64,000 nt of DNA from Asticcacaulis sp. MM231. GTDB lineage: Bacteria; Pseudomonadota; Alphaproteobacteria; Caulobacterales; Caulobacteraceae. A program made the position numbers and the translations under genes. A model generated the notes under the pieces. The model did no database searches. It was not told the origin of the DNA and saw only the letters and a program-made list of their open reading frames with translations. Of this stretch, positions 1 through 64,000 are shown in pieces (within the stretch, counting starts at the first letter, position 1; the number at the start of each line of letters is the position of its first letter). The stretch spans positions 620,001 to 684,000 of the forward strand of contig NZ_OZ075108.1 of assembly GCF_964186625.1 (NCBI RefSeq), written 5' to 3'.

Positions 1-337
1 CGGCGGCCCCCTTTTCAAGCGCTTCCAGCGCAATGCGCTCATCACCTCCGGCGGTCAGGATGACGGCGGGCGGCGCGATCGGCATCTCGGCCAGATGGTC
101 GAGCAGTTCCAGCCCGCTCATGCCCGGCAGGTTGTAATCGACCAGCAAAAGATCGAAATCACGCTGATTTAATAGCTTAAGCGCTTCCTCGGCCGTTGCG
201 GCGGTCTCGACCTTGAGGCCAAGCCGTTCCATGCGCTTTTGCAGCAGGCGCGCCAGAGCATCATCATCCTCGACATACAAGATGTTCTGTATGGAGGGCG
301 GGTTAGCCTTGGCATCGTTGTAACCGGGATGGGGCAT
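1..337 (-). CDS. Response regulator receiver protein, 3' end beyond the window
   Basis: Reading leftward from an ATG at 337, the frame stays open to the window edge. It encodes a CheY-like receiver domain: an acidic pair in the motif YVEDDD near residue 22, the phospho-acceptor Asp in LLLVDYNLPGMSG near residue 69, and a Thr-containing strand ILTAGGDE near residue 95. The conserved Lys and any output domain lie outside the window. Receivers with a VDYNLPGMSGLELL motif often begin longer proteins carrying PAS and kinase domains, so this may be a hybrid; that is inference. It lies 72 bases downstream of the kinase/regulator pair at 410-2694, on the same strand, and may be co-transcribed with it. 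Confidence 0.75.
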   Translation of the reverse strand, partial: MPHPGYNDAKANPPSIQNILYVEDDDALARLLQKRMERLGLKVETAATAEEALKLLNQRDFDLLLVDYNLPGMSGLELLDHLAEMPIAPPAVILTAGGDERIALEALEKGAA

Positions 338-409
338 GGTATCTTACAGGCCTGTTTATCTTTCATTTCCGACGGCCAAAGGCCTTCGGCAAGGGCAAGC
401 TTAAGCGAA

Positions 410-853
410 CTATTTAATGTGTGGCACGCGAACTATGGTCAACATAAGGCCAAGCTTACGTATGGCTTCGGAAAAATCCTCGTACCCTACGGGCTTGGTC
501 ATGAAGGCGTTGCAGCCGAGCGCGTAACAACGGTCGATATCCTTCGGATGGTCGGTCGTGGTCAGCACAATGACCGGAATGCGCTTCGTGCTGTCATCGG
601 TTTTGAGGCGGCGCAGGATCTCGAAACCATCAATATCCGGCAGGTTGAGATCGAGCACCACCACACTACGGTCGAGGTGTTCGGGGGTGGCGCCGGCGCC
701 AAAGAAATAGGCGATAGCCTCTGTGCCATCCTTCAGGCGTTTGATCGGATTGAGCACGCCGACGCGCTGGAGGTTACGGTTGATCAGGCTGGCATGGCCT
801 TCATCATCCTCGATCAGGACCACTGAAAAGGGCTCGGTATAGGTGCTTATCAT
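410..853 (-). CDS. Single-domain response regulator (Rcp1/CheY-like)
   Basis: A 147-residue stand-alone receiver. Visible landmarks are the acidic cluster E15-D16-D17, phospho-acceptor D68 in VVVLDLNLPD, T98/T99 and K120 followed by Pro. There is no output domain, so it must act by protein-protein contact or as a phosphate shuttle. Length and motifs match the Rcp1 type usually paired with phytochrome-like or CHASE3/PAS kinases. Its ATG overlaps the stop of the upstream kinase by 4 bases (ATGA, 850-853), which indicates translational coupling and a cognate pair. Confidence 0.88.
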   Translation of the reverse strand: MISTYTEPFSVVLIEDDEGHASLINRNLQRVGVLNPIKRLKDGTEAIAYFFGAGATPEHLDRSVVVLDLNLPDIDGFEILRRLKTDDSTKRIPVIVLTTTDHPKDIDRCYALGCNAFMTKPVGYEDFSEAIRKLGLMLTIVRVPHIK

Positions 854-2694
854 GCCGCGCGCTCCTTACCGGTCTGGTCATTGGAAGCGGCCAGAGGGTG
901 GCGTTTGGGCAGGCTGAAATGGAAGATGGTGCCGACATCGAGCTTGGATTCAAACCAGATCGCGCCGTTGAGTTTGCGTAACGTCGCCTTGACGAAGGCC
1001 ATGCCGAGGCCGAGGCCGCGCACATCGCCGGTATTACGGGCACGGCGGAAAATATTGAACACACGCTCAAAGTCCTCGGCATCGATGCCGCGGCCGTTGT
1101 CGCGGATCGAGAAGATGTAATCGCGTGAGGTTTCCAGACAGGTAATCTCGATATGGCCGGGCTCATCGGGTCGTAAATACTTCACGGCATTGTCGAGCAG
1201 ATTGGAGAAGATCTGCTCCAGCGCCACCGGATCGGTGATCAGGCGCGGCAGGCCGGAGGCCTTGACCTCGACGCCCTTGGTGGAAATCTCGTAACTCTGC
1301 GCGCCCATACATTTGTCGAAGACGGCCTGGGCATCCACAAGCTCATCACGGTAGGTGAACTTGCCGATGCGCGATAGATCGAGAATGGCGGTGGTGAGGG
1401 TATCCATGCGATCGACCGCATTGCCGATAAAGCCAAGCGCCTCGGGGATATCCTGTTTCAAAATAGTTTCCAGCCGCGTCCAGGTCTCGGTGCCGAGCTT
1501 TTTGCTTTGCGGTTCCAGCAGGCTGTTGACGTCTTTCACCGCCAGGCCCAACTCGTGCGAAAAGCCTTTCAGATTGACCAGTGGTGAGCGCATATCGTGC
1601 GAGGTGATGTAGGTAAAGGCCTCCATATCGGCATTGAGCTGGCGCAGTTCTTCTTCGCGTTTCTTCTGCTCTGTGATGTCGGTATGGGTGCCGATCATGG
1701 TGCGGATCTGGCCGAACTTGTCCCAGGTGCCGATGCCGCGCGACATGACCCAGCGCCAGGTGCCATCCTTGTGCTTGAGGCGGAAGACGTTGTTGTAGAT
1801 CGGTGTTTTCTTAATGATGTAGTCGTGGCGGACCTGCATGTAGGTCTCGACGTCATCAGGATGGATGCGCTCGATGAGGTCGCGCACGCTGTCGCCCAGT
1901 TCCCCCTCACCAAAGCCGATCATCGCCTTGAATTCGCGCGACATGTACATGGTTTCGTTGACGAAATTGACCTCGTAAACCCCGTCATTGATGCCGTTCA
2001 TCACCGCCCGGAAGCGCATTTCGGAGCGAGCGTTGCGCGCCTCGATCGCTTCGTTTTCGGCTTCCAGTTTGATGATGATGATGGTGCCGGCGAGAAAAAT
2101 GCCGATGCCAAGAATAGTGCCGATAATGACGATATAGAAGAAGTTGCTCTTTTGCGGCGCCACCAGCGTGCGGCGCTCTTCCAGACGGTACAGGCGGTGC
2201 TCAATATTGGCTTCGATCAGGCTGCGCAATTCGTTCATCTGGGTTTTCTGGATATCGAGCGCGTTCATGCTGATCTGGCCGCGACCGTGGGCGCGCATGT
2301 AATTCATCTGCGATTCCAACAGTTTTTGCAGGCTGTCGATGCGGTCGAGCAGGTTGTTGGTTTCGGCAAAAGCGTTGGATTCGTAATAGGTGGCCTGGCG
2401 CAGGGCACGAATCTCATCTGGCAGGCGGTCGGCGGCACTCTGGAAAGGCGCCAGATAGCGCCCGTCACCGGACAGGACATAGCCGCGCACGCCGGTTTCC
2501 ATATCGACCACATCCATAAGGATATTTTTTGTCTGGCGAATATTTTCGTATTCGTAGCGCATGTAGTCGTTGAGGTTTTGTGATTTTTGGTACTGGTTAT
2601 AAATAACCATGCTGAAAGCGCAGAGCGCTATGGAAATCAGGCTGAAAAAGGCCAGGTACAAATGTTTTACATTTATTCCCCACGGCACTCTCAT
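850..2694 (-). CDS. CHASE3-PAS sensor histidine kinase
   Basis: A 614-residue membrane kinase. Order: TM helix (about residues 11-30), periplasmic CHASE3-type helical domain (about 35-180, with the typical DMETGVRGYVLSGD signature), TM helix (about 184-208), PAS with PAC motif (about 225-345), dimerization helix with phospho-acceptor His in YITSHDMRSPL (about 365), and an ATPase domain with N box (NLLDNAVKYL), G1 (DNGRGID) and G2 (GLGLGMAF). All catalytic motifs look intact. The gene overlaps the downstream single-domain regulator by 4 bases, so that regulator is the probable partner. A 7-bp-arm dyad at 2723-2738 lies just upstream of the start. The ligand is unknown. Confidence 0.9.
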   Translation of the reverse strand: MRVPWGINVKHLYLAFFSLISIALCAFSMVIYNQYQKSQNLNDYMRYEYENIRQTKNILMDVVDMETGVRGYVLSGDGRYLAPFQSAADRLPDEIRALRQATYYESNAFAETNNLLDRIDSLQKLLESQMNYMRAHGRGQISMNALDIQKTQMNELRSLIEANIEHRLYRLEERRTLVAPQKSNFFYIVIIGTILGIGIFLAGTIIIIKLEAENEAIEARNARSEMRFRAVMNGINDGVYEVNFVNETMYMSREFKAMIGFGEGELGDSVRDLIERIHPDDVETYMQVRHDYIIKKTPIYNNVFRLKHKDGTWRWVMSRGIGTWDKFGQIRTMIGTHTDITEQKKREEELRQLNADMEAFTYITSHDMRSPLVNLKGFSHELGLAVKDVNSLLEPQSKKLGTETWTRLETILKQDIPEALGFIGNAVDRMDTLTTAILDLSRIGKFTYRDELVDAQAVFDKCMGAQSYEISTKGVEVKASGLPRLITDPVALEQIFSNLLDNAVKYLRPDEPGHIEITCLETSRDYIFSIRDNGRGIDAEDFERVFNIFRRARNTGDVRGLGLGMAFVKATLRKLNGAIWFESKLDVGTIFHFSLPKRHPLAASNDQTGKERAA

Positions 2695-2722
2695 AGCAAA
2701 TTGCCAACTTTCATGGCGCTAT

Positions 2723-2738
2723 AAGATATTTATATCTT
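2723..2738. promoter_or_regulatory. AT-rich dyad upstream of the CHASE3 kinase
   Basis: Perfect inverted repeat AAGATAT-TT-ATATCTT, 29 bases upstream of the kinase ATG at 2694, in a 209-base gap with no gene. Position and symmetry suit an operator or a promoter-proximal site. No regulator can be named, and AT-rich symmetry could occur by chance. Confidence 0.35.
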
Positions 2739-2903
2739 AACTCGCCCCATTATTACTGATTAGTCTTGTAAAAACGTTTGCCGCCGCACCCAAGGCTAAA
2801 ACATTTAAGGGCCAGGCTAACCTACAGGCTGTAATAGGGCAATAAGTGTCAATCGTAAAAATATAAAGATAGCATAAGGCCGAAAAGCGCAATCTGTAGC
2901 CGT

Positions 2904-3332
2904 TTAACGTTTTTTGTGCCCGGGTTGGACGCCATGCGAGGTGCGCAGGCCATTCAGGAAGGAACTGGCCACATTCGTCACGCGGTCCACCACGGGGGCC
3001 ACAATGGGCGACTGGCTGCGGAAAATAAGCTCTACGCCCTCCCGAACCTGCCCGAAAATGCGGGTGGCGATCGTGGCTGCGATGCTCAGAATGATAAAGG
3101 TGAGGGCGGCCGTGCCAAGGCAGGCCCAAAGCACGCCCGCGCCCGCTATCAGCATCTGCGTATAGGTCAGCCAGAGAAGCAGGCCGGTCATCAGTGCAAA
3201 AAGAAAGGTGCCAAATACGCCCAGAAGCATAACAACCACCAATCCGGACACCACGTTCATGAGGTAGGCTTTCGACGCATTGAGCTTTTTCGTTGCCGAT
3301 AAAAGCTCGAAAACTCGTGAAATCCAAAACAT
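2904..3332 (-). CDS. Small membrane protein, phage-holin/YqjE-like
   Basis: 142 residues from the ATG at 3332, which has a GGAGA ribosome-binding site 9 bases upstream; an upstream ATG at 3389 lacks one. Two strongly hydrophobic helices (about residues 25-52 and 58-88) are followed by an amphipathic C-terminal tail ending in a basic cluster. Length and layout match the YqjE/holin superfamily III proteins that commonly travel with DUF883/YqjD proteins, and such a protein is encoded just upstream at 3433-3738. The likely role is envelope or ribosome-membrane association under stress, but this is inference from the pairing. Confidence 0.65.
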   Translation of the reverse strand: MFWISRVFELLSATKKLNASKAYLMNVVSGLVVVMLLGVFGTFLFALMTGLLLWLTYTQMLIAGAGVLWACLGTAALTFIILSIAATIATRIFGQVREGVELIFRSQSPIVAPVVDRVTNVASSFLNGLRTSHGVQPGHKKR

Positions 3333-3432
3333 GAAGTGCGGTCTCCGGTGATGCGTTATGCTCCAGGATGTATTCGGCTCAAAAGTCATACCGGCGCCAG
3401 GGGAAGCGCCGATATGACTTTATTCTATAGGC

Positions 3433-3738
3433 TTAGCGGCGGGTCATGAGCGCGCCGATAATAAAGCCGGCGCCGAGCGCGATAGCCGATGAGCGGATCG
3501 GGTTGCTCTTGATTTCGTTTTCAATCTTGCTGGTCGCGTTCTTGCTGTTATCGATCGTGCGATCGAACAGGCTGCGCACCTTCTGGCCGGCCTCGTTGGC
3601 GTAACCACTGACGTCATTGAGTACGTCATGGCCGCGACCCTCAACATCACGCAGCGTGTCACGGGCGGTGTTGCGGATGTCGTTTTCGGCCAGGCTCTTG
3701 GTGACGTTGGCGGCGACTTTGGTGGCGGAAGACAGCAT
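3433..3738 (-). CDS. DUF883/YqjD-like membrane-anchored stress protein
   Basis: 101 residues: a long, charged, helix-forming N-terminal part (about 1-78, rich in Asn/Asp/Arg/Lys) and one C-terminal hydrophobic segment, SSAIALGAGFIIGAL, ending in TRR. This layout is that of the ElaB/YqjD/DUF883 family, inner-membrane tail-anchored proteins reported to bind ribosomes in stationary phase. A strong ribosome-binding site (AGGAG) precedes the ATG. It is upstream of and co-oriented with the holin-like gene (100-base gap). Confidence 0.7.
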   Translation of the reverse strand: MLSSATKVAANVTKSLAENDIRNTARDTLRDVEGRGHDVLNDVSGYANEAGQKVRSLFDRTIDNSKNATSKIENEIKSNPIRSSAIALGAGFIIGALMTRR

Positions 3739-4079
3739 GGGATTTCTCCTTACGAGAAAAACATATTATGAATGGGGGGAGGAAAAATGGGGGTCACGTC
3801 CACGGCGGGCTTGTCTTAAGCCCAGGGGCTGGGGGGCGGAGACGGGCTTAAGGTAAGTGGCTGTGGACGTGATGTGTCCAGACTATCGGGCCATCTTTAA
3901 GGAAGCGATGCGCTCACCATGGGCTGAAAATAAAGAACGCATAAACGCCGGATATTTTATTAAACACTTACCTCATCCTTACGTGCAACGCCGCATCCGG
4001 TGCGTTAATTTTATGCTCAAAAGGCTAGGCTTTGGTGATCGCCAAGTTCGGCGACGCATCTTTATCCAGGAGATTCACC
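3739..4079. other. Intergenic region between divergent small stress genes
   Basis: About 340 bases separate the DUF883-like gene (leftward) from CsbD (rightward), so promoters for both should lie here. The part at 3770-3850 is G-rich with little coding character. A 77-codon open frame across 3857-4090 overlaps the CsbD start, lacks family resemblance and is probably not a gene. No convincing operator was found by eye. Confidence 0.5.
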
Positions 4080-4253
4080 ATGACGGTTAAAGCCAGTATC
4101 AAGGAAACCACCGGCGCTGCGGAAGAAGAACTCGGCGAAGCTCTCGGCAATGACAAGATGGCCGACAAGGGGCGTCAGTTGCGCAACGAAGGCCGTATTG
4201 AAAACGGCAAGATGCCCAAGACCCATACGCCGGGCACCGAAAAAGATCACTGA
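4080..4253 (+). CDS. CsbD family stress-response protein
   Basis: 57 residues from the ATG at 4080, preceded by AGGAG at 4068-4072. A longer in-frame start at 4032 adds unrelated residues and is disfavoured. The protein is small, very hydrophilic and helical, with the CsbD pattern: an N-terminal KETTGAAEEELGEALGN block followed by GKGRQLRNEG-like residues. CsbD proteins are abundant general-stress proteins (sigma-B dependent in Bacillus) of unknown biochemical role. The gene ends before a bidirectional terminator at 4278-4312. Confidence 0.85.
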   Translation: MTVKASIKETTGAAEEELGEALGNDKMADKGRQLRNEGRIENGKMPKTHTPGTEKDH

Positions 4254-4277
4254 TACTCATTCAGTGTTAACATGACT

Positions 4278-4312
4278 AAAAAGCCTCCCACATTTCGTCG
4301 GGAGGCTTTTTT
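4278..4312. terminator. Bidirectional Rho-independent terminator
   Basis: Stem GCCTCCC (4283-4289) / GGGAGGC (4300-4306), extended by A-tract/T-tract pairing (AAAAA 4278-4282, TTTTTT 4307-4312). It reads as a terminator on both strands and sits between the convergent csbD-like gene (ends 4253) and the GH130 gene (ends 4324). Confidence 0.92.
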
Positions 4313-4323
4313 GATAACGGTCC

Positions 4324-5640
4324 TTACTCCGCCGCGCTTTTTTGGTTGTCGGCAGGCTCATAGCCGAGATGATTCAGCAGGTCCTTGATCTTGATCGAGG
4401 CGAAGTGAATCGAGGAATCGGCTACGCCGTAGGGCATGAAGATCCATTCGCCGCAGCGCAGGGCGCCGCAGGTATAGATGACGTTGGGCACATAACCTTC
4501 GCGGTTGTCTTCCGAAGGGGACAACAGGGCTTCCTTCGAACGCGCCAGAACGATGCGCGGATCATTCTTTTCGAGCAGGGCCGCGCCGAGCGAATACCGT
4601 CGTACCGCGCCAACGCCGTGTGTCAGCACCAGCCAGCCCTCGTCAAGCTCGATCGGTGAGCCGCAATTGCCCATCTGGATCAGTTCCCACGGCGCCTCGG
4701 GCCCCAAAATCTTGTCGCCATTGTTCCAGGTGTATTTGTCGTCGCTCTCCAGATAGAAGACGCTCTCGTGGTCCAGCCGGCCAACGGCTGCCCAGCGTCC
4801 GTTGATTTTGCGCGGGAAAAAGCCCAGACCCTTGTGTCCTGCTGCGGCGCCGCGGAAAGGCGTCAGCCTGAACGAGCGGAAGTCGGAGGTCTCCAGACAT
4901 TCGCAGGCGGTTTCCTTGCCGTTATAGGCCGTGTAGGTGCCCATATAGGTGGTGCCGCCGCCTTCATCATGGAACCTGACCATGCGCAGGTCTTCCAGGC
5001 CGTTGCTTTGCGAGCGTGTGACCGGAAACAGCACCGTCTCGGAAATCGGGCAGGCCTGATGACCGTGTACTGTGACGGCGCCATCAACCGGCGCAGTGCC
5101 CAGCGGTTTGGCGGCAACGGCGAAATCGGCTTCGGGCCGTAATTCCATCGAGCCATCCGGATAAAACGTGCCTTCGCGGAAGGACACGGTCGAGATATGG
5201 CCTTCGCCGACCGTGCGGGTCGACATGACGAAATTGGTGCCGCCATTGTTATTGCTCTGATCAGGATGGGGCACGACCGAGGGGTTCATGACCGCCGCCG
5301 CCTGATAGCTGTATTCGTGACAAAAATAGGCGCCGATCAGCGCCATATGATCCTCATCGAGATTATCCATACCGCCCTGTATGGCCTGTATGGCATTGAA
5401 GCGTTCCAGGAAGATGGCGCGTGTCTGCCAATGGCGGCCGGTAAAGTCGCGGTTGACGATTTCCAACTCCTGCCGCACCGTTTCGGCCGACATATGGATG
5501 ATGGCGTCGCAGATGCGACCGACGCGCGACATCGTACCCATGGCACTGTCGCGCGGACTGTTGGAAATCGAAAATGGCAGGATAACGACGCGGTCCGGGT
5601 TCGAACGCAGCATCGTGGGGCTGATCAGCATATCGGTCAT
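4324..5640 (-). CDS. GH130 family glycoside phosphorylase/hydrolase
   Basis: 438 residues. The family's beta-propeller signatures are present: NPSVVPHPDQ at 119-128, FVMSTRTVGEGHISTV near 137-152, the acidic EDLR motif at 216-219 (position of the catalytic Asp in GH130), TYTAYNGKE near 235-244, and GNCGSPIELDEGWLVLTHGVG near 330. Family knowledge: GH130 enzymes phosphorolyse or hydrolyse beta-mannosides (beta-1,4-mannosyl-glucose, beta-1,2-mannobiose or -oligomannan). The exact substrate cannot be read from sequence. No signal peptide, so cytosolic. It follows the GT4 fusion gene by 84 bases on the same strand, suggesting synthesis and turnover of one mannoside. Confidence 0.85.
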   Translation of the reverse strand: MTDMLISPTMLRSNPDRVVILPFSISNSPRDSAMGTMSRVGRICDAIIHMSAETVRQELEIVNRDFTGRHWQTRAIFLERFNAIQAIQGGMDNLDEDHMALIGAYFCHEYSYQAAAVMNPSVVPHPDQSNNNGGTNFVMSTRTVGEGHISTVSFREGTFYPDGSMELRPEADFAVAAKPLGTAPVDGAVTVHGHQACPISETVLFPVTRSQSNGLEDLRMVRFHDEGGGTTYMGTYTAYNGKETACECLETSDFRSFRLTPFRGAAAGHKGLGFFPRKINGRWAAVGRLDHESVFYLESDDKYTWNNGDKILGPEAPWELIQMGNCGSPIELDEGWLVLTHGVGAVRRYSLGAALLEKNDPRIVLARSKEALLSPSEDNREGYVPNVIYTCGALRCGEWIFMPYGVADSSIHFASIKIKDLLNHLGYEPADNQKSAAE

Positions 5641-5670
5641 AGGGTGTCCTCAGATAGGTATAACGCTTGC

Positions 5671-5695
5671 GGCGGGCCCTTTTATAAGGCCCGCC
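5671..5695. repeat. Intergenic hairpin between the GT4 fusion and GH130 genes
   Basis: Perfect 8-bp GC-rich arms GGCGGGCC (5671-5678) and GGCCCGCC (5688-5695) around a 9-base loop. There is no T-run on the transcribed strand, so it looks more like an mRNA-stabilising or processing hairpin, or weak attenuator, than a full terminator. Confidence 0.5.
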
Positions 5696-5724
5696 TGAAA
5701 CGGTTAGTCGGCCAAGCCGGCAGT

Positions 5725-8046
5725 TTACAGCTCGGCCTTGAGTGCGGCCCAGCTCATCGGATAGGAGAGGATCGACTCCGCGCCCTGGTTCAGGTTCAGG
5801 CCATTCGGATTGAGCCCGTCATAGCAACCGCCGTCGCCATCAAGCAGGGAAAGACCGGAAGTGTTCTCACCATGGAACCAGGCAAAGGCGCGCAAGGCCT
5901 CTGCCTTCCAGTGCTCGTCACCGGTGATGCGCAAGGTGCTCAGGCAGGCGTCGATTGTGGCCAGGACTTCCAGCGGCTGCTGGTCGTAAAGCGGGTGATC
6001 GGGACCATCGGCGGAGAAGCGCGAATTGGGGATCGGCACGAACACGCCACCGCGCGTTTGCTTTTGGATGAGCCAGCGCATCGCGGTCAGGCCATCGGCG
6101 ATCATGTCTGGCTCTGACAGGAAGGCGCCGCCGACAATCAGGCCTTCGCACACCCGCGCATTATCGTAGGAAAGCTCCGGCTCGAACCAGCTACGGCCGT
6201 GCTTGCTGTGGCTCTTGTAACGCTCATGCACATCGCGGGTGAGATAGCGGACCATGACCTGAATGTCCTGAGCATCGCCGAAGACGCCGAAGGTGCGGAC
6301 TAGGGCCTTGATCATGACAGCGCGCGAGCGCAGGGAAGCCCAGGCGCCGGCCTTTTGCATGACCTGATAGCCGAGATCACAGGCCCACTGACGCAGGTCG
6401 GCCGGAAGATTTGAGCGCGCTACATCGACCAGTGATTCATAGGATCGGGCGTTGCAGTCGTCGAACCCACCGTCATCGAGCCACTGACGGCCGTAGGACA
6501 TGAAGTTGCGGAACCCTTCGCCGTTCCATGCGTGGTTCATAAAGGCGGCGTAGCGATAGGCCAGTTGCGTTTGTTCAGCCGTCAGAGGGCCGAGGTTCGA
6601 CTGACGCGCCACCATAGACAGGGCTCGGGCATTGTCATCGGCGCAATAGCCATGCTGGCGATCCGGCAGGCGATACCTGCCATGCTGGAAGATGCCGCAA
6701 TCGTCGGTCATGCGCTGGATCGCGGCCCAGGACGGCGCTGCCGGCAGGGCCTGCGCGTCACGCTCAGCGGGTGCTTCGTACGCCATAACGTCGTGACGGG
6801 CCCGGTTAACATAGGCCTGCGCCACCGCCGACCAGCGCGAGGGTTGAGCCGCCATGTAGGCGCGCATCGACATATCGGAACGCATCTTGTCATCGCCCAG
6901 CAGTGCGGAGATAGCGGTGGCGAAAGCGCCGGAGTCATGGAAGGGGCAGAGGGTGCCGACACCGTTGGCCAGTGCTTCGACGGCATGCCAGTAGGGGGTG
7001 GAAACCGTCGGGCGGCCGAGCGCCAGAGCATAGGACAGCGTGCCCGACGTGATCTGGGTTTCGGTCAGGTAGGGCGTAACGTAGACATCGGTAGCCTGCA
7101 GAATATCGATCAGGTCGTTGTCATTGATGAAGCGGTTGATGAAGCGGATATTGTCTTCAACGCCTAGATCCTTCGCCATCTGTTTCAGGCTGTCGCGGTA
7201 TGTCTCGCCCTCGTCGCGAACCAAGTGCGGATGGGTGGCGCCGATGACGAGATAGACGACATCTGGCGAGGTCTTGCGGATTTCCGGCAGCGCGGCGATG
7301 ACGGTTTCGATGCCCTTGTTCGGCGACAGAAGGCCAAAGGTGGTGAGGGTCTTCTTGCCGGAGAGATGCAGCAGCGATTTGAATTCATTCGTGTTGCGCA
7401 AAGGGCGGGACGGGGCGCCATGCGGCACCACGCTGATGTGTGCGTCCGCAACGCCATAGACGCGCTTGAGAATGGCTGCCCCCTTGTGCGCCATGGTGAC
7501 GAGGGTGGAGGACAGGCGGATCAGGTCGTTTATCACGCGGCGCTGCTCATCGTTCGGATTTTCCAGAACCGTGTGCAAGGTGGTGACGATCGGCATATTG
7601 AGGCGTTCCAGGCAGGCGATCAGATAGGCGCCGGACGGGCCGCCATAGATGCCGAACTCATGCTGCACGAACAAAACCTGCGTGCCGTTGCTGTTCAGTT
7701 CGTCGGCAAGATCGCGGTAGGCCGTGATGTCGTTTTGCGGCACCTGATGGGTGACTTCGAGCGGATAGTCATAGGTCGCGCCCGGATCGTTCATGGCGAC
7801 GACGTTCCAGTCGGCGTCGGGCAGGGCCTTCGACAGGCAGGTGTACATATCGCGGGTGAAGGTGGCCAGACCGCACTGACGCGGCGGAAAGTTGCCAATG
7901 ATGGCGGCGTGGGTCAGGTCGACATCTTCCGCAGTCATTAAACGCGGCGGGGCTATTACCTTGAGACCGCTCTGAACGCTGTGGGGCAAGCCTTCGGTTT
8001 CGGCCTCAAGATGGCCGGCAATTTCAAAACTGTTGGCTTGTAACAT
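5725..8046 (-). CDS. GT4 glycosyltransferase fused to a helical glycosidase-like domain
   Basis: 773 residues with two modules. Residues about 40-410 form a GT-B, GT4-type transferase: N-terminal Rossmann part with the GNFPPRQCGLATF loop, then nucleotide-sugar-binding part with GLLSPNKGIETVI and a DVYVTPYLTETQITSGTLSYALALGRP region carrying the usual acidic/Gly pattern. Residues about 430-770 are all-helical with GYCADDNARAL and repeated Trp/aromatic motifs, resembling an (alpha/alpha)6 glycosidase or epimerase fold. Linkage and substrate are unknown. It is the first gene of a pair with GH130; mannosyl chemistry is inferred from that neighbour. No signal peptide or membrane segment was seen. 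Confidence 0.78.
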   Translation of the reverse strand: MLQANSFEIAGHLEAETEGLPHSVQSGLKVIAPPRLMTAEDVDLTHAAIIGNFPPRQCGLATFTRDMYTCLSKALPDADWNVVAMNDPGATYDYPLEVTHQVPQNDITAYRDLADELNSNGTQVLFVQHEFGIYGGPSGAYLIACLERLNMPIVTTLHTVLENPNDEQRRVINDLIRLSSTLVTMAHKGAAILKRVYGVADAHISVVPHGAPSRPLRNTNEFKSLLHLSGKKTLTTFGLLSPNKGIETVIAALPEIRKTSPDVVYLVIGATHPHLVRDEGETYRDSLKQMAKDLGVEDNIRFINRFINDNDLIDILQATDVYVTPYLTETQITSGTLSYALALGRPTVSTPYWHAVEALANGVGTLCPFHDSGAFATAISALLGDDKMRSDMSMRAYMAAQPSRWSAVAQAYVNRARHDVMAYEAPAERDAQALPAAPSWAAIQRMTDDCGIFQHGRYRLPDRQHGYCADDNARALSMVARQSNLGPLTAEQTQLAYRYAAFMNHAWNGEGFRNFMSYGRQWLDDGGFDDCNARSYESLVDVARSNLPADLRQWACDLGYQVMQKAGAWASLRSRAVMIKALVRTFGVFGDAQDIQVMVRYLTRDVHERYKSHSKHGRSWFEPELSYDNARVCEGLIVGGAFLSEPDMIADGLTAMRWLIQKQTRGGVFVPIPNSRFSADGPDHPLYDQQPLEVLATIDACLSTLRITGDEHWKAEALRAFAWFHGENTSGLSLLDGDGGCYDGLNPNGLNLNQGAESILSYPMSWAALKAEL

Positions 8047-8521
8047 GAGGCGCTCCGGGGGTTAAAAGGCGCCCAGCAGCAAGTGTACAGAAGAAGCCTC
8101 TGAAGCCAGCTTATGCGGGGCAGAACGAGAATGGGACGGCAATTGTAAGGAGAGCGGCAAGGTAAGCACGTCCTTGCGCTGTGAACCGACAGTGACGGTT
8201 CGCCTGTAAAGAATCAGTATGGTTAGAGGTGCACTGCAATAAGTGCGCTGTCACAGTTGCGTGAATCCGCAGGGAGGCTGCAGGGGTTCAGCGTGGCCAG
8301 ATCTGCCATGGCGGCAGACGCTATTGGCTTTGGTTCATCGGGCCTGCGGATGCGCGCCCTGAACCTGTATAACCATAGCATGTTCCCTCGCATGTGCACA
8401 AGGCGTTTGACGGCAAGGCCCGTAAGGGTGGCAGTTTCCATGCTGCACTTGCGAAAAATAAGCGTGTAAAGCAGAATCATGAAGCTTGACGATTACGATG
8501 AGGAGGATTTTAGTCATCGTC
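8047..8521. other. Divergent intergenic region upstream of the GT4 fusion and araC-type genes
   Basis: About 475 bases between divergent starts. It must carry the promoter of the glycosyltransferase operon (leftward) and of the AraC-type gene (rightward). An 85-codon antisense frame at 8223-8480 has no ribosome-binding site or family resemblance and is not called. No clear terminator or operator was recognised. Confidence 0.5.
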
Positions 8522-9391
8522 ATGACAGCGGCGGCTAAGGTTCATCCCAAAGACCATAAATTATCGGCCTGGCAGGCGGCGGGATGCAACTTCCTGCGTT
8601 TCGATCTTGTGCCTGACAAGGGCGTGGAACTCAGCAAGGTTTTCCACGATGAGATCGTCATCCTGGCCTTCAGGGGGACGGCGTGGTCGGCCGGCCAGAA
8701 CAACCAGACCTATGAGGAACGGGCCGATTGCCTGATCCTGCGCGATGCCGGTCAGGTCTATTCGGCCCGCATGGAGCATATCGATCCACAAGGTGCCGTA
8801 TGCCGCGAGATACATATCCGACCGGAGCGCCTGCGCGAAATCTATGACCTGGCGGATGATGTGTTGCCGGCGTTCGATTTCAAGCGCCCGGTGATCGAAA
8901 ACCGGCCTCTCACCGAGCTCTTGTTCAGGACACATGCTCTTTACGAGGCGGACGGCTGCGAACTGGAGCGTAGCAGCCACCTGTTGTGGCTGGTGGGCGC
9001 CATCGCCCGCGCAACCAGCGGCCAGACCTTGCGACTATCCGCCAAGTCGTGCAGCCGGCGCAGCCGCATGGTCATCGACTATATCCGCAACCATTTCGAC
9101 CAGAAGATCGCCCTGCCGGAACTGGCCGAACTGGTCCAGATCAACCCCTACGTACTCTTGCGCCAGTTCCGCGCCGAAATCGGCGTGACACCTCACGATT
9201 ATTTGCAGGCCTATCGGTTGTATCGTGCGCGACAATATATGCAGGACGGTGTAAGATTGGCGGAGGTGGCGATCCTGTGCGGCTATGCTGACCAGAGCCA
9301 CTTCAATCGCCAGTTCAAGCAGAGATTTGGTATCACGCCAGGACAGTTTTCGCCGCGATTGTCAGACGTAAAGCGCGCGCTCAGTGGTTAG
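8522..9391 (+). CDS. AraC family transcriptional regulator
   Basis: About 289 residues from the ATG at 8522. The start is ambiguous: a TTG at 8486 and an ATG at 8498 are in frame, but AGGAGG at 8501-8506 lies 15 bases upstream of the 8522 ATG. The N-terminal about 180 residues form a cupin-like sensing domain. The last about 100 residues hold two helix-turn-helix motifs: IALPELAELVQINPYVLLRQFR, and RLAEVAILCGYADQSHFNRQFKQRFGITPGQF, the canonical AraC signature. It is followed after 200 bases by a chloroperoxidase-like hydrolase gene on the same strand, its most likely target. The inducer is unknown. Confidence 0.85.
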   Translation: MTAAAKVHPKDHKLSAWQAAGCNFLRFDLVPDKGVELSKVFHDEIVILAFRGTAWSAGQNNQTYEERADCLILRDAGQVYSARMEHIDPQGAVCREIHIRPERLREIYDLADDVLPAFDFKRPVIENRPLTELLFRTHALYEADGCELERSSHLLWLVGAIARATSGQTLRLSAKSCSRRSRMVIDYIRNHFDQKIALPELAELVQINPYVLLRQFRAEIGVTPHDYLQAYRLYRARQYMQDGVRLAEVAILCGYADQSHFNRQFKQRFGITPGQFSPRLSDVKRALSG

Positions 9392-9462
9392 TATGCAATA
9401 GCGTAAAGCCGGTCATTATTGTACAAGACCGCATCAACAATAAAAATCTAATAACGATATGG

Positions 9463-9492
9463 CGCGCATGCAGGATTTAGGCCTGATGCGCG
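9463..9492. promoter_or_regulatory. Long dyad between the AraC gene and the hydrolase
   Basis: Left arm CGCGCAT-g-CAGG (9463-9474), right arm CCTG-ATGCGCG (9482-9492), i.e. 11 paired positions with one bulge. No T-run follows, so it is not a classical terminator. It lies about 100 bases upstream of the hydrolase start. It could be an operator for the neighbouring AraC protein or an RNA hairpin at the end of the araC-type transcript. Confidence 0.45.
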
Positions 9493-9589
9493 TCATAAGG
9501 GTATATTTAATACATGCTATGTGTTTGCATAAGCTTGTTGTTTAGTTGCGCCAGTATTTATCGTCTCAATTTTATTCATGGAGACATCT

Positions 9590-10576
9590 ATGTCCGATGA
9601 ACCGGCCGGTTTAGGGCGACGCGACATGCTGATTGGCACGGCCTCTCTCGCTGCCGCCGCTGGCTTGCCGATGGCCGCCGATGCCAAGGCCCGCAAGAAA
9701 CCCGCCCCGCATACCCCCGCCAAAGGAGCTACGACCATGACCAACCCAAGCTATGTCACCACTAAGGACGGCACCCAGATCTATTTCAAGGACTGGGGTC
9801 CGAAGACCGCGCAAGCCATCGTTTTCCACCACGGCTGGCCGCTTTCGTCCGATGACTGGGACACCCAGATGATCTATTTCCTGAGCAAGGGCTTCCGCGT
9901 CGTGGCGCACGATCGCCGCGGCCATGGCCGCTCGACGCAGGTCAGCGAAGGTCACGACATGGACGCCTACGCCGCCGACGCCAATGCCGTCGTCGAACAT
10001 CTCGACCTGAAAAACGCCGTCCACATCGGTCACTCGACCGGCGGCGGCGAAGTGGCGCGCTATGTGGCGAAGTTCGGTGGCAATGGACGCGTGTCGAAGG
10101 CCGTTCTTGTCAGCGCCGTCACGCCGATCATGCTCAAGACCGATGCCTTTCCGTTGGGCCTGCCGATCAGCGTGTTCGATGGCCTGCGCGAACAGACCGC
10201 CAGCAACCGCGCGCAATTCTACAAAGACCTGCCGATCCCCTTCTATGGTTTCAACCGCGATGGCGTGAAACCGATCGACGGCGTGATCGACAACTGGTGG
10301 CGTCAGGGCATGACGGGCTCAGCCAAGGCCCATTACGAAGGCATCAAGGCCTTCTCGGAAACCGATCTGAGCGGCGACCTCAAGGCTATTGATGTGCCGG
10401 TGCTGATCCTGCATGGCGATGACGACCAGATTGTGCCGTACAAGGCGTCTGCTCTGGAGGCCATCAAGCTGGTCAAGCATGGCACGCTGAAGATCTATGA
10501 AGGTTATCCGCATGGTATGTTGACGACCCATGCCGATGTCATCAATCCTGACCTGCTGGCCTTTATCAAGGCTTAG
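9590..10576 (+). CDS. Tat-exported alpha/beta hydrolase, non-haem chloroperoxidase-like
   Basis: 328 residues from the ATG at 9590, chosen because GGAGA (9580-9584) precedes it; the ATG at 9578 overlaps that site. The N-terminus carries a twin-arginine signal (GRRDMLIGTASLAAAAG, residues 9-25). The mature enzyme has oxyanion motif HHGWPLS, nucleophile S149 in GHSTGG, acid D278 in HGDDDQIVP and H308 in GYPHGM, the triad of cofactor-free haloperoxidases/esterases. In vivo these usually act as esterases or perhydrolases. The Tat leader is unusual because many homologues are cytosolic. Probably controlled by the AraC protein upstream. Confidence 0.85.
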   Translation: MSDEPAGLGRRDMLIGTASLAAAAGLPMAADAKARKKPAPHTPAKGATTMTNPSYVTTKDGTQIYFKDWGPKTAQAIVFHHGWPLSSDDWDTQMIYFLSKGFRVVAHDRRGHGRSTQVSEGHDMDAYAADANAVVEHLDLKNAVHIGHSTGGGEVARYVAKFGGNGRVSKAVLVSAVTPIMLKTDAFPLGLPISVFDGLREQTASNRAQFYKDLPIPFYGFNRDGVKPIDGVIDNWWRQGMTGSAKAHYEGIKAFSETDLSGDLKAIDVPVLILHGDDDQIVPYKASALEAIKLVKHGTLKIYEGYPHGMLTTHADVINPDLLAFIKA

Positions 10577-10583
10577 TCTAAAC

Positions 10584-10617
10584 TTTCATCCTCCCCCGTA
10601 AACAGGGGAGGATGAAA
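10584..10617. terminator. Hairpin between convergent hydrolase and efflux genes
   Basis: 13-bp perfect stem, TTTCATCCTCCCC (10584-10596) with GGGGAGGATGAAA (10605-10617), loop of 8. It sits between two convergent stops (10576 and 10622). A short T-rich run follows on the minus strand only, so it may serve as a weak bidirectional terminator. The CTCCCC/GGGGAG core recurs in other intergenic hairpins in this window. Confidence 0.6.
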
Positions 10618-10621
10618 ACAA

Positions 10622-11995
10622 TCACATCCCCCCGTTTGTACCGCCGCCGAGTGCCTGATAGAGTGTTGACTGATTGATCAGTTGCGACAGGCGATTGTTG
10701 TCATAGCTCAGTTGCGCCGCACGGGCCGATTGCTGGGAATCGAGCCAGACGCGCAACGCCACAGAACCGGTGCGATAGCGCACGGCATAGAGCGCTTCGG
10801 CCTTGCGCGCCGCTGCCAGACTGGCCGCCTGCGCCTCGCCCTGCTGGGCCAGACGGGTGCGGTTGGAAAGCGCATTGTCTGTATCAGCCAGGGCCTGCAA
10901 CAAGGTGGTGCGGAAATTGGCGACCGCGATCTCATAGGTCTTTTCCGACACGCGGATGTTCTGCTTCACCCGTGGGTAGTTGAGGAAGGGCAGGGTGAGC
11001 CCTAAGCCCAGCGAACCGGACGGATTGCTGAACAGGCTGCCGAGTTCGGCGCTGGAGGCGCCGCCGGAGGCACTCAAGGTGAGGGCCGGATAGAGCGAGG
11101 CCTTGGTGATATCGACATCGGCCAGGGATTCGCGCAGTCGCAACTCCGCCGCGCGCAGATCGGGGCGACGGCTTAAGAGCTCGGCCGGCAGACCGGCGCG
11201 TACCTCCGGCAGCGGGACATTTGGCAGGCTTTGCGGTTCGGCACTGGCATCCCAGGTGTCGCCGCCCAGCAGGACGGTTACGGACGAACGGTACTCGACC
11301 AGTTGCTGCTCAAGCGCGGCCAGACTGGCGAGTTGCGAATTGACGCTCTGATCGGCCTCGGCCACCTCTACGCCCGACACCGAACCGGCATCGTGCTGGA
11401 TGGTGACAAGATCTCGCACCTTGCGGACATAGGCAAGGTTCTGCTCCCCCACCGCGATCTGCTGATGGGTGTAGGCGATGCGCCAGTAGAGCTCGGCGGT
11501 GGTGCCGATCAGCGCCAGTTGCGCCGCCTGACGGTCTTCCTCGGTGGCCTGCGCTTCCCAGTTGGCGGCGCGCGTGTTGGCGCTGAGGCGGCCCCACAGA
11601 TCGACCTCATACGAGACACTGGCACTAGCGGAATAGTTGGTGCTGTCGGAGGTTGAGGCGCCGAGGCTGCCCGACGCTTCGGGCACCTGATCGAGTTGCG
11701 TCAGCCCGGCCTGGAGTTGCGCCTGCTGGACTTCTAGGGCTGCCGCGGCAAGGTTATCGTTCTTCGCCAGCACGCGCGACACCAGCGTATTGAGCGCAGG
11801 ATCGTTGAAGGCCGTCCACCAGTCGCCGGAAATGGCGGTGGCGGCGCTGTCTTCGCCGGCCATACCTTCACTAGCATGGGCGAACTGCGACGGCGTCGGC
11901 ACCTGCGGTGTTTCATAGGGCGTCGAGGCGCAGGCGCTCAAACCGGCCGCCATGATCAGCACCAAAACGCTTCTGTTCTTCAGAAAGTAGGTCAT
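10622..11995 (-). CDS. NodT-family outer-membrane efflux lipoprotein
   Basis: 457 residues. Lipoprotein signal with lipobox LSAC and lipidated Cys near residue 22. Then two repeated, Ala/Gln-rich coiled-coil segments typical of TolC-like outer-membrane factors, with signatures such as WWTAFNDPALNTLVSRVLAKN near residue 60 and LLSRRPDLRAAELRLRES near 270. It forms the outer-membrane channel for the MacAB-type pump encoded upstream. Its ATG overlaps the macB-like stop by one base (TGATG), indicating coupled translation. Confidence 0.88.
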   Translation of the reverse strand: MTYFLKNRSVLVLIMAAGLSACASTPYETPQVPTPSQFAHASEGMAGEDSAATAISGDWWTAFNDPALNTLVSRVLAKNDNLAAAALEVQQAQLQAGLTQLDQVPEASGSLGASTSDSTNYSASASVSYEVDLWGRLSANTRAANWEAQATEEDRQAAQLALIGTTAELYWRIAYTHQQIAVGEQNLAYVRKVRDLVTIQHDAGSVSGVEVAEADQSVNSQLASLAALEQQLVEYRSSVTVLLGGDTWDASAEPQSLPNVPLPEVRAGLPAELLSRRPDLRAAELRLRESLADVDITKASLYPALTLSASGGASSAELGSLFSNPSGSLGLGLTLPFLNYPRVKQNIRVSEKTYEIAVANFRTTLLQALADTDNALSNRTRLAQQGEAQAASLAAARKAEALYAVRYRTGSVALRVWLDSQQSARAAQLSYDNNRLSQLINQSTLYQALGGGTNGGM

Positions 11996-13959
11996 CAGTC
12001 CCTCATAAGCGCGGTGACGGGGTCGAGGCGGGCGGCGTTGCGCGCCGGCAGGAAGCCGAAGACGACGCCGATCAGGGTGGAGCAGAAGAAGGCGGCGACA
12101 ATCGAGGCGACCGAATAGATCAGCGTGAAATCGGTGCTGAACATCTTAAACAGCACACCGAAACCGAGCGCCGCCAGGATGCCGAGGATACCGCCGAGCA
12201 GGCAGACGAGCACGGCTTCGATCAGGAATTGCTGCATGATATCGCGGGTGCGTGCCCCCACGGCCATACGCACGCCGATCTCGCCGGTGCGTTCGGTAAC
12301 CGAGACGAGCATGATATTCATGACGCCGATGCCGCCGACGACCAACGAGATGACGGCGATGACCGAGATCAGGATGGTCAGGGTGTTGGTGGTGGCCGTG
12401 ATAGTCTGGCGGATTTCATCGGTGTTGAGGATGGTGAAATCCTGCGTACCGTGGCGCCGGGTCAGGAGTTGGGTCACGCCTTCCTGCGCCACTTCCGAAT
12501 TGGTGTCGTCCTTGACCCGCACCGTGATGCTGCGCAAAACACTGGTGCCGAGCATCCGTGCGTTGACCGAGGTATAGGCCATGTAGATGTTGAGCGCGTC
12601 GCTGCTGCCCCCGCCGAAGCCGGAGCTTTTGTTGGTGACGCCGACGATGCGCGCCGGCACTGAACCGAGCAGAATGACCTGGCCGATAGGTGAGCCCTGC
12701 CTGGTCGGGAAAAGCGTGCTGTAGGTGTTGTCGTCGATCACCACATCCTGCGTCAGGCGGCTGACGTCTTCGGTGGTCAGCCAGCGGCCTTGCGCCATGG
12801 TCAGGCCGCGCACGCGGTCATACTGATCGCCCACCCCCATGATGGTGGCGTTGGCGGCGATCGAGCCGGAACGCAGAACGACGCTGGTCTGGACAAGCGG
12901 CGTCACGCTGTCGGCGTAGGGTTGTTTGGCCAGGATATCGGCATCGGACACCACAAGCGTTCGCACCCGACCTGACCGGGTATCGCCGAAGCCGCGTCCA
13001 GGATTGATCTGCAGTGTATTGGTGCCGATGGAGGCGATCTGCGCCAGCACCTTTTGTCGCGAACCTTCGCCGAGCGCCACGACGCAGACTACTGAAGCGA
13101 TGCCGATGATGATGCCCAGCATAGTCAGAAATGTACGCATGCGGTGGGCGTTCATGGCCAGCACGGCCATGCGGAAGGCTTCGTTGAAGCTGTCGATGAC
13201 GGCCTGAAAACCGCCTTGCGATGTGGCGGTGATCGGCGGCAGGCCCTGGTTCTCGATCTCGCCATGACCGGCGCCCTTGCGGTCGTTGATGATGCGACCG
13301 TCGCGGATTTCGATGACGCGCTCGCAGTGCTCGGCCACCTCCATATCGTGCGTCACGATGATGACGGTGTGGCCCTGCTTGTGCAGGCCCTTCAGGATAC
13401 GCATGACCTCTTCGCCCGAGGCGGTATCGAGCGCGCCGGTTGGCTCATCGGCCAGCACGATCTCGCCGCCGTTCATCAGCGCGCGTGCGATCGAGACGCG
13501 CTGTTGCTGACCTCCGGAAAGCTGGCCGGGACGGTGACCGGTGCGGTCTTTCAGGCCCAGCCGTGCCAGCAGTTCGCCCGCACGAACCTTGCGCGCTTCG
13601 GGCGGCGTGCCGGAATAGATGGCGGGCACCTCGACATTGCCCAGGGCCGTCAGGTCATTGAGCAGGTGATAGCGCTGGAAGATGAAGCCGAAGTGCTCAC
13701 GGCGCAGTTCAGCCAGATCGTTCGGGCCGAGATCTGCCGTGGCGCGCCCGCCGACTGCATAGACGCCGGAAGTCGGGCGGTCGAGGCAACCCAGGATGTT
13801 CATCAGGGTCGACTTGCCGGAGCCGGACTGACCGACAATGGCCAGCATTTCGCCAGGCGCGATCGTCAGGTCGATATCTTGCAGCACGGTGATGGTGCCT
13901 TCGCCGGCGGGAAATTCCCGGCGCAGCTTTTTCACTTCCAACAGGGGCGGGGTACTCAT
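11995..13959 (-). CDS. macB: MacB-like ABC efflux transporter (ATPase-permease)
   Basis: 654 residues, the normal MacB length. The N-terminal ATPase (1-230) has Walker [10 protein letters not shown], signature LSGGQQQR, Walker [13 protein letters not shown] and H-loop VTHD. TM1 near 270-295 is followed by a large periplasmic MacB_PCD domain and three C-terminal TM helices (FtsX fold). Family role: ATP-driven mechanotransmission that expels substrates (macrolides, peptides, siderophores) from the periplasm through an adaptor and outer-membrane channel. It is flanked by both partners (MacA-like 13 bases upstream, NodT-like overlapping downstream). The substrate cannot be inferred. Confidence 0.93.
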
Positions 13960-13972
13960 GTCTGCATGCCCC

Positions 13973-15217
13973 TTACAGCCCGCCCGGAGGTGGGCCGCCA
14001 GGGCCGCCCATGCCGGTGTTACGGCGATTGCCGTCGCTCTTGGACGAAGAGGATGAACTGGAAGCGCCGGCCGGTGCTGCCTGGGCGATTACGACCTGTT
14101 CGCCAGTCTTGAGACCGCTTAAGACCTGCACATTGGTGCCGTCATTGATGCCCACGGTAACCTTGCGAGGTTCGGGGCGCTTGTCCTTGCCCTTGCCGCC
14201 GGCGACCATGACCATATAGCTACCGTCCTTGTTTTTACGACCGAGCGCCGTGGCCGGGATGGTCAGGACATTTTTCGCGCCTTCGAGCACGATATAGACC
14301 TGCGCGGTCATGGTGGTGCGCAGGGTGCCATCGGGATTATCAATATCAAAGATGGCATAGTAATAAACGGCCGACGACGAGGCGGCGGTGGTCGTATCCG
14401 GATCGAAGGTGGTCGGCGCCGGCTCGATGCTGCGCAGCTTGGCGTAATACTTCTTGTCGGGATCGCCAAGCGTGGTGAAATAGACATCCATGCCGGCCTT
14501 GACGCGCGCAACGTCGGCTTCGGAGACCTCCGCCTTCACCGTCATCTTGTCGAGCTGGCCAAGGCCCACAATGGTCGGGGCCGATTGGTTGGCGTTGACC
14601 GTCTGACCTTCCTTGGTGACAATAGCGATGACCGTGCCGTCCATCGGCGCCAGAATGCGGGTATAGCCGAGATTGACGTTGGCCGTATTGACCGAGACAT
14701 TGGCCGACTGGATCTGTGCGTTGGCGGCATCGACGCTGGCCTGCGCGCTTTTCAGCGTGGCAAGGGCGGCTTCATAGTCAGCCTTCGAGCCAGCATCGGC
14801 CTGATAAAGCGTCTGCTGGCGGGTGAAATTGCTTTGCGCCTGCGCCAGGGTGGCTTGCGCTGAGGCGCGCTGGGCGGCGATATTGTTGAGCTGGGCCTGC
14901 GCGGTTTGCAGGCTGTTCTTCTGGGTCTGGGAATCGATCTCGGCGATCAGGTCGCCGGTATGAACGTTATCGCCCAGCGCCACGGCGAGCTTTGTCACCT
15001 GACCGGAGACCTGCGCGCCGACGCTGACCTGCTTGAACGGCTCAAGGGTGCCGGAGGCGAGGACGGTTCTCTCGACATTACCCATGGTGGCGGCCTGGGT
15101 GACCAGTTCCGGCGGTTTCGGACGATTGAAGAAGATCAGCCAGATGGCGAGGATCGCCACAAGCGCGGCAGTGATGATCGCTGCAAGACGAAGGAAACTT
15201 TTGTTTTTATACCACAT
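13973..15217 (-). CDS. macA: MacA-like periplasmic adaptor
   Basis: 414 residues: one N-terminal TM anchor (about 11-31), lipoyl/barrel-sandwich halves (about 65-100 and 185-215), a coiled-coil hairpin (about 100-185, with the [15 protein letters not shown] pattern of MacA), beta-barrel and membrane-proximal domains, and a low-complexity Ser/Gly/Pro tail (last 35 residues). It links the MacB transporter to the outer-membrane factor. First gene of the efflux operon; an inverted repeat with 10-bp arms (15324-15403) lies upstream. Confidence 0.92.
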
Positions 15218-15323
15218 ATATCGAAGCCGCCGTTAAAGGTTTCGGATCGCCGCACAACAGGCGGCTGCAGAAGAAACAGGCCATTAACATGCCCTATGGG
15301 GCAGGGTGATGTCAGGGCTTGTA

Positions 15324-15403
15324 ATATTTCACACGTACTGGGTGTATGGCCTTGATCCACAAGTCATCACCTACACATATTTCTACGGAAGACTGTGAAA
15401 TAT
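15324..15403. promoter_or_regulatory. Widely spaced perfect inverted repeat upstream of macA
   Basis: ATATTTCACA (15324-15333) and its exact reverse complement TGTGAAATAT (15394-15403) are separated by 60 bases in the 232-base gap between the oxidoreductase stop (15450) and the macA start (15217). The spacing would suit two sites of a looping regulator or two half-sites in opposite orientation. A regulator cannot be named. Confidence 0.45.
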
Positions 15404-15449
15404 CTGTCGTAAGGAAACGATGAGGTTCGCATGTAAGAAGGCGGCGGTG

Positions 15450-16502
15450 TTAGTCTAGGGTTTCCCATGCCCCTGAGCTTTCCGAGCGGAACAGGGCATC
15501 GATGATCTTCATATTGGTACGCGCATCGTCCATGCCATAGGGCAGGGCCGTCTCACCACGCACGGCGCGGCATAAGGCCTCACCCATCAGGGTGTACTGG
15601 TTGGAAGCTTGCAGGGTGTGGGTCACCGCCGTGGCGCCTGTCAGGGTCTGACCGTCATCGACCGTGACGATCTGTGGCGTCTCGGTGGGCTGGTTGAACG
15701 GAATCGACAGGGAAAGCCGGCCCTTGTCACCGAACACGGTCACGGATTGCGCCGGCGCCAGACAGGTGGAGACCGCGAAAGTCAGGTGGCGACCGGCGCC
15801 GAAATCGAGCAGGCCGGAGGTGATCGTGTCGGTGCCGAACGTCTTGTCACGGCTGATCAGCGCCATGACGCGCAAGGGGTCGGCTTCGAAAAAGAAGCGC
15901 CCTGCCACAATGGGGTAACAGCCGATATCCATGAGCCCGCCGCCGCCCCACTCGACCTTGTTGCGGATATTGTGCGGGTCGGTGTTGTTGTAGCTGAACT
16001 GAGACTGGATGACCTGGGCCTGGCCTATGGCGCCTTCGCGGATCAGCCGGCGCGCTTCCAGCCATTGCAGGGAATGGCGCACCATAAAGGCTTCCATGAT
16101 GTGGATTCTTTTAGTTTGCCCTACCGCCGTCTGACGGTCCAATCCGCTGCTTGAGGGCGGATGACTCACCTCCGCCAGTTCATCGATCTCGGAGGCCTTG
16201 AGCGCCATCGGCTTTTCGCACAACACATGCTTGCCGGCGCGCGCCGTCGCCAGGGTCATCGGCACATGCAGATGATTGGGCAGCGGGTTATAGATGACCT
16301 CGATCTCCGGATCGGCCAGCAGGTCTTCGTATGAGCCGTAAGCCATCTCAAGACCAAGCTTATCGACTGCGGCTTGTGCCGATTCCAGATTGCGCGAGGC
16401 CAGTCCTTTGACGCGGATCAGATCGCTCTGCATCAGAGCCGGTATGACCTTTTTGACGCCGATATTGGCGGTCGACAGAATGCCCCATACAACCTTTTTC
16501 AT
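15450..16502 (-). CDS. Gfo/Idh/MocA family NAD(P)-dependent oxidoreductase
   Basis: 350 residues. N-terminal Rossmann fold with the GILSTANIGVKKVIPA nucleotide loop (residues 7-22), SRNLESA, and the CEKPMAL motif (95-101) carrying the catalytic-region Lys97-Pro98. The C-terminal alpha/beta substrate domain includes GGGGLMDIGCYPI. Substrates in this family are sugars, inositols or related alcohols; the specific one is unknown. Residues about 114-131 have no counterpart in the usual family alignment between the LAE helix and the IMEAFMVRH strand, and look like an in-frame insertion (see 16110-16163). The start lies 2 bases after the DUF72 stop, so they form an operon. Confidence 0.88.
   Translation of the reverse strand: MKKVVWGILSTANIGVKKVIPALMQSDLIRVKGLASRNLESAQAAVDKLGLEMAYGSYEDLLADPEIEVIYNPLPNHLHVPMTLATARAGKHVLCEKPMALKASEIDELAEVSHPPSSSGLDRQTAVGQTKRIHIMEAFMVRHSLQWLEARRLIREGAIGQAQVIQSQFSYNNTDPHNIRNKVEWGGGGLMDIGCYPIVAGRFFFEADPLRVMALISRDKTFGTDTITSGLLDFGAGRHLTFAVSTCLAPAQSVTVFGDKGRLSLSIPFNQPTETPQIVTVDDGQTLTGATAVTHTLQASNQYTLMGEALCRAVRGETALPYGMDDARTNMKIIDALFRSESSGAWETLD
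16110..16163 (-). repeat. Candidate in-frame palindromic insertion inside the oxidoreductase gene
   Basis: About 54 bases encode residues 114-131 (beginning HPPSSSG, ending VGQTK), polar and unlike the flanking conserved sequence. The DNA contains two small dyads: ATCCGC...GCGGAT and ACCG...CGGT (with CCGTC-A-GACGG nested). This resembles protein-coding palindromic elements known from Rickettsia. Only one copy was seen in this window. Confidence 0.4.
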
Positions 16503-16504
16503 GC

Positions 16505-17287
16505 TTATAGTCTTTCAATCAGGCCCATGGCCGCGGCGGGGTTGAGCGTCTTGTAGCCGCTGATCACATAGAGGTAGACGTCGCGCGGTGTCGGCTTCTG
16601 CACCTTGCCGTAATGGGCAAGATCATTGGGGATCTGCCCTTCGGCCAGGGTGCGGGCGCGATAGGCCCATTCATCCAGCGCCTGCTCGCTATAACCGCGC
16701 GGCTCATCTTCGCGGGTGCCCATGATGCGGACATAGGCGAAATCGGCGGTCAGGTCAGCGATGACCGGAAAGTCCGAATCGGCGCCGGTGATGACGGCCA
16801 CACCGTATCGACGCGCGAGCTCGACGAATTCTTCGCACTGGAAGGTGGGGTGCCGCACCTCGACCGCGTGGCGGAGCTTGACGCCATCGACTTCTGGCGG
16901 CAGCAGCTTGAAGAAGTTTTCGAAATCCTCCGGATCGAATTTCTTGGTCGCCATGAACTGCCAGTTGATCGGTCCGAGCTTGTCCTTCAGTTCGCTGATG
17001 CCGCTGTTCAGGAAGCGCTCAACCAACTCTTTTGATTCCGCCAGGTTCTTGCGGTTGGTGGCGTAGCGCGTGCCCTTGATGGCGAAGATGAAATCGTCCG
17101 GCGTTTCAGCGTGCCATTTCTGGAAAGAGGATGGTTTTTGTGCGCCATAATAGGTGCCGTTGATCTCGATGGAGGTCACTTTGGAGGACGCATATTCCAG
17201 TTCGCGTTTCTGCGTCAGACCATCCGGATAGAAGGGGCCGCGCCACGCTTCGTAGGTCCAGCCCCCGATGCCGACATAGATGGTCAT
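16505..17287 (-). CDS. DUF72 family protein (YecE-like TIM barrel)
   Basis: 260 residues from the ATG at 17287, which has GGGAGA just upstream; the ATG at 17308 would place that site inside the gene. Conserved DUF72 features: VGIGGWTYEAWRG at the N-terminus, SIEINGTYYG near 41-50, FIFAIKGTRYATN, VEVRHPTF, and the late YVRIMG and GYKTLNPA segments. The family adopts a TIM barrel; its biochemical function is not settled. It precedes the Gfo/Idh/MocA gene by 2 bases. It is divergent from dinB, whose SOS box lies 100 bases away. Confidence 0.85.
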   Translation of the reverse strand: MTIYVGIGGWTYEAWRGPFYPDGLTQKRELEYASSKVTSIEINGTYYGAQKPSSFQKWHAETPDDFIFAIKGTRYATNRKNLAESKELVERFLNSGISELKDKLGPINWQFMATKKFDPEDFENFFKLLPPEVDGVKLRHAVEVRHPTFQCEEFVELARRYGVAVITGADSDFPVIADLTADFAYVRIMGTREDEPRGYSEQALDEWAYRARTLAEGQIPNDLAHYGKVQKPTPRDVYLYVISGYKTLNPAAAMGLIERL

Positions 17288-17387
17288 GGTTATCTCCCTT
17301 GCTTTCAAGTTTCCCTGGCAACTCTTGCCCGATGTGGTGCCAAACTATGCCATAAGGGCGCAACCTGTTTTTGGCAGTATTTTACAT

Positions 17388-17402
17388 GTTCACTTTATGT
17401 TC
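17388..17402. promoter_or_regulatory. LexA (SOS) box of dinB
   Basis: GTTC (17388-17391), 7 bases, GTTC (17399-17402): an exact match to the direct-repeat LexA site of alphaproteobacteria. It lies 18 bases before the dinB ATG and overlaps the likely -10 region (TTTATG 17394-17399, with TTGGCA at 17371-17376 as -35, spacer 17). LexA bound here would block dinB transcription until DNA damage. Confidence 0.88.
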
Positions 17403-17420
17403 TGATCGTGGCATAAGTCA

Positions 17421-18515
17421 ATGACCATGGACGACAACAAGACAGCCCTGCAGAGAAAGATCATCCACGTCGATATGGACGCCTTTTTCGCGTCGGTCGA
17501 ACAGCGCGATCATCCGGAACTGCGTGGCAAGCCGGTGGCGGTCGGCGGCGGTTCGGAGCGCGGAGTGGTGGCGGCGGCCTCTTATGAAGCGCGCAAGTTT
17601 GGCGTTCATTCGGCCATGGCCTCCGTGACGGCCAAGCGCAAATGTCCGGAGCTGATTTTTGTGCGCGGTAATTTCGAGACCTACCGCGCGGTATCAAAGC
17701 AAATTCATGAGGTCTTTGCCGAATATACGCCATTGATTGAGCCGCTATCGCTCGATGAGGCGTATCTCGATGTGACCGAAAACCTGAAAGGCATCGCCTC
17801 TGCCACTCAGATCGCCGAAGAGATCCGCGAGAAAATCCACGCCGCAACGCATCTCACCGCCTCGGCCGGTGTGTCCTACAACAAGTTTCTTGCCAAGCTG
17901 GCTTCGGATCAGAACAAGCCTGATGGTCTTTTCGTCATCAAGCCAGCCATGGGGCCATCCTTCGCCGCTTCGCTGCCAGTCAAGAAATTCCACGGCATTG
18001 GCCCGGCGACGGCGGCGAAGATGAACCGGCTCGGTCTCTATACCGGCGCCGATATCCGCGCCCAGTCGCTCGATTTTCTCGAACAGCATTTCGGCGTGTC
18101 GGGGCGATACTATTATGGCATTTCACGCGGTATCGACCATCGCCAGGTGCGACCCGACCGTGAGCGAAAGTCGATCGGTGCCGAGAATACCTTTTTCATC
18201 GACACCACGGATTTCGATACCGCCTGGGGTTTTCTGGAACCCTTGATCGACAAGGTGTGGGCCTATGTCGAGGCGAAGCAGATCAAAGGGCGGACTGTGA
18301 CGCTGAAGGTCAAGTTTTCGGATTTCCGCATCATTACCCGCAGTCGTTCAGGCCTTGTGCCGGTAGCGAGCCGTGAGCAACTGGCGCAGTTCACGCGCGT
18401 CCTGCTGGAAGGTGTGTTCCCGGTCGGCAAGGGCATACGGTTGCTGGGTGTGTCGATGTCATCCCTGGGAGAGAAAGCCGAAGAGACGCAGGCGCAGTTG
18501 AGCCTGTCGCTGTAA
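17421..18515 (+). CDS. dinB: DNA polymerase IV (Y family)
   Basis: 364 residues. Catalytic carboxylates are visible: D18 in HVDMDAFFASVEQRD and D112-E113 in SLDEAYLDVT. The thumb helix-hairpin-helix KFHGIGPATAAKMNRLG (around 190) and little-finger domain follow. The C-terminus ends in QLSLSL, which resembles the beta-clamp-binding tail of the enterobacterial enzyme. It performs error-prone translesion synthesis. The SOS box at 17388-17402 indicates LexA control. The second in-frame ATG at 17427 is an alternative start. Confidence 0.95.
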   Translation: MTMDDNKTALQRKIIHVDMDAFFASVEQRDHPELRGKPVAVGGGSERGVVAAASYEARKFGVHSAMASVTAKRKCPELIFVRGNFETYRAVSKQIHEVFAEYTPLIEPLSLDEAYLDVTENLKGIASATQIAEEIREKIHAATHLTASAGVSYNKFLAKLASDQNKPDGLFVIKPAMGPSFAASLPVKKFHGIGPATAAKMNRLGLYTGADIRAQSLDFLEQHFGVSGRYYYGISRGIDHRQVRPDRERKSIGAENTFFIDTTDFDTAWGFLEPLIDKVWAYVEAKQIKGRTVTLKVKFSDFRIITRSRSGLVPVASREQLAQFTRVLLEGVFPVGKGIRLLGVSMSSLGEKAEETQAQLSLSL

Positions 18516-18592
18516 CCTGGTGGCTGGCGCTATCTGAGCTAAAATGATGCGCAAGACTTGTGGACACACCGCGTGGGGCCTAGATTGGCTTT

Positions 18593-19615
18593 ATGTCCAT
18601 GGTTGCTCCCCTTATTGATGCGTTCGGCCGGCGCCTCAGCTATGTGAGGCTTTCGGTGACCGATCGTTGCGATCTGCGCTGCACCTATTGCATGAGTGAG
18701 CAGCAGACCTTCCTGCCGCGCAAGGACCTGCTCAGTTTCGAGGAAATGGAACGCTTAAGCCTGTTCCTGATCGACAGTGGCGTCGAGCGCTTGCGGGTCA
18801 CCGGTGGTGAGCCTCTGGTGCGCAAAGGCGTGCTTGATTTCCTGCGCCGGCTCGGCGAGCAGGTGCATAACGGACGCTTGAAGGAACTCACCCTGACAAC
18901 CAACGGCACCCTGCTCGAAGGCGCTGTGCCGGCCCTGGTTGAGGCCGGGATCAGGCGCATCAATGTGTCGTGTGATAGCCTCAAACCCGATGTTTACCGC
19001 AGGGTGACCCGCGGCGGCGATCTGGCCAGGGTGTTGAACGGCATAGCGGCGGCGCAGGCGGCCGGCCTCTATATCAAGCTCAATGTCGTGGCCCTGGCGC
19101 AGGATAATCAGGCGGATATTCCGGATATTCTCAGCTTCGCGCATGGGCGTGGTATCGATGTGTCGCTGATCGAGACCATGCCGCTGGGCGATGACGTCGC
19201 CGGACGTGAGGCACAGTTCCTTTCGCTGAAAGACGTGCTGGCGAACTTGCGCAGTTTCTGGCAGGTCGAAGGCATCAGCGATGCCACCGGCGGTCCGGCG
19301 CGCTATTATCGTGTCAAGGAGACTGGCGGCAAGCTTGGTCTGATCACCCCGCTCAGCCATAATTTCTGCGACACCTGCAATCGCGTGCGCATCACCTGCA
19401 CCGGACAGCTCTATATGTGCCTGGGGCAGGACGATCACGTCGATCTCCGTGCGGCTTTGCGCGAAAACGCAAGCGATGCCGGACTAAGGGCAGCCTTGGC
19501 GGACGCCTTATTGCACAAGCCAAAAGCACACGATTTCTATATTTCCGGCGCCGGTCTCGTCCAGCCCGCGCGCAGCCATGCGCCGGCAAGGCCTATGTCC
19601 CTAACCGGGGGCTAA
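18593..19615 (+). CDS. moaA: GTP 3',8-cyclase (molybdenum cofactor biosynthesis)
   Basis: 340 residues. Radical-SAM cluster C26-x3-C30-x2-C33 in DRCDLRCTYCM; SAM-binding TGGEPLVRKG. The second, substrate-binding cluster is C259-x2-C262-x13-C276. The extreme C-terminus is GG, as required by MoaA for activity. It converts GTP to 3',8-cyclo-GTP, the first step of molybdopterin synthesis. It converges with mobA, overlapping by 15 bases (19601-19615). The MoaC partner is not in the window. Confidence 0.95.
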   Translation: MSMVAPLIDAFGRRLSYVRLSVTDRCDLRCTYCMSEQQTFLPRKDLLSFEEMERLSLFLIDSGVERLRVTGGEPLVRKGVLDFLRRLGEQVHNGRLKELTLTTNGTLLEGAVPALVEAGIRRINVSCDSLKPDVYRRVTRGGDLARVLNGIAAAQAAGLYIKLNVVALAQDNQADIPDILSFAHGRGIDVSLIETMPLGDDVAGREAQFLSLKDVLANLRSFWQVEGISDATGGPARYYRVKETGGKLGLITPLSHNFCDTCNRVRITCTGQLYMCLGQDDHVDLRAALRENASDAGLRAALADALLHKPKAHDFYISGAGLVQPARSHAPARPMSLTGG

Positions 19616-20170
19616 AGGCGGGTGGTTGATATTGGTGAAGGCCGCGTCATCGCTCACATCGATGCATTCGGTTTTCAGTGTCGCCAGAAAGCGCATGACT
19701 GCCAGGCCGCCTTCAGCTTTTTTCAGAGCATCGCGCAAGGCCGCCGCCAAAGAAATCTGCCACAGAGCGCATAGCGGATAGTCACGCGCGCCCTTGAAAT
19801 AGACCACATCGGCGGGAGCAGCTGCCAAAAGTTGCGTTACCATGTCAACCGGCAGGTGCGGCATGTCGCACGGCGAGGTGATGACCGAGGTATCTCCATC
19901 GGTCTTTGCCATGTCGAGCGCGCTCAAAACACCGCTCAAGGGGCCAAGGCCTGTGAGCTCATCGAAGATCAGACGCGCATTCAGGCAGGATAAGGATAGA
20001 GCAAGTGGCGTCCCCGGCGCACCGGCATTGATGACGATCTCGCGGGTTTGCGGTTTCAGGCGGGCCATTGTGGCTTCAATCAGGGTGGAATATCCATAAG
20101 GCGCAAAGGGCTTGTGCCCGCCCATACGCTTGCCTTCTCCGCCGGCGAGGATTACGACTTTTGGTACCAT
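19601..20170 (-). CDS. mobA: Molybdenum cofactor guanylyltransferase
   Basis: 189 residues from the ATG at 20170; an upstream in-frame ATG at 20239 adds a non-conserved extension. The nucleotide-binding LAGGEGKRMGGHKP motif (residues 8-21) and the metal-binding DMPHLP motif around 100 are typical of MobA. It transfers GMP to Mo-molybdopterin to form the bis-MGD cofactor of DMSO-reductase-type enzymes. Convergent with moaA, sharing 15 bases of 3' end. Confidence 0.88.
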   Translation of the reverse strand: MVPKVVILAGGEGKRMGGHKPFAPYGYSTLIEATMARLKPQTREIVINAGAPGTPLALSLSCLNARLIFDELTGLGPLSGVLSALDMAKTDGDTSVITSPCDMPHLPVDMVTQLLAAAPADVVYFKGARDYPLCALWQISLAAALRDALKKAEGGLAVMRFLATLKTECIDVSDDAAFTNINHPPLAPG

Positions 20171-20383
20171 GGTCAGAATGTACCGTGCGCCCTGCCGTTT
20201 GGCAAAGGCTGAGTGGCGTTCAAAACCTTTAAAATACAACTGTCTTTATGGAATTTTTATAAGCAGCCACGGGCTCCTTATTGGATGCTTACGGCGTGCT
20301 CCATAGGGTTTTTATATACGACGGCCAGAAATTTATTTCTGTGCCGCTTGCTGCGATGAAAAATACGGGGGACTGGAAAGCTG

Positions 20384-23300
20384 ATGTTACGAAACTTTGC
20401 GACGCGGCCAGGGCGCCAGATACGCGCCGATTTGACAGTATCACTTGGCCTGGCGCTGGTGGGTATTTTCTTCATCATCAGCGGCATCGTTTCCTACGCG
20501 AATATCCAGACCGTCCAGAAGGACGCCCTGCTGGTTCAGCAGACGCATAAAATTCTGTTCGGGCTGAGCGAGCTGTTATCGACCGTCAAGGATGCCGAAA
20601 CCGGCCAGCGTGGTTATGTCCTGACCGGCGAAGACAGTTATCTCGATCCTTACAATCTCTCGGTCGCGCAGGTTGACGATCAGTTGACCAAACTCAACCT
20701 GTTGCTGGGGGACGAGCCCGAACAGCAGGTGAGGTTATCGCGTCTGCGCGAACTCACCTATGGCAAGCTGGGTGAACTGGCCCGCACGGTCGAAATACGC
20801 CGTAATCAAGGCTTCGAGCCTGCCCTGGTCATCGTCAGGGGGAATAGCGGCAAGACCTATATGGATCAGATTCGTTCGCAGGTCTTTGGCATGCAGGCGG
20901 TGGAGACGCAACGCCGCGAACAGCGAATCGCCGAAATGAACGACGCCTACAAGACGGCGCTGATCAGTGTCAGCGTGGCGGCTCTGATTGGTGTTCTGTT
21001 ATCAGGCCTGATCACCTGGATGATCACACGCGCTTCTACGCTACGCCGCCAGGAAGAGTGGTTGCAGGCCGGCCAGGTCGGGGTCAGCGCCGCCATGATG
21101 GGCGAGCAGCGTCTGGACCAACTCGGCAACAGTATCCTGACTTATCTCTCCAACTACACCCATGCCCATGCCGGCGCCTTCTTCGCGCGGTTGGATGGTG
21201 TTTATCGCCGCGTCGCCACATTCGGTGTGCCCGAGCAAAATGATATCCCAAGCGTATTCGGGGCGCATGACGGTCTGCTGGGGCAGGTAATAACCGAAGC
21301 TCAGACTCTGGTGCTGCGTGATCTGCCCGAAAGCCACCTGGCGGTGGGCGCGGCACTCGGCAAATGGCGGCCGCGCCATGTGATGATCGCACCGGCCCGG
21401 TCGGAAAAGGTAGTCGATGCCGTTGTCGAGCTGGGCTTTCTTCACACCATGCCGGACAGCACGCAGGAACTGCTGGCGCGCGTATCGGAATCGATCAGCA
21501 TCGCCATCCAGTCGGCCAACTATCGCGCCAATCTGCAAAACCTGCTCGAAGAAACGCAGCGTCAGTCCGAAGAACTGCAAAGCCAGGGCGAGGAGTTGCG
21601 CGTCAATAACGAGGAACTGGAAGAGCAGAGCCGCGCACTTAAAGAGACGCACTTCCGCCTTGAGCAGCAACAGGCTGAACTTGAGCAGACCAATGCCCAG
21701 CTTGAGGAGCAGGCGGCGATTCTGGAGCAGCAGAAGGACGATCTCGGCCGCACCAAACAGTCGGTCGAGTTGAAGGCGCAGGAACTGGAACAGGCCAGCC
21801 GCTACAAGTCCGACTTCCTCGCCAACATGTCGCACGAACTGCGCACACCGCTCAATTCGTCGCTGATCCTGGCCAAGCTTCTGGGTGATAATCCGGACGG
21901 CAACCTGACCGAGGAACAGGTCAAGTTCGCCCAGACCATCCAGTCGTCGGGCAATGACCTGCTGGCCCTGATCAACGATATTCTCGATCTCAGCAAGATC
22001 GAAGCCGGCCAGATGGAGATTCGCGCTGAAACGCTATCGCTCAGCCGTCTGATCAAGGATATGCAGCGCGTCTTCGATCCTATCGCCGGCCAGAAGAAGC
22101 TCGATTTCAAGGTGAAGGTGGCCAAGAATCTGCCCGACGCCATCGAAGCTGATCGCCAGCGCTTAGAACAGGTGCTGAAAAACCTGCTGTCCAATGCCTT
22201 CAAGTTTACCGAAAGCGGTTCGGTCGAACTGGCCCTGTCAAAGGGTGCTGACGATCAGATCGTGATGACCGTGACCGATACCGGCATCGGCATTTCGCCC
22301 GATCATCAGGATGCCATTTTCGACGCTTTCCGACAGGCCGATGGCACGATCAGCCGCAAGTATGGCGGCACCGGCCTTGGCCTGTCGATTTCTCGGGAAC
22401 TGACGCGCCTGCTCGGCGGCCGCATTAGTCTCAAGAGCGCCATGGGCAAGGGCAGCGCCTTCTCGCTCACCCTGCCGATGGCCTATGATCCGGGGGCCGT
22501 CGTGCCGCGCGCCATCATGCCGGGGATCGAGCGCGACGATACGCTGGAGATTGCCGCAGCGCCTCACGTCAACTCACCTGTGATGGCTGAGAGCAAGACC
22601 AGAACGGCCAAACCGGTGCTCAAGCCGGGCCGGGTGCAGGATGATCGCGACAAACTCGATCCGTCGCGCCGTACCATCCTGGTGGTCGAGGACGATGTCT
22701 CCTTCGCTGCTATCCTCTACGACCTGGCCCATGATCAGGACTTCCTTTGCCTGGTGGCGACCACCGCGGAAGAAGCGCTCGACATGGTGCAGCAATATAC
22801 GCCGTCGGCCGTGGTGCTCGATATCGGCCTGCCCGATCATTCCGGCCTGTCGGTGCTCGATCGTCTGAAGCGTGACAACCGCACCCGCCATATTCCGGTT
22901 CACGTCGTCTCGGGCAGCGACTACCAGCACACGGCCCTGTCGCTTGGCGCGGTCGGCTACATGCTGAAGCCCGTCAAGCGCGACGAACTGGTGGACGCCT
23001 TCAAATCGCTGGAAGAGCGCCTGAGCCAGCAGATGCGCCGTGTCCTGATCGTCGAGGATGACGAGGTCCAGCGCGACAGTGTGGCGCGCCTGCTGAAAAG
23101 CAACGACACCCAGACCATCGCGGTCGGCACGGCGGCGGAATGTCTCGAACTACTCAAGACGCAGACTTTCGACTGCATGGTGCTCGATCTCACTCTGCCC
23201 GACGCCACCGGCTATTCGCTGCTGGAAACCCTCAGCCACGAGGATGCCTACGCCTTCCCGCCGGTTATCGTCTATACCGGCCGCGATCTCTCCTACGACG

Positions 23301-23860
23301 ACGAGCAGAAGCTGCGGCGTTACTCTTCGTCGATCATCATCAAGGGCGCCAAGTCGCCGGAGCGCCTGCTCGATGAAGTGACGCTGTTCCTGCACCAGGT
23401 GGTGTCGGAACTGTCGCCCGAGCAACAGACCCTGCTCAAGAAGGCCAAGAGCCGGGACGCCATGCTGGAAGGCCGTCGTATCCTGGTAGTCGAGGATGAT
23501 GTGCGCAACGTCTATGCCGTCACCAACATCTTCGAGCCACTGGGCGCCATCGTCACCATCGCGCGCAATGGTCGCGAGGCGCTCGATGCGCTGGAAAAGA
23601 CCAATGACCACAAGGACAATCCCGACGCCGTCGATCTGGTGCTGATGGACGTCATGATGCCTGAAATGGACGGCTTGACCGCCACGCGCGAAATCCGCAA
23701 GCGCCGTGACTGGGCCAAGCTGCCGGTGATCATGCTGACGGCCAAGGCGATGAAGGACGATCAGGAGCGCTGCATTGACGCCGGCGCGAATGACTATATG
23801 GCCAAGCCGCTCGACGTCGAAAAACTCATTTCCCTGGTGCGCGTATGGATGCCGAGATAA
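20384..23860 (+). CDS. CHASE3-GAF hybrid histidine kinase with three receiver domains
   Basis: 1158 residues. Order: TM1 (about 17-38), CHASE3 (40-185, KDAETGQRGYVLTGE), TM2 (190-213), HAMP-like linker, GAF (230-375), a long Glu/Gln-rich coiled coil (385-475), dimerization helix with H484 in FLANMSHELRTPLN, ATPase domain (N box NLLSNAFKF, DTGIGI, GTGLGLSI), then three receivers with phospho-acceptors D813, D935 and D1089. The second receiver has a divergent C-terminal half. First gene of an operon continuing into cheR by a 16-base overlap. The E/Q-rich coiled coil resembles segments of CheB/CheR-kinase fusions. The input signal is unknown. Confidence 0.92.
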   Translation: MLRNFATRPGRQIRADLTVSLGLALVGIFFIISGIVSYANIQTVQKDALLVQQTHKILFGLSELLSTVKDAETGQRGYVLTGEDSYLDPYNLSVAQVDDQLTKLNLLLGDEPEQQVRLSRLRELTYGKLGELARTVEIRRNQGFEPALVIVRGNSGKTYMDQIRSQVFGMQAVETQRREQRIAEMNDAYKTALISVSVAALIGVLLSGLITWMITRASTLRRQEEWLQAGQVGVSAAMMGEQRLDQLGNSILTYLSNYTHAHAGAFFARLDGVYRRVATFGVPEQNDIPSVFGAHDGLLGQVITEAQTLVLRDLPESHLAVGAALGKWRPRHVMIAPARSEKVVDAVVELGFLHTMPDSTQELLARVSESISIAIQSANYRANLQNLLEETQRQSEELQSQGEELRVNNEELEEQSRALKETHFRLEQQQAELEQTNAQLEEQAAILEQQKDDLGRTKQSVELKAQELEQASRYKSDFLANMSHELRTPLNSSLILAKLLGDNPDGNLTEEQVKFAQTIQSSGNDLLALINDILDLSKIEAGQMEIRAETLSLSRLIKDMQRVFDPIAGQKKLDFKVKVAKNLPDAIEADRQRLEQVLKNLLSNAFKFTESGSVELALSKGADDQIVMTVTDTGIGISPDHQDAIFDAFRQADGTISRKYGGTGLGLSISRELTRLLGGRISLKSAMGKGSAFSLTLPMAYDPGAVVPRAIMPGIERDDTLEIAAAPHVNSPVMAESKTRTAKPVLKPGRVQDDRDKLDPSRRTILVVEDDVSFAAILYDLAHDQDFLCLVATTAEEALDMVQQYTPSAVVLDIGLPDHSGLSVLDRLKRDNRTRHIPVHVVSGSDYQHTALSLGAVGYMLKPVKRDELVDAFKSLEERLSQQMRRVLIVEDDEVQRDSVARLLKSNDTQTIAVGTAAECLELLKTQTFDCMVLDLTLPDATGYSLLETLSHEDAYAFPPVIVYTGRDLSYDDEQKLRRYSSSIIIKGAKSPERLLDEVTLFLHQVVSELSPEQQTLLKKAKSRDAMLEGRRILVVEDDVRNVYAVTNIFEPLGAIVTIARNGREALDALEKTNDHKDNPDAVDLVLMDVMMPEMDGLTATREIRKRRDWAKLPVIMLTAKAMKDDQERCIDAGANDYMAKPLDVEKLISLVRVWMPR

Positions 23861-24687
23861 TGCCCCCAAAGACGGAGGACATCGAGATACGGCTTCTGCT
23901 TGAGGCCATCTTCCGTAAGTACCACTATGACTTTCGCGGCTACGCCATGGCGTCGATCAAACGCCGTCTGTTGCAGGCGCGTGACCATTTCAACTGCCAG
24001 ACTGTATCGGCCTTGCAAGACATGGTGCTGCATGATCCCGGCATGATGACCGCCATGCTGCCCTATCTGACCGTGCAGGTGTCGGAGCTGTTTCGCGACC
24101 CGCTCTATTTCAAGGCCATCCGCGAAAAAGTGGTGCCGCACCTCAAGACCTATCCCTCGCTCAAGGTGTGGATCGCCGGTTCATCGACCGGCGAGGAGGT
24201 CTATTCCTTCGCCATCCTCTTCCGCGAAGAGGGGCTGTTCGAGCGCACGATGTTCTACGCCACCGACATCAATCACGACGCACTGAAAAAGGCCGAGGCC
24301 GGGGTCTACAGCCTTGAGCGCATCAAGCTGTTCACCGAAAACCACCGGCTTTCGGGCGGCAAGGGTTCGTTGTCCGACTATTACACCGCCGCCTATGGCG
24401 CCGCTTCGTTCGACAAGACCCTGCGCAAGAATGTCGTCTTTTCCGATCACAGTCTGGCCACCGATGCCGTCTTCGCCGAAACCCACATGGTGTCGTGCCG
24501 CAACGTATTGATCTATTTCGATCGCGAGCTTCAGGACCGCGCCATTACCCTGTTCAAGGGCTCGCTGGCGCGCAAGGGCTTTCTGGGGTTGGGCTCCAAG
24601 GAGACACTGCGCTTTTCCTCCAGCGCGGACGCCTTCACCGATTTTGCTCATGATGAGCGCATCTACCAGAAAAGGGATGTGACATGA
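23845..24687 (+). CDS. CheR-type protein-glutamate methyltransferase
   Basis: 280 residues, full CheR length: N-terminal helical domain with the YDFRGYAMASIKRRL motif (about 28-43), SAM-binding VWIAGSSTGEEVYSFAI (about 108-124), ATDINHDALKKA and MVSCRNVLIYF. It would methylate Glu side chains using SAM. No chemoreceptor gene is nearby; the gene overlaps the hybrid kinase before it (16 bases) and cheB after it (4 bases), so its substrate may be a kinase. The beta-subdomain insert is present, as in receptor-docking CheR proteins. Confidence 0.92.
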   Translation: MDAEIMPPKTEDIEIRLLLEAIFRKYHYDFRGYAMASIKRRLLQARDHFNCQTVSALQDMVLHDPGMMTAMLPYLTVQVSELFRDPLYFKAIREKVVPHLKTYPSLKVWIAGSSTGEEVYSFAILFREEGLFERTMFYATDINHDALKKAEAGVYSLERIKLFTENHRLSGGKGSLSDYYTAAYGAASFDKTLRKNVVFSDHSLATDAVFAETHMVSCRNVLIYFDRELQDRAITLFKGSLARKGFLGLGSKETLRFSSSADAFTDFAHDERIYQKRDVT

Positions 24688-25301
24688 GTACCGTAATGAA
24701 AAGCCGTAAAGCCTCGGATATTATCGTGCGCCATACTGAGCCCGAAGCGGTGGTGATCGGCGTGTCGGCGGGTGGTCTGAAGGCTTTGTCGGCGATACTG
24801 CCCACCCTGCCGGCTGACTATCCCCTGCCGATCATGATCGTTATCCATCTGCCGCCCGATCGCAACAGCATGGTGGCCAAGTTGTTCGATGACAAGTGCG
24901 CGCTGACCGTGCGCGAGGCTGACGACAAGGAGGACATCCTGCCCGGTCATGTCTATTTCGCGCCACCCGACTATCATTTGCTGATCGAGTCGGATCGCCG
25001 TCTGTCTTTGTCGTCCGAAGAGCCTGTGCTGTTCTCGCGCCCCTCGGTTGATGTTTTGTTCGAGACCGCCGCGGATGTTTACGGTGAAGGGCTGATCGGC
25101 ATTATCCTGACGGGCGCCAATCCCGATGGCGCCGCCGGCCTCAAACAGGTCATCAAGGCCGGTGGCCGCGCTCTGGTGCAGCGTCCCGATCTGGCCTATG
25201 CCAGCGCCATGCCCGAAGCCGCGCTGGCCATGTCTCCGCAGGCCGAATCCCTGACACTGGAACAGATCGCCGATGAGCTGATCAAGGCGGTGCAGGTATG
25301 A
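24684..25301 (+). CDS. CheB-type methylesterase domain protein without receiver
   Basis: 205 residues, only the C-terminal catalytic half of CheB. Triad visible: S28 in GVSAGG, H55 in IHLPPDR, D148 in GANPDGAAG. Classical CheB has an N-terminal receiver that gates activity; it is absent here, so control must come from partners, possibly the receivers encoded alongside. Coupled by 4-base overlaps to cheR (24684-24687) and the next kinase (25298-25301). Confidence 0.92.
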   Translation: MSTVMKSRKASDIIVRHTEPEAVVIGVSAGGLKALSAILPTLPADYPLPIMIVIHLPPDRNSMVAKLFDDKCALTVREADDKEDILPGHVYFAPPDYHLLIESDRRLSLSSEEPVLFSRPSVDVLFETAADVYGEGLIGIILTGANPDGAAGLKQVIKAGGRALVQRPDLAYASAMPEAALAMSPQAESLTLEQIADELIKAVQV

Positions 25302-26947
25302 AACCGGCCTTCACCATACCCGTTCCCATCCTGATCGTCGATGATCTGCCGGAAAACCTGATCGCGCTCGAAGCCGTGCTGCGCCGTGACGGATTGGAGT
25401 TTATCAAGGCAAGCTCCGGCACCGAGGCGCTGGAAATCCTGCTGAAGACCGAGGTCGCTCTGGCCCTGCTCGATGTCCAGATGCCGGAAATGGACGGCTT
25501 CGAACTGGCTGAAACGATGCGCGGCTCCGAACGCACGCGCCGTATTCCGATCATCTTCCTGACCGCTGGTGTCACAGACCGCTCGCGCCGTTTCCGCGGC
25601 TACGAGGCGGGCGCCGTCGATTTTCTCGAAAAGCCGCTTGAAGCCGATATCCTGCGCTCGAAGGTGGCGGTGTTCTCCGAACTATACGTGCAGCGCCGGC
25701 AGATCGCCGTCCAGCGCGACAATCTGAAAACCTTCGCAGAAGAAAATCTGCGTCTGCTCAAGGATAGCCGCGATAACGCCCAGGCGCTCAAAGAGGCCGA
25801 TGTGCGCAAGGATGAGTTCCTTGCCACACTTGCCCACGAACTGCGCAATCCGCTGGCGCCGATTCGTAACGGTCTGCAGATCCTGCGTATGTCGCCGGAA
25901 GGGCCGCGTGCCGAGGCCGTGCGCGGCATGATGGACCGGCAACTGACCCATCTGGTGCGGCTGATCGACGACCTGCTCGATGTGTCGCGCGTGTCGCGGG
26001 GGCGCATTGATCTGCGCAAGGAGCGCATGCGCCTGCAGGATGCTGTGCAGGCCGCCATCGAGACCAGCAAACCCCTGATAGACGCCAATACGCACAGCTT
26101 CACCCTGGATATGCCGGACACGGCTCTGTGGGTCGAAGGCGACCTGACGCGCCTGGCGCAGGTGATCAGCAACCTGCTCAACAACGCCGCCAAATATACG
26201 TCCGAAGGCGGCGATATACACCTGAACGTCAAGGCGCATGACGGCCAGGTTGATATCGAGGTCATCGACAACGGCCTTGGCATCGAGGCCGATATGTTGC
26301 CGCGCGTCTTTGATTTGTTCGCTCAGGCCGATCGCCATCTCGATCGCTCGCAGGGCGGTCTGGGGATTGGTCTGGCGCTTGTCAGCAAGCTGGTGGAGAT
26401 GCACGGCGGCACCAGTCGCGCCTTCAGCGACGGGTCGGGCACGGGCAGCACCTTTACCGTCAGCCTGCCGCTGGTCGATGAAGCCGGCGGCGCCATCGGC
26501 AAGCCGCTGCAAAAAGCCAGCAAAACTGCCCACCCGCTGAACGTGCTGATCGTCGATGACAATGTCGATTCCGCCCAGACAAGCCTGTGGATGCTCGACC
26601 TGATCGGCCACAAGGCGACCGTGGCGCACGAAGGCGCTAAAGCGCTGGAAATCGCCCGTGATCTGCTGCCCGACGTCATCCTGCTCGATATCGGTATGCC
26701 CGGCATGGACGGCTATGAGGTCTGCCGCGCCTTGCGCCAGATGCCGGAAACCCAACACAAGGTGTTGATCGCCCAGACCGGCTGGGGCCAGGAAAGCGAT
26801 CGCCAGAAGGCGTTTGCGGCCGGATTTGACCACCACATCACCAAGCCGGTCAGTCTTGACCTGCTGACGCAACTGCTGGCAGATATAGCCGAGCCAAAAG
26901 CGTCCCCTACCCACACTGCCCAAGCGGGAGAACCAACCCATGGCTGA
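25298..26947 (+). CDS. Hybrid histidine kinase, REC-HisKA-ATPase-REC
   Basis: 549 residues, no membrane segment. N-terminal receiver with D59 in LALLDVQMPEMDG; a helical linker (130-170); dimerization helix with H180 in FLATLAHELRNPL; ATPase domain with N box NLLNNAAKYT, DNGLGI and GGLGIGLAL; C-terminal receiver with D464 in VILLDIGMPGMDGYE. Being cytosolic with an N-terminal receiver, it probably takes phosphate from the CHASE3 hybrid kinase rather than sensing directly. Its last receiver shares the unusual strand-4 motif IAQTGWG with the next gene product, with which it overlaps by 8 bases. Confidence 0.92.
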   Translation: MKPAFTIPVPILIVDDLPENLIALEAVLRRDGLEFIKASSGTEALEILLKTEVALALLDVQMPEMDGFELAETMRGSERTRRIPIIFLTAGVTDRSRRFRGYEAGAVDFLEKPLEADILRSKVAVFSELYVQRRQIAVQRDNLKTFAEENLRLLKDSRDNAQALKEADVRKDEFLATLAHELRNPLAPIRNGLQILRMSPEGPRAEAVRGMMDRQLTHLVRLIDDLLDVSRVSRGRIDLRKERMRLQDAVQAAIETSKPLIDANTHSFTLDMPDTALWVEGDLTRLAQVISNLLNNAAKYTSEGGDIHLNVKAHDGQVDIEVIDNGLGIEADMLPRVFDLFAQADRHLDRSQGGLGIGLALVSKLVEMHGGTSRAFSDGSGTGSTFTVSLPLVDEAGGAIGKPLQKASKTAHPLNVLIVDDNVDSAQTSLWMLDLIGHKATVAHEGAKALEIARDLLPDVILLDIGMPGMDGYEVCRALRQMPETQHKVLIAQTGWGQESDRQKAFAAGFDHHITKPVSLDLLTQLLADIAEPKASPTHTAQAGEPTHG

Positions 26948-27335
26948 CGGAACAGGCACGGCTGACACCATGCGCATCATGATTGTCGAGGACAATGAAG
27001 CCCTGGCGCAGACGACCGGCTGGCTGGTCGAGATGATCGGCTATGAATACAAGCTGGCCGCAGATGCCAAGCAAGCCATCGCCACCTATGCGGACTATAG
27101 GCCGCATGTTTTCATGATCGATATCGGCCTGCCCGGCATGAACGGTTACGACCTGTGCCGCGAACTGAAATCACGTCCGGATCTGGCCAATGCCATTTTT
27201 ATCGCTCAGACCGGCTGGGGCGAAAGCGAACACCGCCGTTTGACGCAGGAAGCCGGCTTTGACCACCATCTCGTCAAGCCGCTTTATCTCGAAACCTTAG
27301 AGACAGTGCTCGCCGAAATCGCTGCCGCTAGGTAA
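26940..27335 (+). CDS. Single-domain response regulator
   Basis: 131 residues: acidic pair in IVEDNE (17-18), phospho-acceptor D61 in FMIDIGLPGMNGY, Thr in IAQTGWGE, Lys in HHLVKPL. No output domain. It closely resembles the C-terminal receiver of the preceding kinase (shared LLDIGMPGM/IDIGLPGM, IAQTGWG, AGFDHH-KP blocks), pointing to duplication. Last gene of the CheR/CheB operon; an IS630 copy begins 71 bases downstream. Confidence 0.9.
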   Translation: MADGTGTADTMRIMIVEDNEALAQTTGWLVEMIGYEYKLAADAKQAIATYADYRPHVFMIDIGLPGMNGYDLCRELKSRPDLANAIFIAQTGWGESEHRRLTQEAGFDHHLVKPLYLETLETVLAEIAAAR

Positions 27336-27365
27336 AGGTCCATCCTTGGTCGATTGCGTCGCAGT

Positions 27366-27401
27366 CGTCGCTAGTGGGTACTTTAGTACCCGCGTCGCTA
27401 G
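27366..27401. repeat. Hairpin flanked by 9-bp direct repeats next to IS630
   Basis: Direct repeats CGTCGCTAG at 27366-27374 and 27393-27401 bracket a perfect hairpin GGGTAC-TTTA-GTACCC (27376-27391). It lies between the receiver gene stop (27335) and the IS630 left end (27409). It may be the terminator region of the signalling operon or a trace of an earlier insertion. Confidence 0.45.
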
Positions 27402-27406
27402 CCGGC

Positions 27407-28546
27407 TAGTGTTGCGGAATCAACGGATGGATTCCCTTGATCTTGCAAATATGCGAGTTCTGTGTCGATGGACATGGACAAAAGGCTGTTGCTGTCGCCT
27501 GAGGCTCGGGTGCGGTTGGAAGGTTGGGTGGCGGACCGGAACACGCCGCAGAAGCTTGTTTGGCGTGCGCGGATCGTGCTGATGTGGGCGGACGCGGCGA
27601 GTTTGGCGTCGATTGTGCGGACGCTGGGCAAGACCAAGAAGACGGCCTACCGCTGGCGCGATCGTTATCTTGAGCAGGGTGTCGATGGGCTTGGGCGCGA
27701 CGCGACCCGGCCTGGCCGTAAGACGCCGTTGAGCGCCGAAGTCATTGCGCGTGTGGTCGAGATGACGCTGCGACAGAAGCCACCGGCTGCCACGCAATGG
27801 AGCGCGCGCACGCTTGCCAAGGCGGTGGGTCTGAGCCACACCAGCGTACAGCGCATTTGGAGCGCGCATGGGCTCAAGCCCCATTTGACCAAGACGTTCA
27901 AACTGTCGAACGACAAGCAGTTCGTCGAGAAGGTGACGGACGTCGTCGGTCTCTATCTTGATCCGCCGGACCGGGCACTGGTGTTCTCGGTCGATGAGAA
28001 GTCACAGATCCAGGCGCTGGACCGCACCCAACCGGGCCTGCCAATGAAGAAGGGGCGGGCGGGAACGATGACCCACGACTATAAGCGGCATGGCACGACG
28101 ACACTGTTCGCCGCCCTCGATGTCGCCACCGGCAGGGTGATCGGCGAATGCATGAAACGTCATCGGCACCAGGAATGGCTCAAATTCCTTCGACTCATCG
28201 ACCGCAGCACGCCCAAGGGCTTCGACCTGCACCTGATCGCCGACAACTATGCCACCCATAAGCATCCGGCGGTCAAAGCATGGCTGGCCAAACATCCTCG
28301 CTTCCACATGCATTTCACCCCCACTTCGGCGTCCTGGCTCAATCAGGTCGAACGCTTTTTCGGCTTGATAACAGGCGATCGCATCCGCTGCGGCGTGTTC
28401 AAGAGTGTCGCCGAACTCGAAGGCGCAATTCAAGACTATCTCGATCATCACAACGCCGATCCAAAGCCCTTCGTTTGGACCAAATCCGCTACAGACATTC
28501 TTGAAAAGGTCGCCAGGGGGCGACAGGCGTTAAAGTCACAACACTA
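27407..28546 (+). mobile_element. IS630-family insertion sequence, apparently complete
   Basis: Bounded by TA dinucleotides at 27407-27408 and 28545-28546, the target duplication typical of IS630/Tc1-mariner elements. Terminal inverted repeats begin GTGTTG(C/T)G: left GTGTTGCGGAATCAACGG from 27409, right end the complement of CACAACAC ending at 28544. The intact DDE transposase gene fills the element, so it may still be mobile. It inserted just downstream of the CheR/CheB kinase operon without breaking a gene. Confidence 0.85.
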
Positions 28547-28547
28547 G
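27462..28547 (+). CDS. IS630-family transposase
   Basis: 361 residues from a GTG at 27462 (in-frame ATGs at 27468 and 27474 are alternatives). N-terminal helix-turn-helix region (about 45-75 and 110-140, with ATQWSARTLAKAVGLSHTSVQRIW), then the catalytic DDE core: D in VFSVDEKSQIQALDR, D in LIADNYATHKH and E in SWLNQVERFFG. The linker KGRAGTMTHDYKRHGTTTLFAALD is highly typical. The stop codon TAG (28545-28547) uses the TA of the target duplication plus one flanking host base. Confidence 0.95.
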   Translation: MSMDMDKRLLLSPEARVRLEGWVADRNTPQKLVWRARIVLMWADAASLASIVRTLGKTKKTAYRWRDRYLEQGVDGLGRDATRPGRKTPLSAEVIARVVEMTLRQKPPAATQWSARTLAKAVGLSHTSVQRIWSAHGLKPHLTKTFKLSNDKQFVEKVTDVVGLYLDPPDRALVFSVDEKSQIQALDRTQPGLPMKKGRAGTMTHDYKRHGTTTLFAALDVATGRVIGECMKRHRHQEWLKFLRLIDRSTPKGFDLHLIADNYATHKHPAVKAWLAKHPRFHMHFTPTSASWLNQVERFFGLITGDRIRCGVFKSVAELEGAIQDYLDHHNADPKPFVWTKSATDILEKVARGRQALKSQH

Positions 28548-28605
28548 CACGCAACTCAAGGCTGAACCTCTACCGCATGGGCGTTTGATAAAGAAAAGAA
28601 CTCAC

Positions 28606-28625
28606 CCTCCCCTGTAGCGGGGGAG
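28606..28625. repeat. CTCCCC/GGGGAG intergenic hairpin
   Basis: CTCCCC (28607-28612) pairs with GGGGAG (28620-28625) in the 97-base gap between IS630 and the NtrY-like kinase stop. The core is shared with hairpins at 10584-10617 and inside 56282-56427, suggesting a dispersed short palindromic repeat family. Confidence 0.45.
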
Positions 28626-28644
28626 CGGGGCGACACCGTAGCCT

Positions 28645-29868
28645 CTATGCCACCCTGACCTGAAATCGGAAGCACGCACCGCCAAGCGGATCGGGCCGCA
28701 ATGCCTGAACTGGCACAAGCAACAATGCGCTGCCATGACCCTGAACGATCTGGCGGGCCAAACTCAAGCCCACGCCGGTGCCGGTCACCTTGGTCGAATA
28801 GAATGGCATAAAGACCTGATCGGCGCTCTCGGTCGGGATACCCTTGCCGGAATCCTCGACCTCGAAAACCATCACATCGCCCTCGCGTTTCAGGCGCAGA
28901 CGCACGCGCGCATCCGGCTTTTCCAGCGCCGCCTGCGCGCCATTATTGAGCAGGTTCGACACCCCCAGCCACATCTGGTCCTCGTCCATCAGCAGCGACA
29001 GGTCGGCGCCATCTGTCTCCAGCTCAAAACGCACCCCCTTGTCGGCCCACTGCGCTTCAAAACTCTCGGTCAGCACGTCCAGCCACAGACCAAGCCCGCA
29101 CGGCCGGATCACCGGTGACGGCAACCGGGTGAGCGCGCGATAGGCGTTGATAAAGTCGGTCAGCCCTTCGGTGCGGGCCACCACGCGCTCCAGCGCTTTT
29201 GCCGCCTGAGCGCGAGATTCCGGCGTGTCGTCGCCCAGCAAGTCGAGTGCGCTCTTGCTCATCGAAGCCACCGGCGTCAGGGCGTTCATCAGTTCGTGAT
29301 TCAGCACTTTCAGCAGATCGCGCAGAGCGCTGGCCTCGGCTGCGCGCACATCGGCGGAGATATCGGTCAGCACGGCCAGATGGGACAGGGCGTCCTCTTC
29401 TTCCATCTCGGCCAGATGGACGGCGAAGGTCTGGCCCTTCCATTTGATCTGGCCACTCATATGGGCCAATCCGAGAGTCGTCGCCTCGCCCAGCAGCGCC
29501 TTGCGCGCCGCCACCGGCAGGGCGTAGGAGACATCGAACAACTGCCGGGCGGCGCGGTTGACCGCGATCAACTGCCCGCTATTGGGTTGCAGCAACAAGG
29601 GCGAGGGGGTCTGGTCAAGCAGCACCTGCAGGCGCCGGCGGCTCAGTTCGGAGGTGAAGGTGGCTCCTGTCTGGCTGCGTTTCAGCAGATCGCGTCCGAA
29701 AGAGAACGCGTTATGGGTCAGTCCCATGGTGGCCAGGGTAATAGCCCCCAGGGCGCAGACCAGGGCGCTGGCATAGAGTCCCTTGGTGAAGGCCAGCCAG
29801 GCGAAGGCACCGAGCACGAAGACGCCGCCCTGACCGACCAGTGGAAGAAGGACGCGCCTATAGTCCAT
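28645..29868 (-). CDS. Sensor histidine kinase (NtrY-like, PAS-containing)
   Basis: 407 residues: two N-terminal TM helices (about 8-27 and 32-52), PAS-like domain (about 80-170, with NRAARQLFDVS), phospho-acceptor H191 in LLKVLNHELMNALTPV, and an ATPase domain with NLLNNGAQAAL, DSGKGI and GTGVGLSLARQI. The H-E-L-x-N-x-LTP box is that of NtrB/NtrY-type kinases. It overlaps its upstream regulator gene by 11 bases. That regulator carries an internal amber codon, so the kinase may lack a full-length partner. Divergent from an export operon (30533-34958), the likely target. Confidence 0.88.
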   Translation of the reverse strand: MDYRRVLLPLVGQGGVFVLGAFAWLAFTKGLYASALVCALGAITLATMGLTHNAFSFGRDLLKRSQTGATFTSELSRRRLQVLLDQTPSPLLLQPNSGQLIAVNRAARQLFDVSYALPVAARKALLGEATTLGLAHMSGQIKWKGQTFAVHLAEMEEEDALSHLAVLTDISADVRAAEASALRDLLKVLNHELMNALTPVASMSKSALDLLGDDTPESRAQAAKALERVVARTEGLTDFINAYRALTRLPSPVIRPCGLGLWLDVLTESFEAQWADKGVRFELETDGADLSLLMDEDQMWLGVSNLLNNGAQAALEKPDARVRLRLKREGDVMVFEVEDSGKGIPTESADQVFMPFYSTKVTGTGVGLSLARQIVQGHGSALLLVPVQALRPDPLGGACFRFQVRVA

Positions 29869-30415
29869 GCTTTTCCATTCGCCGGTAAAGCGCCGCGCGC
29901 GTGACGCCGAGATCCTTGGCGGCCTGGGAGATATTGAACTGGTGGCGGTTCAGCGCCTCCTTGATCAGTTCTTTTTCCGAGCGTTCCAGATTGAGATCGG
30001 CCGGCGGCACGGGCGAACTGACCGCGCGCGGTGCGGCCAGGGCTGCATGGATGCTGGCCATGAAGCGCTCATTGTTCCACGGCTTGACGACGAAATCCTG
30101 TGCCCCCATCCGCATGGCCTAAATCGCGATGCTCATGCCGGAATGGCCGGTGACCACCACCACGGGCAGGGCCGGGGTCAGCCGCATCTGCTCGGCCAGA
30201 AAATTGAGGCCGGCCTCGCCCGAGGTATCGCCGCGCCGGTAATTGAGATCGAGCAACAGGATATCAACCGGCGTGGCGGCCAGCTTTTCGCGGGCCTCTT
30301 CGGGCGATTGCGCCTTGATCAGGGTCATGCCGTGGCGCGTTAAAACCAGCCCGGCGGCGTCGAGAATATCGGCGTCGTCATCAAGAAACAGAGCGGTGCG
30401 CGGCGGCTTGGACAT
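29858..30415 (-). pseudogene. Response regulator (REC + Fis-type HTH) interrupted by an amber codon
   Basis: Read through, the frame gives about 185 residues. Residues 1-120 are a receiver with LDDDAD (11-15), D56 in ILLLDLNYRRGDTSGEAG and a Lys in DFVVKPWNN. Residues about 145-184 are a Fis-type helix-turn-helix (LIKEALNRHQFNISQAAKDLGVTRAALYRR). Codon 99 is TAG (complement of 30119-30121) where relatives have Glu in the SIAIEAMRMGAQDF stretch, a single G-to-T change. The stop yields a 98-residue truncated receiver without DNA-binding part. No ribosome-binding site favours restart at 30115. The receiver is of the type normally joined to a sigma-54 AAA+ domain, which is absent here. Confidence 0.8.
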
Positions 30416-30428
30416 GTTCGAAAACGGA

Positions 30429-30462
30429 CACTTTTGAGTGGTTATGATGCCGCATTAAGCGG
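30429..30462. promoter_or_regulatory. Two dyads in the divergent promoter region of the export operon
   Basis: CACT-TTTG-AGTG (30429-30440) and CCGC-ATTAA-GCGG (30450-30462) lie in the 117-base gap between the disrupted regulator gene and the HlyD-like gene. They are candidate operators for that Fis-type regulator; the CCGC-N5-GCGG spacing is reminiscent of RegA/PrrA-class half sites. Inference only. Confidence 0.4.
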
Positions 30463-30532
30463 TCAAAAAGCCTGAAAGTCAAATAAAAAGAGTGGTTTAT
30501 GTCTATGGCGAAACCTGTGTTAGCCTCTTATC

Positions 30533-31825
30533 ATGCCCGATAGTCTTCAAAAAACAGCCCGCACCGATCGTCTGCTCACCAAGCCCTGGTGGCGTCGCCG
30601 CCCTGTGCAGATCGGCGCGGCCGCCGCCATCGCCCTTGCCCTGACGCTGACCGCCTTCGTCTTCATGCCGGCCGCCAACACCGCGACGGTCGCCGCTGAT
30701 ACGCTCGACACCGGCGAGGTGACCATGGGCGCGTTTCAGGACTATGTCGCCCTGCGCGCCGGCGTCCTGCCGCTGGAGATCACCTATATCACCGCCGAAA
30801 CCAATGGCCGTGTCATCAGCGTGGTGGCGTCGGATGGCGCGATGGTCACGCCCGGCCAGCCGCTGGCCATGCTCGGCAATCCCGATCTGACGCTTCAGGT
30901 ATCGTCGCGCGAGGCCGATATCTCCGCTCGCCTGAGCGACACCAACAACCAGCTCATGAATCTGCAAACCTCGCAGCAGGCCAGCGAACAGGCCATCGCC
31001 GATGTCGCCTACGCCCTGCACAGGGCCGAGGAACAAATGGTGAAGTATAAGATGCTGCGCGACCATGGTGTGCTCAATGACGCCGCCGTCCAGACCTATA
31101 TCGACGAGGTTGCCTATCAGAAGCAGCGCCTGGCTGCCCTCAAGGCGACGCAGGCGCAACAGGCACAGTTCTACACAACGCAGGCGGCGCAGATTCGCGC
31201 TTCGGCCGATGATCTGCGCCGCAGCCGTGACGAGGTGCGCAATGGCCTGAACGCCCTCAACCTGACGGCGCCGGTCGAGGGCCGCCTGACGGATTTCAAC
31301 CTCAAGCCTGGCCAGGCCGTTAAGATGGGCGATCCGCTTGGTGAGGTCGACTCTGAGGGCACCTACAAGCTGAAGGCCGAGGTTGATGAGTTCTATCTGT
31401 CGCGCCTGAGCACAGGCCTGAAAGCCAATGCCAATGTGCACGGCAAGCCGGTGACGGTCCATATCAGCAAGATTTTCCCGCAGGTCAATAATGGCCGCAT
31501 CACCGTTGAGCTGGAATTCGATAACGCCATGCCGAGCGATCTCAAGCGCGGTGAAACCATCGATGTCCGCCTGTCGCTCGGCGCCACCCAACAGGCCCTG
31601 CTGGTGCCGTCCGGCGCCTGGCTCAATGACACCGGCGGCGCCTCGATCTTCGTGCTGGATGGCAGCGGCAATAAGGCCAGCCGCCGTGTTGTCACTGTCG
31701 GCCGTCGCAATCCGGAATATGTCGAAATCCTTAGTGGCCTCAAGCCCGGCGAACACGTCATCACCGGCGGCACCTCCAATTTCCTCAAAGCCCAACATCT
31801 TCGTTTAACTCAGAGCGCAAAATGA
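30533..31825 (+). CDS. HlyD-family periplasmic adaptor of an ABC exporter
   Basis: 430 residues: one TM anchor (about 27-47), biotinyl-lipoyl half (about 85-120), a long coiled-coil hairpin (120-235), second lipoyl half with LTAPVEGRLTDFNLKPGQAV, then beta-barrel and membrane-proximal domains with LLVPSGAWLNDTGGASIFVLD and ILSGLKPGEHVITGG. It couples the following ATPase and permease to the envelope. Stop and next ATG overlap by 4 bases. Probably controlled by the divergent two-component pair. No outer-membrane factor is encoded here. Confidence 0.88.
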   Translation: MPDSLQKTARTDRLLTKPWWRRRPVQIGAAAAIALALTLTAFVFMPAANTATVAADTLDTGEVTMGAFQDYVALRAGVLPLEITYITAETNGRVISVVASDGAMVTPGQPLAMLGNPDLTLQVSSREADISARLSDTNNQLMNLQTSQQASEQAIADVAYALHRAEEQMVKYKMLRDHGVLNDAAVQTYIDEVAYQKQRLAALKATQAQQAQFYTTQAAQIRASADDLRRSRDEVRNGLNALNLTAPVEGRLTDFNLKPGQAVKMGDPLGEVDSEGTYKLKAEVDEFYLSRLSTGLKANANVHGKPVTVHISKIFPQVNNGRITVELEFDNAMPSDLKRGETIDVRLSLGATQQALLVPSGAWLNDTGGASIFVLDGSGNKASRRVVTVGRRNPEYVEILSGLKPGEHVITGGTSNFLKAQHLRLTQSAK

Positions 31826-32511
31826 CCAACCTGATCGAACTCCAGAACATCACCCGTCTCTATCGTTCGGACGAGGTTGAGACCACGGCGCTGCATAATA
31901 TCTCGCTGCATATCAAGCGCGGGGAATTCGTCGCCATCATGGGGCCTTCGGGTTGCGGTAAATCGACCCTGCTCAATATCCTGGGCACCATCGATCGCCC
32001 GACATCCGGCGCCTATCTGTTTGATGGAACGGATCTCGCGAAGATGAGTGAAACCGGCCTGGCCAAACACCGCGCCCGTCATCTTGGCTTCATCTTCCAG
32101 AGCTTCAATCTGGTCGATGACCTGACCATTTATGAGAATATCGAACTGGGCCTGCTCTATCGCGGCGGCCTGAAAGGCTCGCGCCGCAAGGCGATCGAAA
32201 GCGCCATGGACAAGGTCGGAATCGCTCACCGCGCCCGCCATTTCCCGCACCAGCTTTCCGGTGGTCAGCAGCAGCGCGCCGCCATCGCCCGCGCTATAGT
32301 CGGCTCGCCCGACCTGATCCTGGCGGACGAACCGACCGGCAATCTCGACACCGAAAACGGCGCGCAGGTGATGCAGATTCTGCAAGGCCTGAATGCCGCC
32401 GGCGCCACTATCATCATGGTCACGCACTCGCAGAGCCACGCCGATCAGGCCACGCGTCAGGTCGATATCCTCGACGGCCAACTGGTCGCTTCTGTCGCGC
32501 AGGTGCTGTGA
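31822..32511 (+). CDS. ABC transporter ATPase (MacB/LolD class)
   Basis: 229 residues: Walker [10 protein letters not shown], signature LSGGQQQR, Walker [14 protein letters not shown]-loop VTHS (Ser follows His rather than the common Asp/Asn). Length and motifs are those of stand-alone ATPases serving FtsX-like permeases. Overlaps both neighbours by 4 bases, so translated as a unit with the adaptor and permease. Confidence 0.93.
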
Positions 32512-34958
32512 TGCTCAAGAGCGCCTTTACCGCCTTTTATCGCTCGTTTGTTCGTCACCCGCTCTATGCACTGCTCAACCTGCTGGGCCTGAGCTTCGGC
32601 ATCGCCGTCTTCATCGCTCTGAGCCTGCTTTACCGCTTCGAGACCTCTTACGAAAGCTGGAGCCCGGAGCGGCCGCAGATTTACATGATGGGCACGCGCT
32701 ACCATTTTCCCGGCATGAACGATGATATCCAGATGGGGTCTATGGGCGGCCTGCTGGAGGAGCTGAAAACCGCCTATCCGCAGATCGAAGGCACGCGCGA
32801 CTGGAGCGGTGATGTGATCGTCCATAAGGGCGCGGAGGTTTTCGGCGAACAGATCGAACTGGTGGACGCCAATTTCCTGACCTTCCTGAAAGTGCCGATG
32901 CTGCGGGGTGATGCGGCCACCGCTCTTGCCGAGCCGTCCCGGGTCGTGGTCAGTGAAGCGATGGCGCGCAAGTATTACGGCACCACGGATGCGATAGGCC
33001 GACCGCTGACCTTGAGCGATGTGGAAGGCTACAAGACCTATACGGTCAGCGCGGTGATTCGCGATCTGCCGAAGAATACCGATATGAAATTCGGTATTCT
33101 TCGGCTGCTGACCCCGCAACGCGCGGCCCTTGAGCCGCAGACCTGGCATCATTGGGGATCAAGCCAGCTCTTCACGTTTCTGAAGTTCAAGACGGCCACC
33201 GAAGCGAAGGCCTTCGAGACGCAGATGCCGGCCTTCACGGATCGTCAGGTGGGCAACGCCTTCGGAGCCGATGTGAAGCCGCATACCCTGCTCGAACTGA
33301 AGGTGGTCCCGCTTTCGGAAATCCATTTGCTGGATCCGAAGCTCAAGTCGGCGATCGTTTCGCTGGGTCTGGTCGGCATCGTGGCGCTGGCACTGGCGCT
33401 TATCAATTACATCAATCTGGCAACGGCGCGTGCCGGTATGCGGGCGCGCGAGGTGGCGGTACGCAAGACCCTCGGCGCTGCGCCTGCGGTCCTGCGGCTC
33501 CAGTTTCTCGGCGAGGCCGTCCTGACCATGCTTCTGGCCTTTCTGGTGGCCTTGTCAGGCGTTGAATTGAGCCTGCCCCTGATCAACAGTACGGGGGGGC
33601 TGTCTTTGTCGCTCGATTATCAGAATGATGGTGTGTGGATTCTCTCGTTGCTGGGCGCTGTGGTGGGCGCAGGGCTTCTGGCGGCGCTTTACCCGGCCTT
33701 TGTGCTGGCGGCTTTCAAACCGGCGCAGGTTCTGGCGTCCAGCCGTGCGCCGGGCGGCGGCCGCATGGGCGGTCTGGTGCGTGCGGCGCTGGCCATGGTG
33801 CAATTCACGGCCGTCGTCACGGCCTTTGTTCTGATCATGGGCTTTATCCAGCAAATCGACCATATTCAGAAGGCGGATATCGGTTTCAAGCGCGATAATG
33901 TCATGCTGATCAATGCCTTTCGCAATGTCGGGGTGAGTCAGGCCCAGCGCGACGCCTTCATGACCTCGGTCAGGGGCGTGCCGGGTGTCATCGCCGCGAG
34001 TGTCGGCAACGCGATTCCTGGTGACCAAAACACAGTCAACAGTTCTAACATTGTCAGGCCGGGGCAGTCGGATAACATCAGCCTATCGCCCACAGTGAAT
34101 TTTTCGACCGTGGGTACGGATTATTTCGAGCTGATGGGTGCGAAACTCATCGCCGGCCGCTTCTTCGACACCCAGCGCGGCGAAGACCAGATGTGGGACT
34201 GGGCGAAGATTGACAAGGAACGTGTGTACAACGTCATCATCAGTCGTAAGGCCGCGAAGTACATGGGATTCGCCACGCCACTGGCCGCGATCGGTCAGCC
34301 GGCTACCTTCAGTAATGACTATCATGTCCGTATTATCGGCGTCGTCGAAGATATGCGCTTTTACAATCCCAATGAGGCGATCCCGCCCAAGCTCTATCTG
34401 TTCGATGCCCATGCCGCCTATGCTGTGGTCGGCATGGTACGTTATCAGGGCGTATCCGAGCCGCAGATGCGCGAACGCCTGCGCGGCCTGTGGCGCCAAA
34501 TCGCACCTGGCGTGCCGTTTGAAGTGGCGTCGGTGGCTGCGAACCTCGACAAGTATTACAAGCCCGAACGCGATCGCAGCCATCTCTTCAGCATCGGCAC
34601 GGGCATCGCCGCCCTGATCGGCTGTTTCGGTCTTTACGGTCTGGCCGCCTTCAATACCTCGCGCCGTATCCGTGAAATCGGCGTGCGCAAGGTGCTCGGC
34701 GCCTCGCGGGGACAGGTTGTCAGGTTGTTGCTCCTGCAATTCCTGCGCCCTGTCGCCATCGCCAGTCTGCTGGCGTGGCCCCTCGGCGCCCTGGCCTTGC
34801 AGCACTGGCTGGCACAGTTTGATGACGCCATCTCCATGCCGTTATGGATTTTCCCGGCAGCTTCGGCGGCGGCCCTGATCATCGCCCTGATGACCGTGGC
34901 GGGCGTCGCCTTCGGTGCGGCCAGCACGGAACCCGGCAAGGCTTTGCGGCACGACTAG
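32508..34958 (+). CDS. FtsX/MacB-type ABC permease, duplicated
   Basis: 816 residues with two tandem FtsX-like halves. TM near 20-42, a periplasmic MacB_PCD domain (about 45-265), a three-helix FtsX bundle (about 285-420, with REVAVRKTLGAAPAVLRLQFLGE), a further TM and periplasmic domain (430-680), and a second three-helix bundle (690-800, with REIGVRKVLGASRGQVVRLLLLQF). The doubled layout is typical of permeases paired with HlyD-like adaptors in Bacteroidetes and Proteobacteria. The substrate is unknown (peptide or antibiotic export possible). Confidence 0.9.
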   Translation: MMLKSAFTAFYRSFVRHPLYALLNLLGLSFGIAVFIALSLLYRFETSYESWSPERPQIYMMGTRYHFPGMNDDIQMGSMGGLLEELKTAYPQIEGTRDWSGDVIVHKGAEVFGEQIELVDANFLTFLKVPMLRGDAATALAEPSRVVVSEAMARKYYGTTDAIGRPLTLSDVEGYKTYTVSAVIRDLPKNTDMKFGILRLLTPQRAALEPQTWHHWGSSQLFTFLKFKTATEAKAFETQMPAFTDRQVGNAFGADVKPHTLLELKVVPLSEIHLLDPKLKSAIVSLGLVGIVALALALINYINLATARAGMRAREVAVRKTLGAAPAVLRLQFLGEAVLTMLLAFLVALSGVELSLPLINSTGGLSLSLDYQNDGVWILSLLGAVVGAGLLAALYPAFVLAAFKPAQVLASSRAPGGGRMGGLVRAALAMVQFTAVVTAFVLIMGFIQQIDHIQKADIGFKRDNVMLINAFRNVGVSQAQRDAFMTSVRGVPGVIAASVGNAIPGDQNTVNSSNIVRPGQSDNISLSPTVNFSTVGTDYFELMGAKLIAGRFFDTQRGEDQMWDWAKIDKERVYNVIISRKAAKYMGFATPLAAIGQPATFSNDYHVRIIGVVEDMRFYNPNEAIPPKLYLFDAHAAYAVVGMVRYQGVSEPQMRERLRGLWRQIAPGVPFEVASVAANLDKYYKPERDRSHLFSIGTGIAALIGCFGLYGLAAFNTSRRIREIGVRKVLGASRGQVVRLLLLQFLRPVAIASLLAWPLGALALQHWLAQFDDAISMPLWIFPAASAAALIIALMTVAGVAFGAASTEPGKALRHD

Positions 34959-34997
34959 GGGTGATCTAACCTGACAGGGGATACTGACGGCAATGGG

Positions 34998-36035
34998 TCA
35001 ACGCGTGAGAAATTCACCAACCCATTGCTGGAAAGCCGCCACGGCCATTTCGTGCCTGGGCGATAACCGGCCGGTCTCGTAAACCCCGGCATTGAGGTTC
35101 TCCTGCACCTTTTCGGCGATCCACTTGTCCTCGGCCGTCACCTGATCTGACATGGCGAGGGTGGCGTCCGGCACAGGTTCGCCACCCGGCGTCAGGTAGA
35201 GGTAATCGAGCTGGGTCTGCTTGTGTCCGACCGGTGACATGCGCTCGATCATCAGGCCGCGGTTATAGACATTGATGCCGATATTGGGCCACACCCAGCC
35301 CCACAGGCCATCATAAACAGCCTCGGGTGATTTCGGCGGCGCATCGTGCAGCACGACCTTGCCATCGACCGTCACCTTATACTGCTCGGAGATGATCTCG
35401 GCATCGAGCGTCGGGTGCATGGCCGGCACATGATAGCCTTCGAGATAGTTCTCGACATAGGTTTTCCAGTTGCACTCCAGCAAATGTGTGCGCCGTAAAC
35501 CGCCCCTGAGCCCTGACCAGTCGGCATCGCCCAGCCGCGCATCGAGTGGCGCCATCTGGCTCAGCAGATCGGGCAGGTCGTCGCCAATGCCGGCAAAGAT
35601 GAGCCCGCGCCAGATCTGCAGGCGCACCGGGAACAGACCGAAATCGCGCGGATCGAAATCGGACGCTGCGCCGAAATCACGCGCAGCGCGCAGGCGGCCA
35701 TCCAGCGTATAGCGCCAGCCGTGATACTGGCAGGTCATCGCTCCGTCGCAGGTGCCGGCGTCTTCGCGCACCAGCGGTCCGGCGCGGTGACGGCAGACAT
35801 TGTGAAAGGCGCGCAGGGCACCATCATCCCCGCGTACGATGATCACCGGATAGCCGGCCAGTGTATCGGCGCGCCAGTCGCGCGCATTCGGCAGGGCGCT
35901 CTCATGCGTCAGGAACTGCCAGTTGTTGGCGAAGATGTGTTTGCGCTCGATCGGCCAGCAGGCGGGATCGGCATACCAGATCGCCGGCGCGGTGACCGGC
36001 GCCTTTTGCTTGGGCGGGGTGTCAGTGGTGTCCAT
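34998..36035 (-). CDS. Rieske-type ring-hydroxylating/demethylating oxygenase alpha subunit
   Basis: 345 residues. N-terminal Rieske [2Fe-2S] domain with C81-x-H83 and C102-x2-H105 in the VCRHRAGP and TCQYHGWRYT motifs. Catalytic domain with mononuclear iron ligands H202 and H207 in NYLEGYHVPAMHP and a later Asp. The sequence style (NWKTYVENYLEGYHVP) suits choline/betaine/carnitine-type monooxygenases rather than dioxygenases acting on arenes. No reductase gene is adjacent. The permease stop abuts this start (TGA then ATG), so transporter and oxygenase are co-expressed, consistent with uptake and oxidation of an amino acid or betaine. Confidence 0.85.
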   Translation of the reverse strand: MDTTDTPPKQKAPVTAPAIWYADPACWPIERKHIFANNWQFLTHESALPNARDWRADTLAGYPVIIVRGDDGALRAFHNVCRHRAGPLVREDAGTCDGAMTCQYHGWRYTLDGRLRAARDFGAASDFDPRDFGLFPVRLQIWRGLIFAGIGDDLPDLLSQMAPLDARLGDADWSGLRGGLRRTHLLECNWKTYVENYLEGYHVPAMHPTLDAEIISEQYKVTVDGKVVLHDAPPKSPEAVYDGLWGWVWPNIGINVYNRGLMIERMSPVGHKQTQLDYLYLTPGGEPVPDATLAMSDQVTAEDKWIAEKVQENLNAGVYETGRLSPRHEMAVAAFQQWVGEFLTR

Positions 36036-37439
36036 TCAGGCTTGACCCTTGTTGCGGAAGGCGTTGACGGCATAGATGGCCGCGCCGATGGCGATGAGAA
36101 CGGCAGAGGCGATCAGAAGCTTGAGAAAGACGCCGAGCGGATCGGCCTCAGCGGGGCTGGGCGCCATGCTGCCCATGATAGCGCTGAAGGCCACGACAAA
36201 GCCCAGAACCGCCAGGGCCTTGGCGCCCGTTTTACCGCCGGGCGTGCGCCAGTCGAGTTTGCGATCCGATTGGCCTTGCGCTTTCCAATAGGCGATGAAC
36301 ATCCATAGATAGGGGATGATGAAGGTTAGCACGCCCATGCTAACGACGAAATCATAGGCGCCGGCCAGGGTGGAGCCGAAGGTGCTCAGACCCATGACGA
36401 TGACGACGAGCACGGCCTGAATGAGGATGGCCACGGTCGGTGCGCCGGTCTTCGGGTCGGTATGGCCGATGGCCTTCGGCAACATGCGGTCAACCCCGAT
36501 GGCGAAGGGCAGGCGTGCCGCCGCGCCGAACCAGGCGCTCATGCCGCCAAGGAAGGTCAGGGCGGTGGCCGCCAGCACATAGGGTTGCCAGGCATGGACG
36601 TGCAGCCGGTTCAGCGCCACGCCGAGCGCATCGGGCAGACCGCCGAGCCGCGACGCCACGTCCTGCGGCACGATGGCCAGCATGGCGGCGGTGCCGCCGG
36701 CATAGCCGAGGGTCTGCAGCAGGCCAATCAGGATCAGGGCCGAAACGATGGTCTTGACCCCGCCCTTCAGATCATTGCGCATCAGCGCCACGCCTTCGAT
36801 GCCGCCAAAGGCAAAGACGATGGTGGCCCACAGTATCGCGCCATTGGCATCGAACGGGGGCGTGTAGTCGGCGGCGGCGAAATTTGTGGCGGGGCCGTAG
36901 ATATCGGTGAGATAAAAGGCGGCCCACAGGATGAAGAACAGCAGCGTGACCGAGACGGCGGCCGAGGCGATCGGCAGCCATTTGCCGACACCGAAGCCCC
37001 GTGCGTGCATCGCCGCCACCCCGGTCAGGATCACCGTGGCGGCGGTGAAGGCACCAAGCGGCTGGCCTATCACGACGCCAACGGGTTCGCACCCCGGGAT
37101 ACCGCGCAGCGCTTGACCGAGCAGGTTGACGATGAAGAAAAGCAGGCTGGCGAAATAGGGGATATTGCAGGCCCAGTAGAGCCAGCCGGTCATGAAGCCG
37201 GCGAAAGGGCCCTGGGTCTCGCGCACCCAGGCATAGACGGCGCCTTCTTCGGGATAGCGGGCGGAAAGCTCCAGCGTGGCGCAGACGAGCGGGATGAGAA
37301 ACAAAACGGCAGCGGCGATCCAGATCGGCAGGGCCACAAGACCGGTGGCAGCACCGGTGGCCAGCCAGCGGATGCTGAAGTTCATCGCGGCACCGTAAAG
37401 AGCGATGCCCCACAGGCCGGTTTTTCGGTTAACACTCAT
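36036..37439 (-). CDS. APC-superfamily amino acid permease
   Basis: 467 residues with about 12 hydrophobic helices and no signal peptide. Features of the amino acid/polyamine family: the ELSARYPEEGAVYAWVRETQGPFAGFMTGWLYW segment (TM2-3), the FAFGGIEGVALMRND loop (TM6) and GAPTVAILIQAVLV near residue 335. The substrate is probably an amino acid or amine. Co-transcribed with the Rieske oxygenase that follows without gap. Confidence 0.88.
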   Translation of the reverse strand: MSVNRKTGLWGIALYGAAMNFSIRWLATGAATGLVALPIWIAAAVLFLIPLVCATLELSARYPEEGAVYAWVRETQGPFAGFMTGWLYWACNIPYFASLLFFIVNLLGQALRGIPGCEPVGVVIGQPLGAFTAATVILTGVAAMHARGFGVGKWLPIASAAVSVTLLFFILWAAFYLTDIYGPATNFAAADYTPPFDANGAILWATIVFAFGGIEGVALMRNDLKGGVKTIVSALILIGLLQTLGYAGGTAAMLAIVPQDVASRLGGLPDALGVALNRLHVHAWQPYVLAATALTFLGGMSAWFGAAARLPFAIGVDRMLPKAIGHTDPKTGAPTVAILIQAVLVVIVMGLSTFGSTLAGAYDFVVSMGVLTFIIPYLWMFIAYWKAQGQSDRKLDWRTPGGKTGAKALAVLGFVVAFSAIMGSMAPSPAEADPLGVFLKLLIASAVLIAIGAAIYAVNAFRNKGQA

Positions 37440-37484
37440 GACAGCCCCCTGCTCCGAAGACGGATGATTGCGGCCGTAACGGTC

Positions 37485-37982
37485 TTACGTCAAGGGCAAA
37501 GCCGTCAGCGCATCGCCCAGCCTGACCGTGCCGCTTTCCAGTACCCGCGCTGTGATGCCGCCGTGGCTGCGCACGGCGTTGTAACCGCCGACGCCGAAGG
37601 TCTCCTCCATGCGCGAACAGGGGTGACATTCACCGGTCATTTCCAGCAAGGCCGTGCCCAGCCGAAACAACTTGTCCTTGAGTGCCAGCAGGTTGATGCC
37701 GCTGACCACAATGTTGCGGCGGAGCTGTTCGGGCGTGACGTCCTGGCCGAGGTAACTGGCGATGGCGCTTAAGTCTTCGCGCTGGATCAGCGTGACGTGG
37801 CGCGTGCCGCGTCTGGGGTTGTTGTAGTGATCGCCGATCACGCCGGCGTTTGTATCCAGTTCCACCGTCTCGACCACCGTCAGCGGGCCGCGCCGTTGTG
37901 AGCGCAGGCCGATCCATTCGATCGTGCCCGGGCGCATGTCGGCATGGAGCAGGGCGGAGAGAGGGGATTTGGGATTGAGCAT
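37485..37982 (-). CDS. MOSC domain protein
   Basis: 165 residues, a stand-alone MOSC (molybdenum cofactor sulfurase C-terminal) domain. Features: GVIGDHYNNPRRGTRHVTLIQRED near residues 48-70, LRRNIVVSGINL near 88-98 and the conserved Cys-containing GECHPCSRME with C119 and C122. MOSC proteins bind Mo-cofactor and include YiiM and mARC relatives that reduce N-hydroxylated compounds. Lies 45 bases upstream of the permease on the same strand, possibly the first gene of the unit. Confidence 0.88.
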   Translation of the reverse strand: MLNPKSPLSALLHADMRPGTIEWIGLRSQRRGPLTVVETVELDTNAGVIGDHYNNPRRGTRHVTLIQREDLSAIASYLGQDVTPEQLRRNIVVSGINLLALKDKLFRLGTALLEMTGECHPCSRMEETFGVGGYNAVRSHGGITARVLESGTVRLGDALTALPLT

Positions 37983-38192
37983 GCGGCTTTCCGAATGGCG
38001 AACCCAAGGCTAACGCCGCAGAGGCCAGACCGCAAGCTGTCCTTTGTGTCGCCGAAGCTCCGGGGAAATCCTGTCAGCCAGATTTTAAGACTTGCGGGTT
38101 AGGTTGGTCGTACGGCTTTCGCGACAGGTTTCGCCTGCGCCGTGACGTAGGGCCGCCAGTACAGGTGGGTGCGGTATCGAGTTGTGGGCCAT

Positions 38193-41100
38193 ATGACAAA
38201 AGTACGGACGGCCAGCGGCGGTGGGCGCTCCCTTTTCAGACGTTTGACCTGGCTCGTTATGGGCTTGGTAATGTTGTCAACCCTGCCGGTCGCCGGCCTG
38301 TTCATCGTGCGCGAAACCACGCGCGAAGCCAAGTCGCGCTGGTCGGTGATGAAGACCGCGGCCGATATTCTGGCCTCGGGCAGCGAAGATGCCGTGGCGA
38401 TGAACGACCGCGGCCGCGCCTTCAATACCTTGCGCTCCGTCACCCGCACCCCCGGTATCACCTATGCGCGCGTCGAGGCGCATGACGGCTCGGTCATCGC
38501 AGAAATGGGCGCTGCCGTGGGCCTGAAAGGCGCTGTGTCGCTCGATGCTGAAAGCCGTCACCCCAGCGTCATGGCGCTGGTGACGACCCGCACGATTCAG
38601 GTCCACGCACCGGTCATGAATGGCGGCCACCAGATCGGGCAGGTGGTCATCATCCACCGCTCGGAGGATTTTACCCGAACCCTGTTGCAGGCCCTGGCGG
38701 GTGTGTTCGGACTGGTGATCCTGGCGCTTGGCATCGCCCTTTACATTGTGCGTCGTTTGCACGGCGCCATGATCCGGCCCCTGACAGAACTGACCGCCTC
38801 GGTGGAGGCCATCTCGTACCATGGCGACTATTCGCGCCGGGTCGAGACAAAGGTCGATGCCAGGGATGAGATCGGCACGCTGGTGACCGGTTTCAACGCC
38901 ATGATCGATGCCATCCGCGTCCGCGACGGCAAGCTGGAAGCGCATCTGATTTGTCTGGAAAACCAGGTGGCCGAACGCACCCGCGATTATCAGGATGCAC
39001 GCGACGAGGCGATGGCCGCCAACACCGCCAAGTCGGATTTCCTCGCCACCCTAAGCCGCGAAATCCGCACGCCGATGAGCAGCGTGATGGTCATGGCCGA
39101 ACTGCTGGCCGCCGAAAGCCTGCCGGCGCGCGCCAAACGCCACGCCCGCACCATCGCCAAGTCGGGCCGCACCTTGCTGGCGGTCATCAACGATATTCTC
39201 GATTTTTCCAAGATCGAGGCCGGCAAGCTGGAGGTCGAAACCTGCGAGGTCGATATCCTCGATCTGGTCGATGACACGGTCATGCTGTTTCAGGACCGTG
39301 CTCGTGAAAAAGGGCTGGAACTGGTGGTCCATGCCCATCCGGACGCACCGCGTCTGGTGCCGGCGGATCCGGTGCGGTTAGGACAGGTCGTCTCCAATCT
39401 CGTGTCCAACGCGCTGAAATTCACCGAAAAAGGCCATGTAATCATCGCCATTGAGCCCGACAAAAAATCCGGGTTCTGGCGTCTGGTCGTCAAGGATACC
39501 GGCATCGGTATCACGCGTGACAAGCTGGGTACGATTTTCGCCGCCTTCAGTCAGGAAGACCAGACGACGACGCGCCGTTTTGGCAGTACCGGCCTAGGTC
39601 TGTCGATGTCCAAACGCCTGATCGAGGCCATGGGCGGCGCCATCGCCGTGACCAGCGAGCAGGGTCCAAAACCTAATCAAGGTACGCAGGTCCATGTGCG
39701 GATGCCGGCACTCGACGACAGCATGAAAACCTGCGCGCCGCCTGTCATTCATGATCTGGTGCGGCCGGTCGTCCATGTCTTCGTGCGCGGGGATATGGAA
39801 CATGATGCGGTGATGCAGCGCTTCCAGCAGGCCAATGTCCGCTTCGGTCCCGATAAGCCGCGGCTTGTGCTGGCCGATGCAACCGGCCGCATGACTCTCG
39901 ATGCCGGCGTGGCGCCGGAGCGTCTGGTGCTGCTGGCCCATCCGGAAGACCACGAGGCGGGGCAATGGGTCAGCGAAGGCCGTGCGGCTTGCGTCCTGCC
40001 GCGTCCTTTACGTCATCGCGATATAGACGCCCTGATCGAGCGTCTGCGCGATGATGATGATTTCAAACTTCATGATACCGACGCAGATCCCGAAGGCGTC
40101 GACGCCAGCTATCCCACGGCGCGCGTCCTGGTGGTCGATGACGACGAACTGAACCGCGAAGTCGCTATCGAGGCACTGGCGCGTTTCGGTATCCAGGCCA
40201 GCGTCGCAGTCCATGGCGCCGATGCCCTGGCGAAGATGGCGGCGGAACCGTTCGATCTGGTGCTTATGGACGGCTCCATGCCGGTGATGGATGGCTTTGA
40301 GGCGACGCGGCAATGGTGCGCCAGAGAGACGGATAAGTGCCTGCCGATAGTGGCTCTTACTGCCCGCATTATCGGCCCTGCCGCCCATGCGTGGAAAGAG
40401 GCGGGCATGGACGATGTGCTGCACAAGCCTTTCACCCTGCCAGATATGGCGCAGTGTCTCCGCTCGCTACTGCCGGAAACCTTGCGTGAAGCGCCGGTGC
40501 GCGACATCGTGGCCGAGGAAGCGGTTCTGGTGTTGCCGGAGGACGACGCCGATCTGTTCGATCGCGCCGTGCTTGGCTCTCTGCTAGAGGGCATCAACAA
40601 GGGCCGAGGTGATTTCGTCCGCCGTGTTGTCGGGCTTTATCGCAGCCATGGTCCGCAGGCCATCGCCGCCATGCAGGCCGCCCACGCCGAGGGCGACGAG
40701 GACCGTCTGGCGCGTTCGGCCCATGCGCTGAAAGCGATGAGTCTGAATATCGGTGCCAAGGCGGTCTCCAGCGTGGCTGGCGCGATTGAGCGCGCCATCC
40801 GCGTCGAGCACCGTGCCGTCTCGGCCGAAGAGATCGCCCTGGCTGCATCATGGGTGGAACGGACGCTGGCCGGTCTGGCCGTGATCATCGCGGATGAGGC
40901 CCAATCTGAACCCACCAAGCTGGAACCAGCGAAAAGCAAGACCAAGAAAAAAGCCGCGTCCGCCGTGGCCGCGTCAAAGGACGATCCCGAAGCGACGCTG
41001 GTGCTTGAAATGGAGGCCGATATCGCCGCCAATGCCTTCGAGATGGAATATCAGCCGATCTATGACCGCACCGGCACCGAGGTCATCAGCGCCGAGGCTT

Positions 41101-41768
41101 TAATGCGCTGGCATCGCGGTGACCGCGCCCCCATCGGTCCGGCTGTCTTTATTCCAGTGGCCGAGCGTTCCGGCCTGATCACACGTCTGGGCACCTTCGC
41201 GCGCCGCCGCGTCCTGGAAACCGCCGCGGGCTGGGATATCCCGGTCGCTATCAATGTCTCGCCGATCGAACTCGACAAGCCGGGATTTGTGGCTGGCGTG
41301 CGTGCGCTGCTCGATGAGACCGGCTTTGATCCGAAACGGCTGGTGCTGGAAGTGACCGAAACGGCCTTTCTTGGCGAGCCTGACCGCGTGCGGCAACTGT
41401 TCAGTAAATTGCGCAATCTGGGCATTAAGCTGGCGCTCGATGATTTCGGCGTCGGCTATTCTTCGCTGACGGCCTTACACCGTTTCCCGTTCGACAAGAT
41501 CAAGATCGACCGCGAATTCGTCATGGCGCTTGATGGCGAGCCGCGCGCTGCTCTGGAAGCTTTGGCGATCATCCAGGCCGTCACCGGCATAGGCCGGGCC
41601 TTCGGGATGCAGGTGGCGGCCGAAGGCATCGAAACCGGTAGCCAGCACAGCCACCTCAAGGCGGCGGGTGTCCACGCCATGCAGGGCTATCTGTTCGGCA
41701 AGCCGATGGCGGCGTCATCGTTGGCTCACCTGATCGGCAAGCCGCCGGTTAAAAGCGCAAAGTTGTAA
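38193..41768 (+). CDS. Kinase-like/REC/HPt/EAL protein with phospho-acceptor His replaced by Arg
   Basis: 1191 residues from the ATG at 38193 (a GTG at 38169 is in frame; neither has a strong ribosome-binding site). TM1 (about 13-37), periplasmic sensor, TM2 (about 170-190), HAMP, dimerization helix with R289 where FLATLS-H-EIRTPM is expected, ATPase domain with intact N, G1 (DTGIGI) and G2 (GSTGLGLSM) boxes, a degenerate receiver-like stretch, a receiver with D693, an HPt domain with H844 in SAHALKAM, and a C-terminal EAL domain. The EAL domain keeps E968-A-L, INVSP, LEVTET, DDFG (D1083-D1084), DKIKID and EGIET, so it should hydrolyse cyclic di-GMP. The Arg is CGC (39057-39059), one base from CAC. 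Confidence 0.9.
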   Translation: MTKVRTASGGGRSLFRRLTWLVMGLVMLSTLPVAGLFIVRETTREAKSRWSVMKTAADILASGSEDAVAMNDRGRAFNTLRSVTRTPGITYARVEAHDGSVIAEMGAAVGLKGAVSLDAESRHPSVMALVTTRTIQVHAPVMNGGHQIGQVVIIHRSEDFTRTLLQALAGVFGLVILALGIALYIVRRLHGAMIRPLTELTASVEAISYHGDYSRRVETKVDARDEIGTLVTGFNAMIDAIRVRDGKLEAHLICLENQVAERTRDYQDARDEAMAANTAKSDFLATLSREIRTPMSSVMVMAELLAAESLPARAKRHARTIAKSGRTLLAVINDILDFSKIEAGKLEVETCEVDILDLVDDTVMLFQDRAREKGLELVVHAHPDAPRLVPADPVRLGQVVSNLVSNALKFTEKGHVIIAIEPDKKSGFWRLVVKDTGIGITRDKLGTIFAAFSQEDQTTTRRFGSTGLGLSMSKRLIEAMGGAIAVTSEQGPKPNQGTQVHVRMPALDDSMKTCAPPVIHDLVRPVVHVFVRGDMEHDAVMQRFQQANVRFGPDKPRLVLADATGRMTLDAGVAPERLVLLAHPEDHEAGQWVSEGRAACVLPRPLRHRDIDALIERLRDDDDFKLHDTDADPEGVDASYPTARVLVVDDDELNREVAIEALARFGIQASVAVHGADALAKMAAEPFDLVLMDGSMPVMDGFEATRQWCARETDKCLPIVALTARIIGPAAHAWKEAGMDDVLHKPFTLPDMAQCLRSLLPETLREAPVRDIVAEEAVLVLPEDDADLFDRAVLGSLLEGINKGRGDFVRRVVGLYRSHGPQAIAAMQAAHAEGDEDRLARSAHALKAMSLNIGAKAVSSVAGAIERAIRVEHRAVSAEEIALAASWVERTLAGLAVIIADEAQSEPTKLEPAKSKTKKKAASAVAASKDDPEATLVLEMEADIAANAFEMEYQPIYDRTGTEVISAEALMRWHRGDRAPIGPAVFIPVAERSGLITRLGTFARRRVLETAAGWDIPVAINVSPIELDKPGFVAGVRALLDETGFDPKRLVLEVTETAFLGEPDRVRQLFSKLRNLGIKLALDDFGVGYSSLTALHRFPFDKIKIDREFVMALDGEPRAALEALAIIQAVTGIGRAFGMQVAAEGIETGSQHSHLKAAGVHAMQGYLFGKPMAASSLAHLIGKPPVKSAKL

Positions 41769-41831
41769 TCGATAACAACTCATGATTATCTGGCTTTCAA
41801 GCGGGCAAAAATAGCCAGCGGAGGAAAGCCC

Positions 41832-43949
41832 ATGCACGTAACCAAAGCCATTGGCCTGAGCCTGTTGTTCGCACTCGCCGCCTGTTCCGGCCAGCGTCCG
41901 ATCGACGGCACCTCATCGACCTCCGGCGCCGACTGGGCTGTCTATCACGGCAACGCCAACGGCACGCACTATTCGACGCTCGACCAGATCAACACCGACA
42001 ACGTCAAAAACCTTAAAGTGGCCTGGCGCTTCGATACCGGCGATGGCTTCGGCGAAGGCGGCAGCGGCTCCGACATGGAGGGTAATCCGCTGATCATTCG
42101 CGGCCAACTCTATGCCGTGTCGCCCAAGGGGCGCATCTTCTGCCTCGATGCTGCCAAGGGCGAACAGCTATGGGTTTTCGATCCGGCCTTTGGTGATGTG
42201 GTGAACACCAAGCAGCGGCTGCGCGGCGTTTCGTACTGGTCGAACGCCGGTGAAGAGCGCATCCTCTTCACCTTCCGCTCGAAACTAATGGCGGTCGATG
42301 CCCGCACCGGCGCGCTGATCGACGGCTTTGGCCATAATGGCGAGGTCGATCTCAAGGCGGGCCTCGGCCGCGATCCGTCCACCATCTCGGTCAGCAATGT
42401 GACGCCCGGCGTGGTCTACAAGGACCTGATCATCATGGGCTCGACTGGGAATACGCCGGGTCATATCCGCGCCTATGATGTTCGTACCGGCGCTCTAAAG
42501 TGGATATTCCACACCATCCCGCATCCGGGCGAGGCGGGTTACGAGACCTGGCCGAAGGACGCCTGGAAGACCGCCATGGGGGCCAACGCCTGGTCGGGGC
42601 TGACGCTTGATCCGGAGAACGGCATTGTCTATGTGCCGCTCGGTTCGGCCGGCATGGGCAACAAGGATTTCTACGGCGGCGATCGCGCCGGCGACAACCT
42701 TTTCGGCACTTCGCTGGTGGCGCTGGATGCCGCCACCGGCAAGCGGCGCTGGCATTTCCAACTGGTGAAACACGACGTCTGGGATCGTGATCCGCCGACC
42801 CCGCCGACCCTGATCACAGTGGCCGGCAAGCCGGCGTTGGCGCAGGTCACTAAGGCGGGCGTGGTCTTTATCCTCGATCGCCTGACCGGCCAATCGCTCT
42901 ATCCCTTGCAGGAACTACATCCGGCGCCCTCCGATATTCCGGGCGAAATCACTTCCCTGACGCAGGTTTTGCCGCTCAAGCCGGAGCCGTTCACCCGCCA
43001 GACCCTGACGGCCGATCTGCTGACCCATCGCACGCCAGAGGCCCATGCGGCGGTGGCCAAGACCTTCGCCACTGTGCGTTCGCGCGGGGCATTTGATCCG
43101 CCCTCGATCGGCGGCACGATCCTGCTGCCCGGCATGGACGGTGGCGCCGAATATGGCGGTGCGGCCTACGATCCGCAGACCGGCCTGCTCTATGTCAACG
43201 CCAACGAAATGGCGTGGATTCTGAAGGTCAAGAAACAGCCGCCGATGATCGCGGGGCGCAGCGGCGAGGCGCTTTACCAGAACGCCTGCGCCACCTGTCA
43301 TGGTGTCGAGCGCAAGGGCTCTCCACCGGAATTTCCGTCTCTGGTCGGGGTGGCGCAGCGCCTGACCGACGCCCAGATCGAACGCCAGATCACGGTAGGT
43401 GGTGGACGGATGCCGGCCTTTGCGCAGTTCGATGCGGCCGACCGTGCCGCCCTCATCGGCTATCTCAAGGGTGATCCGAGGCAGACCGCGCAGAAAGAAG
43501 CGCCGGCCTATCCTTCGACTGACGGTGACCCTTATGTCTTCGATGGCTATACGCAATTCCTCGATCCGGACGGCTATCCGGCCATCGCGCCGCCGTGGGG
43601 CACGCTGTCGGCGATCAATGTCAACACCGGCGAATATGCCTGGAAAATCCCGCTCGGCGGCTATCCCGAACTGACCGATCAGACGACCGGCAGCGAGAAC
43701 TATGGTGGCGCGGTGGTGACGGCCGGTGGCGTGGTTTTCATCGCCGCCACGGTCTACGACAACAGGTTCCGCGCCTTTGACAAGCGAACCGGCAAGCTGT
43801 TGTGGCAAACCATCCTGCCGGCGGCCGGTATCGCCACCCCCGCCACCTACAGCGTGGGCAAGAAGCAGTATGTCGTCATCAGCGCCGGCGGCGGCAAGAA
43901 CGCCAAGGTTAAGCCGGGCGGAGAGATCATCGCCTACAGCCTGCCCTGA
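41832..43949 (+). CDS. PQQ-dependent quinoprotein dehydrogenase with embedded cytochrome c
   Basis: 705 residues. Lipoprotein signal with lipobox LAAC and lipidated C18. An eight-bladed propeller with Trp-docking repeats surrounds PQQ (for example WAVYHGNANGTHYSTLDQIN near 35 and WHFQLVKHDVWDRDPPTPPTL near 305). A cytochrome c domain is inserted late in the propeller: C486-x2-C489-H490 in CATCHG, with Met in GGRMPAF as probable sixth ligand. It oxidises an alcohol or sugar in the periplasm and passes electrons through its own haem. GGAGG lies just before the ATG. Followed by a TonB receptor, suggesting a shared substrate. Confidence 0.9.
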   Translation: MHVTKAIGLSLLFALAACSGQRPIDGTSSTSGADWAVYHGNANGTHYSTLDQINTDNVKNLKVAWRFDTGDGFGEGGSGSDMEGNPLIIRGQLYAVSPKGRIFCLDAAKGEQLWVFDPAFGDVVNTKQRLRGVSYWSNAGEERILFTFRSKLMAVDARTGALIDGFGHNGEVDLKAGLGRDPSTISVSNVTPGVVYKDLIIMGSTGNTPGHIRAYDVRTGALKWIFHTIPHPGEAGYETWPKDAWKTAMGANAWSGLTLDPENGIVYVPLGSAGMGNKDFYGGDRAGDNLFGTSLVALDAATGKRRWHFQLVKHDVWDRDPPTPPTLITVAGKPALAQVTKAGVVFILDRLTGQSLYPLQELHPAPSDIPGEITSLTQVLPLKPEPFTRQTLTADLLTHRTPEAHAAVAKTFATVRSRGAFDPPSIGGTILLPGMDGGAEYGGAAYDPQTGLLYVNANEMAWILKVKKQPPMIAGRSGEALYQNACATCHGVERKGSPPEFPSLVGVAQRLTDAQIERQITVGGGRMPAFAQFDAADRAALIGYLKGDPRQTAQKEAPAYPSTDGDPYVFDGYTQFLDPDGYPAIAPPWGTLSAINVNTGEYAWKIPLGGYPELTDQTTGSENYGGAVVTAGGVVFIAATVYDNRFRAFDKRTGKLLWQTILPAAGIATPATYSVGKKQYVVISAGGGKNAKVKPGGEIIAYSLP

Positions 43950-44030
43950 GACCCAGCCTTCTTTGAAAATAGAGTGGATTTCTTATTTTATTCCGGCGAT
44001 GAGGAGCGCCTGTAACCGGCGGAGACGAGC

Positions 44031-46049
44031 ATGACATACCTTGGACTTGGCCTGATCGCACTGGCCGGAATGGCGCAGGCCGAAGCGCCGACCGAGGTCA
44101 TCGTCCGCGCCCATCGTTTCAGCGCCTATGTGGGTGATGCCGCTTTCAGCCGTGTCGATATCACGCGCGATGCGCTCCAGCGCGGCGCGGCAGCGGACCA
44201 GACCTTGAAAGACGCTGCGCAGGCCTCGCTGTTCCGCCGTTCCTCCAGCCTGACCGCCAACCCCACTGTGCAGGGCATGAGCCTGCGCGCCATTGCCCCT
44301 TCCGGCGCCGGTCGCGCTCTGGTGACGCTGGATGGTATTCCGCAGAACGACCCCTTCGGCGGCTGGGTGATCTGGGCCGCGCTTCCGCCTGAAGCCTTGA
44401 GCAGCGCCCACGTCGTGCGTGGCGCCGGTGGCGGCGCCTATGGTGCCGGCGCGCTGACCGGCGTGGCCGATCTGTCACTGGTGCCGCCGCAGGCCCTGCA
44501 GCCCTATGCCGAGGCCAGTCTCAGCGATAACGACAGTCATGTTTTTGCCGGTGGTTTTGCGGTCGGCGGTCTGGGCATCCACCTGCTTGACCAAACCCTG
44601 CACGGCGATGTGCCGGTGCACGGCAGCCAGCGCGGCGCGGCCGATGTCGAAACCTACGGCCGCGATAAAAGCGTGCTGGTCAATGGCCAGTGGACGGTGG
44701 GTGAGGGCGAGCTGTCGCTGCTGGCCGGCGGCTATGACAGCGTCCGCGAGACCGGCCTCAAAGGGGCTATGGCGCGCTCCAGAGGCGATCAGGTCAGCCT
44801 GGCCTATACACGCGCTCCGACAGCGGATCGCAACGGGTATCGTCTGCAAATCTGGCACAAGGATTCCGATCTCGCCAACCGCTCGGTCTCGGTGCAGGCG
44901 GGCCGCGTCGCGACCACGCTGGCCAATGATCAGGTCAAGACACCGGCCACAGGTAATGGCTTCAATGCCGCCATACGTCACCAAACGCCGAAATCAGAAT
45001 GGGAGATCGGCATCGATGCCCGCACGGGCGATGGAGAGTCGCGCGAATATTACCGCTATATGGCGGGCGCGCCGACGCGCTATCGGGTGGCCGGTGGCGA
45101 GAACACCCTGATCGGTGTCTACGCTGAGGGCACGCGTTTTCGCGGCCTCCTGACCCTGACCGGTGCGCTGCGTGTCGATCAGTGGCGCACGTGCAACGCG
45201 CATCGCTATGAGACCGACCTGACCACCCATCTGCCGGTGCTCGAGCTCGCCCTGCCGGGCAAGGAACAGACCCTCGCCTCGGCGCGTCTTGGGCTGGCCT
45301 ATGCGTTGACGCCGCAGTCGACGTGGCGTGTGGCGGCCTATAACGGTTTCCGGCCGCCCAGCCTCAATGAGCTTTACCGGCCGTTCCGCGTTGGCAACGA
45401 TATCACCGAAGCCAATGCCGACCTGAAACCGGAAGCCCTGACAGGCGCCGAAATCGGCTGGCGCTTTGCCGGCGCGCGGCTATCGCTGGATAGCGATCTC
45501 TTCTACAATGTGGTAACCGATCCGATCACCAATGTGACGCTCGGTATTGGTCCTGGCACCTTCCCGCTGGCGGGTTTCGTGCCGGCCGGTGGCGCCTATC
45601 GCCAGCGCCAGAATGTCGGGGAGATCCGCGCCTATGGTATGGAAGCGCAAGGCCGCTATGTGCTTGGCGAACGGTTAAGCCTGACATCCTCCCTGACCGT
45701 GACCCATGCCCGCGTCGCCGGCGCGTCAGGCGCGGTCAATGGCAAGCAACCGGCGCAGGCGCCCGATTACAGCGCGTCCGTCGGCATGACGGGACGGCTG
45801 GCCAAGGTCGATTTGCGCGCCGATGTGGTGTTTGAAGGTCAGAGCTTTGAGGATGACCTTAATGCCCTGCCGCTAAAGGCTTACAGCAAGCTAAACCTGT
45901 CCGCCGGTTACGCCTTTACGCCCCATATGGGGATATCGGTGCGGGTTGATAATGCGCTTGATGCGGCGGTGCCAATCCAGCGCAGCAACGATGGCACGAT
46001 CAACTACGATACTGGCCGCGCTGTCTGGCTGAGCCTGAGCTATCGTTAA
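44031..46049 (+). CDS. TonB-dependent outer-membrane receptor
   Basis: 672 residues: short signal peptide (MTYLGLGLIALAGMAQA), plug domain (about 25-145, with VQGMSLRAIAPSGAGRALVTLDGIPQNDPFGGW), then a 22-strand barrel ending in an aromatic-poor LSLSYR terminus. The C-terminal Arg after Tyr is slightly unusual, since most end in Phe/Tyr. It imports a scarce ligand with TonB energy. It starts 81 bases after the PQQ dehydrogenase and is preceded by GGAGA. Its stop codon overlaps that of the convergent TIM-barrel gene (TTAA, 46046-46049). PQQ or a sugar are possible ligands. Confidence 0.88.
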   Translation: MTYLGLGLIALAGMAQAEAPTEVIVRAHRFSAYVGDAAFSRVDITRDALQRGAAADQTLKDAAQASLFRRSSSLTANPTVQGMSLRAIAPSGAGRALVTLDGIPQNDPFGGWVIWAALPPEALSSAHVVRGAGGGAYGAGALTGVADLSLVPPQALQPYAEASLSDNDSHVFAGGFAVGGLGIHLLDQTLHGDVPVHGSQRGAADVETYGRDKSVLVNGQWTVGEGELSLLAGGYDSVRETGLKGAMARSRGDQVSLAYTRAPTADRNGYRLQIWHKDSDLANRSVSVQAGRVATTLANDQVKTPATGNGFNAAIRHQTPKSEWEIGIDARTGDGESREYYRYMAGAPTRYRVAGGENTLIGVYAEGTRFRGLLTLTGALRVDQWRTCNAHRYETDLTTHLPVLELALPGKEQTLASARLGLAYALTPQSTWRVAAYNGFRPPSLNELYRPFRVGNDITEANADLKPEALTGAEIGWRFAGARLSLDSDLFYNVVTDPITNVTLGIGPGTFPLAGFVPAGGAYRQRQNVGEIRAYGMEAQGRYVLGERLSLTSSLTVTHARVAGASGAVNGKQPAQAPDYSASVGMTGRLAKVDLRADVVFEGQSFEDDLNALPLKAYSKLNLSAGYAFTPHMGISVRVDNALDAAVPIQRSNDGTINYDTGRAVWLSLSYR

Positions 46050-46978
46050 AGTGAGGCGATAAAGGCGCGACTGTCTTTCAGCGATTCGATGGCCGGCTTG
46101 AGGAAGGGCGGTTCCTGCTCAACGAAATAGGTCTTCACGCCCAGCTCCTGCGCGGCGGCGAAGACGGGCTTCCAGTCTATCATGCCATGGCCGACTTCGG
46201 TTGAGCGGAAACCGGCGGCTTGCTTGTCGTCCCTGATCATGTCCTTGATGTGCAGCAGGTCGAGGCGATCGGCGTATTTTTTCATCGTGGTCACCGGATC
46301 GAGGCCGGCCACCGCCACCCAGCCGATGTCGAGTTCGGCGCGCAACTGCGCCGCCGGGGCCGCCGACATCAGGATGTCGTAGCCGGTCTGGCCGCCGCCC
46401 AGATCTTTGAATTCCATCGGGTGATTGTGATAGGCGAATTTCAGCCCGGCGCCGGTGACGATCGGTGCGATCTTCGCCATATGCTCGGCGTTCATCTTCC
46501 AGGCGTCGGCGGTCATGGCCTTGGTCATGCCGACGATCCAGTCGGAACCGGCGGGCAGGGGCGCCGGTGTCTTCGGTGACGAGCACACCAGCCATTCGGC
46601 GCCAAGCGCCAGGGCATCGGCGATATCGCGCTCCATATGATCGATCAGGCTGGGCATGTTGGTGTGGGCCGAACGAATTTTGAGGCCGGCGGCTTCGATG
46701 AAGGCCTTATACTCCACCGCCGTCTTGCCTTGGAGGCCGGCGGTCTCGACCACATCATAGCCTGCAGACTTGACGGCTTTCAGTGTGCCTGGAATATCCC
46801 TGGCCAGTTCGGCACCGACCGTCCAGAGCTGCATCCCGACCGGCCAGGTATCCAGCACGGATTTTGTTTTGGGCGCGGCGGTGTCGGTGGCCTTGCTGCA
46901 CCCGGCCAGCAGGCCTGCGCTCAAAAGCGCCGCACTGCCGAACAGCATATGCCGACGTGAAGGGATGAAAGGGGTCAT
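46046..46978 (-). CDS. Tat-exported sugar phosphate isomerase/epimerase-like TIM barrel
   Basis: 310 residues from the ATG at 46978, which has AGGAAG just upstream; an ATG at 47128 would run into the divergent nuclease gene and its SOS box. Tat/lipoprotein leader with RRHMLFGSAALLSAGLLAGC. The rest is a xylose-isomerase-type barrel: GMQLWTVG, YDVVETAG, HTNMPSL, FAYHNHPMEF (metal His/Glu), LDIGWVAVAG and HIKDM. Such periplasmic lipoproteins are common near sugar dehydrogenases. Convergent with the TonB receptor. Confidence 0.85.
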   Translation of the reverse strand: MTPFIPSRRHMLFGSAALLSAGLLAGCSKATDTAAPKTKSVLDTWPVGMQLWTVGAELARDIPGTLKAVKSAGYDVVETAGLQGKTAVEYKAFIEAAGLKIRSAHTNMPSLIDHMERDIADALALGAEWLVCSSPKTPAPLPAGSDWIVGMTKAMTADAWKMNAEHMAKIAPIVTGAGLKFAYHNHPMEFKDLGGGQTGYDILMSAAPAAQLRAELDIGWVAVAGLDPVTTMKKYADRLDLLHIKDMIRDDKQAAGFRSTEVGHGMIDWKPVFAAAQELGVKTYFVEQEPPFLKPAIESLKDSRAFIASL

Positions 46979-47090
46979 GGTATCTTCCTGCCTGTAGGTG
47001 CGATCTGTCGTCGCGTGACAGGAGAAAAGCACGAATTGTAATCGTGTACAATCGTTAACCGAGACATGTCCGTCTTGTTTTGTTGGACCG

Positions 47091-47105
47091 GAACATATAT
47101 AGAAC
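47091..47105. promoter_or_regulatory. LexA (SOS) box of the FAN1-DnaQ fusion gene
   Basis: GAAC (47091-47094), 7 bases, GAAC (47102-47105): exact alphaproteobacterial LexA site in the other orientation. It ends 6 bases before the ATG at 47112 and overlaps a plausible -10 (TATAGA 47098-47103, with TTGTTT at 47075-47080 as -35, spacer 17). With that promoter the mRNA would begin about two bases before the ATG, i.e. nearly leaderless. Confidence 0.85.
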
Positions 47106-47111
47106 AGTCCT

Positions 47112-49259
47112 ATGGCCCGTGACTTCATAACCCTGCCGCCGCTCTATTACCGAGATCATTTTCTGGAGATGATCGGCTTCGTGACGTCGGTCTATGGCGC
47201 CATGCTGGGTGAGGACGAACAGGCCTTTATCAGCCGTTTCGGTGAACTGGATGAATGGGCGCAATGCCTCTATATCCGCATGGTCAACCGCAAAAAGGTG
47301 GTCTTCTCGCCCGGTGACCTGGCCTATCAGGAGATCGGCGACCTGTGGGGTGGGCTCGATCAGTTACGCGAACATGGCTTCATCCGTGAGATTTGCGCGC
47401 AGGATTATCGCGCCTGTCTCGACGATCGCGCCAAGCCCGATCTGCACGATCTGGCGAAGGATCATGGGCTTGAGGTCAAATCCGGCTGGTCAAAACCAAA
47501 GCTCGCCGACCATCTCCACGCGCATCTGCCCTATGACACCTTCGCCTCCGGCTTCCTGCGTTCGGATCATCTTGTGCCGGAACACAAGGATACGCTCGGC
47601 TTCCTGCTCTATCTCTATTTCGGTCGCTTAAGCGACAACATGACCAGCTTCGCCCTGCGTGATCTCGGCGTGGTATCGGTGAAGGCGCGCGACAGCTATC
47701 AGGCGCGCTTCGATAATCTGCAAAGTGCGCGGGCCGGCTATTTTTATGCGCGGCAGTTACGGGCGTTGAAGCAGGGCGCGGACGCCAGAGCGCTGGCCGA
47801 TAGCATTGACCAGTGGCCGTCGGCGGAGAGCGAAGCCAATCAAGGTTTGCGTGATACCTTGCTGCACCAGATCGGCCTGGTGTTTGAAAGGGGCAAGGAT
47901 ACGGCTCGCGCGCTCGACATCTATGCCCGTTCCGGCGCTTTCGAAAGCCACGAGCGCAGTGTTCGCCTTCTGTATGCTATGGGCGCGACCGAAGAGGTCA
48001 AGGCGCGGCTCGAAGCCATGCTGCAAAGCCCGGCGCATGATGAGGAATATATCTTCGCCAGCGATTTCTATGCCCGTAAGTTCGGCCAGCAACGCATGGG
48101 GATCTTCACCCATCTGCTGCGTTCGGCCGAGACGCTAGAGGTCGATGAACTGTTCCGCGGCGATGCCGAGTACGCCGCCATGCAGGCCTATGCCAAACAG
48201 GGCTGGACACCGTGGCACAGCGAAAATGATCTGTGGGCGGTGCTTTTTGGCCTGTTGTTCTGGGAAGAACTGTTTGAAAGCGCCGCAAGCTTTGGTTCGG
48301 ATTTCGATTACCGGCCACAGAGCCTGAAAGATCGCACCTTCCACACGCGCTTTACAGATCGGATCGCGCAAAAACTGGCTTGGGCGCGCGCAGGTGAGGT
48401 GGCGGATTTCGTGCGCGATACGATCCGGCGTCACCATGGTGAAAGCAACGGGCTGTTTGTCTGGTTCAAGGGCCTGGAAGACCTGATCACTACCTTCCTA
48501 AACGCCGCCCCGCGCGACGCTGTGGCGGGTTTGCTGCAAAACATGGCCGAGGATTTTTATGGTTTACGCGATGGTTTCCCCGATCTGGTGCTGATCCGCG
48601 ACGACGCGGTGCGCTTTGTCGAGATCAAGGGCGAGGGTGATTGCGTGCGCCGCCACCAGTTGGCGCGGCTGAACCTGCTGCGCGGTTTGGGGTTCGCGGC
48701 CGATATCTGCCGGGTCAGTTACCGCACCGATCCTGATCAGGTTTATGTTGTGGTCGATGTCGAAACCACCGGTGGCCGCCCGCCTAATGATCGCGTCACC
48801 GAGGTCGGCGCGGTCAAGGTGCAGCACGGTCGCGTCATCGGTGAGTGGTCGTCCCTGATCAATCCGGAAAAACGTATCCCCCAGTTCATCACCCAACTGA
48901 CGGGAATCAGCAACGATATGGTGCGTGATGCGCCTAAATTCGCCGATATTGCCGACGACTTCGCAATGTTTATCGAAGGCGCCATATTTGTGGCGCATAA
49001 TGCGACATTCGACCATGGGTTTATCGCCAGCGAGTTTCGTCGGTTGGAACGGTGTTTTCGCCACCCCAAATTGTGCACCTGCGCCTCGATGCGCAAACAT
49101 TACCCCGGCCACGCCTCCTACGGCCTGGCCAATCTGTGCCGTGCGTTCAATATCGAGCTGAAAAATCACCATCGCGCCCTGGCGGATGCACGCGCTGCCG
49201 CCGAACTGCTTCATCTGATTAATGAAAAACGCCTCGAAGGCTTGTCATACTGCGCTTAA
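47112..49259 (+). CDS. FAN1-like VRR-NUC nuclease fused to a DnaQ-type 3'-5' exonuclease
   Basis: 715 residues. The N-terminal FAN1-type winged-helix region has YYRDHFLEMIGFV and WAQCLYIRMVNRK. A SAP-like helix pair (about 113-138) and a helical TPR-like middle (about 220-430) follow. The VRR-NUC domain (about 475-545) has FPDLV with D491 and EIKGEGD with E504 and K506, the PD-(D/E)xK core. Then comes a DEDDh exonuclease (about 546-712) with D549/E551 in VDVETTG, D634 in HNATFDHG, and H687 and D692 in HHRALADA. Bacterial FAN1 is about 560 residues; the extra length is the exonuclease. Family role: structure-specific 5' flap cleavage in interstrand crosslink repair. A LexA box abuts the start. 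Confidence 0.88.
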   Translation: MARDFITLPPLYYRDHFLEMIGFVTSVYGAMLGEDEQAFISRFGELDEWAQCLYIRMVNRKKVVFSPGDLAYQEIGDLWGGLDQLREHGFIREICAQDYRACLDDRAKPDLHDLAKDHGLEVKSGWSKPKLADHLHAHLPYDTFASGFLRSDHLVPEHKDTLGFLLYLYFGRLSDNMTSFALRDLGVVSVKARDSYQARFDNLQSARAGYFYARQLRALKQGADARALADSIDQWPSAESEANQGLRDTLLHQIGLVFERGKDTARALDIYARSGAFESHERSVRLLYAMGATEEVKARLEAMLQSPAHDEEYIFASDFYARKFGQQRMGIFTHLLRSAETLEVDELFRGDAEYAAMQAYAKQGWTPWHSENDLWAVLFGLLFWEELFESAASFGSDFDYRPQSLKDRTFHTRFTDRIAQKLAWARAGEVADFVRDTIRRHHGESNGLFVWFKGLEDLITTFLNAAPRDAVAGLLQNMAEDFYGLRDGFPDLVLIRDDAVRFVEIKGEGDCVRRHQLARLNLLRGLGFAADICRVSYRTDPDQVYVVVDVETTGGRPPNDRVTEVGAVKVQHGRVIGEWSSLINPEKRIPQFITQLTGISNDMVRDAPKFADIADDFAMFIEGAIFVAHNATFDHGFIASEFRRLERCFRHPKLCTCASMRKHYPGHASYGLANLCRAFNIELKNHHRALADARAAAELLHLINEKRLEGLSYCA

Positions 49260-49345
49260 GTTGACTAAAAGAACTGATCCAACGCTGCCTAGAAACCTTA
49301 TAAGACATATGAGCTAAGTTCTAAGCGCCTTGAAGAGGGGATTTC

Positions 49346-49876
49346 ATGTCTGAAGAGTCGTCGCAGGTCTTGATTGTTATTGATGTGCAAAAAGGCTTTG
49401 TGACGCCACAATCTGAGCATGTGGTGACGGCGCTCGAGAACCTGCAATATGAGTTCGATTATGTCGTCTTCACCAAGTTCTACAACCCCGACCCGTCGCC
49501 GTTTCGCAAGCTGCTGAACTCTGGGTCCATGCCGCCACAAAGCCCGGAGACCGAACTGGCCCTGACGCCACGCGACGATGCCGTCATTATCAGCCGGCCG
49601 CTCTATAGCTGCGTTACCGAAGCCTTGCTGGTGCGGTTAAAAACCTGGGGTTTAAAAGAAGTCTTTATCGCCGGCATAGGCACGGAGACCTCCGTGCTCA
49701 AGTCGGTGACGGATTTGTTTGAGCTGAATATCCGCGCATGGGTTTTGAAGGATTTGTGCGCCAGCGAGAAGGGCGCCGAATTTCATGATCCGGCCATCGC
49801 GATCATGAGTCAACTCATCGGTCCGCAGCACATCATCACCTGCAATGGCACCGAGGCAAATATGGCGCGGAGTTAA
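49346..49876 (+). CDS. Isochorismatase-fold protein lacking the catalytic Cys
   Basis: 176 residues of the cysteine-hydrolase (isochorismatase/nicotinamidase) fold: D13 in LIVIDVQKGF is kept, but the usual Lys is Arg84 (ISRPLYS) and the nucleophilic Cys is Ser116 in GIGTETSVL. Together these suggest a non-hydrolytic or altered enzyme. Preceded by GAGGGG and overlapping the convergent small membrane-protein gene by 4 bases. The substrate or partner is unknown. Confidence 0.75.
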   Translation: MSEESSQVLIVIDVQKGFVTPQSEHVVTALENLQYEFDYVVFTKFYNPDPSPFRKLLNSGSMPPQSPETELALTPRDDAVIISRPLYSCVTEALLVRLKTWGLKEVFIAGIGTETSVLKSVTDLFELNIRAWVLKDLCASEKGAEFHDPAIAIMSQLIGPQHIITCNGTEANMARS

Positions 49877-50097
49877 GCGCCTTCCGACTCTTTAGGGTGC
49901 GGAAACAGACGGTTTTTTCCAGCCCAGATGCCGCCTAAAATGGCCAGAACGCCGATACCGGCCAACCCTGCCAGGGTCAGGCTGGTTTTGGGCATATTAC
50001 GATAATTGATGAGAAGACGTTCTGCCTTCATGCTCAATGTGTCTTTCACCAGAGGCGCATAGGGGGCGGCCGTGGTCGGGGCGTCGATATAATCCAT
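49873..50097 (-). CDS. Hypothetical single-TM protein
   Basis: 74 residues: polar N-terminus, one TM segment (about residues 41-60, LTLAGLAGIGVLAILGGIWAG) and a short charged tail. Not recognised. Begins 27 bases downstream of the end (50124) of the frame-shifted SFPASDPP-type gene on the same strand, so possibly co-transcribed with it. Confidence 0.55.
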   Translation of the reverse strand: MDYIDAPTTAAPYAPLVKDTLSMKAERLLINYRNMPKTSLTLAGLAGIGVLAILGGIWAGKNRLFPHPKESEGA

Positions 50098-50160
50098 GAT
50101 TCACCTGTGCGAAAAGCCGAACTCTAATAGCTGCTGGGGGGATCGCTGGCAGGGAAGCTG

Positions 50161-50174
50161 TCATCGATCATCGA
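50161..50174. repeat. 7-bp tandem duplication causing a frameshift
   Basis: Two adjacent copies of TCATCGA. Not a multiple of three, so the reading frame of the leftward gene changes here and an immediate TGA results. Could be a slippage event or a sequence error. Confidence 0.8.
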
Positions 50175-50550
50175 GTTCGATCTGGTCTTCATCAAGACGG
50201 TCTCGCATGTCCTTGTCGCGCCGCAGATGGGTGCTATGCGGCGTGGTGCGGAAAAAACCCTTGAGGAAACCTTCGATAAAGTTGCTGACAATGGCAAGTG
50301 TGGTCGCATTGCCAGTCCCTGGTGCCTTGTAGCCCAGTGCAGCCTGTGTGGCGTTGACGGACTCGGCGTCGCTGATGGGCTCATCCGCCACATGATCGGG
50401 CTTGATAAGCGTCTCATCCGTGCCCTCAGGCGCGAAGGGATCGCTGGCCCCATGGCCTTGCGCCACCTCAGCCAAGGATGTGCCATCACCGGCATCAGGG
50501 GCTTGCGCACCAGCCTGATGGGTATCGCTGATATCTTTAAGATCGGGCAT
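50161..50550 (-). CDS. Hypothetical protein, C-terminal SFPASDPP motif lost by a 7-bp tandem duplication
   Basis: 129 residues from an ATG with AGGAGG upstream; acidic and low in hydrophobics. The frame stops at 50161, but the next bases in another frame (to the TAG at 50124) encode DDSFPASDPPSSY, a C-terminal motif widely conserved in small alphaproteobacterial proteins. An exact tandem duplication TCATCGA-TCATCGA (50161-50174) explains the shift: removing one copy restores ...IELDDSFPASDPP. The intact gene would span 50124-50550. Function unknown. Confidence 0.65.
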   Translation of the reverse strand: MPDLKDISDTHQAGAQAPDAGDGTSLAEVAQGHGASDPFAPEGTDETLIKPDHVADEPISDAESVNATQAALGYKAPGTGNATTLAIVSNFIEGFLKGFFRTTPHSTHLRRDKDMRDRLDEDQIELDDR

Positions 50551-50697
50551 AAATGTCCTCCTGTTTGACGCTCAGTATAGACTCTGGCGGATAAGGACAC
50601 GCTGGCGATCAGGCGCGCCTTGCGTAAGGTGTTGGTAAGCGGCTTGAGAAAATAGCCGCGCCATGACATAGAGGTGCGCCTCGCCACAGGAGCCCTC

Positions 50698-50997
50698 ATG
50701 ATCACTGAAATCGCCACCCTGCGTATTGATTCCGCCAAGTCGGCAGACTTTGAAGCCGCGGTTGCCGCCGCCGCGACCTATTTCAAGGCTGATGCCGGCT
50801 GTCATGGCATGTCGCTTGAAAAGGTGATCGAAGAGCCGGGCGTCTATAATCTGCGTGTCCTTTGGGAAACGGTCGAGGCCCATACGGTCGGCTTCCGCGA
50901 CAGCGATAATTTCCAGCAATGGCGCGCCCTGGCCGGTCCTTTTTTCATCGAACCGCCGAAAGTTGTCCATTGTGAAACCGTCGGCAACTATTTCTGA
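50698..50997 (+). CDS. Antibiotic biosynthesis monooxygenase (ABM) domain protein
   Basis: 99 residues from the ATG at 50698, with AGGAG at 50688-50692; an upstream start at 50674 lacks one. A single ferredoxin-like ABM domain: ITEIATLRIDSAKSADFEAAVAAA, CHGMSLEKVIEEPGVYNLRVLWETVEAH, FRDSDNFQQWRALAGPFF. Members are small dimeric heme- or quinone-active proteins, or simply stress-related. Divergent from the SFPASDPP-type gene. Confidence 0.8.
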   Translation: MITEIATLRIDSAKSADFEAAVAAAATYFKADAGCHGMSLEKVIEEPGVYNLRVLWETVEAHTVGFRDSDNFQQWRALAGPFFIEPPKVVHCETVGNYF

Positions 50998-51064
50998 TAC
51001 AATGAGGGCTTCCTAAGCGCGGCCTTACCCTTTATGGGTGACCGCAACTTATGAGATTCCAGTT

Positions 51065-51364
51065 ATGAACGATACCCCGCAAGAACCCGCTCGCACCACA
51101 CGCCTGTCGCTGCTGACCCCGCTCGAATTCGCCAAAATCGCCGATCTGGCCTGGCGCACCGATCCGCGCGGTTCGCTGGCCCGTCAGATCTCCGAAGCCA
51201 TCGGCGTTTCGGAAAGCTCGATCGAGCGCTGGCTGAAAGATGAACGCCACCCGGCGCCGCCCGAACGCATCGCCGAGGCCCTGCGTCTGGCCGATAAACG
51301 CATGCATGAAAATTCCGACTTTCTCTACAAGGTCGCCATCACCCTGTCGCAAAATCCGGCTTAA
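51065..51364 (+). CDS. Small helix-turn-helix protein
   Basis: 99 residues from the ATG at 51065 (a GTG at 51038 is in frame). The centre reads as an HTH: GSLARQISEAIGVSESSIERWLKDERHPAPP, followed by an amphipathic helix. Probably a DNA-binding protein of about 100 residues, family not assigned. Ends 4 bases into the convergent TM-protein gene. Confidence 0.55.
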   Translation: MNDTPQEPARTTRLSLLTPLEFAKIADLAWRTDPRGSLARQISEAIGVSESSIERWLKDERHPAPPERIAEALRLADKRMHENSDFLYKVAITLSQNPA

Positions 51365-51636
51365 CGCCTGAAGATGATCCGCAGGGCCGTGGTCACCGCC
51401 ACGGTCAGGCCGATACCTGCGATGACCGTCATGGCGATATTGAGCAGGTCGTCAGAATCTGGCTGCGTTTCCGGAACGCCTTCGGAGCCGCCAAGCGGAC
51501 GTTTGGCCTGAAGTGGTGCTTCAGCGGGCATCCACTCCCAGATGCCGGGATATCGGCTCTCTGACTCCGGCATGTTGATATTGACCGACGGGACGCAGGC
51601 GGAGGACGGGCTAACGGGCAGGGACAACTTTGGCAT
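51361..51636 (-). CDS. Hypothetical C-terminally anchored membrane protein
   Basis: 91 residues from the ATG at 51636, preceded by GGAGCACCCC; an ATG at 51675 has no such site. Pro/Ser-rich N-terminus, one C-terminal TM (about 67-88, IAMTVIAGIGLTVAVTTALRII) and a terminal RR. Not recognised. Confidence 0.5.
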   Translation of the reverse strand: MPKLSLPVSPSSACVPSVNINMPESESRYPGIWEWMPAEAPLQAKRPLGGSEGVPETQPDSDDLLNIAMTVIAGIGLTVAVTTALRIIFRR

Positions 51637-51820
51637 GGGGTGCTCCAGATGGATGTGGAACCGAACGGCCATCATACGCCGATTTTAAAATAAGTCATCA
51701 ATCTTGACGTTAACGTAATTCGACACGCGCGTCTGTACGTGGTGATATGGCGCAATTTTACGTGAGGCCGAAGACGATTGGCCGGGCCAGATATAGGGAT
51801 TGGTGGGACCGAAGGCACGG

Positions 51821-51896
51821 TGGTGGAGCTATGCGGATTCGAACCGCAGACCTCCTCATTGCGAACGAGGCGCTCTACCAACTGAGCTATAGCCCC
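51821..51896 (-). tRNA. tRNA-Ala (CGC)
   Basis: Cloverleaf read on the minus strand: acceptor GGGGCTA/TAGCTCC (one G-U), D-arm with AGCTCAGTTGGTAGAGC, anticodon stem-loop CCTCG-TTCGCAA-TGAGG with anticodon CGC (reads GCG), T-arm GCGGTTCGAATCCGC, and encoded CCA (51821-51823). 76 bases. Confidence 0.97.
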
Positions 51897-52017
51897 GTGC
51901 CGTTTCGATCCCGTGTTATTAAGGCAAGTTTGACCGCTGTCAAGCGCTCCTTAACTTGTAGTCGCTAGGAAATACCCTATATTGACATGAGTTTAACGCG
52001 CAGGGGCAACCGCACGC

Positions 52018-52323
52018 ATGGCCGGATTTATTTTCTTTATCATCAATGGACTTTTTTCGTTTGTTATCTGGTCGTTGATCCTGAGCGCGATCCTGAGCTG
52101 GCTGGTGGCCTTCAACATTATCAATACCCGTAACCGCGCCATGTACATGGTCATGGACATCCTTGACCGGATCACGACGCCAATTCTGGCGCCCTTCCGT
52201 ATGCTGATCCCGCCGATGGGCGGCCTCGATATCAGCTTTATCGTCGCCTTCCTGGTGATCAAGGGTATGCAGATCTATCTGCTGCCGCCGGCCTACATGA
52301 CCCTGCAGCAACTGATCGGCTAA
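52018..52323 (+). CDS. YggT family membrane protein
   Basis: 101 residues, two TM helices (about 5-30 and 70-92) and the YggT signature ILDRITTPILAPFRMLIPPMGGLDISFIVAFLVI. Family members are implicated in cell-envelope or division-site function and in osmotic tolerance. Immediately followed (6 bases) by the DUF167 gene, a conserved pairing. Confidence 0.88.
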   Translation: MAGFIFFIINGLFSFVIWSLILSAILSWLVAFNIINTRNRAMYMVMDILDRITTPILAPFRMLIPPMGGLDISFIVAFLVIKGMQIYLLPPAYMTLQQLIG

Positions 52324-52329
52324 GCCCTT

Positions 52330-52603
52330 ATGCGGCTTTATGTGCGCCTGACACCGAAGTCGTCGGTCGAACGAATTCGATGGCTGGGATATGGACGACA
52401 AGGGGCGGCGTTTTCTGAAAGTTCGGGTGCGCGCCGCGCCGATCGAAGGCAAGGCCAATGAAGCGCTGATCGCCTTTCTCGCCAAGAGCCTGAAGGTGCC
52501 GAAATCACGGCTTACCCTGGTGACGGGCGACACGGCGCGCCTCAAGCAGATTGATATTGATGGCCTTGATGAAGCGGCTTTAGCGATTAGTTTTCCAGAT
52601 TAG
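52330..52603 (+). pseudogene. DUF167 (YggU-like) gene with a one-base insertion
   Basis: The ATG at 52330 starts a correct YggU N-terminus (MRLYVRLTPKSSVERI), then the frame is lost. The rest, DMDDKGRRFLKVRVRAAPIEGKANEALIAFLAKSLKVPKSRLTLVTGDTARLKQI, continues in the +1 frame from about 52378. Removing one T of TT at 52376-52377 restores the expected VERIDGWDMDDKGR. Either a recent frameshift or a sequence error. A shorter open frame from ATG 52391 lacks the first strand of the fold. Confidence 0.75.
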
Positions 52604-53027
52604 GCATGCCCAGAATACATATGCGATTGTCGGCGCTTAAGGCGGGTATATCGAACGGGCCAAGGGTAGCCCCTCCGAGCTGAATAAACAGCGTGTTGTC
52701 GTGGCTGAGCGCATCGACCAGGTCCTGCGAAGCCGGCAGGGCCACTTGGGTTGCATCGGTCACGCCGTAGCCTTTAAAACTACTGCCCTCGGTCATGATG
52801 ACGAAGGGCGTATACCAGTCACGCGGCAGGTTCAGGGTATCCACCGTGATCGCCAGTCGAAGATCGCCTTGTGTCGTCTTGTCGAGCACGATCAGTGTGT
52901 CGAGTTGAGGCTCCAGACTGACGCTGCACGTCGTCTCATCGCCGACCATGCGCCATACCGGCGCCGCCTGGCACGGCAGGGCAGTCAGCCCTAAGAGAGC
53001 GATGGCTGATAGAACTAAACCTCTCAT
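52587..53027 (-). CDS. Hypothetical secreted protein
   Basis: 146 residues from the ATG at 53027 with GGGAGG upstream; an ATG at 53183 would overlap leuB. Signal peptide MRGLVLSAIALLGLTALPCQAA, cleavage near residue 22. The mature part has two Cys (near 34 and 138) and beta-rich character, like the invasion-associated/DUF-type periplasmic proteins of alphaproteobacteria, but not assigned. Its 3' end overlaps the convergent DUF167 gene by 17 bases. Confidence 0.6.
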   Translation of the reverse strand: MRGLVLSAIALLGLTALPCQAAPVWRMVGDETTCSVSLEPQLDTLIVLDKTTQGDLRLAITVDTLNLPRDWYTPFVIMTEGSSFKGYGVTDATQVALPASQDLVDALSHDNTLFIQLGGATLGPFDIPALSADNRICILGMPNLEN

Positions 53028-53157
53028 TCGCCTCCCTTCCACGATTGCGCAATGCACCAAGGTTAGCGTGCGTCCTTGCCGCTCGCCAGACAAAAATAAG
53101 GGTTCCAGAGCCGAAGCCCTGAAACCCAAGTCTACCTTTGCGAGGTATGCGAAGACT

Positions 53158-54224
<1,067 letters not shown>

Positions 54225-54225
<1 letters not shown>

Positions 54226-54818
54226 TATGCGGCTTCCTTGTTGTTGGCTTTCTCGTAGGCTTCGATGGCAGGCAGGCGCTTCAGCACCCAGCCCATGGCG
54301 TCAACGCCTTCCAGCAGACACTGGCGGGCGAATTCCTCGACCTGGAAGGTGAAGACGGTGCCGTCTTCCAGGGTCAGGGCGCAGGTTTCCAGATCGATGG
54401 TGACGCGCTGCTGCGGGTTGGCGAGCAGCTTGTCATAGGTCACCTTGTCGACGACGACCGGCAGCAGGCCGTTCTTCAGGCTGTTCGACTTGAAGATGTC
54501 GGCGATCTCGGTCGAGATGACGGCCCTGAAGCCGTAATCCATCAGCGCCCACGGGGCGTGTTCGCGCGAGGAGCCGCAGCCGAGATTGTTGCCGGCCACC
54601 AGCACCTGGTGCTCGCTGGCATCGATGGTGTTGAGGATGAAATCCTTGTTCGAACCATCGGCGTTGTAGCGCCAGTCATTGAAGGCCACCTTGCCCAGAC
54701 CGGCCTTGGTGGTCGTGGTCAGGAAGCGGGCAGGGATGATCTGATCGGTGTCGATATTGGCTTCCGGCAGAACGACGATGCGCGACGAAAAGCTGTTGTT
54801 GGATTCTTGATTGCTCAT
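54225..54818 (-). CDS. leuD: 3-isopropylmalate dehydratase small subunit
   Basis: 197 residues, usual length for the bacterial type-I subunit. Signatures NIDTDQIIPARFL (about 20-32) and GNNLGCGSSREHAPWALMDYGFRAVIS (about 76-102). Swivel domain of the aconitase-like isomerase; functions with LeuC, whose gene lies 2 bases upstream. Confidence 0.96.
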
Positions 54819-54820
54819 CT

Positions 54821-56248
54821 TTATGCGCTTTCCAGAGCCATGAATTGACGGGGATCGGCGACATGGCCGGCGATGGCCGAGGCGGCAGCGGTGGCCGGCG
54901 ACGCCAGTACGGTGCGCGAACCGGGGCCCTGACGGCCTTCGAAATTACGGTTCGAAGTCGAGACGGCCAGTTGGCCCGGCAGGACGAAATCGCCGTTCAT
55001 GGCGATGCACATCGAGCAGCCCGGCAGACGCCATTCGGCGCCGGCATCGGTGAAGATCTTGTCGAGACCTTCCTTTTCGGCCTCAAGACGAACCCACTCA
55101 GACCCCGGCACGACGAGGGCGCGAACGCCCGCGGCGACCTTGCGGCCCTTGAAGATATCGGCGGCGGCGCGCAGGTCGGACATACGGCCATTGGTGCAGG
55201 AACCGATGAAGACGACGTCAACCTTGGCGGCGCTTCGCGAGTCTCCACCTTTCAGGCCCATATATTTCAGGGCGCGTTCTTCGTCTTCGGTGTGTGCCAG
55301 CGGCACGCCCTTGACGATGGGGGCGCCCTGGTCAGGCGAGGTGCCCCAGGTCGCCATCGGCTCGATGCTTGAGCCGTCGATACGGATTTCCTTGTCGAAG
55401 GTGGCGCCTTCGTCGGAGGCCAGCTTGAGCCATTCAGCAGCGGCGGCATCGTAGTCGGCGCCTTGCGGTACATATTCGCGACCACGCAACCATTCGACCG
55501 TCTTGGCGTCAGGGGCGATCATGCCGCAGCGGGCGCCGGCTTCGATCGAGAGGTTACAGACCGTCATGCGGCCTTCCATGTCGAGCGCTTCGATGACCGG
55601 GCCGGCATATTCCAGCGCGTAGCCGGTGCCGCCGGAGAAGCCGAGCGTGGCGATAATGGTCAGGGCAACGTCCTTGCCGGTCACGCCGGGCTGGAGCTTG
55701 CCGTCAACAGTGATGCGCATGGTCTTGGGCTTGCGCTGGGCCAGGCACTGGGTGGCCAGAACGTGGCCGACTTCCGAGGTGCCGATTCCAAATGCGATAC
55801 AGCCGAAGGCGCCGTGGGTCGAGGTGTGCGAGTCGCCGCAGACGACCGTGTAACCCGGACGTGTCAGACCCATTTCCGGCCCGATGACGTGGACAACGCC
55901 GCGGTTTTCGGCGTCATAGCCGAACAGGCGCACGCCGTTCTTCGCTGCGTTGTCTTCCAGCGTATGGACCTGAATCTCCGCTTGCGCCGTGATGTAGGGG
56001 CGGTTGCCATCGGCGTCGGGGCGCAGGGTGGGAATGGAGTGATCCAGCGTGGCGAAGGTGCGATCCGGGCGGCGGACCTTGAGGCCGCGGGCTTCCAGTT
56101 CGGAAAAGGCCTGCGGGCTCGTGACTTCGTGGACCAGGTGCAGGTCGATATAGAGCACGGCGGGGCTGGTGGCGCCCTCCGGCTCGACGACGTGCGCGTC
56201 CCATACTTTTTCAAACAGCGACTTTGGAGGGCTAGATTGGGCGGTCAT
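54821..56248 (-). CDS. leuC: 3-isopropylmalate dehydratase large subunit
   Basis: 475 residues. [4Fe-4S] ligands are visible in FIGSCTNGR (Cys near 352) and [10 protein letters not shown] (two Cys near 412 and 415), with [28 protein letters not shown] near 130. It isomerises 2- to 3-isopropylmalate. First gene of leuCDB. The leader region (56249-56444) holds a 146-bp palindromic repeat but no leucine-rich leader peptide. Confidence 0.96.
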
Positions 56249-56281
56249 GGTTTCGTCTCGTTATTTAAAGGAAGCAAGACG

Positions 56282-56427
56282 CCCCACCACTACGCCGCAA
56301 GGGCGGCGCGGTCCCCCTCCCCGACAAGTCGGGGAGGTATAAGATTAGCTTTTCCTATATCTCCCCAGCTAGCTGGGGAGGGGGACCGCACGACGCCGAG
56401 CGTGCTCGGCTAGATGCGGTGGTGGGG
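56282..56427. repeat. 146-bp compound intergenic palindrome
   Basis: Nested inverted repeats: outer arms CCCCACCAC (56282-56290) / GTGGTGGGG (56419-56427); inner 15-bp perfect arms GCGGTCCCCCTCCCC (56308-56322) / its complement (56375-56389); and within them two separate hairpins, CTCCCCGACAAGTCGGGGAG and CTCCCCAGCTAGCTGGGGAG. Lies between ilvE (ends 56445) and leuC (starts 56248). Looks like a mobile intergenic repeat unit (REP/MITE-like) that would fold into a cruciform or long RNA hairpin and may separate the two transcripts. Confidence 0.85.
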
Positions 56428-56444
56428 TTTCTTACTTTAAAAGT

Positions 56445-57389
56445 TTACTCAGCCGGAACAGTGGCCTCGATCGGGTCGAGCCAGCCGAAGCGGTCTTCCG
56501 TCGTGCCGTTGAACAGGCCGTGGAACAGGGTCATCAGGCGCTTGGTGACCTTGCCCGGACCGGCGGCGCGGGTCGGGATGTCGTCCACCGAGCGGATCGG
56601 GGTGATCTCGGCGGCTGTGCCGCACATGAAGACCTCGTCGGCGAGGTACAGCATTTCGCGCGGCAGGGCCTGTTCGATGACTTCGATGCCATCGGCCTTG
56701 GCCAGCTTGATGATCGAGTCGCGCGTAATGCCACCCAGGATGGAGGCGGCGACCGGCGGGGTGTGGATCTTGCCGTTCATGATCAGGAACAGGTTTTCGC
56801 CAGCGCCTTCCGACAGGCGGCCATCGGTGCCGAGGCCCAGACCCTCGGCATAGCCACGGCCGCGTGCTTCCTTGCCGATCAGGTAGGACGACAGGTAGTT
56901 GCCGCCCATCTTGGCCGCGTTGGGGATGGTGTTCGGTGCGGCGCGCTGCCACGAAGACACGCAGACGTCGACGCCCTTGGTCAGGCCTTCTTCGCCGAGA
57001 TAAGCGCCCCATGGGAAGGCGGCGACAGCGAAGTCGACCTTGATGTTGTCGCCCTTCGGCGTGACGCCCAAGCCATTTTCACCGAGGAAAGCGACCGGAC
57101 GCCAGTAGGCGCTCTTTAAGCCGTTGGCGGTCAGGGTGTCCTTACAGGCCTGAATCATTTGATCCAAAGTGTAGGGGATGTTGATACCGTAGATGCGGGC
57201 GGAATCTTCCAGGCGCTGCAAGTGGTCGCGCAGGCGGAAACCGACGGAGCCATGCGGGGTTTCGTAGGCGCGGATGCCTTCGAAGACCGAGGTGCCGTAG
57301 TGCAGGGCATGAGTGAGGACGTGGACCTTGGCGTCTTCCCAGTTGAGAAGTTGGCCGTTCATCCAGATTTTATCAGCGAGTTTGGTCAT
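56445..57389 (-). CDS. ilvE: Branched-chain amino acid aminotransferase
   Basis: 314 residues from the ATG at 57389, the family's usual start (MTKLADKIWMNGQLLNWEDAKVHVLTHALHYG); the ATG at 57488 adds a non-conserved leader. Class-IV PLP enzyme: K160 in NAAKMGGNY binds PLP; EGIRAYET, EGAGENLF and GTAAEITPI are conserved. Catalyses the last step of Val, Ile and Leu synthesis. Confidence 0.95.
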   Translation of the reverse strand: MTKLADKIWMNGQLLNWEDAKVHVLTHALHYGTSVFEGIRAYETPHGSVGFRLRDHLQRLEDSARIYGINIPYTLDQMIQACKDTLTANGLKSAYWRPVAFLGENGLGVTPKGDNIKVDFAVAAFPWGAYLGEEGLTKGVDVCVSSWQRAAPNTIPNAAKMGGNYLSSYLIGKEARGRGYAEGLGLGTDGRLSEGAGENLFLIMNGKIHTPPVAASILGGITRDSIIKLAKADGIEVIEQALPREMLYLADEVFMCGTAAEITPIRSVDDIPTRAAGPGKVTKRLMTLFHGLFNGTTEDRFGWLDPIEATVPAE

Positions 57390-57496
57390 GTGTTTCAGCA
57401 ATCTTGAATAGGTTCGAATTGGGAACTCTGTACGCCTTTTCACAGGCGCCAAAAAGAGGGGTTTTGCTAAGGCGTGGCAAAACCGCATACTTGCCC

Positions 57497-57516
57497 GGGG
57501 CCGCGACCACGGCCCC
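57497..57516. terminator. GC-rich hairpin between the ALS small-subunit gene and ilvE
   Basis: GGGGCCG (57497-57503) / CGGCCCC (57510-57516), loop of 6. On the transcribed (minus) strand no T-run follows immediately, so it is a possible partial terminator or processing hairpin ahead of ilvE. Confidence 0.45.
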
Positions 57517-57558
57517 GATACCCCAAATCCCCAATGCTTGATGTCATCGCGTGAGGGT

Positions 57559-57837
57559 TCATGCGCTGACCTTATTCTTTATGGCCGATGTCGTGACGCC
57601 GCGCGGATCGGCGCTCAGGCGCCTGATGCCGTAGAGGCGGTCGATCTGAAGCCCAAGTGTTTCGAGATTGCGCGAGGCTTCACGCGGACGCAGCGTCAGC
57701 GACAGGCCGCGCTTGTCCTCACCGAGATCATAAAGCTCAGCGCCATCGATGTTGAAACCCCGGCGCTCCACGAGCCCTAAGATACGCAGCAGGGAGCCTT
57801 CCAGGCGATCCAGCTCAATATGAATCAAGTGGTTCAT
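57559..57837 (-). CDS. Short acetolactate synthase regulatory subunit (ACT domain)
   Basis: 92 residues, a single ACT domain ([32 protein letters not shown]). Typical IlvN/IlvH subunits are 90-170 residues with a second C-terminal domain; this one matches the short IlvM/IlvN class. It binds the large subunit and confers activation and possibly valine feedback. It overlaps the large-subunit gene by 23 bases, which indicates coupled translation. Confidence 0.85.
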
Positions 57838-59500
57838 CCCAACGCTCCTCCATCATTTCCGCATTCGACGCGCCCGGCGGCACAAGCGGCCAGACGTTTT
57901 CGCGGGGATCAATCAAAACATGCAACAGGGTCGGACCCTCGGCGGCCAGCAGCTTGTCCAGCGCACCCTCGACCTCATGGCGATGGGTGATGCGGAAGGC
58001 TGAGAGACCAAACGCCTTGGCGACCTCGACGAAATCGGGATTATCCGACAGGTCGATTTCACTGTAATTTTCCTGGTAGAACAGTTCCTGCCACTGGCGC
58101 ACCAGGCCGAGTGAGGAGTTGTCCAAAAGAACGATCTTCAGAGGGATGTTATAGCGGTTAAGCGTCGCCATCTCCTGAATGTTCATCATAAAGCTGCCGT
58201 CGCCGGAAATGGTGACGACGTGGTGATCCGGGCGCGCCAGCTTGGCGCCGACACCGGCCGGCAGGCCATAGCCCATGGCGCCGGAACCGCCCGAGGTCAG
58301 GTGGCCGCGATTGTGGGCGAACTCGCAGTGCTGCGCCACCCACATCTGGTGCTGGCCAACGTCACAGGCGGCGACGAACTTGTCGCCGGCCTTTTCCGAC
58401 AGCGATTTCAGCAGGCCGGGCGCATAGACGCCCTTGCCGGGAGCATTGTACTTGAAGCGGTGCTCCCACTTGTCGGCCTTGCACTTCTCAACCCACTTCT
58501 GGATACCTGAAACCTTGGGGTTCAGGGCTTTCAACGCGGCTTTCAGATCGCCGACCACGGCGACATCGGCATGGCGCAGCTTGCTGATCTCCGCCGGATC
58601 GATATCAAAATGGATGACCTTGGCGTTGGGCGCGAAGGCGTTGAGCTTGCCGGTGGCGCGGTCGTCGAAACGCGCGCCCAAGGCGATCAAAAGATCCGTT
58701 TCCTGAACAGCGGTATTGGCGGCGCGTGTGCCGTGCATACCCAGCATACCGAGCGCCAGATCGTGCGTGGTCGGCAGCGTGCCGAGGCCCTTGAGGGTCG
58801 AGACGACGGGGATGCCGGTGCGGGCGACAAAATCGCGCAGTTCCTGGGTGGCATTGGCCATTTCAACGCCGCCGCCGATATAGAGCAGGGGCTGTTTGGC
58901 GGCTTCAATCATTTTCGCGGCGGCTTCGATCGACTTCGGATCGGCGGCCGGCGGTGTCCAGGTCGGGAAGGTGGCGACCGATGAGACCTCGACCTTCGAG
59001 GCGGCGACGTCCTTCGGAATATCGATCAGGACCGGACCGGGGCGACCCTCGACGGCGATGGCGAAGGCCTCGGCGATGATGGCGGGAATGTCGGCGGCAT
59101 CGCGGACCAGCCACGAGTGCTTGACGATCGGCAGGCAGATGCCGAGGATATCTACTTCCTGGAAGCCGTCCGTGCCCATCAGGTGCGTGGCGACCTGGCC
59201 CGTGATGCAGACGAGCGGGACTGAGTCCATATAGGCGTTGGCAATGCCGGTGATCAGGTTGGTGGCGCCGGGGCCGGAGGTGGCCATGCAGACGCCGACG
59301 CCGCCGGTCGAACGCGCATAGGCGTCAGCGGCAAATGCCGCACCCTGCTCATGGCGGACCAGAATGTGCTTCAGGCCGGAACCAGCCAAGGCGTCGTAGA
59401 TGGGCATGATGGCGCCGCCCGGATAGCCGAACACGGTCTCGACCCCCAACGCTTTCAGCGTGGAGATGACCAGTTGGGCGCCTGTGGGTTGGTTGCTCAT
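57815..59500 (-). CDS. ilvB: Acetolactate synthase large subunit
   Basis: 561 residues. Catalytic E51 in [32 protein letters not shown] region with [14 protein letters not shown]-binding GDGSFMMN...LDNSSLG. It condenses pyruvate with pyruvate or 2-oxobutyrate in Val/Leu/Ile synthesis. Followed by its ACT subunit (23-base overlap) and preceded by ilvC with two hairpins in the gap (59534-59582). Confidence 0.96.
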
Positions 59501-59533
59501 CTTATCTTACTCGGTGTGTGTGACTTGGTAGAT

Positions 59534-59582
59534 CTTCTCCCCATGAAGAGAAGAAGGGTGGCGACGGACCCGCCTAGGTCCG
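59534..59582. promoter_or_regulatory. Tandem hairpins in the ilvC-ilvB gap
   Basis: CTTCTC/GAGAAG (59534-59539, 59548-59553) and CGGACC/GGTCCG (59565-59570, 59577-59582), adjacent in the 134-base gap between ilvC and ilvB. No T-run and no leader ORF are evident, so a processing or stability role is more likely than termination. Confidence 0.45.
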
Positions 59583-59634
59583 CCGCCGCTGTCGGATTGA
59601 AACCCGATCAATCCTGACGTTCTTTTATCGATGC

Positions 59635-60642
59635 TTACGCCTCGACATTGGCCTTGTTCTGCAGCCAGCTCATGCGCGAACGCAGATCCTTGCCGACCAC
59701 TTCGATCGGGTGCTCCAGATCCTGACGCATCAGGGCGTTGTAGCGCGGACGGCCGGCCATGTTTTCCAGAATCCAGTCGCGGGCGAAGTCGCCCGACTGG
59801 ATGTCGGCCAGCACTTCTTCCATGCGTTCGCGGGTTTCTTCGTTGATGATGCGCGGGCCGGAGACCAGGTCGCCGTACTTGCAGGTTTCCGAAACGAAGG
59901 AGTGCATCTTGGCGAAGCCGCCTTCATACAGCAGGTCAACGATCAGCTTCAGTTCATGCAGAACTTCGAAGTAGGCGATTTCCGGACGGTAGCCGGCGTT
60001 CACCAGGGTCTCGAAGCCCATCAGAACCAGCTCGGTGGTGCCACCGCACAGGACGGCCTGTTCGCCGAACAGATCGGTTTCGGTTTCTTCCTTGAAGGTG
60101 GTCTCGATCACGCCACCGATGGTGCCGCCGATGCCACGGGCATAACCCAGCGCCTTGCGCGAAGCCTGGCCGGTGACGTCACGGTCAACGGCGAACAGCG
60201 ACGGCACGCCGCGGCCGCGTTGATATTCGCGACGGACCAGATCGCCGGGGCCCTTGGGCGCAACCAGGATGACGTCGAGGTCGGCGCGGGCGATGACGCG
60301 GCCGTAAAGCACCGAGAAGCCGTGGGCGAACAGCAGGGCGGCGCCCTTCGGGGCGTGCTTTTCGATGATGTTCGAGTAGATTTCGGCGTGGCTCATGTCC
60401 GGGGTCAGGATGGCGATGATGGTCGCGTCCTTGACGGCGTCGGCGATCTCGGCAGTTTGCAGACCGTCGTGCTTGGCCTTTTCCTCACCCGAACCACCGG
60501 CGCGGACACCGACGATCACGTCGGCGCCGGAATCGCGCAGGTTCTGGGCATGGGCGCGGCCCTGGCTGCCATAGCCGATGATGGCGATGCGCTCACCCTT
60601 CAGGCTGTCGGGGGAAACGTCGTCATTCGTATAGATCTTCAC
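59635..60642 (-). CDS. ilvC: Ketol-acid reductoisomerase (class I)
   Basis: 335 residues from a GTG at 60642 with GGAG 7 bases upstream; translation is expected to begin MKIYTNDDV. An open frame extending to 60741 has no homology there. NADPH-binding [17 protein letters not shown] (about 22-38); FAHGF; metal ligands in [13 protein letters not shown] (Asp/Glu near 190); KARI C-terminal knotted helices. Reduces acetolactate to dihydroxyisovalerate. Starts 43 bases after the orphan DHAD-like gene on the same strand. Confidence 0.96.
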
Positions 60643-60685
60643 AGTAGGCTCCGTAGTCTTTTTAAGTAGAAGGATTGGGATGGGA

Positions 60686-61258
60686 TCAGGCGCCGAACAT
60701 GCGGGCGTAACGTTCGCCGGGGGCGAAGGATTTCGGCGCATGGGCGTTGAAGGTTTGAGCGCCCTTGGCCGCGTCGTCGCTCATCAGGTCGATGCGGCGG
60801 GCGGCAAGGTCGATGTGGATGGTGTCGCCGTTACGCACCAGCGCGATGGGGCCACCGGCGGCGGCCGAAGGCGCGACATTGGCGATGACGCGGGCCATGT
60901 AGCCGTTGGTGGCGTGGCCAACGCGGCTGTCGGTGATGATGCTGACCTCGGCCAGCCCCATGATATCCAGCGACCGGCTGATGGCCGTCAGGGCCTCGGT
61001 GGAGGCGCCGCGCATGATGATGATGTCGCCGTCGGTGATGTCACCGGCCATGATCGCGTCCTGTGCCGCTTCGGCATGACCGAAAACACGGGCCGTGCAA
61101 TCGAACGCAGCCTCGAACATATCGGTGCGGATGACGCAGCCTTCGGGCGCCAGAGTGCCGTGCATAATCGCGAAACCACCCGTTTGCGCGCCTACAAGTG
61201 CGCCGGCGCCGTAAAACGGAGCGGAGGTCTCTTGCTTTCTCAGGGGCTGGATGGTCAC
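60686..61258 (-). CDS. Stand-alone IlvD/EDD C-terminal domain protein
   Basis: 190 residues that match only the C-terminal swivel domain of dihydroxyacid dehydratase (about 560-610 residues when complete): [95 protein letters not shown]. The iron-sulfur cysteines and the N-terminal domain are absent, so it cannot be a dehydratase alone. It is not a fresh truncation: it has its own start and N-terminus, and flanks show no remnant. Lies between the candidate ilv attenuator and ilvC, so it may be a regulatory or metabolite-binding protein. Confidence 0.8.
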
Positions 61259-61299
61259 GATAAACTCTCTTTTCAGGTGCGTCTGGGTTTAGATGTGCG

Positions 61300-61327
61300 A
61301 AAAAATCCCGCTCGGATCAGGAGCGGG
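61300..61327 (-). terminator. Rho-independent terminator (attenuator) upstream of the ilv genes
   Basis: On the minus strand: CCCGCTC, 7-base loop CTGATCC, GAGCGGG, A, then six T (stem plus-strand 61307-61313 / 61321-61327; T-run 61305-61300). It lies between the short Val/Leu/Ile-rich ORF (ends 61367) and the DHAD-like gene (starts 61258), in the right place for an attenuator. Confidence 0.9.
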
Positions 61328-61342
61328 AGGATGTTGATCCTC
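61327..61342 (-). promoter_or_regulatory. Hairpin adjoining the ilv terminator, possible antiterminator partner
   Basis: Perfect GAGGAT-4 bases-ATCCTC just upstream of the terminator on the minus strand, sharing one base with its stem. In addition GGATCA of this hairpin is complementary to TGATCC in the terminator loop; that alternative pairing and the terminator stem are mutually exclusive in topology. Suits an attenuation switch. Confidence 0.6.
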
Positions 61343-61366
61343 AAAGTGCGGGTGTTTAAACCTGCG

Positions 61367-61519
61367 CTACCACTCCGGAAGCATGGGGCGTACAATTACG
61401 CCCCCAATAAGCAGCGATACGAGGTCGAGTACGATGACAGCCATGGCAAAAGAAACAGCCAGAGCGATAAGCTCTTGCGTCTTGTCTTGCTTCAGGGTGA
61501 TGGCCTTGGCCATGGTCAT
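61367..61519 (-). CDS. Val/Leu/Ile-rich short ORF, candidate ilv leader peptide
   Basis: 50 codons from the ATG at 61519, with GGAG 7 bases upstream. Nineteen of 50 residues are Leu, Ile or Val, and 12 of 16 in residues 28-43 (VIVLDLVSLLIGGVIV). It is followed within 40 bases by a hairpin and a terminator and then by ilv genes, the classical layout of translational attenuation. The same hydrophobic run could be a TM helix of a small membrane protein, which is the main alternative. Five of the residues are Ile and six Val, so both aminoacyl-tRNAs could be sensed. Confidence 0.65.
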   Translation of the reverse strand: MTMAKAITLKQDKTQELIALAVSFAMAVIVLDLVSLLIGGVIVRPMLPEW

Positions 61520-61558
61520 GGAACCGCTCCGCGCTGCCCGGTGTGGGTGCGTTGAAGC

Positions 61559-61588
61559 CATATAGTCAGATGTTTTTGAAAATTGCAA
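61559..61588 (-). promoter_or_regulatory. Candidate promoter of the ilv leader transcript
   Basis: Minus strand TTGCAA (61588-61583), 18-base spacer, TATATG (61564-61559). A start near 61552 would give a 5' untranslated region of about 33 bases before the leader ATG. The rest of the 330-base gap to the divergent esterase gene (to 61849) is AT-rich (with poly-A/T runs at 61590-61615) and should contain the esterase promoter; no gene is seen there. Confidence 0.5.
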
Positions 61589-61849
61589 AGGAAAAATTGG
61601 AAAAATTTTCCTGCATTTCAAGCTATTACGGCATTGCAGCAAAACAATTTGCCTTCAATCGGGCATTTGCGGGCGAATTATTTCTATTTAAGGCGCTGAA
61701 TCACGAAAAAGCGCGGCAGTCCGGCGGAAAAATCGCAACAATCTGTCCCCACGCAGAAATAACCATAACGCTGCGGAAAGCGCCCTCCCTTGCCAAGCGG
61801 GGCGCGAGGTCTATCATGCCTATGCCTTATAAAAATAAAAGGGAGCTCC

Positions 61850-62809
61850 ATGAAACTGATCGTCGCTGCGATTCTGAGCCTGTTTATCTCGTCTCAGGCC
61901 ACGGCCGAAACGCCGCGAAAGCCGGGTGATTATCCGCTCGGCCCTGACTCTGAGGTCAAGGCGGTGCCGCATGGCCAGGTCATCGGGCCGGTCGAGTTTC
62001 ACGCCAAAGCCTTTCCTGGCACGGTGCGCCGCTACTGGGTCTATGTGCCGGCCGGCTATGACGTCAAACGTCCGGCCAATCTCTTGGTGTTTCAAGACGG
62101 CCAGCGCGCGCTCAATCCCGGCGGTCCGCTGCGCGTCAATACCGTGCTGGACAATCTGATCGCCGAAGGTGCTATCCCGCCCACGATCGGCGTCTTCGTC
62201 ACGCCCGGCAATCTCAGCGAACGCTATCCGGATAATCTCGGCATGAGCAATCCCGATCATCGTGCCAGGGAATATGACGCGGTGGGCGATGACTATGGCC
62301 GGATGCTGATCGAGGAGCTTTTGCCCGAGGTGGCGAAGACCTATGCCTTTTCGAGCGATCCGAAGAAACGCGTCATCGGCGGCACCTCCTCTGGAGCTAT
62401 CGCCGCCTTTACCGTGGCGTGGAATCACCCGGAAGCGTTTGGCAATGTCATCAGCCTGATCGGCTCCTATACGTCGATCGGTATGCATCCGGCGACGGCG
62501 ACCGCGCCCTTTGTTCCCGGCGGTGACATCTATCCCGGCCTGATCCGCAAATCGAAGATCCGGCCCTTGCGCCTCTTCATCCAGGATGGTTCGAACGATC
62601 TCGACAACGAACACGGCAACTGGTTCCTGTCCAATCAGCAGATGGTGAAGTCACTGGAATGGGCCAATGCCAATGCTGACCCATGGAAGCTGGGACCAGC
62701 GCGCTATGACCTGAAATATGTCTGGGGCGATGGCAGCCATTCCGACCAGCACGGAGGCGCGATGCTGCCGGATATTCTGCGGTGGATCTGGCGCGATGAT
62801 GTGAAGTAA
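61850..62809 (+). CDS. Secreted esterase (enterochelin-esterase/feruloyl-esterase-like)
   Basis: 319 residues from the ATG at 61850, with GGGAG at 61841-61845. Signal peptide MKLIVAAILSLFISSQATA. Alpha/beta hydrolase of the esterase-D-like family: VYVPAGYDVKRPANLLVFQDGQR, nucleophile Ser in VIGGTSSGAIAAF (about residue 180), Asp in LRLFIQDGSNDLDNEHGNW, His in WGDGSHSDQHGG. It probably cleaves ester-linked sugars, siderophores or acyl groups in the periplasm. Divergent from the ilv leader; not co-regulated by evidence. Confidence 0.85.
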   Translation: MKLIVAAILSLFISSQATAETPRKPGDYPLGPDSEVKAVPHGQVIGPVEFHAKAFPGTVRRYWVYVPAGYDVKRPANLLVFQDGQRALNPGGPLRVNTVLDNLIAEGAIPPTIGVFVTPGNLSERYPDNLGMSNPDHRAREYDAVGDDYGRMLIEELLPEVAKTYAFSSDPKKRVIGGTSSGAIAAFTVAWNHPEAFGNVISLIGSYTSIGMHPATATAPFVPGGDIYPGLIRKSKIRPLRLFIQDGSNDLDNEHGNWFLSNQQMVKSLEWANANADPWKLGPARYDLKYVWGDGSHSDQHGGAMLPDILRWIWRDDVK

Positions 62810-62816
62810 GGCCACC

Positions 62817-62869
62817 CACAGATGACACAGATTTTTAGAAAGAGAAAGAATCCACAGATAAGCACAGAT
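62817..62869. repeat. Four copies of CACAGAT
   Basis: CACAGAT at 62817-62823, 62826-62832, 62853-62859 and 62863-62869, arranged as two close pairs, between the esterase stop and the IS5 end. The meaning is unknown; such CACAGAT/ACACAGAT runs are frequent non-coding sequence in many bacterial genomes. Confidence 0.4.
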
Positions 62870-62896
62870 AGCCCGTTAGGAGGTGGCTGGGACTAA

Positions 62897-64000
62897 CAGT
62901 CTGCTGAAAAAGGCTTTGCCTTTGGCCTTTCCGCATTTTTGCGTAAGTCTCTTGGTCTTTTATGTGTCTTCATTCGTTGTTGTTTTTGTTGCTTTCCTAA
63001 ATTTAGACGGACCCCTCCTATGCGGTTAGCAACTTGGGTATCCGGATGAGGTTGTAGGCTATGAGATTGAGCAGAAAATCTCCAGCTACAGCTTCAAGGC
63101 CGCGATGCTTTGTCTTACGCATCGTGCCGTGCTGCTTGCCCCAACCGAAGATGCACTCGATCATCTTTCGCCGGGTCTGTGACATTGCGTAGCCATCGCT
63201 GGCGGCCGTTTCATCGTCGATGATGGTCGTTCTGGTCTTGCCGGTTTTAGTCGTGGCGTTATTACGGGCGACATGCGGCTCCACGCCAAGATTGCGTAAG
63301 GCTTCGCCATGTGCAGCGACATCATAAGCCTTGTCTTCGCCTACGGTCGCCGGCTTGCCGGTGTGCTTGACCCTAACCGCCAGCATGGCTTCGGATGCCT
63401 CGCGCTCGGCCGTGCCGGTGGCTTGGGTGACAACGCTACCAACCGCCAGTCCGTTGCGGTTCTCCATCAGCGCGTGGCCCATGTAGCACAGCTTCGCTTC
63501 ACGGCCCTGAGCCTTGCGGTACAAGCGGCTGTCGCCATCGGTCGTCGAGACGTGGGTGTCATTGCCGCGTTTCTGATTATGGAAGTCAGACCCGTCCGTA
63601 TCGTCCGGCCCGTCCTTCGGCTTGAAGCTCTTGAACGAAGCCCAGGCTTCAATCAGCGTGCCATCCACTGAGAAATGCTCGTCCGAGAGTAAGGGCGTAA
63701 CCTTTGGGTGGCACAGCAAGGCCGTCATGAACTTCGTAAAAACATCACCCTTCTGCAGGCGCTCACGGTTCTTGGTGAATGTCGTCGCCACCCACACAGC
63801 CGCGTCGGGTGACAAGCCCACGAACCATCGAAACAGAAGGTTGTAATCCAACTGCTCCATCAACTGGCGTTCCGAGCGGACGCCGTAGAACACCTGCAGA
63901 AGCAAGGCGCTCAGTAACTGTTCCGGTGGAATGGAAGGGCGCCCTTCCTCAGAATACATCGCCGAAAAGTCCGCGTTCAGGTCGACCAGAACCGCGCGAA
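62897..64000 (-). mobile_element. IS5-family insertion sequence, cut by the window end
   Basis: The downstream end is probably at 62897 (CAGTCTGCTGAAAAAGG, a terminal sequence common among IS5-group elements), preceded by CTAA (62893-62896), which fits the YTAR-type target duplication. The other end and the N-terminus of the transposase are beyond position 64000. The end assignment is provisional because the matching inverted repeat is not visible. Confidence 0.6.
63018..64000 (-). CDS. IS5-family transposase, 5' end beyond the window
   Basis: The frame is open from the right edge (codons from 63998: RAVLVDLNADFSAMYSEEGRPSIPPEQLL) to the stop at 63018, about 327 residues shown. IS5 DDE features: RPSIPPEQLLSALLLQVFYGVRSERQL, HFSVDGTLIEAWAS (first Asp), a variable region, GEDKAYDV (second Asp) and RRKMIECIFGWGKQHGTMRKTKHRG (Glu with the IS5 spacing). 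An internal ATG at 63959 is not the real start, because the family homology continues upstream. Confidence 0.9.
   Translation of the reverse strand, partial: RAVLVDLNADFSAMYSEEGRPSIPPEQLLSALLLQVFYGVRSERQLMEQLDYNLLFRWFVGLSPDAAVWVATTFTKNRERLQKGDVFTKFMTALLCHPKVTPLLSDEHFSVDGTLIEAWASFKSFKPKDGPDDTDGSDFHNQKRGNDTHVSTTDGDSRLYRKAQGREAKLCYMGHALMENRNGLAVGSVVTQATGTAEREASEAMLAVRVKHTGKPATVGEDKAYDVAAHGEALRNLGVEPHVARNNATTKTGKTRTTIIDDETAASDGYAMSQTRRKMIECIFGWGKQHGTMRKTKHRGLEAVAGDFLLNLIAYNLIRIPKLLTA

What the first reader, a model, noticed from the sequence alone, without database searches (positions are those of the whole stretch)
47091..49259. SOS-controlled fusion of a FAN1-like crosslink nuclease with a DnaQ-type exonuclease
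Seen: one 715-codon frame carries FAN1 winged-helix/SAP/TPR-like parts, a VRR-NUC core (D491, E504, K506) and a complete DEDDh exonuclease (D549, E551, D634, H687, D692). A perfect GAAC-N7-GAAC LexA box ends six bases before the ATG. Known: FAN1 cuts 5' flaps next to interstrand crosslinks and bacterial versions usually stop after VRR-NUC. Inference: one polypeptide could incise (5' flap) and then resect from a 3' end, a self-contained SOS-induced crosslink repair enzyme. If conserved, this is an undescribed architecture.
Basis: partly seen in the sequence, partly recalled or inferred. Interest (0 to 1): 0.78.

Follow-up and report, generated by a model that had tools for sequence, protein, structure and literature searches.

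The report
SOS-controlled FAN1–DnaQ double nuclease
A bacterial repair enzyme joins, in one protein, the nuclease that frees crosslinked DNA strands (FAN1) and a second nuclease predicted to chew from the opposite end, and the switch sequence in front of it suggests it is turned on by DNA damage.

Summary
The 715-codon frame is a full-length bacterial FAN1 followed, with no real linker, by a complete DEDDh exonuclease. The joint has the same length in 65 of 65 aligned relatives. FAN1 residues E371, D491, E504, K506 and exonuclease residues D549, D634, H687, D692 are invariant in all 65; E551 is in 64.

The fusion is a distinct group, not a local accident: 23 of 25 Asticcacaulis genomes, 20 of 117 genomes of a Bradyrhizobium-like genus (one a fragment, two frame-broken), a few other Alphaproteobacteria, and many members of one gammaproteobacterial family. 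Ordinary FAN1 (about 540-600 codons) lies across a well-supported branch.

The LexA box is conserved. GAAC-N7-GAAC precedes the gene in 23 of 23 genus genomes that have it and in 20 of 21 Bradyrhizobium-like loci; gammaproteobacterial members carry CTGT-N8-ACAG-like boxes instead (26 of 31, at most one mismatch). Best reading: an SOS-induced, two-polarity nuclease for interstrand crosslinks. Activity and induction are not shown. A SAP domain is not found by profile. The library searches found no description of it.

The parts
47091..47105 (+). LexA box GAACATATATAGAAC (GAAC-N7-GAAC)
   Evidence: read; conserved in 23 of 23 genus genomes that have the gene; AT-rich boxes of the same pattern lie at or before recA, dinB, recN, ruvC, rmuC, yifB and radA in this genome
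47112..49259 (+). FAN1-DEDDh fusion gene, 715 aa
47142..47384 (+). FAN1_HTH domain (residues 11-91)
   Evidence: Pfam PF21315, E 6.7e-18; 65 of 65 relatives
47442..47510 (+). region (residues about 111-133) that aligns with solved bacterial FAN1 where its SAP domain is expected (position of SAP in that chain is recalled); no SAP profile match
   Evidence: alignment; negative
48222..48224 (+). E371, Glu invariant in fused and ordinary FAN1 (its role as a metal ligand is recalled)
   Evidence: 65 of 65 fused, 19 of 19 ordinary
48414..48719 (+). VRR-NUC nuclease domain (residues 435-536), catalytic D491, E504, K506
   Evidence: Pfam PF08774, E 3.2e-14; residues 65 of 65
48714..48743 (+). fusion joint, residues 535-544, with D540-P541
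   Evidence: 10 residues long in 65 of 65; D540 64 of 65, P541 64 of 65
48747..49211 (+). DEDDh exonuclease domain (residues 546-700), catalytic D549, E551, D634, H687, D692
   Evidence: Pfam PF00929, E 4.5e-38; residues 65 of 65 except E551 64 of 65

Best explanation
The gene encodes a bifunctional repair nuclease that LexA represses and DNA damage induces. The N-terminal FAN1 half binds a branched or crosslink-stalled junction and cuts the strand with a 5' flap, then trims 5' to 3'. The DEDDh half, held at a fixed distance by a linker-less joint, degrades from a 3' end towards the lesion (3' to 5'). Together they would unhook an interstrand crosslink and open a gap from both sides within one polypeptide. 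Shown: both domains, intact catalytic residues, constant joint, conservation across the group, and conserved SOS boxes of the right type in two classes. Inferred: both activities, polarity, cooperation, crosslinks as the physiological substrate, and actual induction.
For: Domains: (RNase_T, FAN1_HTH and VRR_NUC each in 65 of 65; the 65 are a choice out of 76 usable proteins). End-to-end homology to solved bacterial FAN1 (9-540, E 3.5e-29) and, for the C-terminal part, to PolC and DinG exonucleases. Catalytic residues and constant joint. Fused against ordinary FAN1: one change on the tree of 50 rows, support 100. Alpha-type LexA boxes: 24 of 24 genus loci, 20 of 21 Bradyrhizobium-like loci, 2 of 3 other alpha loci. 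Gamma-type boxes with at most one mismatch: 26 of 31 fused loci, against a shuffled mean of 1.34; perfect in 9 of 31. Six later loci all have one. Known SOS-type genes of the same genome carry similar boxes. Function by analogy: SaDinG, a DEDDh exonuclease fused to a helicase, is needed for mitomycin C and formaldehyde resistance and needs its nuclease (PMC12345164, abstract and passages). MrfB of B. subtilis is a DEDDh mitomycin-repair exonuclease (PMC11194089, start of abstract in the listing). FAN1 orthologues cut 5' flaps and show 5'-3' exonuclease activity (PMC4103454, passages).
Against: No activity, substrate or induction has been measured. The AlphaFold model was too poor to place the two active sites (mean pLDDT 49). 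The DEDDh-domain tree did not make the fused exonucleases strictly one group in the quick search (2 changes; 1 not excluded). The gene is patchy (20 of 117 genomes of g286) and broken in some genomes, so it is dispensable. 5 of 31 gamma fused loci lack a box within one mismatch. The GAAC-N7-GAAC pattern as such is not enriched genome-wide.
Confidence: 0.62

Rival explanations
1. The DEDDh part is not a partner in crosslink excision but a general 3'-end cleaner. It would trim 3' flaps or mismatched ends, left by FAN1 cutting or by SOS polymerases, before ligation.
For: DEDDh exonucleases commonly proofread or trim 3' ends (general knowledge); the nearest solved relatives include PolC and DnaQ proofreading domains. 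dinB in the same window is also behind a LexA box.
Against: The constant joint and co-conservation with FAN1 suggest coupling to FAN1 substrates. DEDDh enzymes MrfB and SaDinG act in mitomycin repair.
Confidence: 0.22
2. The fused enzyme mainly resolves stalled forks or recombination intermediates, or restricts foreign DNA, and crosslink repair is secondary.
For: Single VRR-NUC domains of bacteria and phages act as junction resolvases (PMC4103454, passages); the gene is patchy and sometimes on plasmid records. PADLOC candidate-defence models match the DEDDh half only.
Against: No phage record matched the FAN1 part. No neighbour recurs beside the fused gene across lineages in the neighbourhoods compared (their genes were clustered, not scanned for defence families). 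SOS boxes are conserved.
Confidence: 0.1
3. One half is catalytically silent in the cell and serves only for binding.
For: None found, apart from one relative of 65 with Gly at E551.
Against: The FAN1 and DEDDh catalytic residues are invariant or nearly so in 65 proteins, some only 35% identical to P0001.
Confidence: 0.06

Closest known systems
Bacterial FAN1 of known structure (PDB 4r89, 5y7g; that these are Pseudomonas FAN1 is recalled)
   Same: homologous over residues 9-540, catalytic residues included; ordinary FAN1 genes of the genome scans share FAN1_HTH and VRR_NUC and E371, D491, K506 in 19 of 19
   Different: ends after VRR-NUC; ordinary FAN1s are about 24-28% identical and lie outside the fused group. 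In two loci (L115, L118; families f201, f194) a DinG/XPD-like helicase gene overlaps FAN1; no member of that helicase cluster was seen near the fused genes. The SAP profile matches the FAN1 in L118, not the fused proteins.
Human FAN1
   Same: VRR-NUC region 351-535 matches (E about 1e-12 to 4e-14)
   Different: the best chain matches end with VRR-NUC (8s5a, 4ri8 and others); no match to the DEDDh part in these chains
SaDinG-type exonuclease-helicase (PDB 8zef, named 3'-5' exonuclease DinG; that it is SaDinG is inferred)
   Same: best-scoring solved DEDDh domain for the profile (E 1.7e-45); a DEDDh exonuclease fused to a crosslink-repair enzyme
   Different: partner is a helicase and the exonuclease is N-terminal; reported as not LexA-regulated (PMC12345164, passages)
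MrfB (B. subtilis mitomycin repair exonuclease)
   Same: DEDDh exonuclease in mitomycin C repair (PMC11194089, start of abstract)
   Different: encoded beside a helicase, MrfA (same source); that it lacks a FAN1 part is recalled
PolC / DnaQ proofreading exonucleases
   Same: same domain family
   Different: serve replicative polymerases (general knowledge); 15 DnaQ-like ORFs of the family form a separate branch (that they are DnaQ is inferred from the match and length)

Membership tests
FAN1 | FAN1 HTH domain at the N-terminus | tested here: met
   PF21315 E 6.7e-18; 65 of 65
FAN1 | VRR-NUC domain with PD-(D/E)xK residues | tested here: met
   PF08774; D491, E504, K506 in 65 of 65
FAN1 | SAP domain | tested here: inconclusive
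   no profile match, but the region aligns with bacterial FAN1; the ordinary FAN1 in L118 does match FANC_SAP
FAN1 | TPR-like helical middle | tested here: inconclusive
   end-to-end alignment with 4r89; TPR profiles match at most 4 of 65 members per model
FAN1 | 5'-flap endonuclease, monomeric, no Holliday junction cutting | not testable with these tools
   needs purified protein
DEDDh (DnaQ-like) exonuclease | RNase_T domain over its full length | tested here: met
   PF00929 positions 1-164 of 164; 65 of 65
DEDDh (DnaQ-like) exonuclease | D, E, D, H, D catalytic set | tested here: met
   D549, D634, H687, D692 in 65 of 65, E551 in 64 of 65
DEDDh (DnaQ-like) exonuclease | 3'-5' exonuclease activity | not testable with these tools
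   needs purified protein
LexA (SOS) regulon | class-appropriate LexA box near the start (consensus patterns recalled) | tested here: met
   24 of 24 genus loci, 20 of 21 Bradyrhizobium-like loci, 2 of 3 other alpha loci; gamma-type box (at most 1 mismatch) in 26 of 31 fused gamma loci
LexA (SOS) regulon | box like that of known SOS genes of the same genome | tested here: met
   GAACAWW-type boxes at recA, dinB, recN, ruvC, rmuC, yifB, radA; two others of nine genes scanned are not repair genes
LexA (SOS) regulon | LexA binding and damage induction | not testable with these tools
   needs bench work
SaDinG/MrfB-type crosslink exonuclease systems | DEDDh exonuclease partnered with a helicase | tested here: not met
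   no helicase domain in the protein; the helicase cluster seen beside two ordinary FAN1 genes is not near the fused genes. Helicases elsewhere in the genome were not searched.

The most novel reading that the evidence does not exclude
An SOS-induced FAN1 subfamily in which a rigidly attached DEDDh exonuclease supplies the opposite polarity. One polypeptide could unhook an interstrand crosslink and excise on both sides of it without a helicase or UvrABC. The unit was assembled once, spread between Alpha- and Gammaproteobacteria, and in each class sits under that class's own LexA box.
Probability: 0.45. Interest if true: 0.78.

Novelty: new variant of a known kind. Interest (0 to 1): 0.64.

Why it matters
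How bacteria process interstrand crosslinks apart from UvrABC is poorly settled (general knowledge), and the FAN1 enzymes studied so far have no attached 3'-5' exonuclease. This group offers one protein in which incision and resection from both ends can be tested together, with separable active sites. That its box type follows the host class, while the protein stays the same, is independent evidence that selection keeps it as a DNA-damage enzyme.

Tried and rejected
Chance box: rejected. The raw motif is not enriched genome-wide (109 against 134 in the reversed control), but conservation before this gene is far above shuffles.

Two separate genes or a read-through artefact: rejected. The single frame and the constant joint are present in 65 of 65 aligned relatives. 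In some genomes the frame is broken: G114, G511, G892 and G866 (sequencing error not excluded). G858 stops near a contig edge. These five were left out of A1.

Local oddity of one strain: rejected.

Long ordinary open frames that might hide further fusions (G711, G668, G1385): the match ends within 1 to 7 codons of the frame's end, so no exonuclease follows.

Conserved partner gene: none recurs across lineages in the 24 neighbourhoods compared (19 of fused and 5 of ordinary genes). In two of them (L101, L117) my ORF choice let a longer overlapping frame hide the FAN1 gene. Close relatives do share neighbours.

Phage origin: no phage record matched the FAN1 part. The viral contig scan returned one hit covering residues 45-76 only, not followed.

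Other phyla were not sampled, so absence of the fusion outside Pseudomonadota is not claimed. The single genome-contig scan used patterns close to the query and found only Asticcacaulis.

Full report
WHAT IS THERE. The frame 47112-49259 (+) encodes 715 residues. Pfam finds FAN1_HTH at 11-91, VRR_NUC at 435-536 and RNase_T at 546-700, each above its cut-off. By sequence the first 540 residues align end to end with a solved bacterial FAN1 (4r89: query 9-540, chain 18-558, E 3.5e-29), and the rest with the exonuclease domains of PolC, DinG and DnaQ. A profile of 65 relatives strengthens both matches (E 1.7e-65 to 4r89; 1.7e-45 to the DinG exonuclease 8zef). NCBIfam gives 32 families; the 25 shown all match the C-terminal part. 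Deposited records call relatives 'exonuclease domain-containing protein'.

WHERE IT COMES FROM. The nearest named record is Asticcacaulis benevestitus (94% identical). The genome has three contigs and 4.65 Mb. The names Bradyrhizobium and Pseudoalteromonas used here come from plasmid records that hold close relatives, so they are likely, not certain, for groups g286 and f190.

HOW WIDESPREAD. Genus: 23 of 25 genomes have it; G859 and G080 do not. Of the 23, one is frame-split (G114) and one is cut near a contig edge (G858). Family: none of the 103 genomes of other genera gave a full-length match (119 searched, 16 of them of the genus; their best hits, E 1.8e-24 or weaker, lie in the exonuclease part). 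Class: of 385 genomes, the own genome and three others (G163, G451, G476) match over the whole FAN1 part, in frames of 718-769 codons; two more have weak partial hits. Phylum: 55 of 398 genomes match; 11 are of the fused type (one of these, G511, broken) and 44 are ordinary FAN1 or partial. Genus g286: 20 of 117 have a match, one only a fragment and two frame-broken. Family f190: 51 of 147 match; 45 are of fused length, one is broken (G511) and five are ordinary. Of those 45, 35 were seen to contain the exonuclease; the other ten are judged by frame length alone. Gammaproteobacteria at large: 21 of 369 match; besides f190, family f372 has three fused genes. Order of g286: 6 of 199 match, of which one is a new fused gene (G1602) and two are weak. 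Other phyla were not searched.

ONE GROUP. A tree of the FAN1 part (50 rows chosen out of 96; quick IQ-TREE, no bootstrap) puts 36 fused rows on one side and 14 ordinary FAN1 rows on the other: one change, support 100. The root is not known. Fused proteins have their own residues around the VRR-NUC core: Arg at 513 and 514 in 31 of 31, where 19 ordinary FAN1s have Gln at 513 and Asp (18) or His (1) at 514. Over 65 rows, R513 is in 61 (Gln in 4) and R or K at 514 in 64. A tree of the exonuclease domain alone (58 rows) needs two changes for 'fused', without firm support; one origin is not excluded. The joint between the last VRR-NUC strand and the exonuclease (535-544) has ten residues in 65 of 65, with D540 and P541 each in 64. 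A constant joint speaks for one fusion event and for rigid coupling (inference).

CATALYSIS. E371, D491, E504, K506, D549, D634, H687 and D692 are in 65 of 65, E551 in 64. In 19 ordinary FAN1s, E371, D491 and K506 are in 19 and E504 in 18. Both halves are therefore expected to be active; this is not shown.

SOS CONTROL. The box GAACATATATAGAAC ends six bases before the ATG. Alone this would be weak, as the motif is not enriched genome-wide. Conservation is decisive. The box lies in -150 to +20 of 24 of 24 genus loci; these are 23 genomes, all that have the gene, plus one duplicate record (L069 equals L122; L070 stands for G014, whose own locus L121 has the same box). It is also in 20 of 21 g286 loci (L146 lacks it) and 2 of 3 other alpha loci; the third has one at -169 on the other strand. 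Shuffled means are 0.18, 0.26 and 0.04 loci. In 31 gammaproteobacterial fused loci (32 less the broken L078), 9 have a perfect CTGT-N8-ACAG and 26 have one with at most one mismatch (shuffled means 0.02 and 1.34). Six further loci each have the box of their class: L194 and L200 alpha; L191 and L201 gamma perfect; L192 and L193 gamma with one mismatch. In this genome AT-rich boxes of the form GAACAWW lie 88 bases before recA and before dinB, recN, yifB, radA and a DNA-repair radical SAM gene; at ruvC and rmuC the box overlaps the first ATG of the frame. I picked these by eye: nine genes behind boxes were scanned out of 30 loci, and two of the nine are an MFS transporter and an EgtC-like protein, not repair genes. 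SOS control is not a mark of the fusion alone: 10 of 19 ordinary FAN1 loci have a gamma-type box with at most one mismatch, all ten in family f194 and none in the nine others. One paper lists the P. aeruginosa gene PA1865, which it ties to FAN1 literature, as damage-induced but outside three known regulons (PMC12796719, passages). The TATATA inside the window's box could be its -10 element, which would make the message nearly leaderless (inference from the sequence).

SURROUNDINGS. No gene recurs beside the fused gene across lineages; close relatives share neighbours. Two ordinary FAN1 genes (L115, L118) overlap a DinG/XPD-like helicase gene; that helicase cluster was not seen near the fused genes. 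I infer that different FAN1 lineages may have recruited different helpers: a helicase in an operon, or an exonuclease in the same chain.

HOW IT PROBABLY WORKS. FAN1 orthologues, the Pseudomonas one included, cut 5' flaps and show some 5' to 3' exonuclease activity (PMC4103454, passages). DEDDh exonucleases act from 3' ends. Two of them serve crosslink or mitomycin repair: SaDinG, where nuclease-dead and helicase-dead variants both fail to restore resistance (PMC12345164, abstract and passages), and MrfB (PMC11194089, start of abstract in the listing). The economical model is that FAN1 incises on the 5' side and the exonuclease resects the other side. Rivals are general 3'-end cleaning, fork or junction processing, and a silent half.

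NOVELTY. In the held open-access library no paper holds both 'VRR-NUC' and 'DnaQ' or both 'bacterial FAN1' and 'exonuclease domain'. The listings show no title or abstract start that describes the fusion; only three of all listed papers were opened, in passages (PMC4103454, PMC12796719, PMC12345164), and searches showed 15 of 78 and 20 of 194. Two structural papers on bacterial FAN1 are not held. Subscription literature was not searched, so 'not in print' is not claimed beyond this. Both domains and both regulatory boxes are known kinds; the combination is a new variant.

CHECKING. On re-reading the calls I corrected the description of the SOS boxes of other genes, the tree sampling, and names that rest on recall or on plasmid records. 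One check was added.

Noticed in passing
window 17388-17402 and 17421-18515: A second LexA box (GAACATAAAGTGAAC, minus-strand orientation) lies just before dinB (DNA polymerase IV), so the window holds two genes behind such boxes.
   Followed up: partly
L118:5021-8982 and L115:2664-6697: Two ordinary FAN1 genes overlap a DinG/XPD-like helicase gene, suggesting an operon. All ten sampled FAN1 loci of L118's family (f194) have an SOS-like box; the gene in L115 (f201) has none.
   Followed up: partly
L112:4410-7849 (G511): The fused gene is broken into a 105-codon and a 610-codon piece with about 1.3 kb holding two other frames between them, as after an insertion.
   Followed up: no
L100 (G114), L217 (G892), L218 (G866): Copies of the fused gene interrupted by a frame break (sequencing error not excluded); the gene appears dispensable.
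   Followed up: no
L194 and L197-L199 (G1602): One genome holds an intact fused gene and partial matches with stops on another contig, like a decayed second copy.
   Followed up: no
L005:1518-2747: A putative DNA modification/repair radical SAM gene (TIGR03916) also sits behind a GAACATA-type box.
   Followed up: no
L064 and L067 (G476); L144 and L160 (G895): Two genomes of g286 carry two distinct fused genes each, each with its own LexA box.
   Followed up: no
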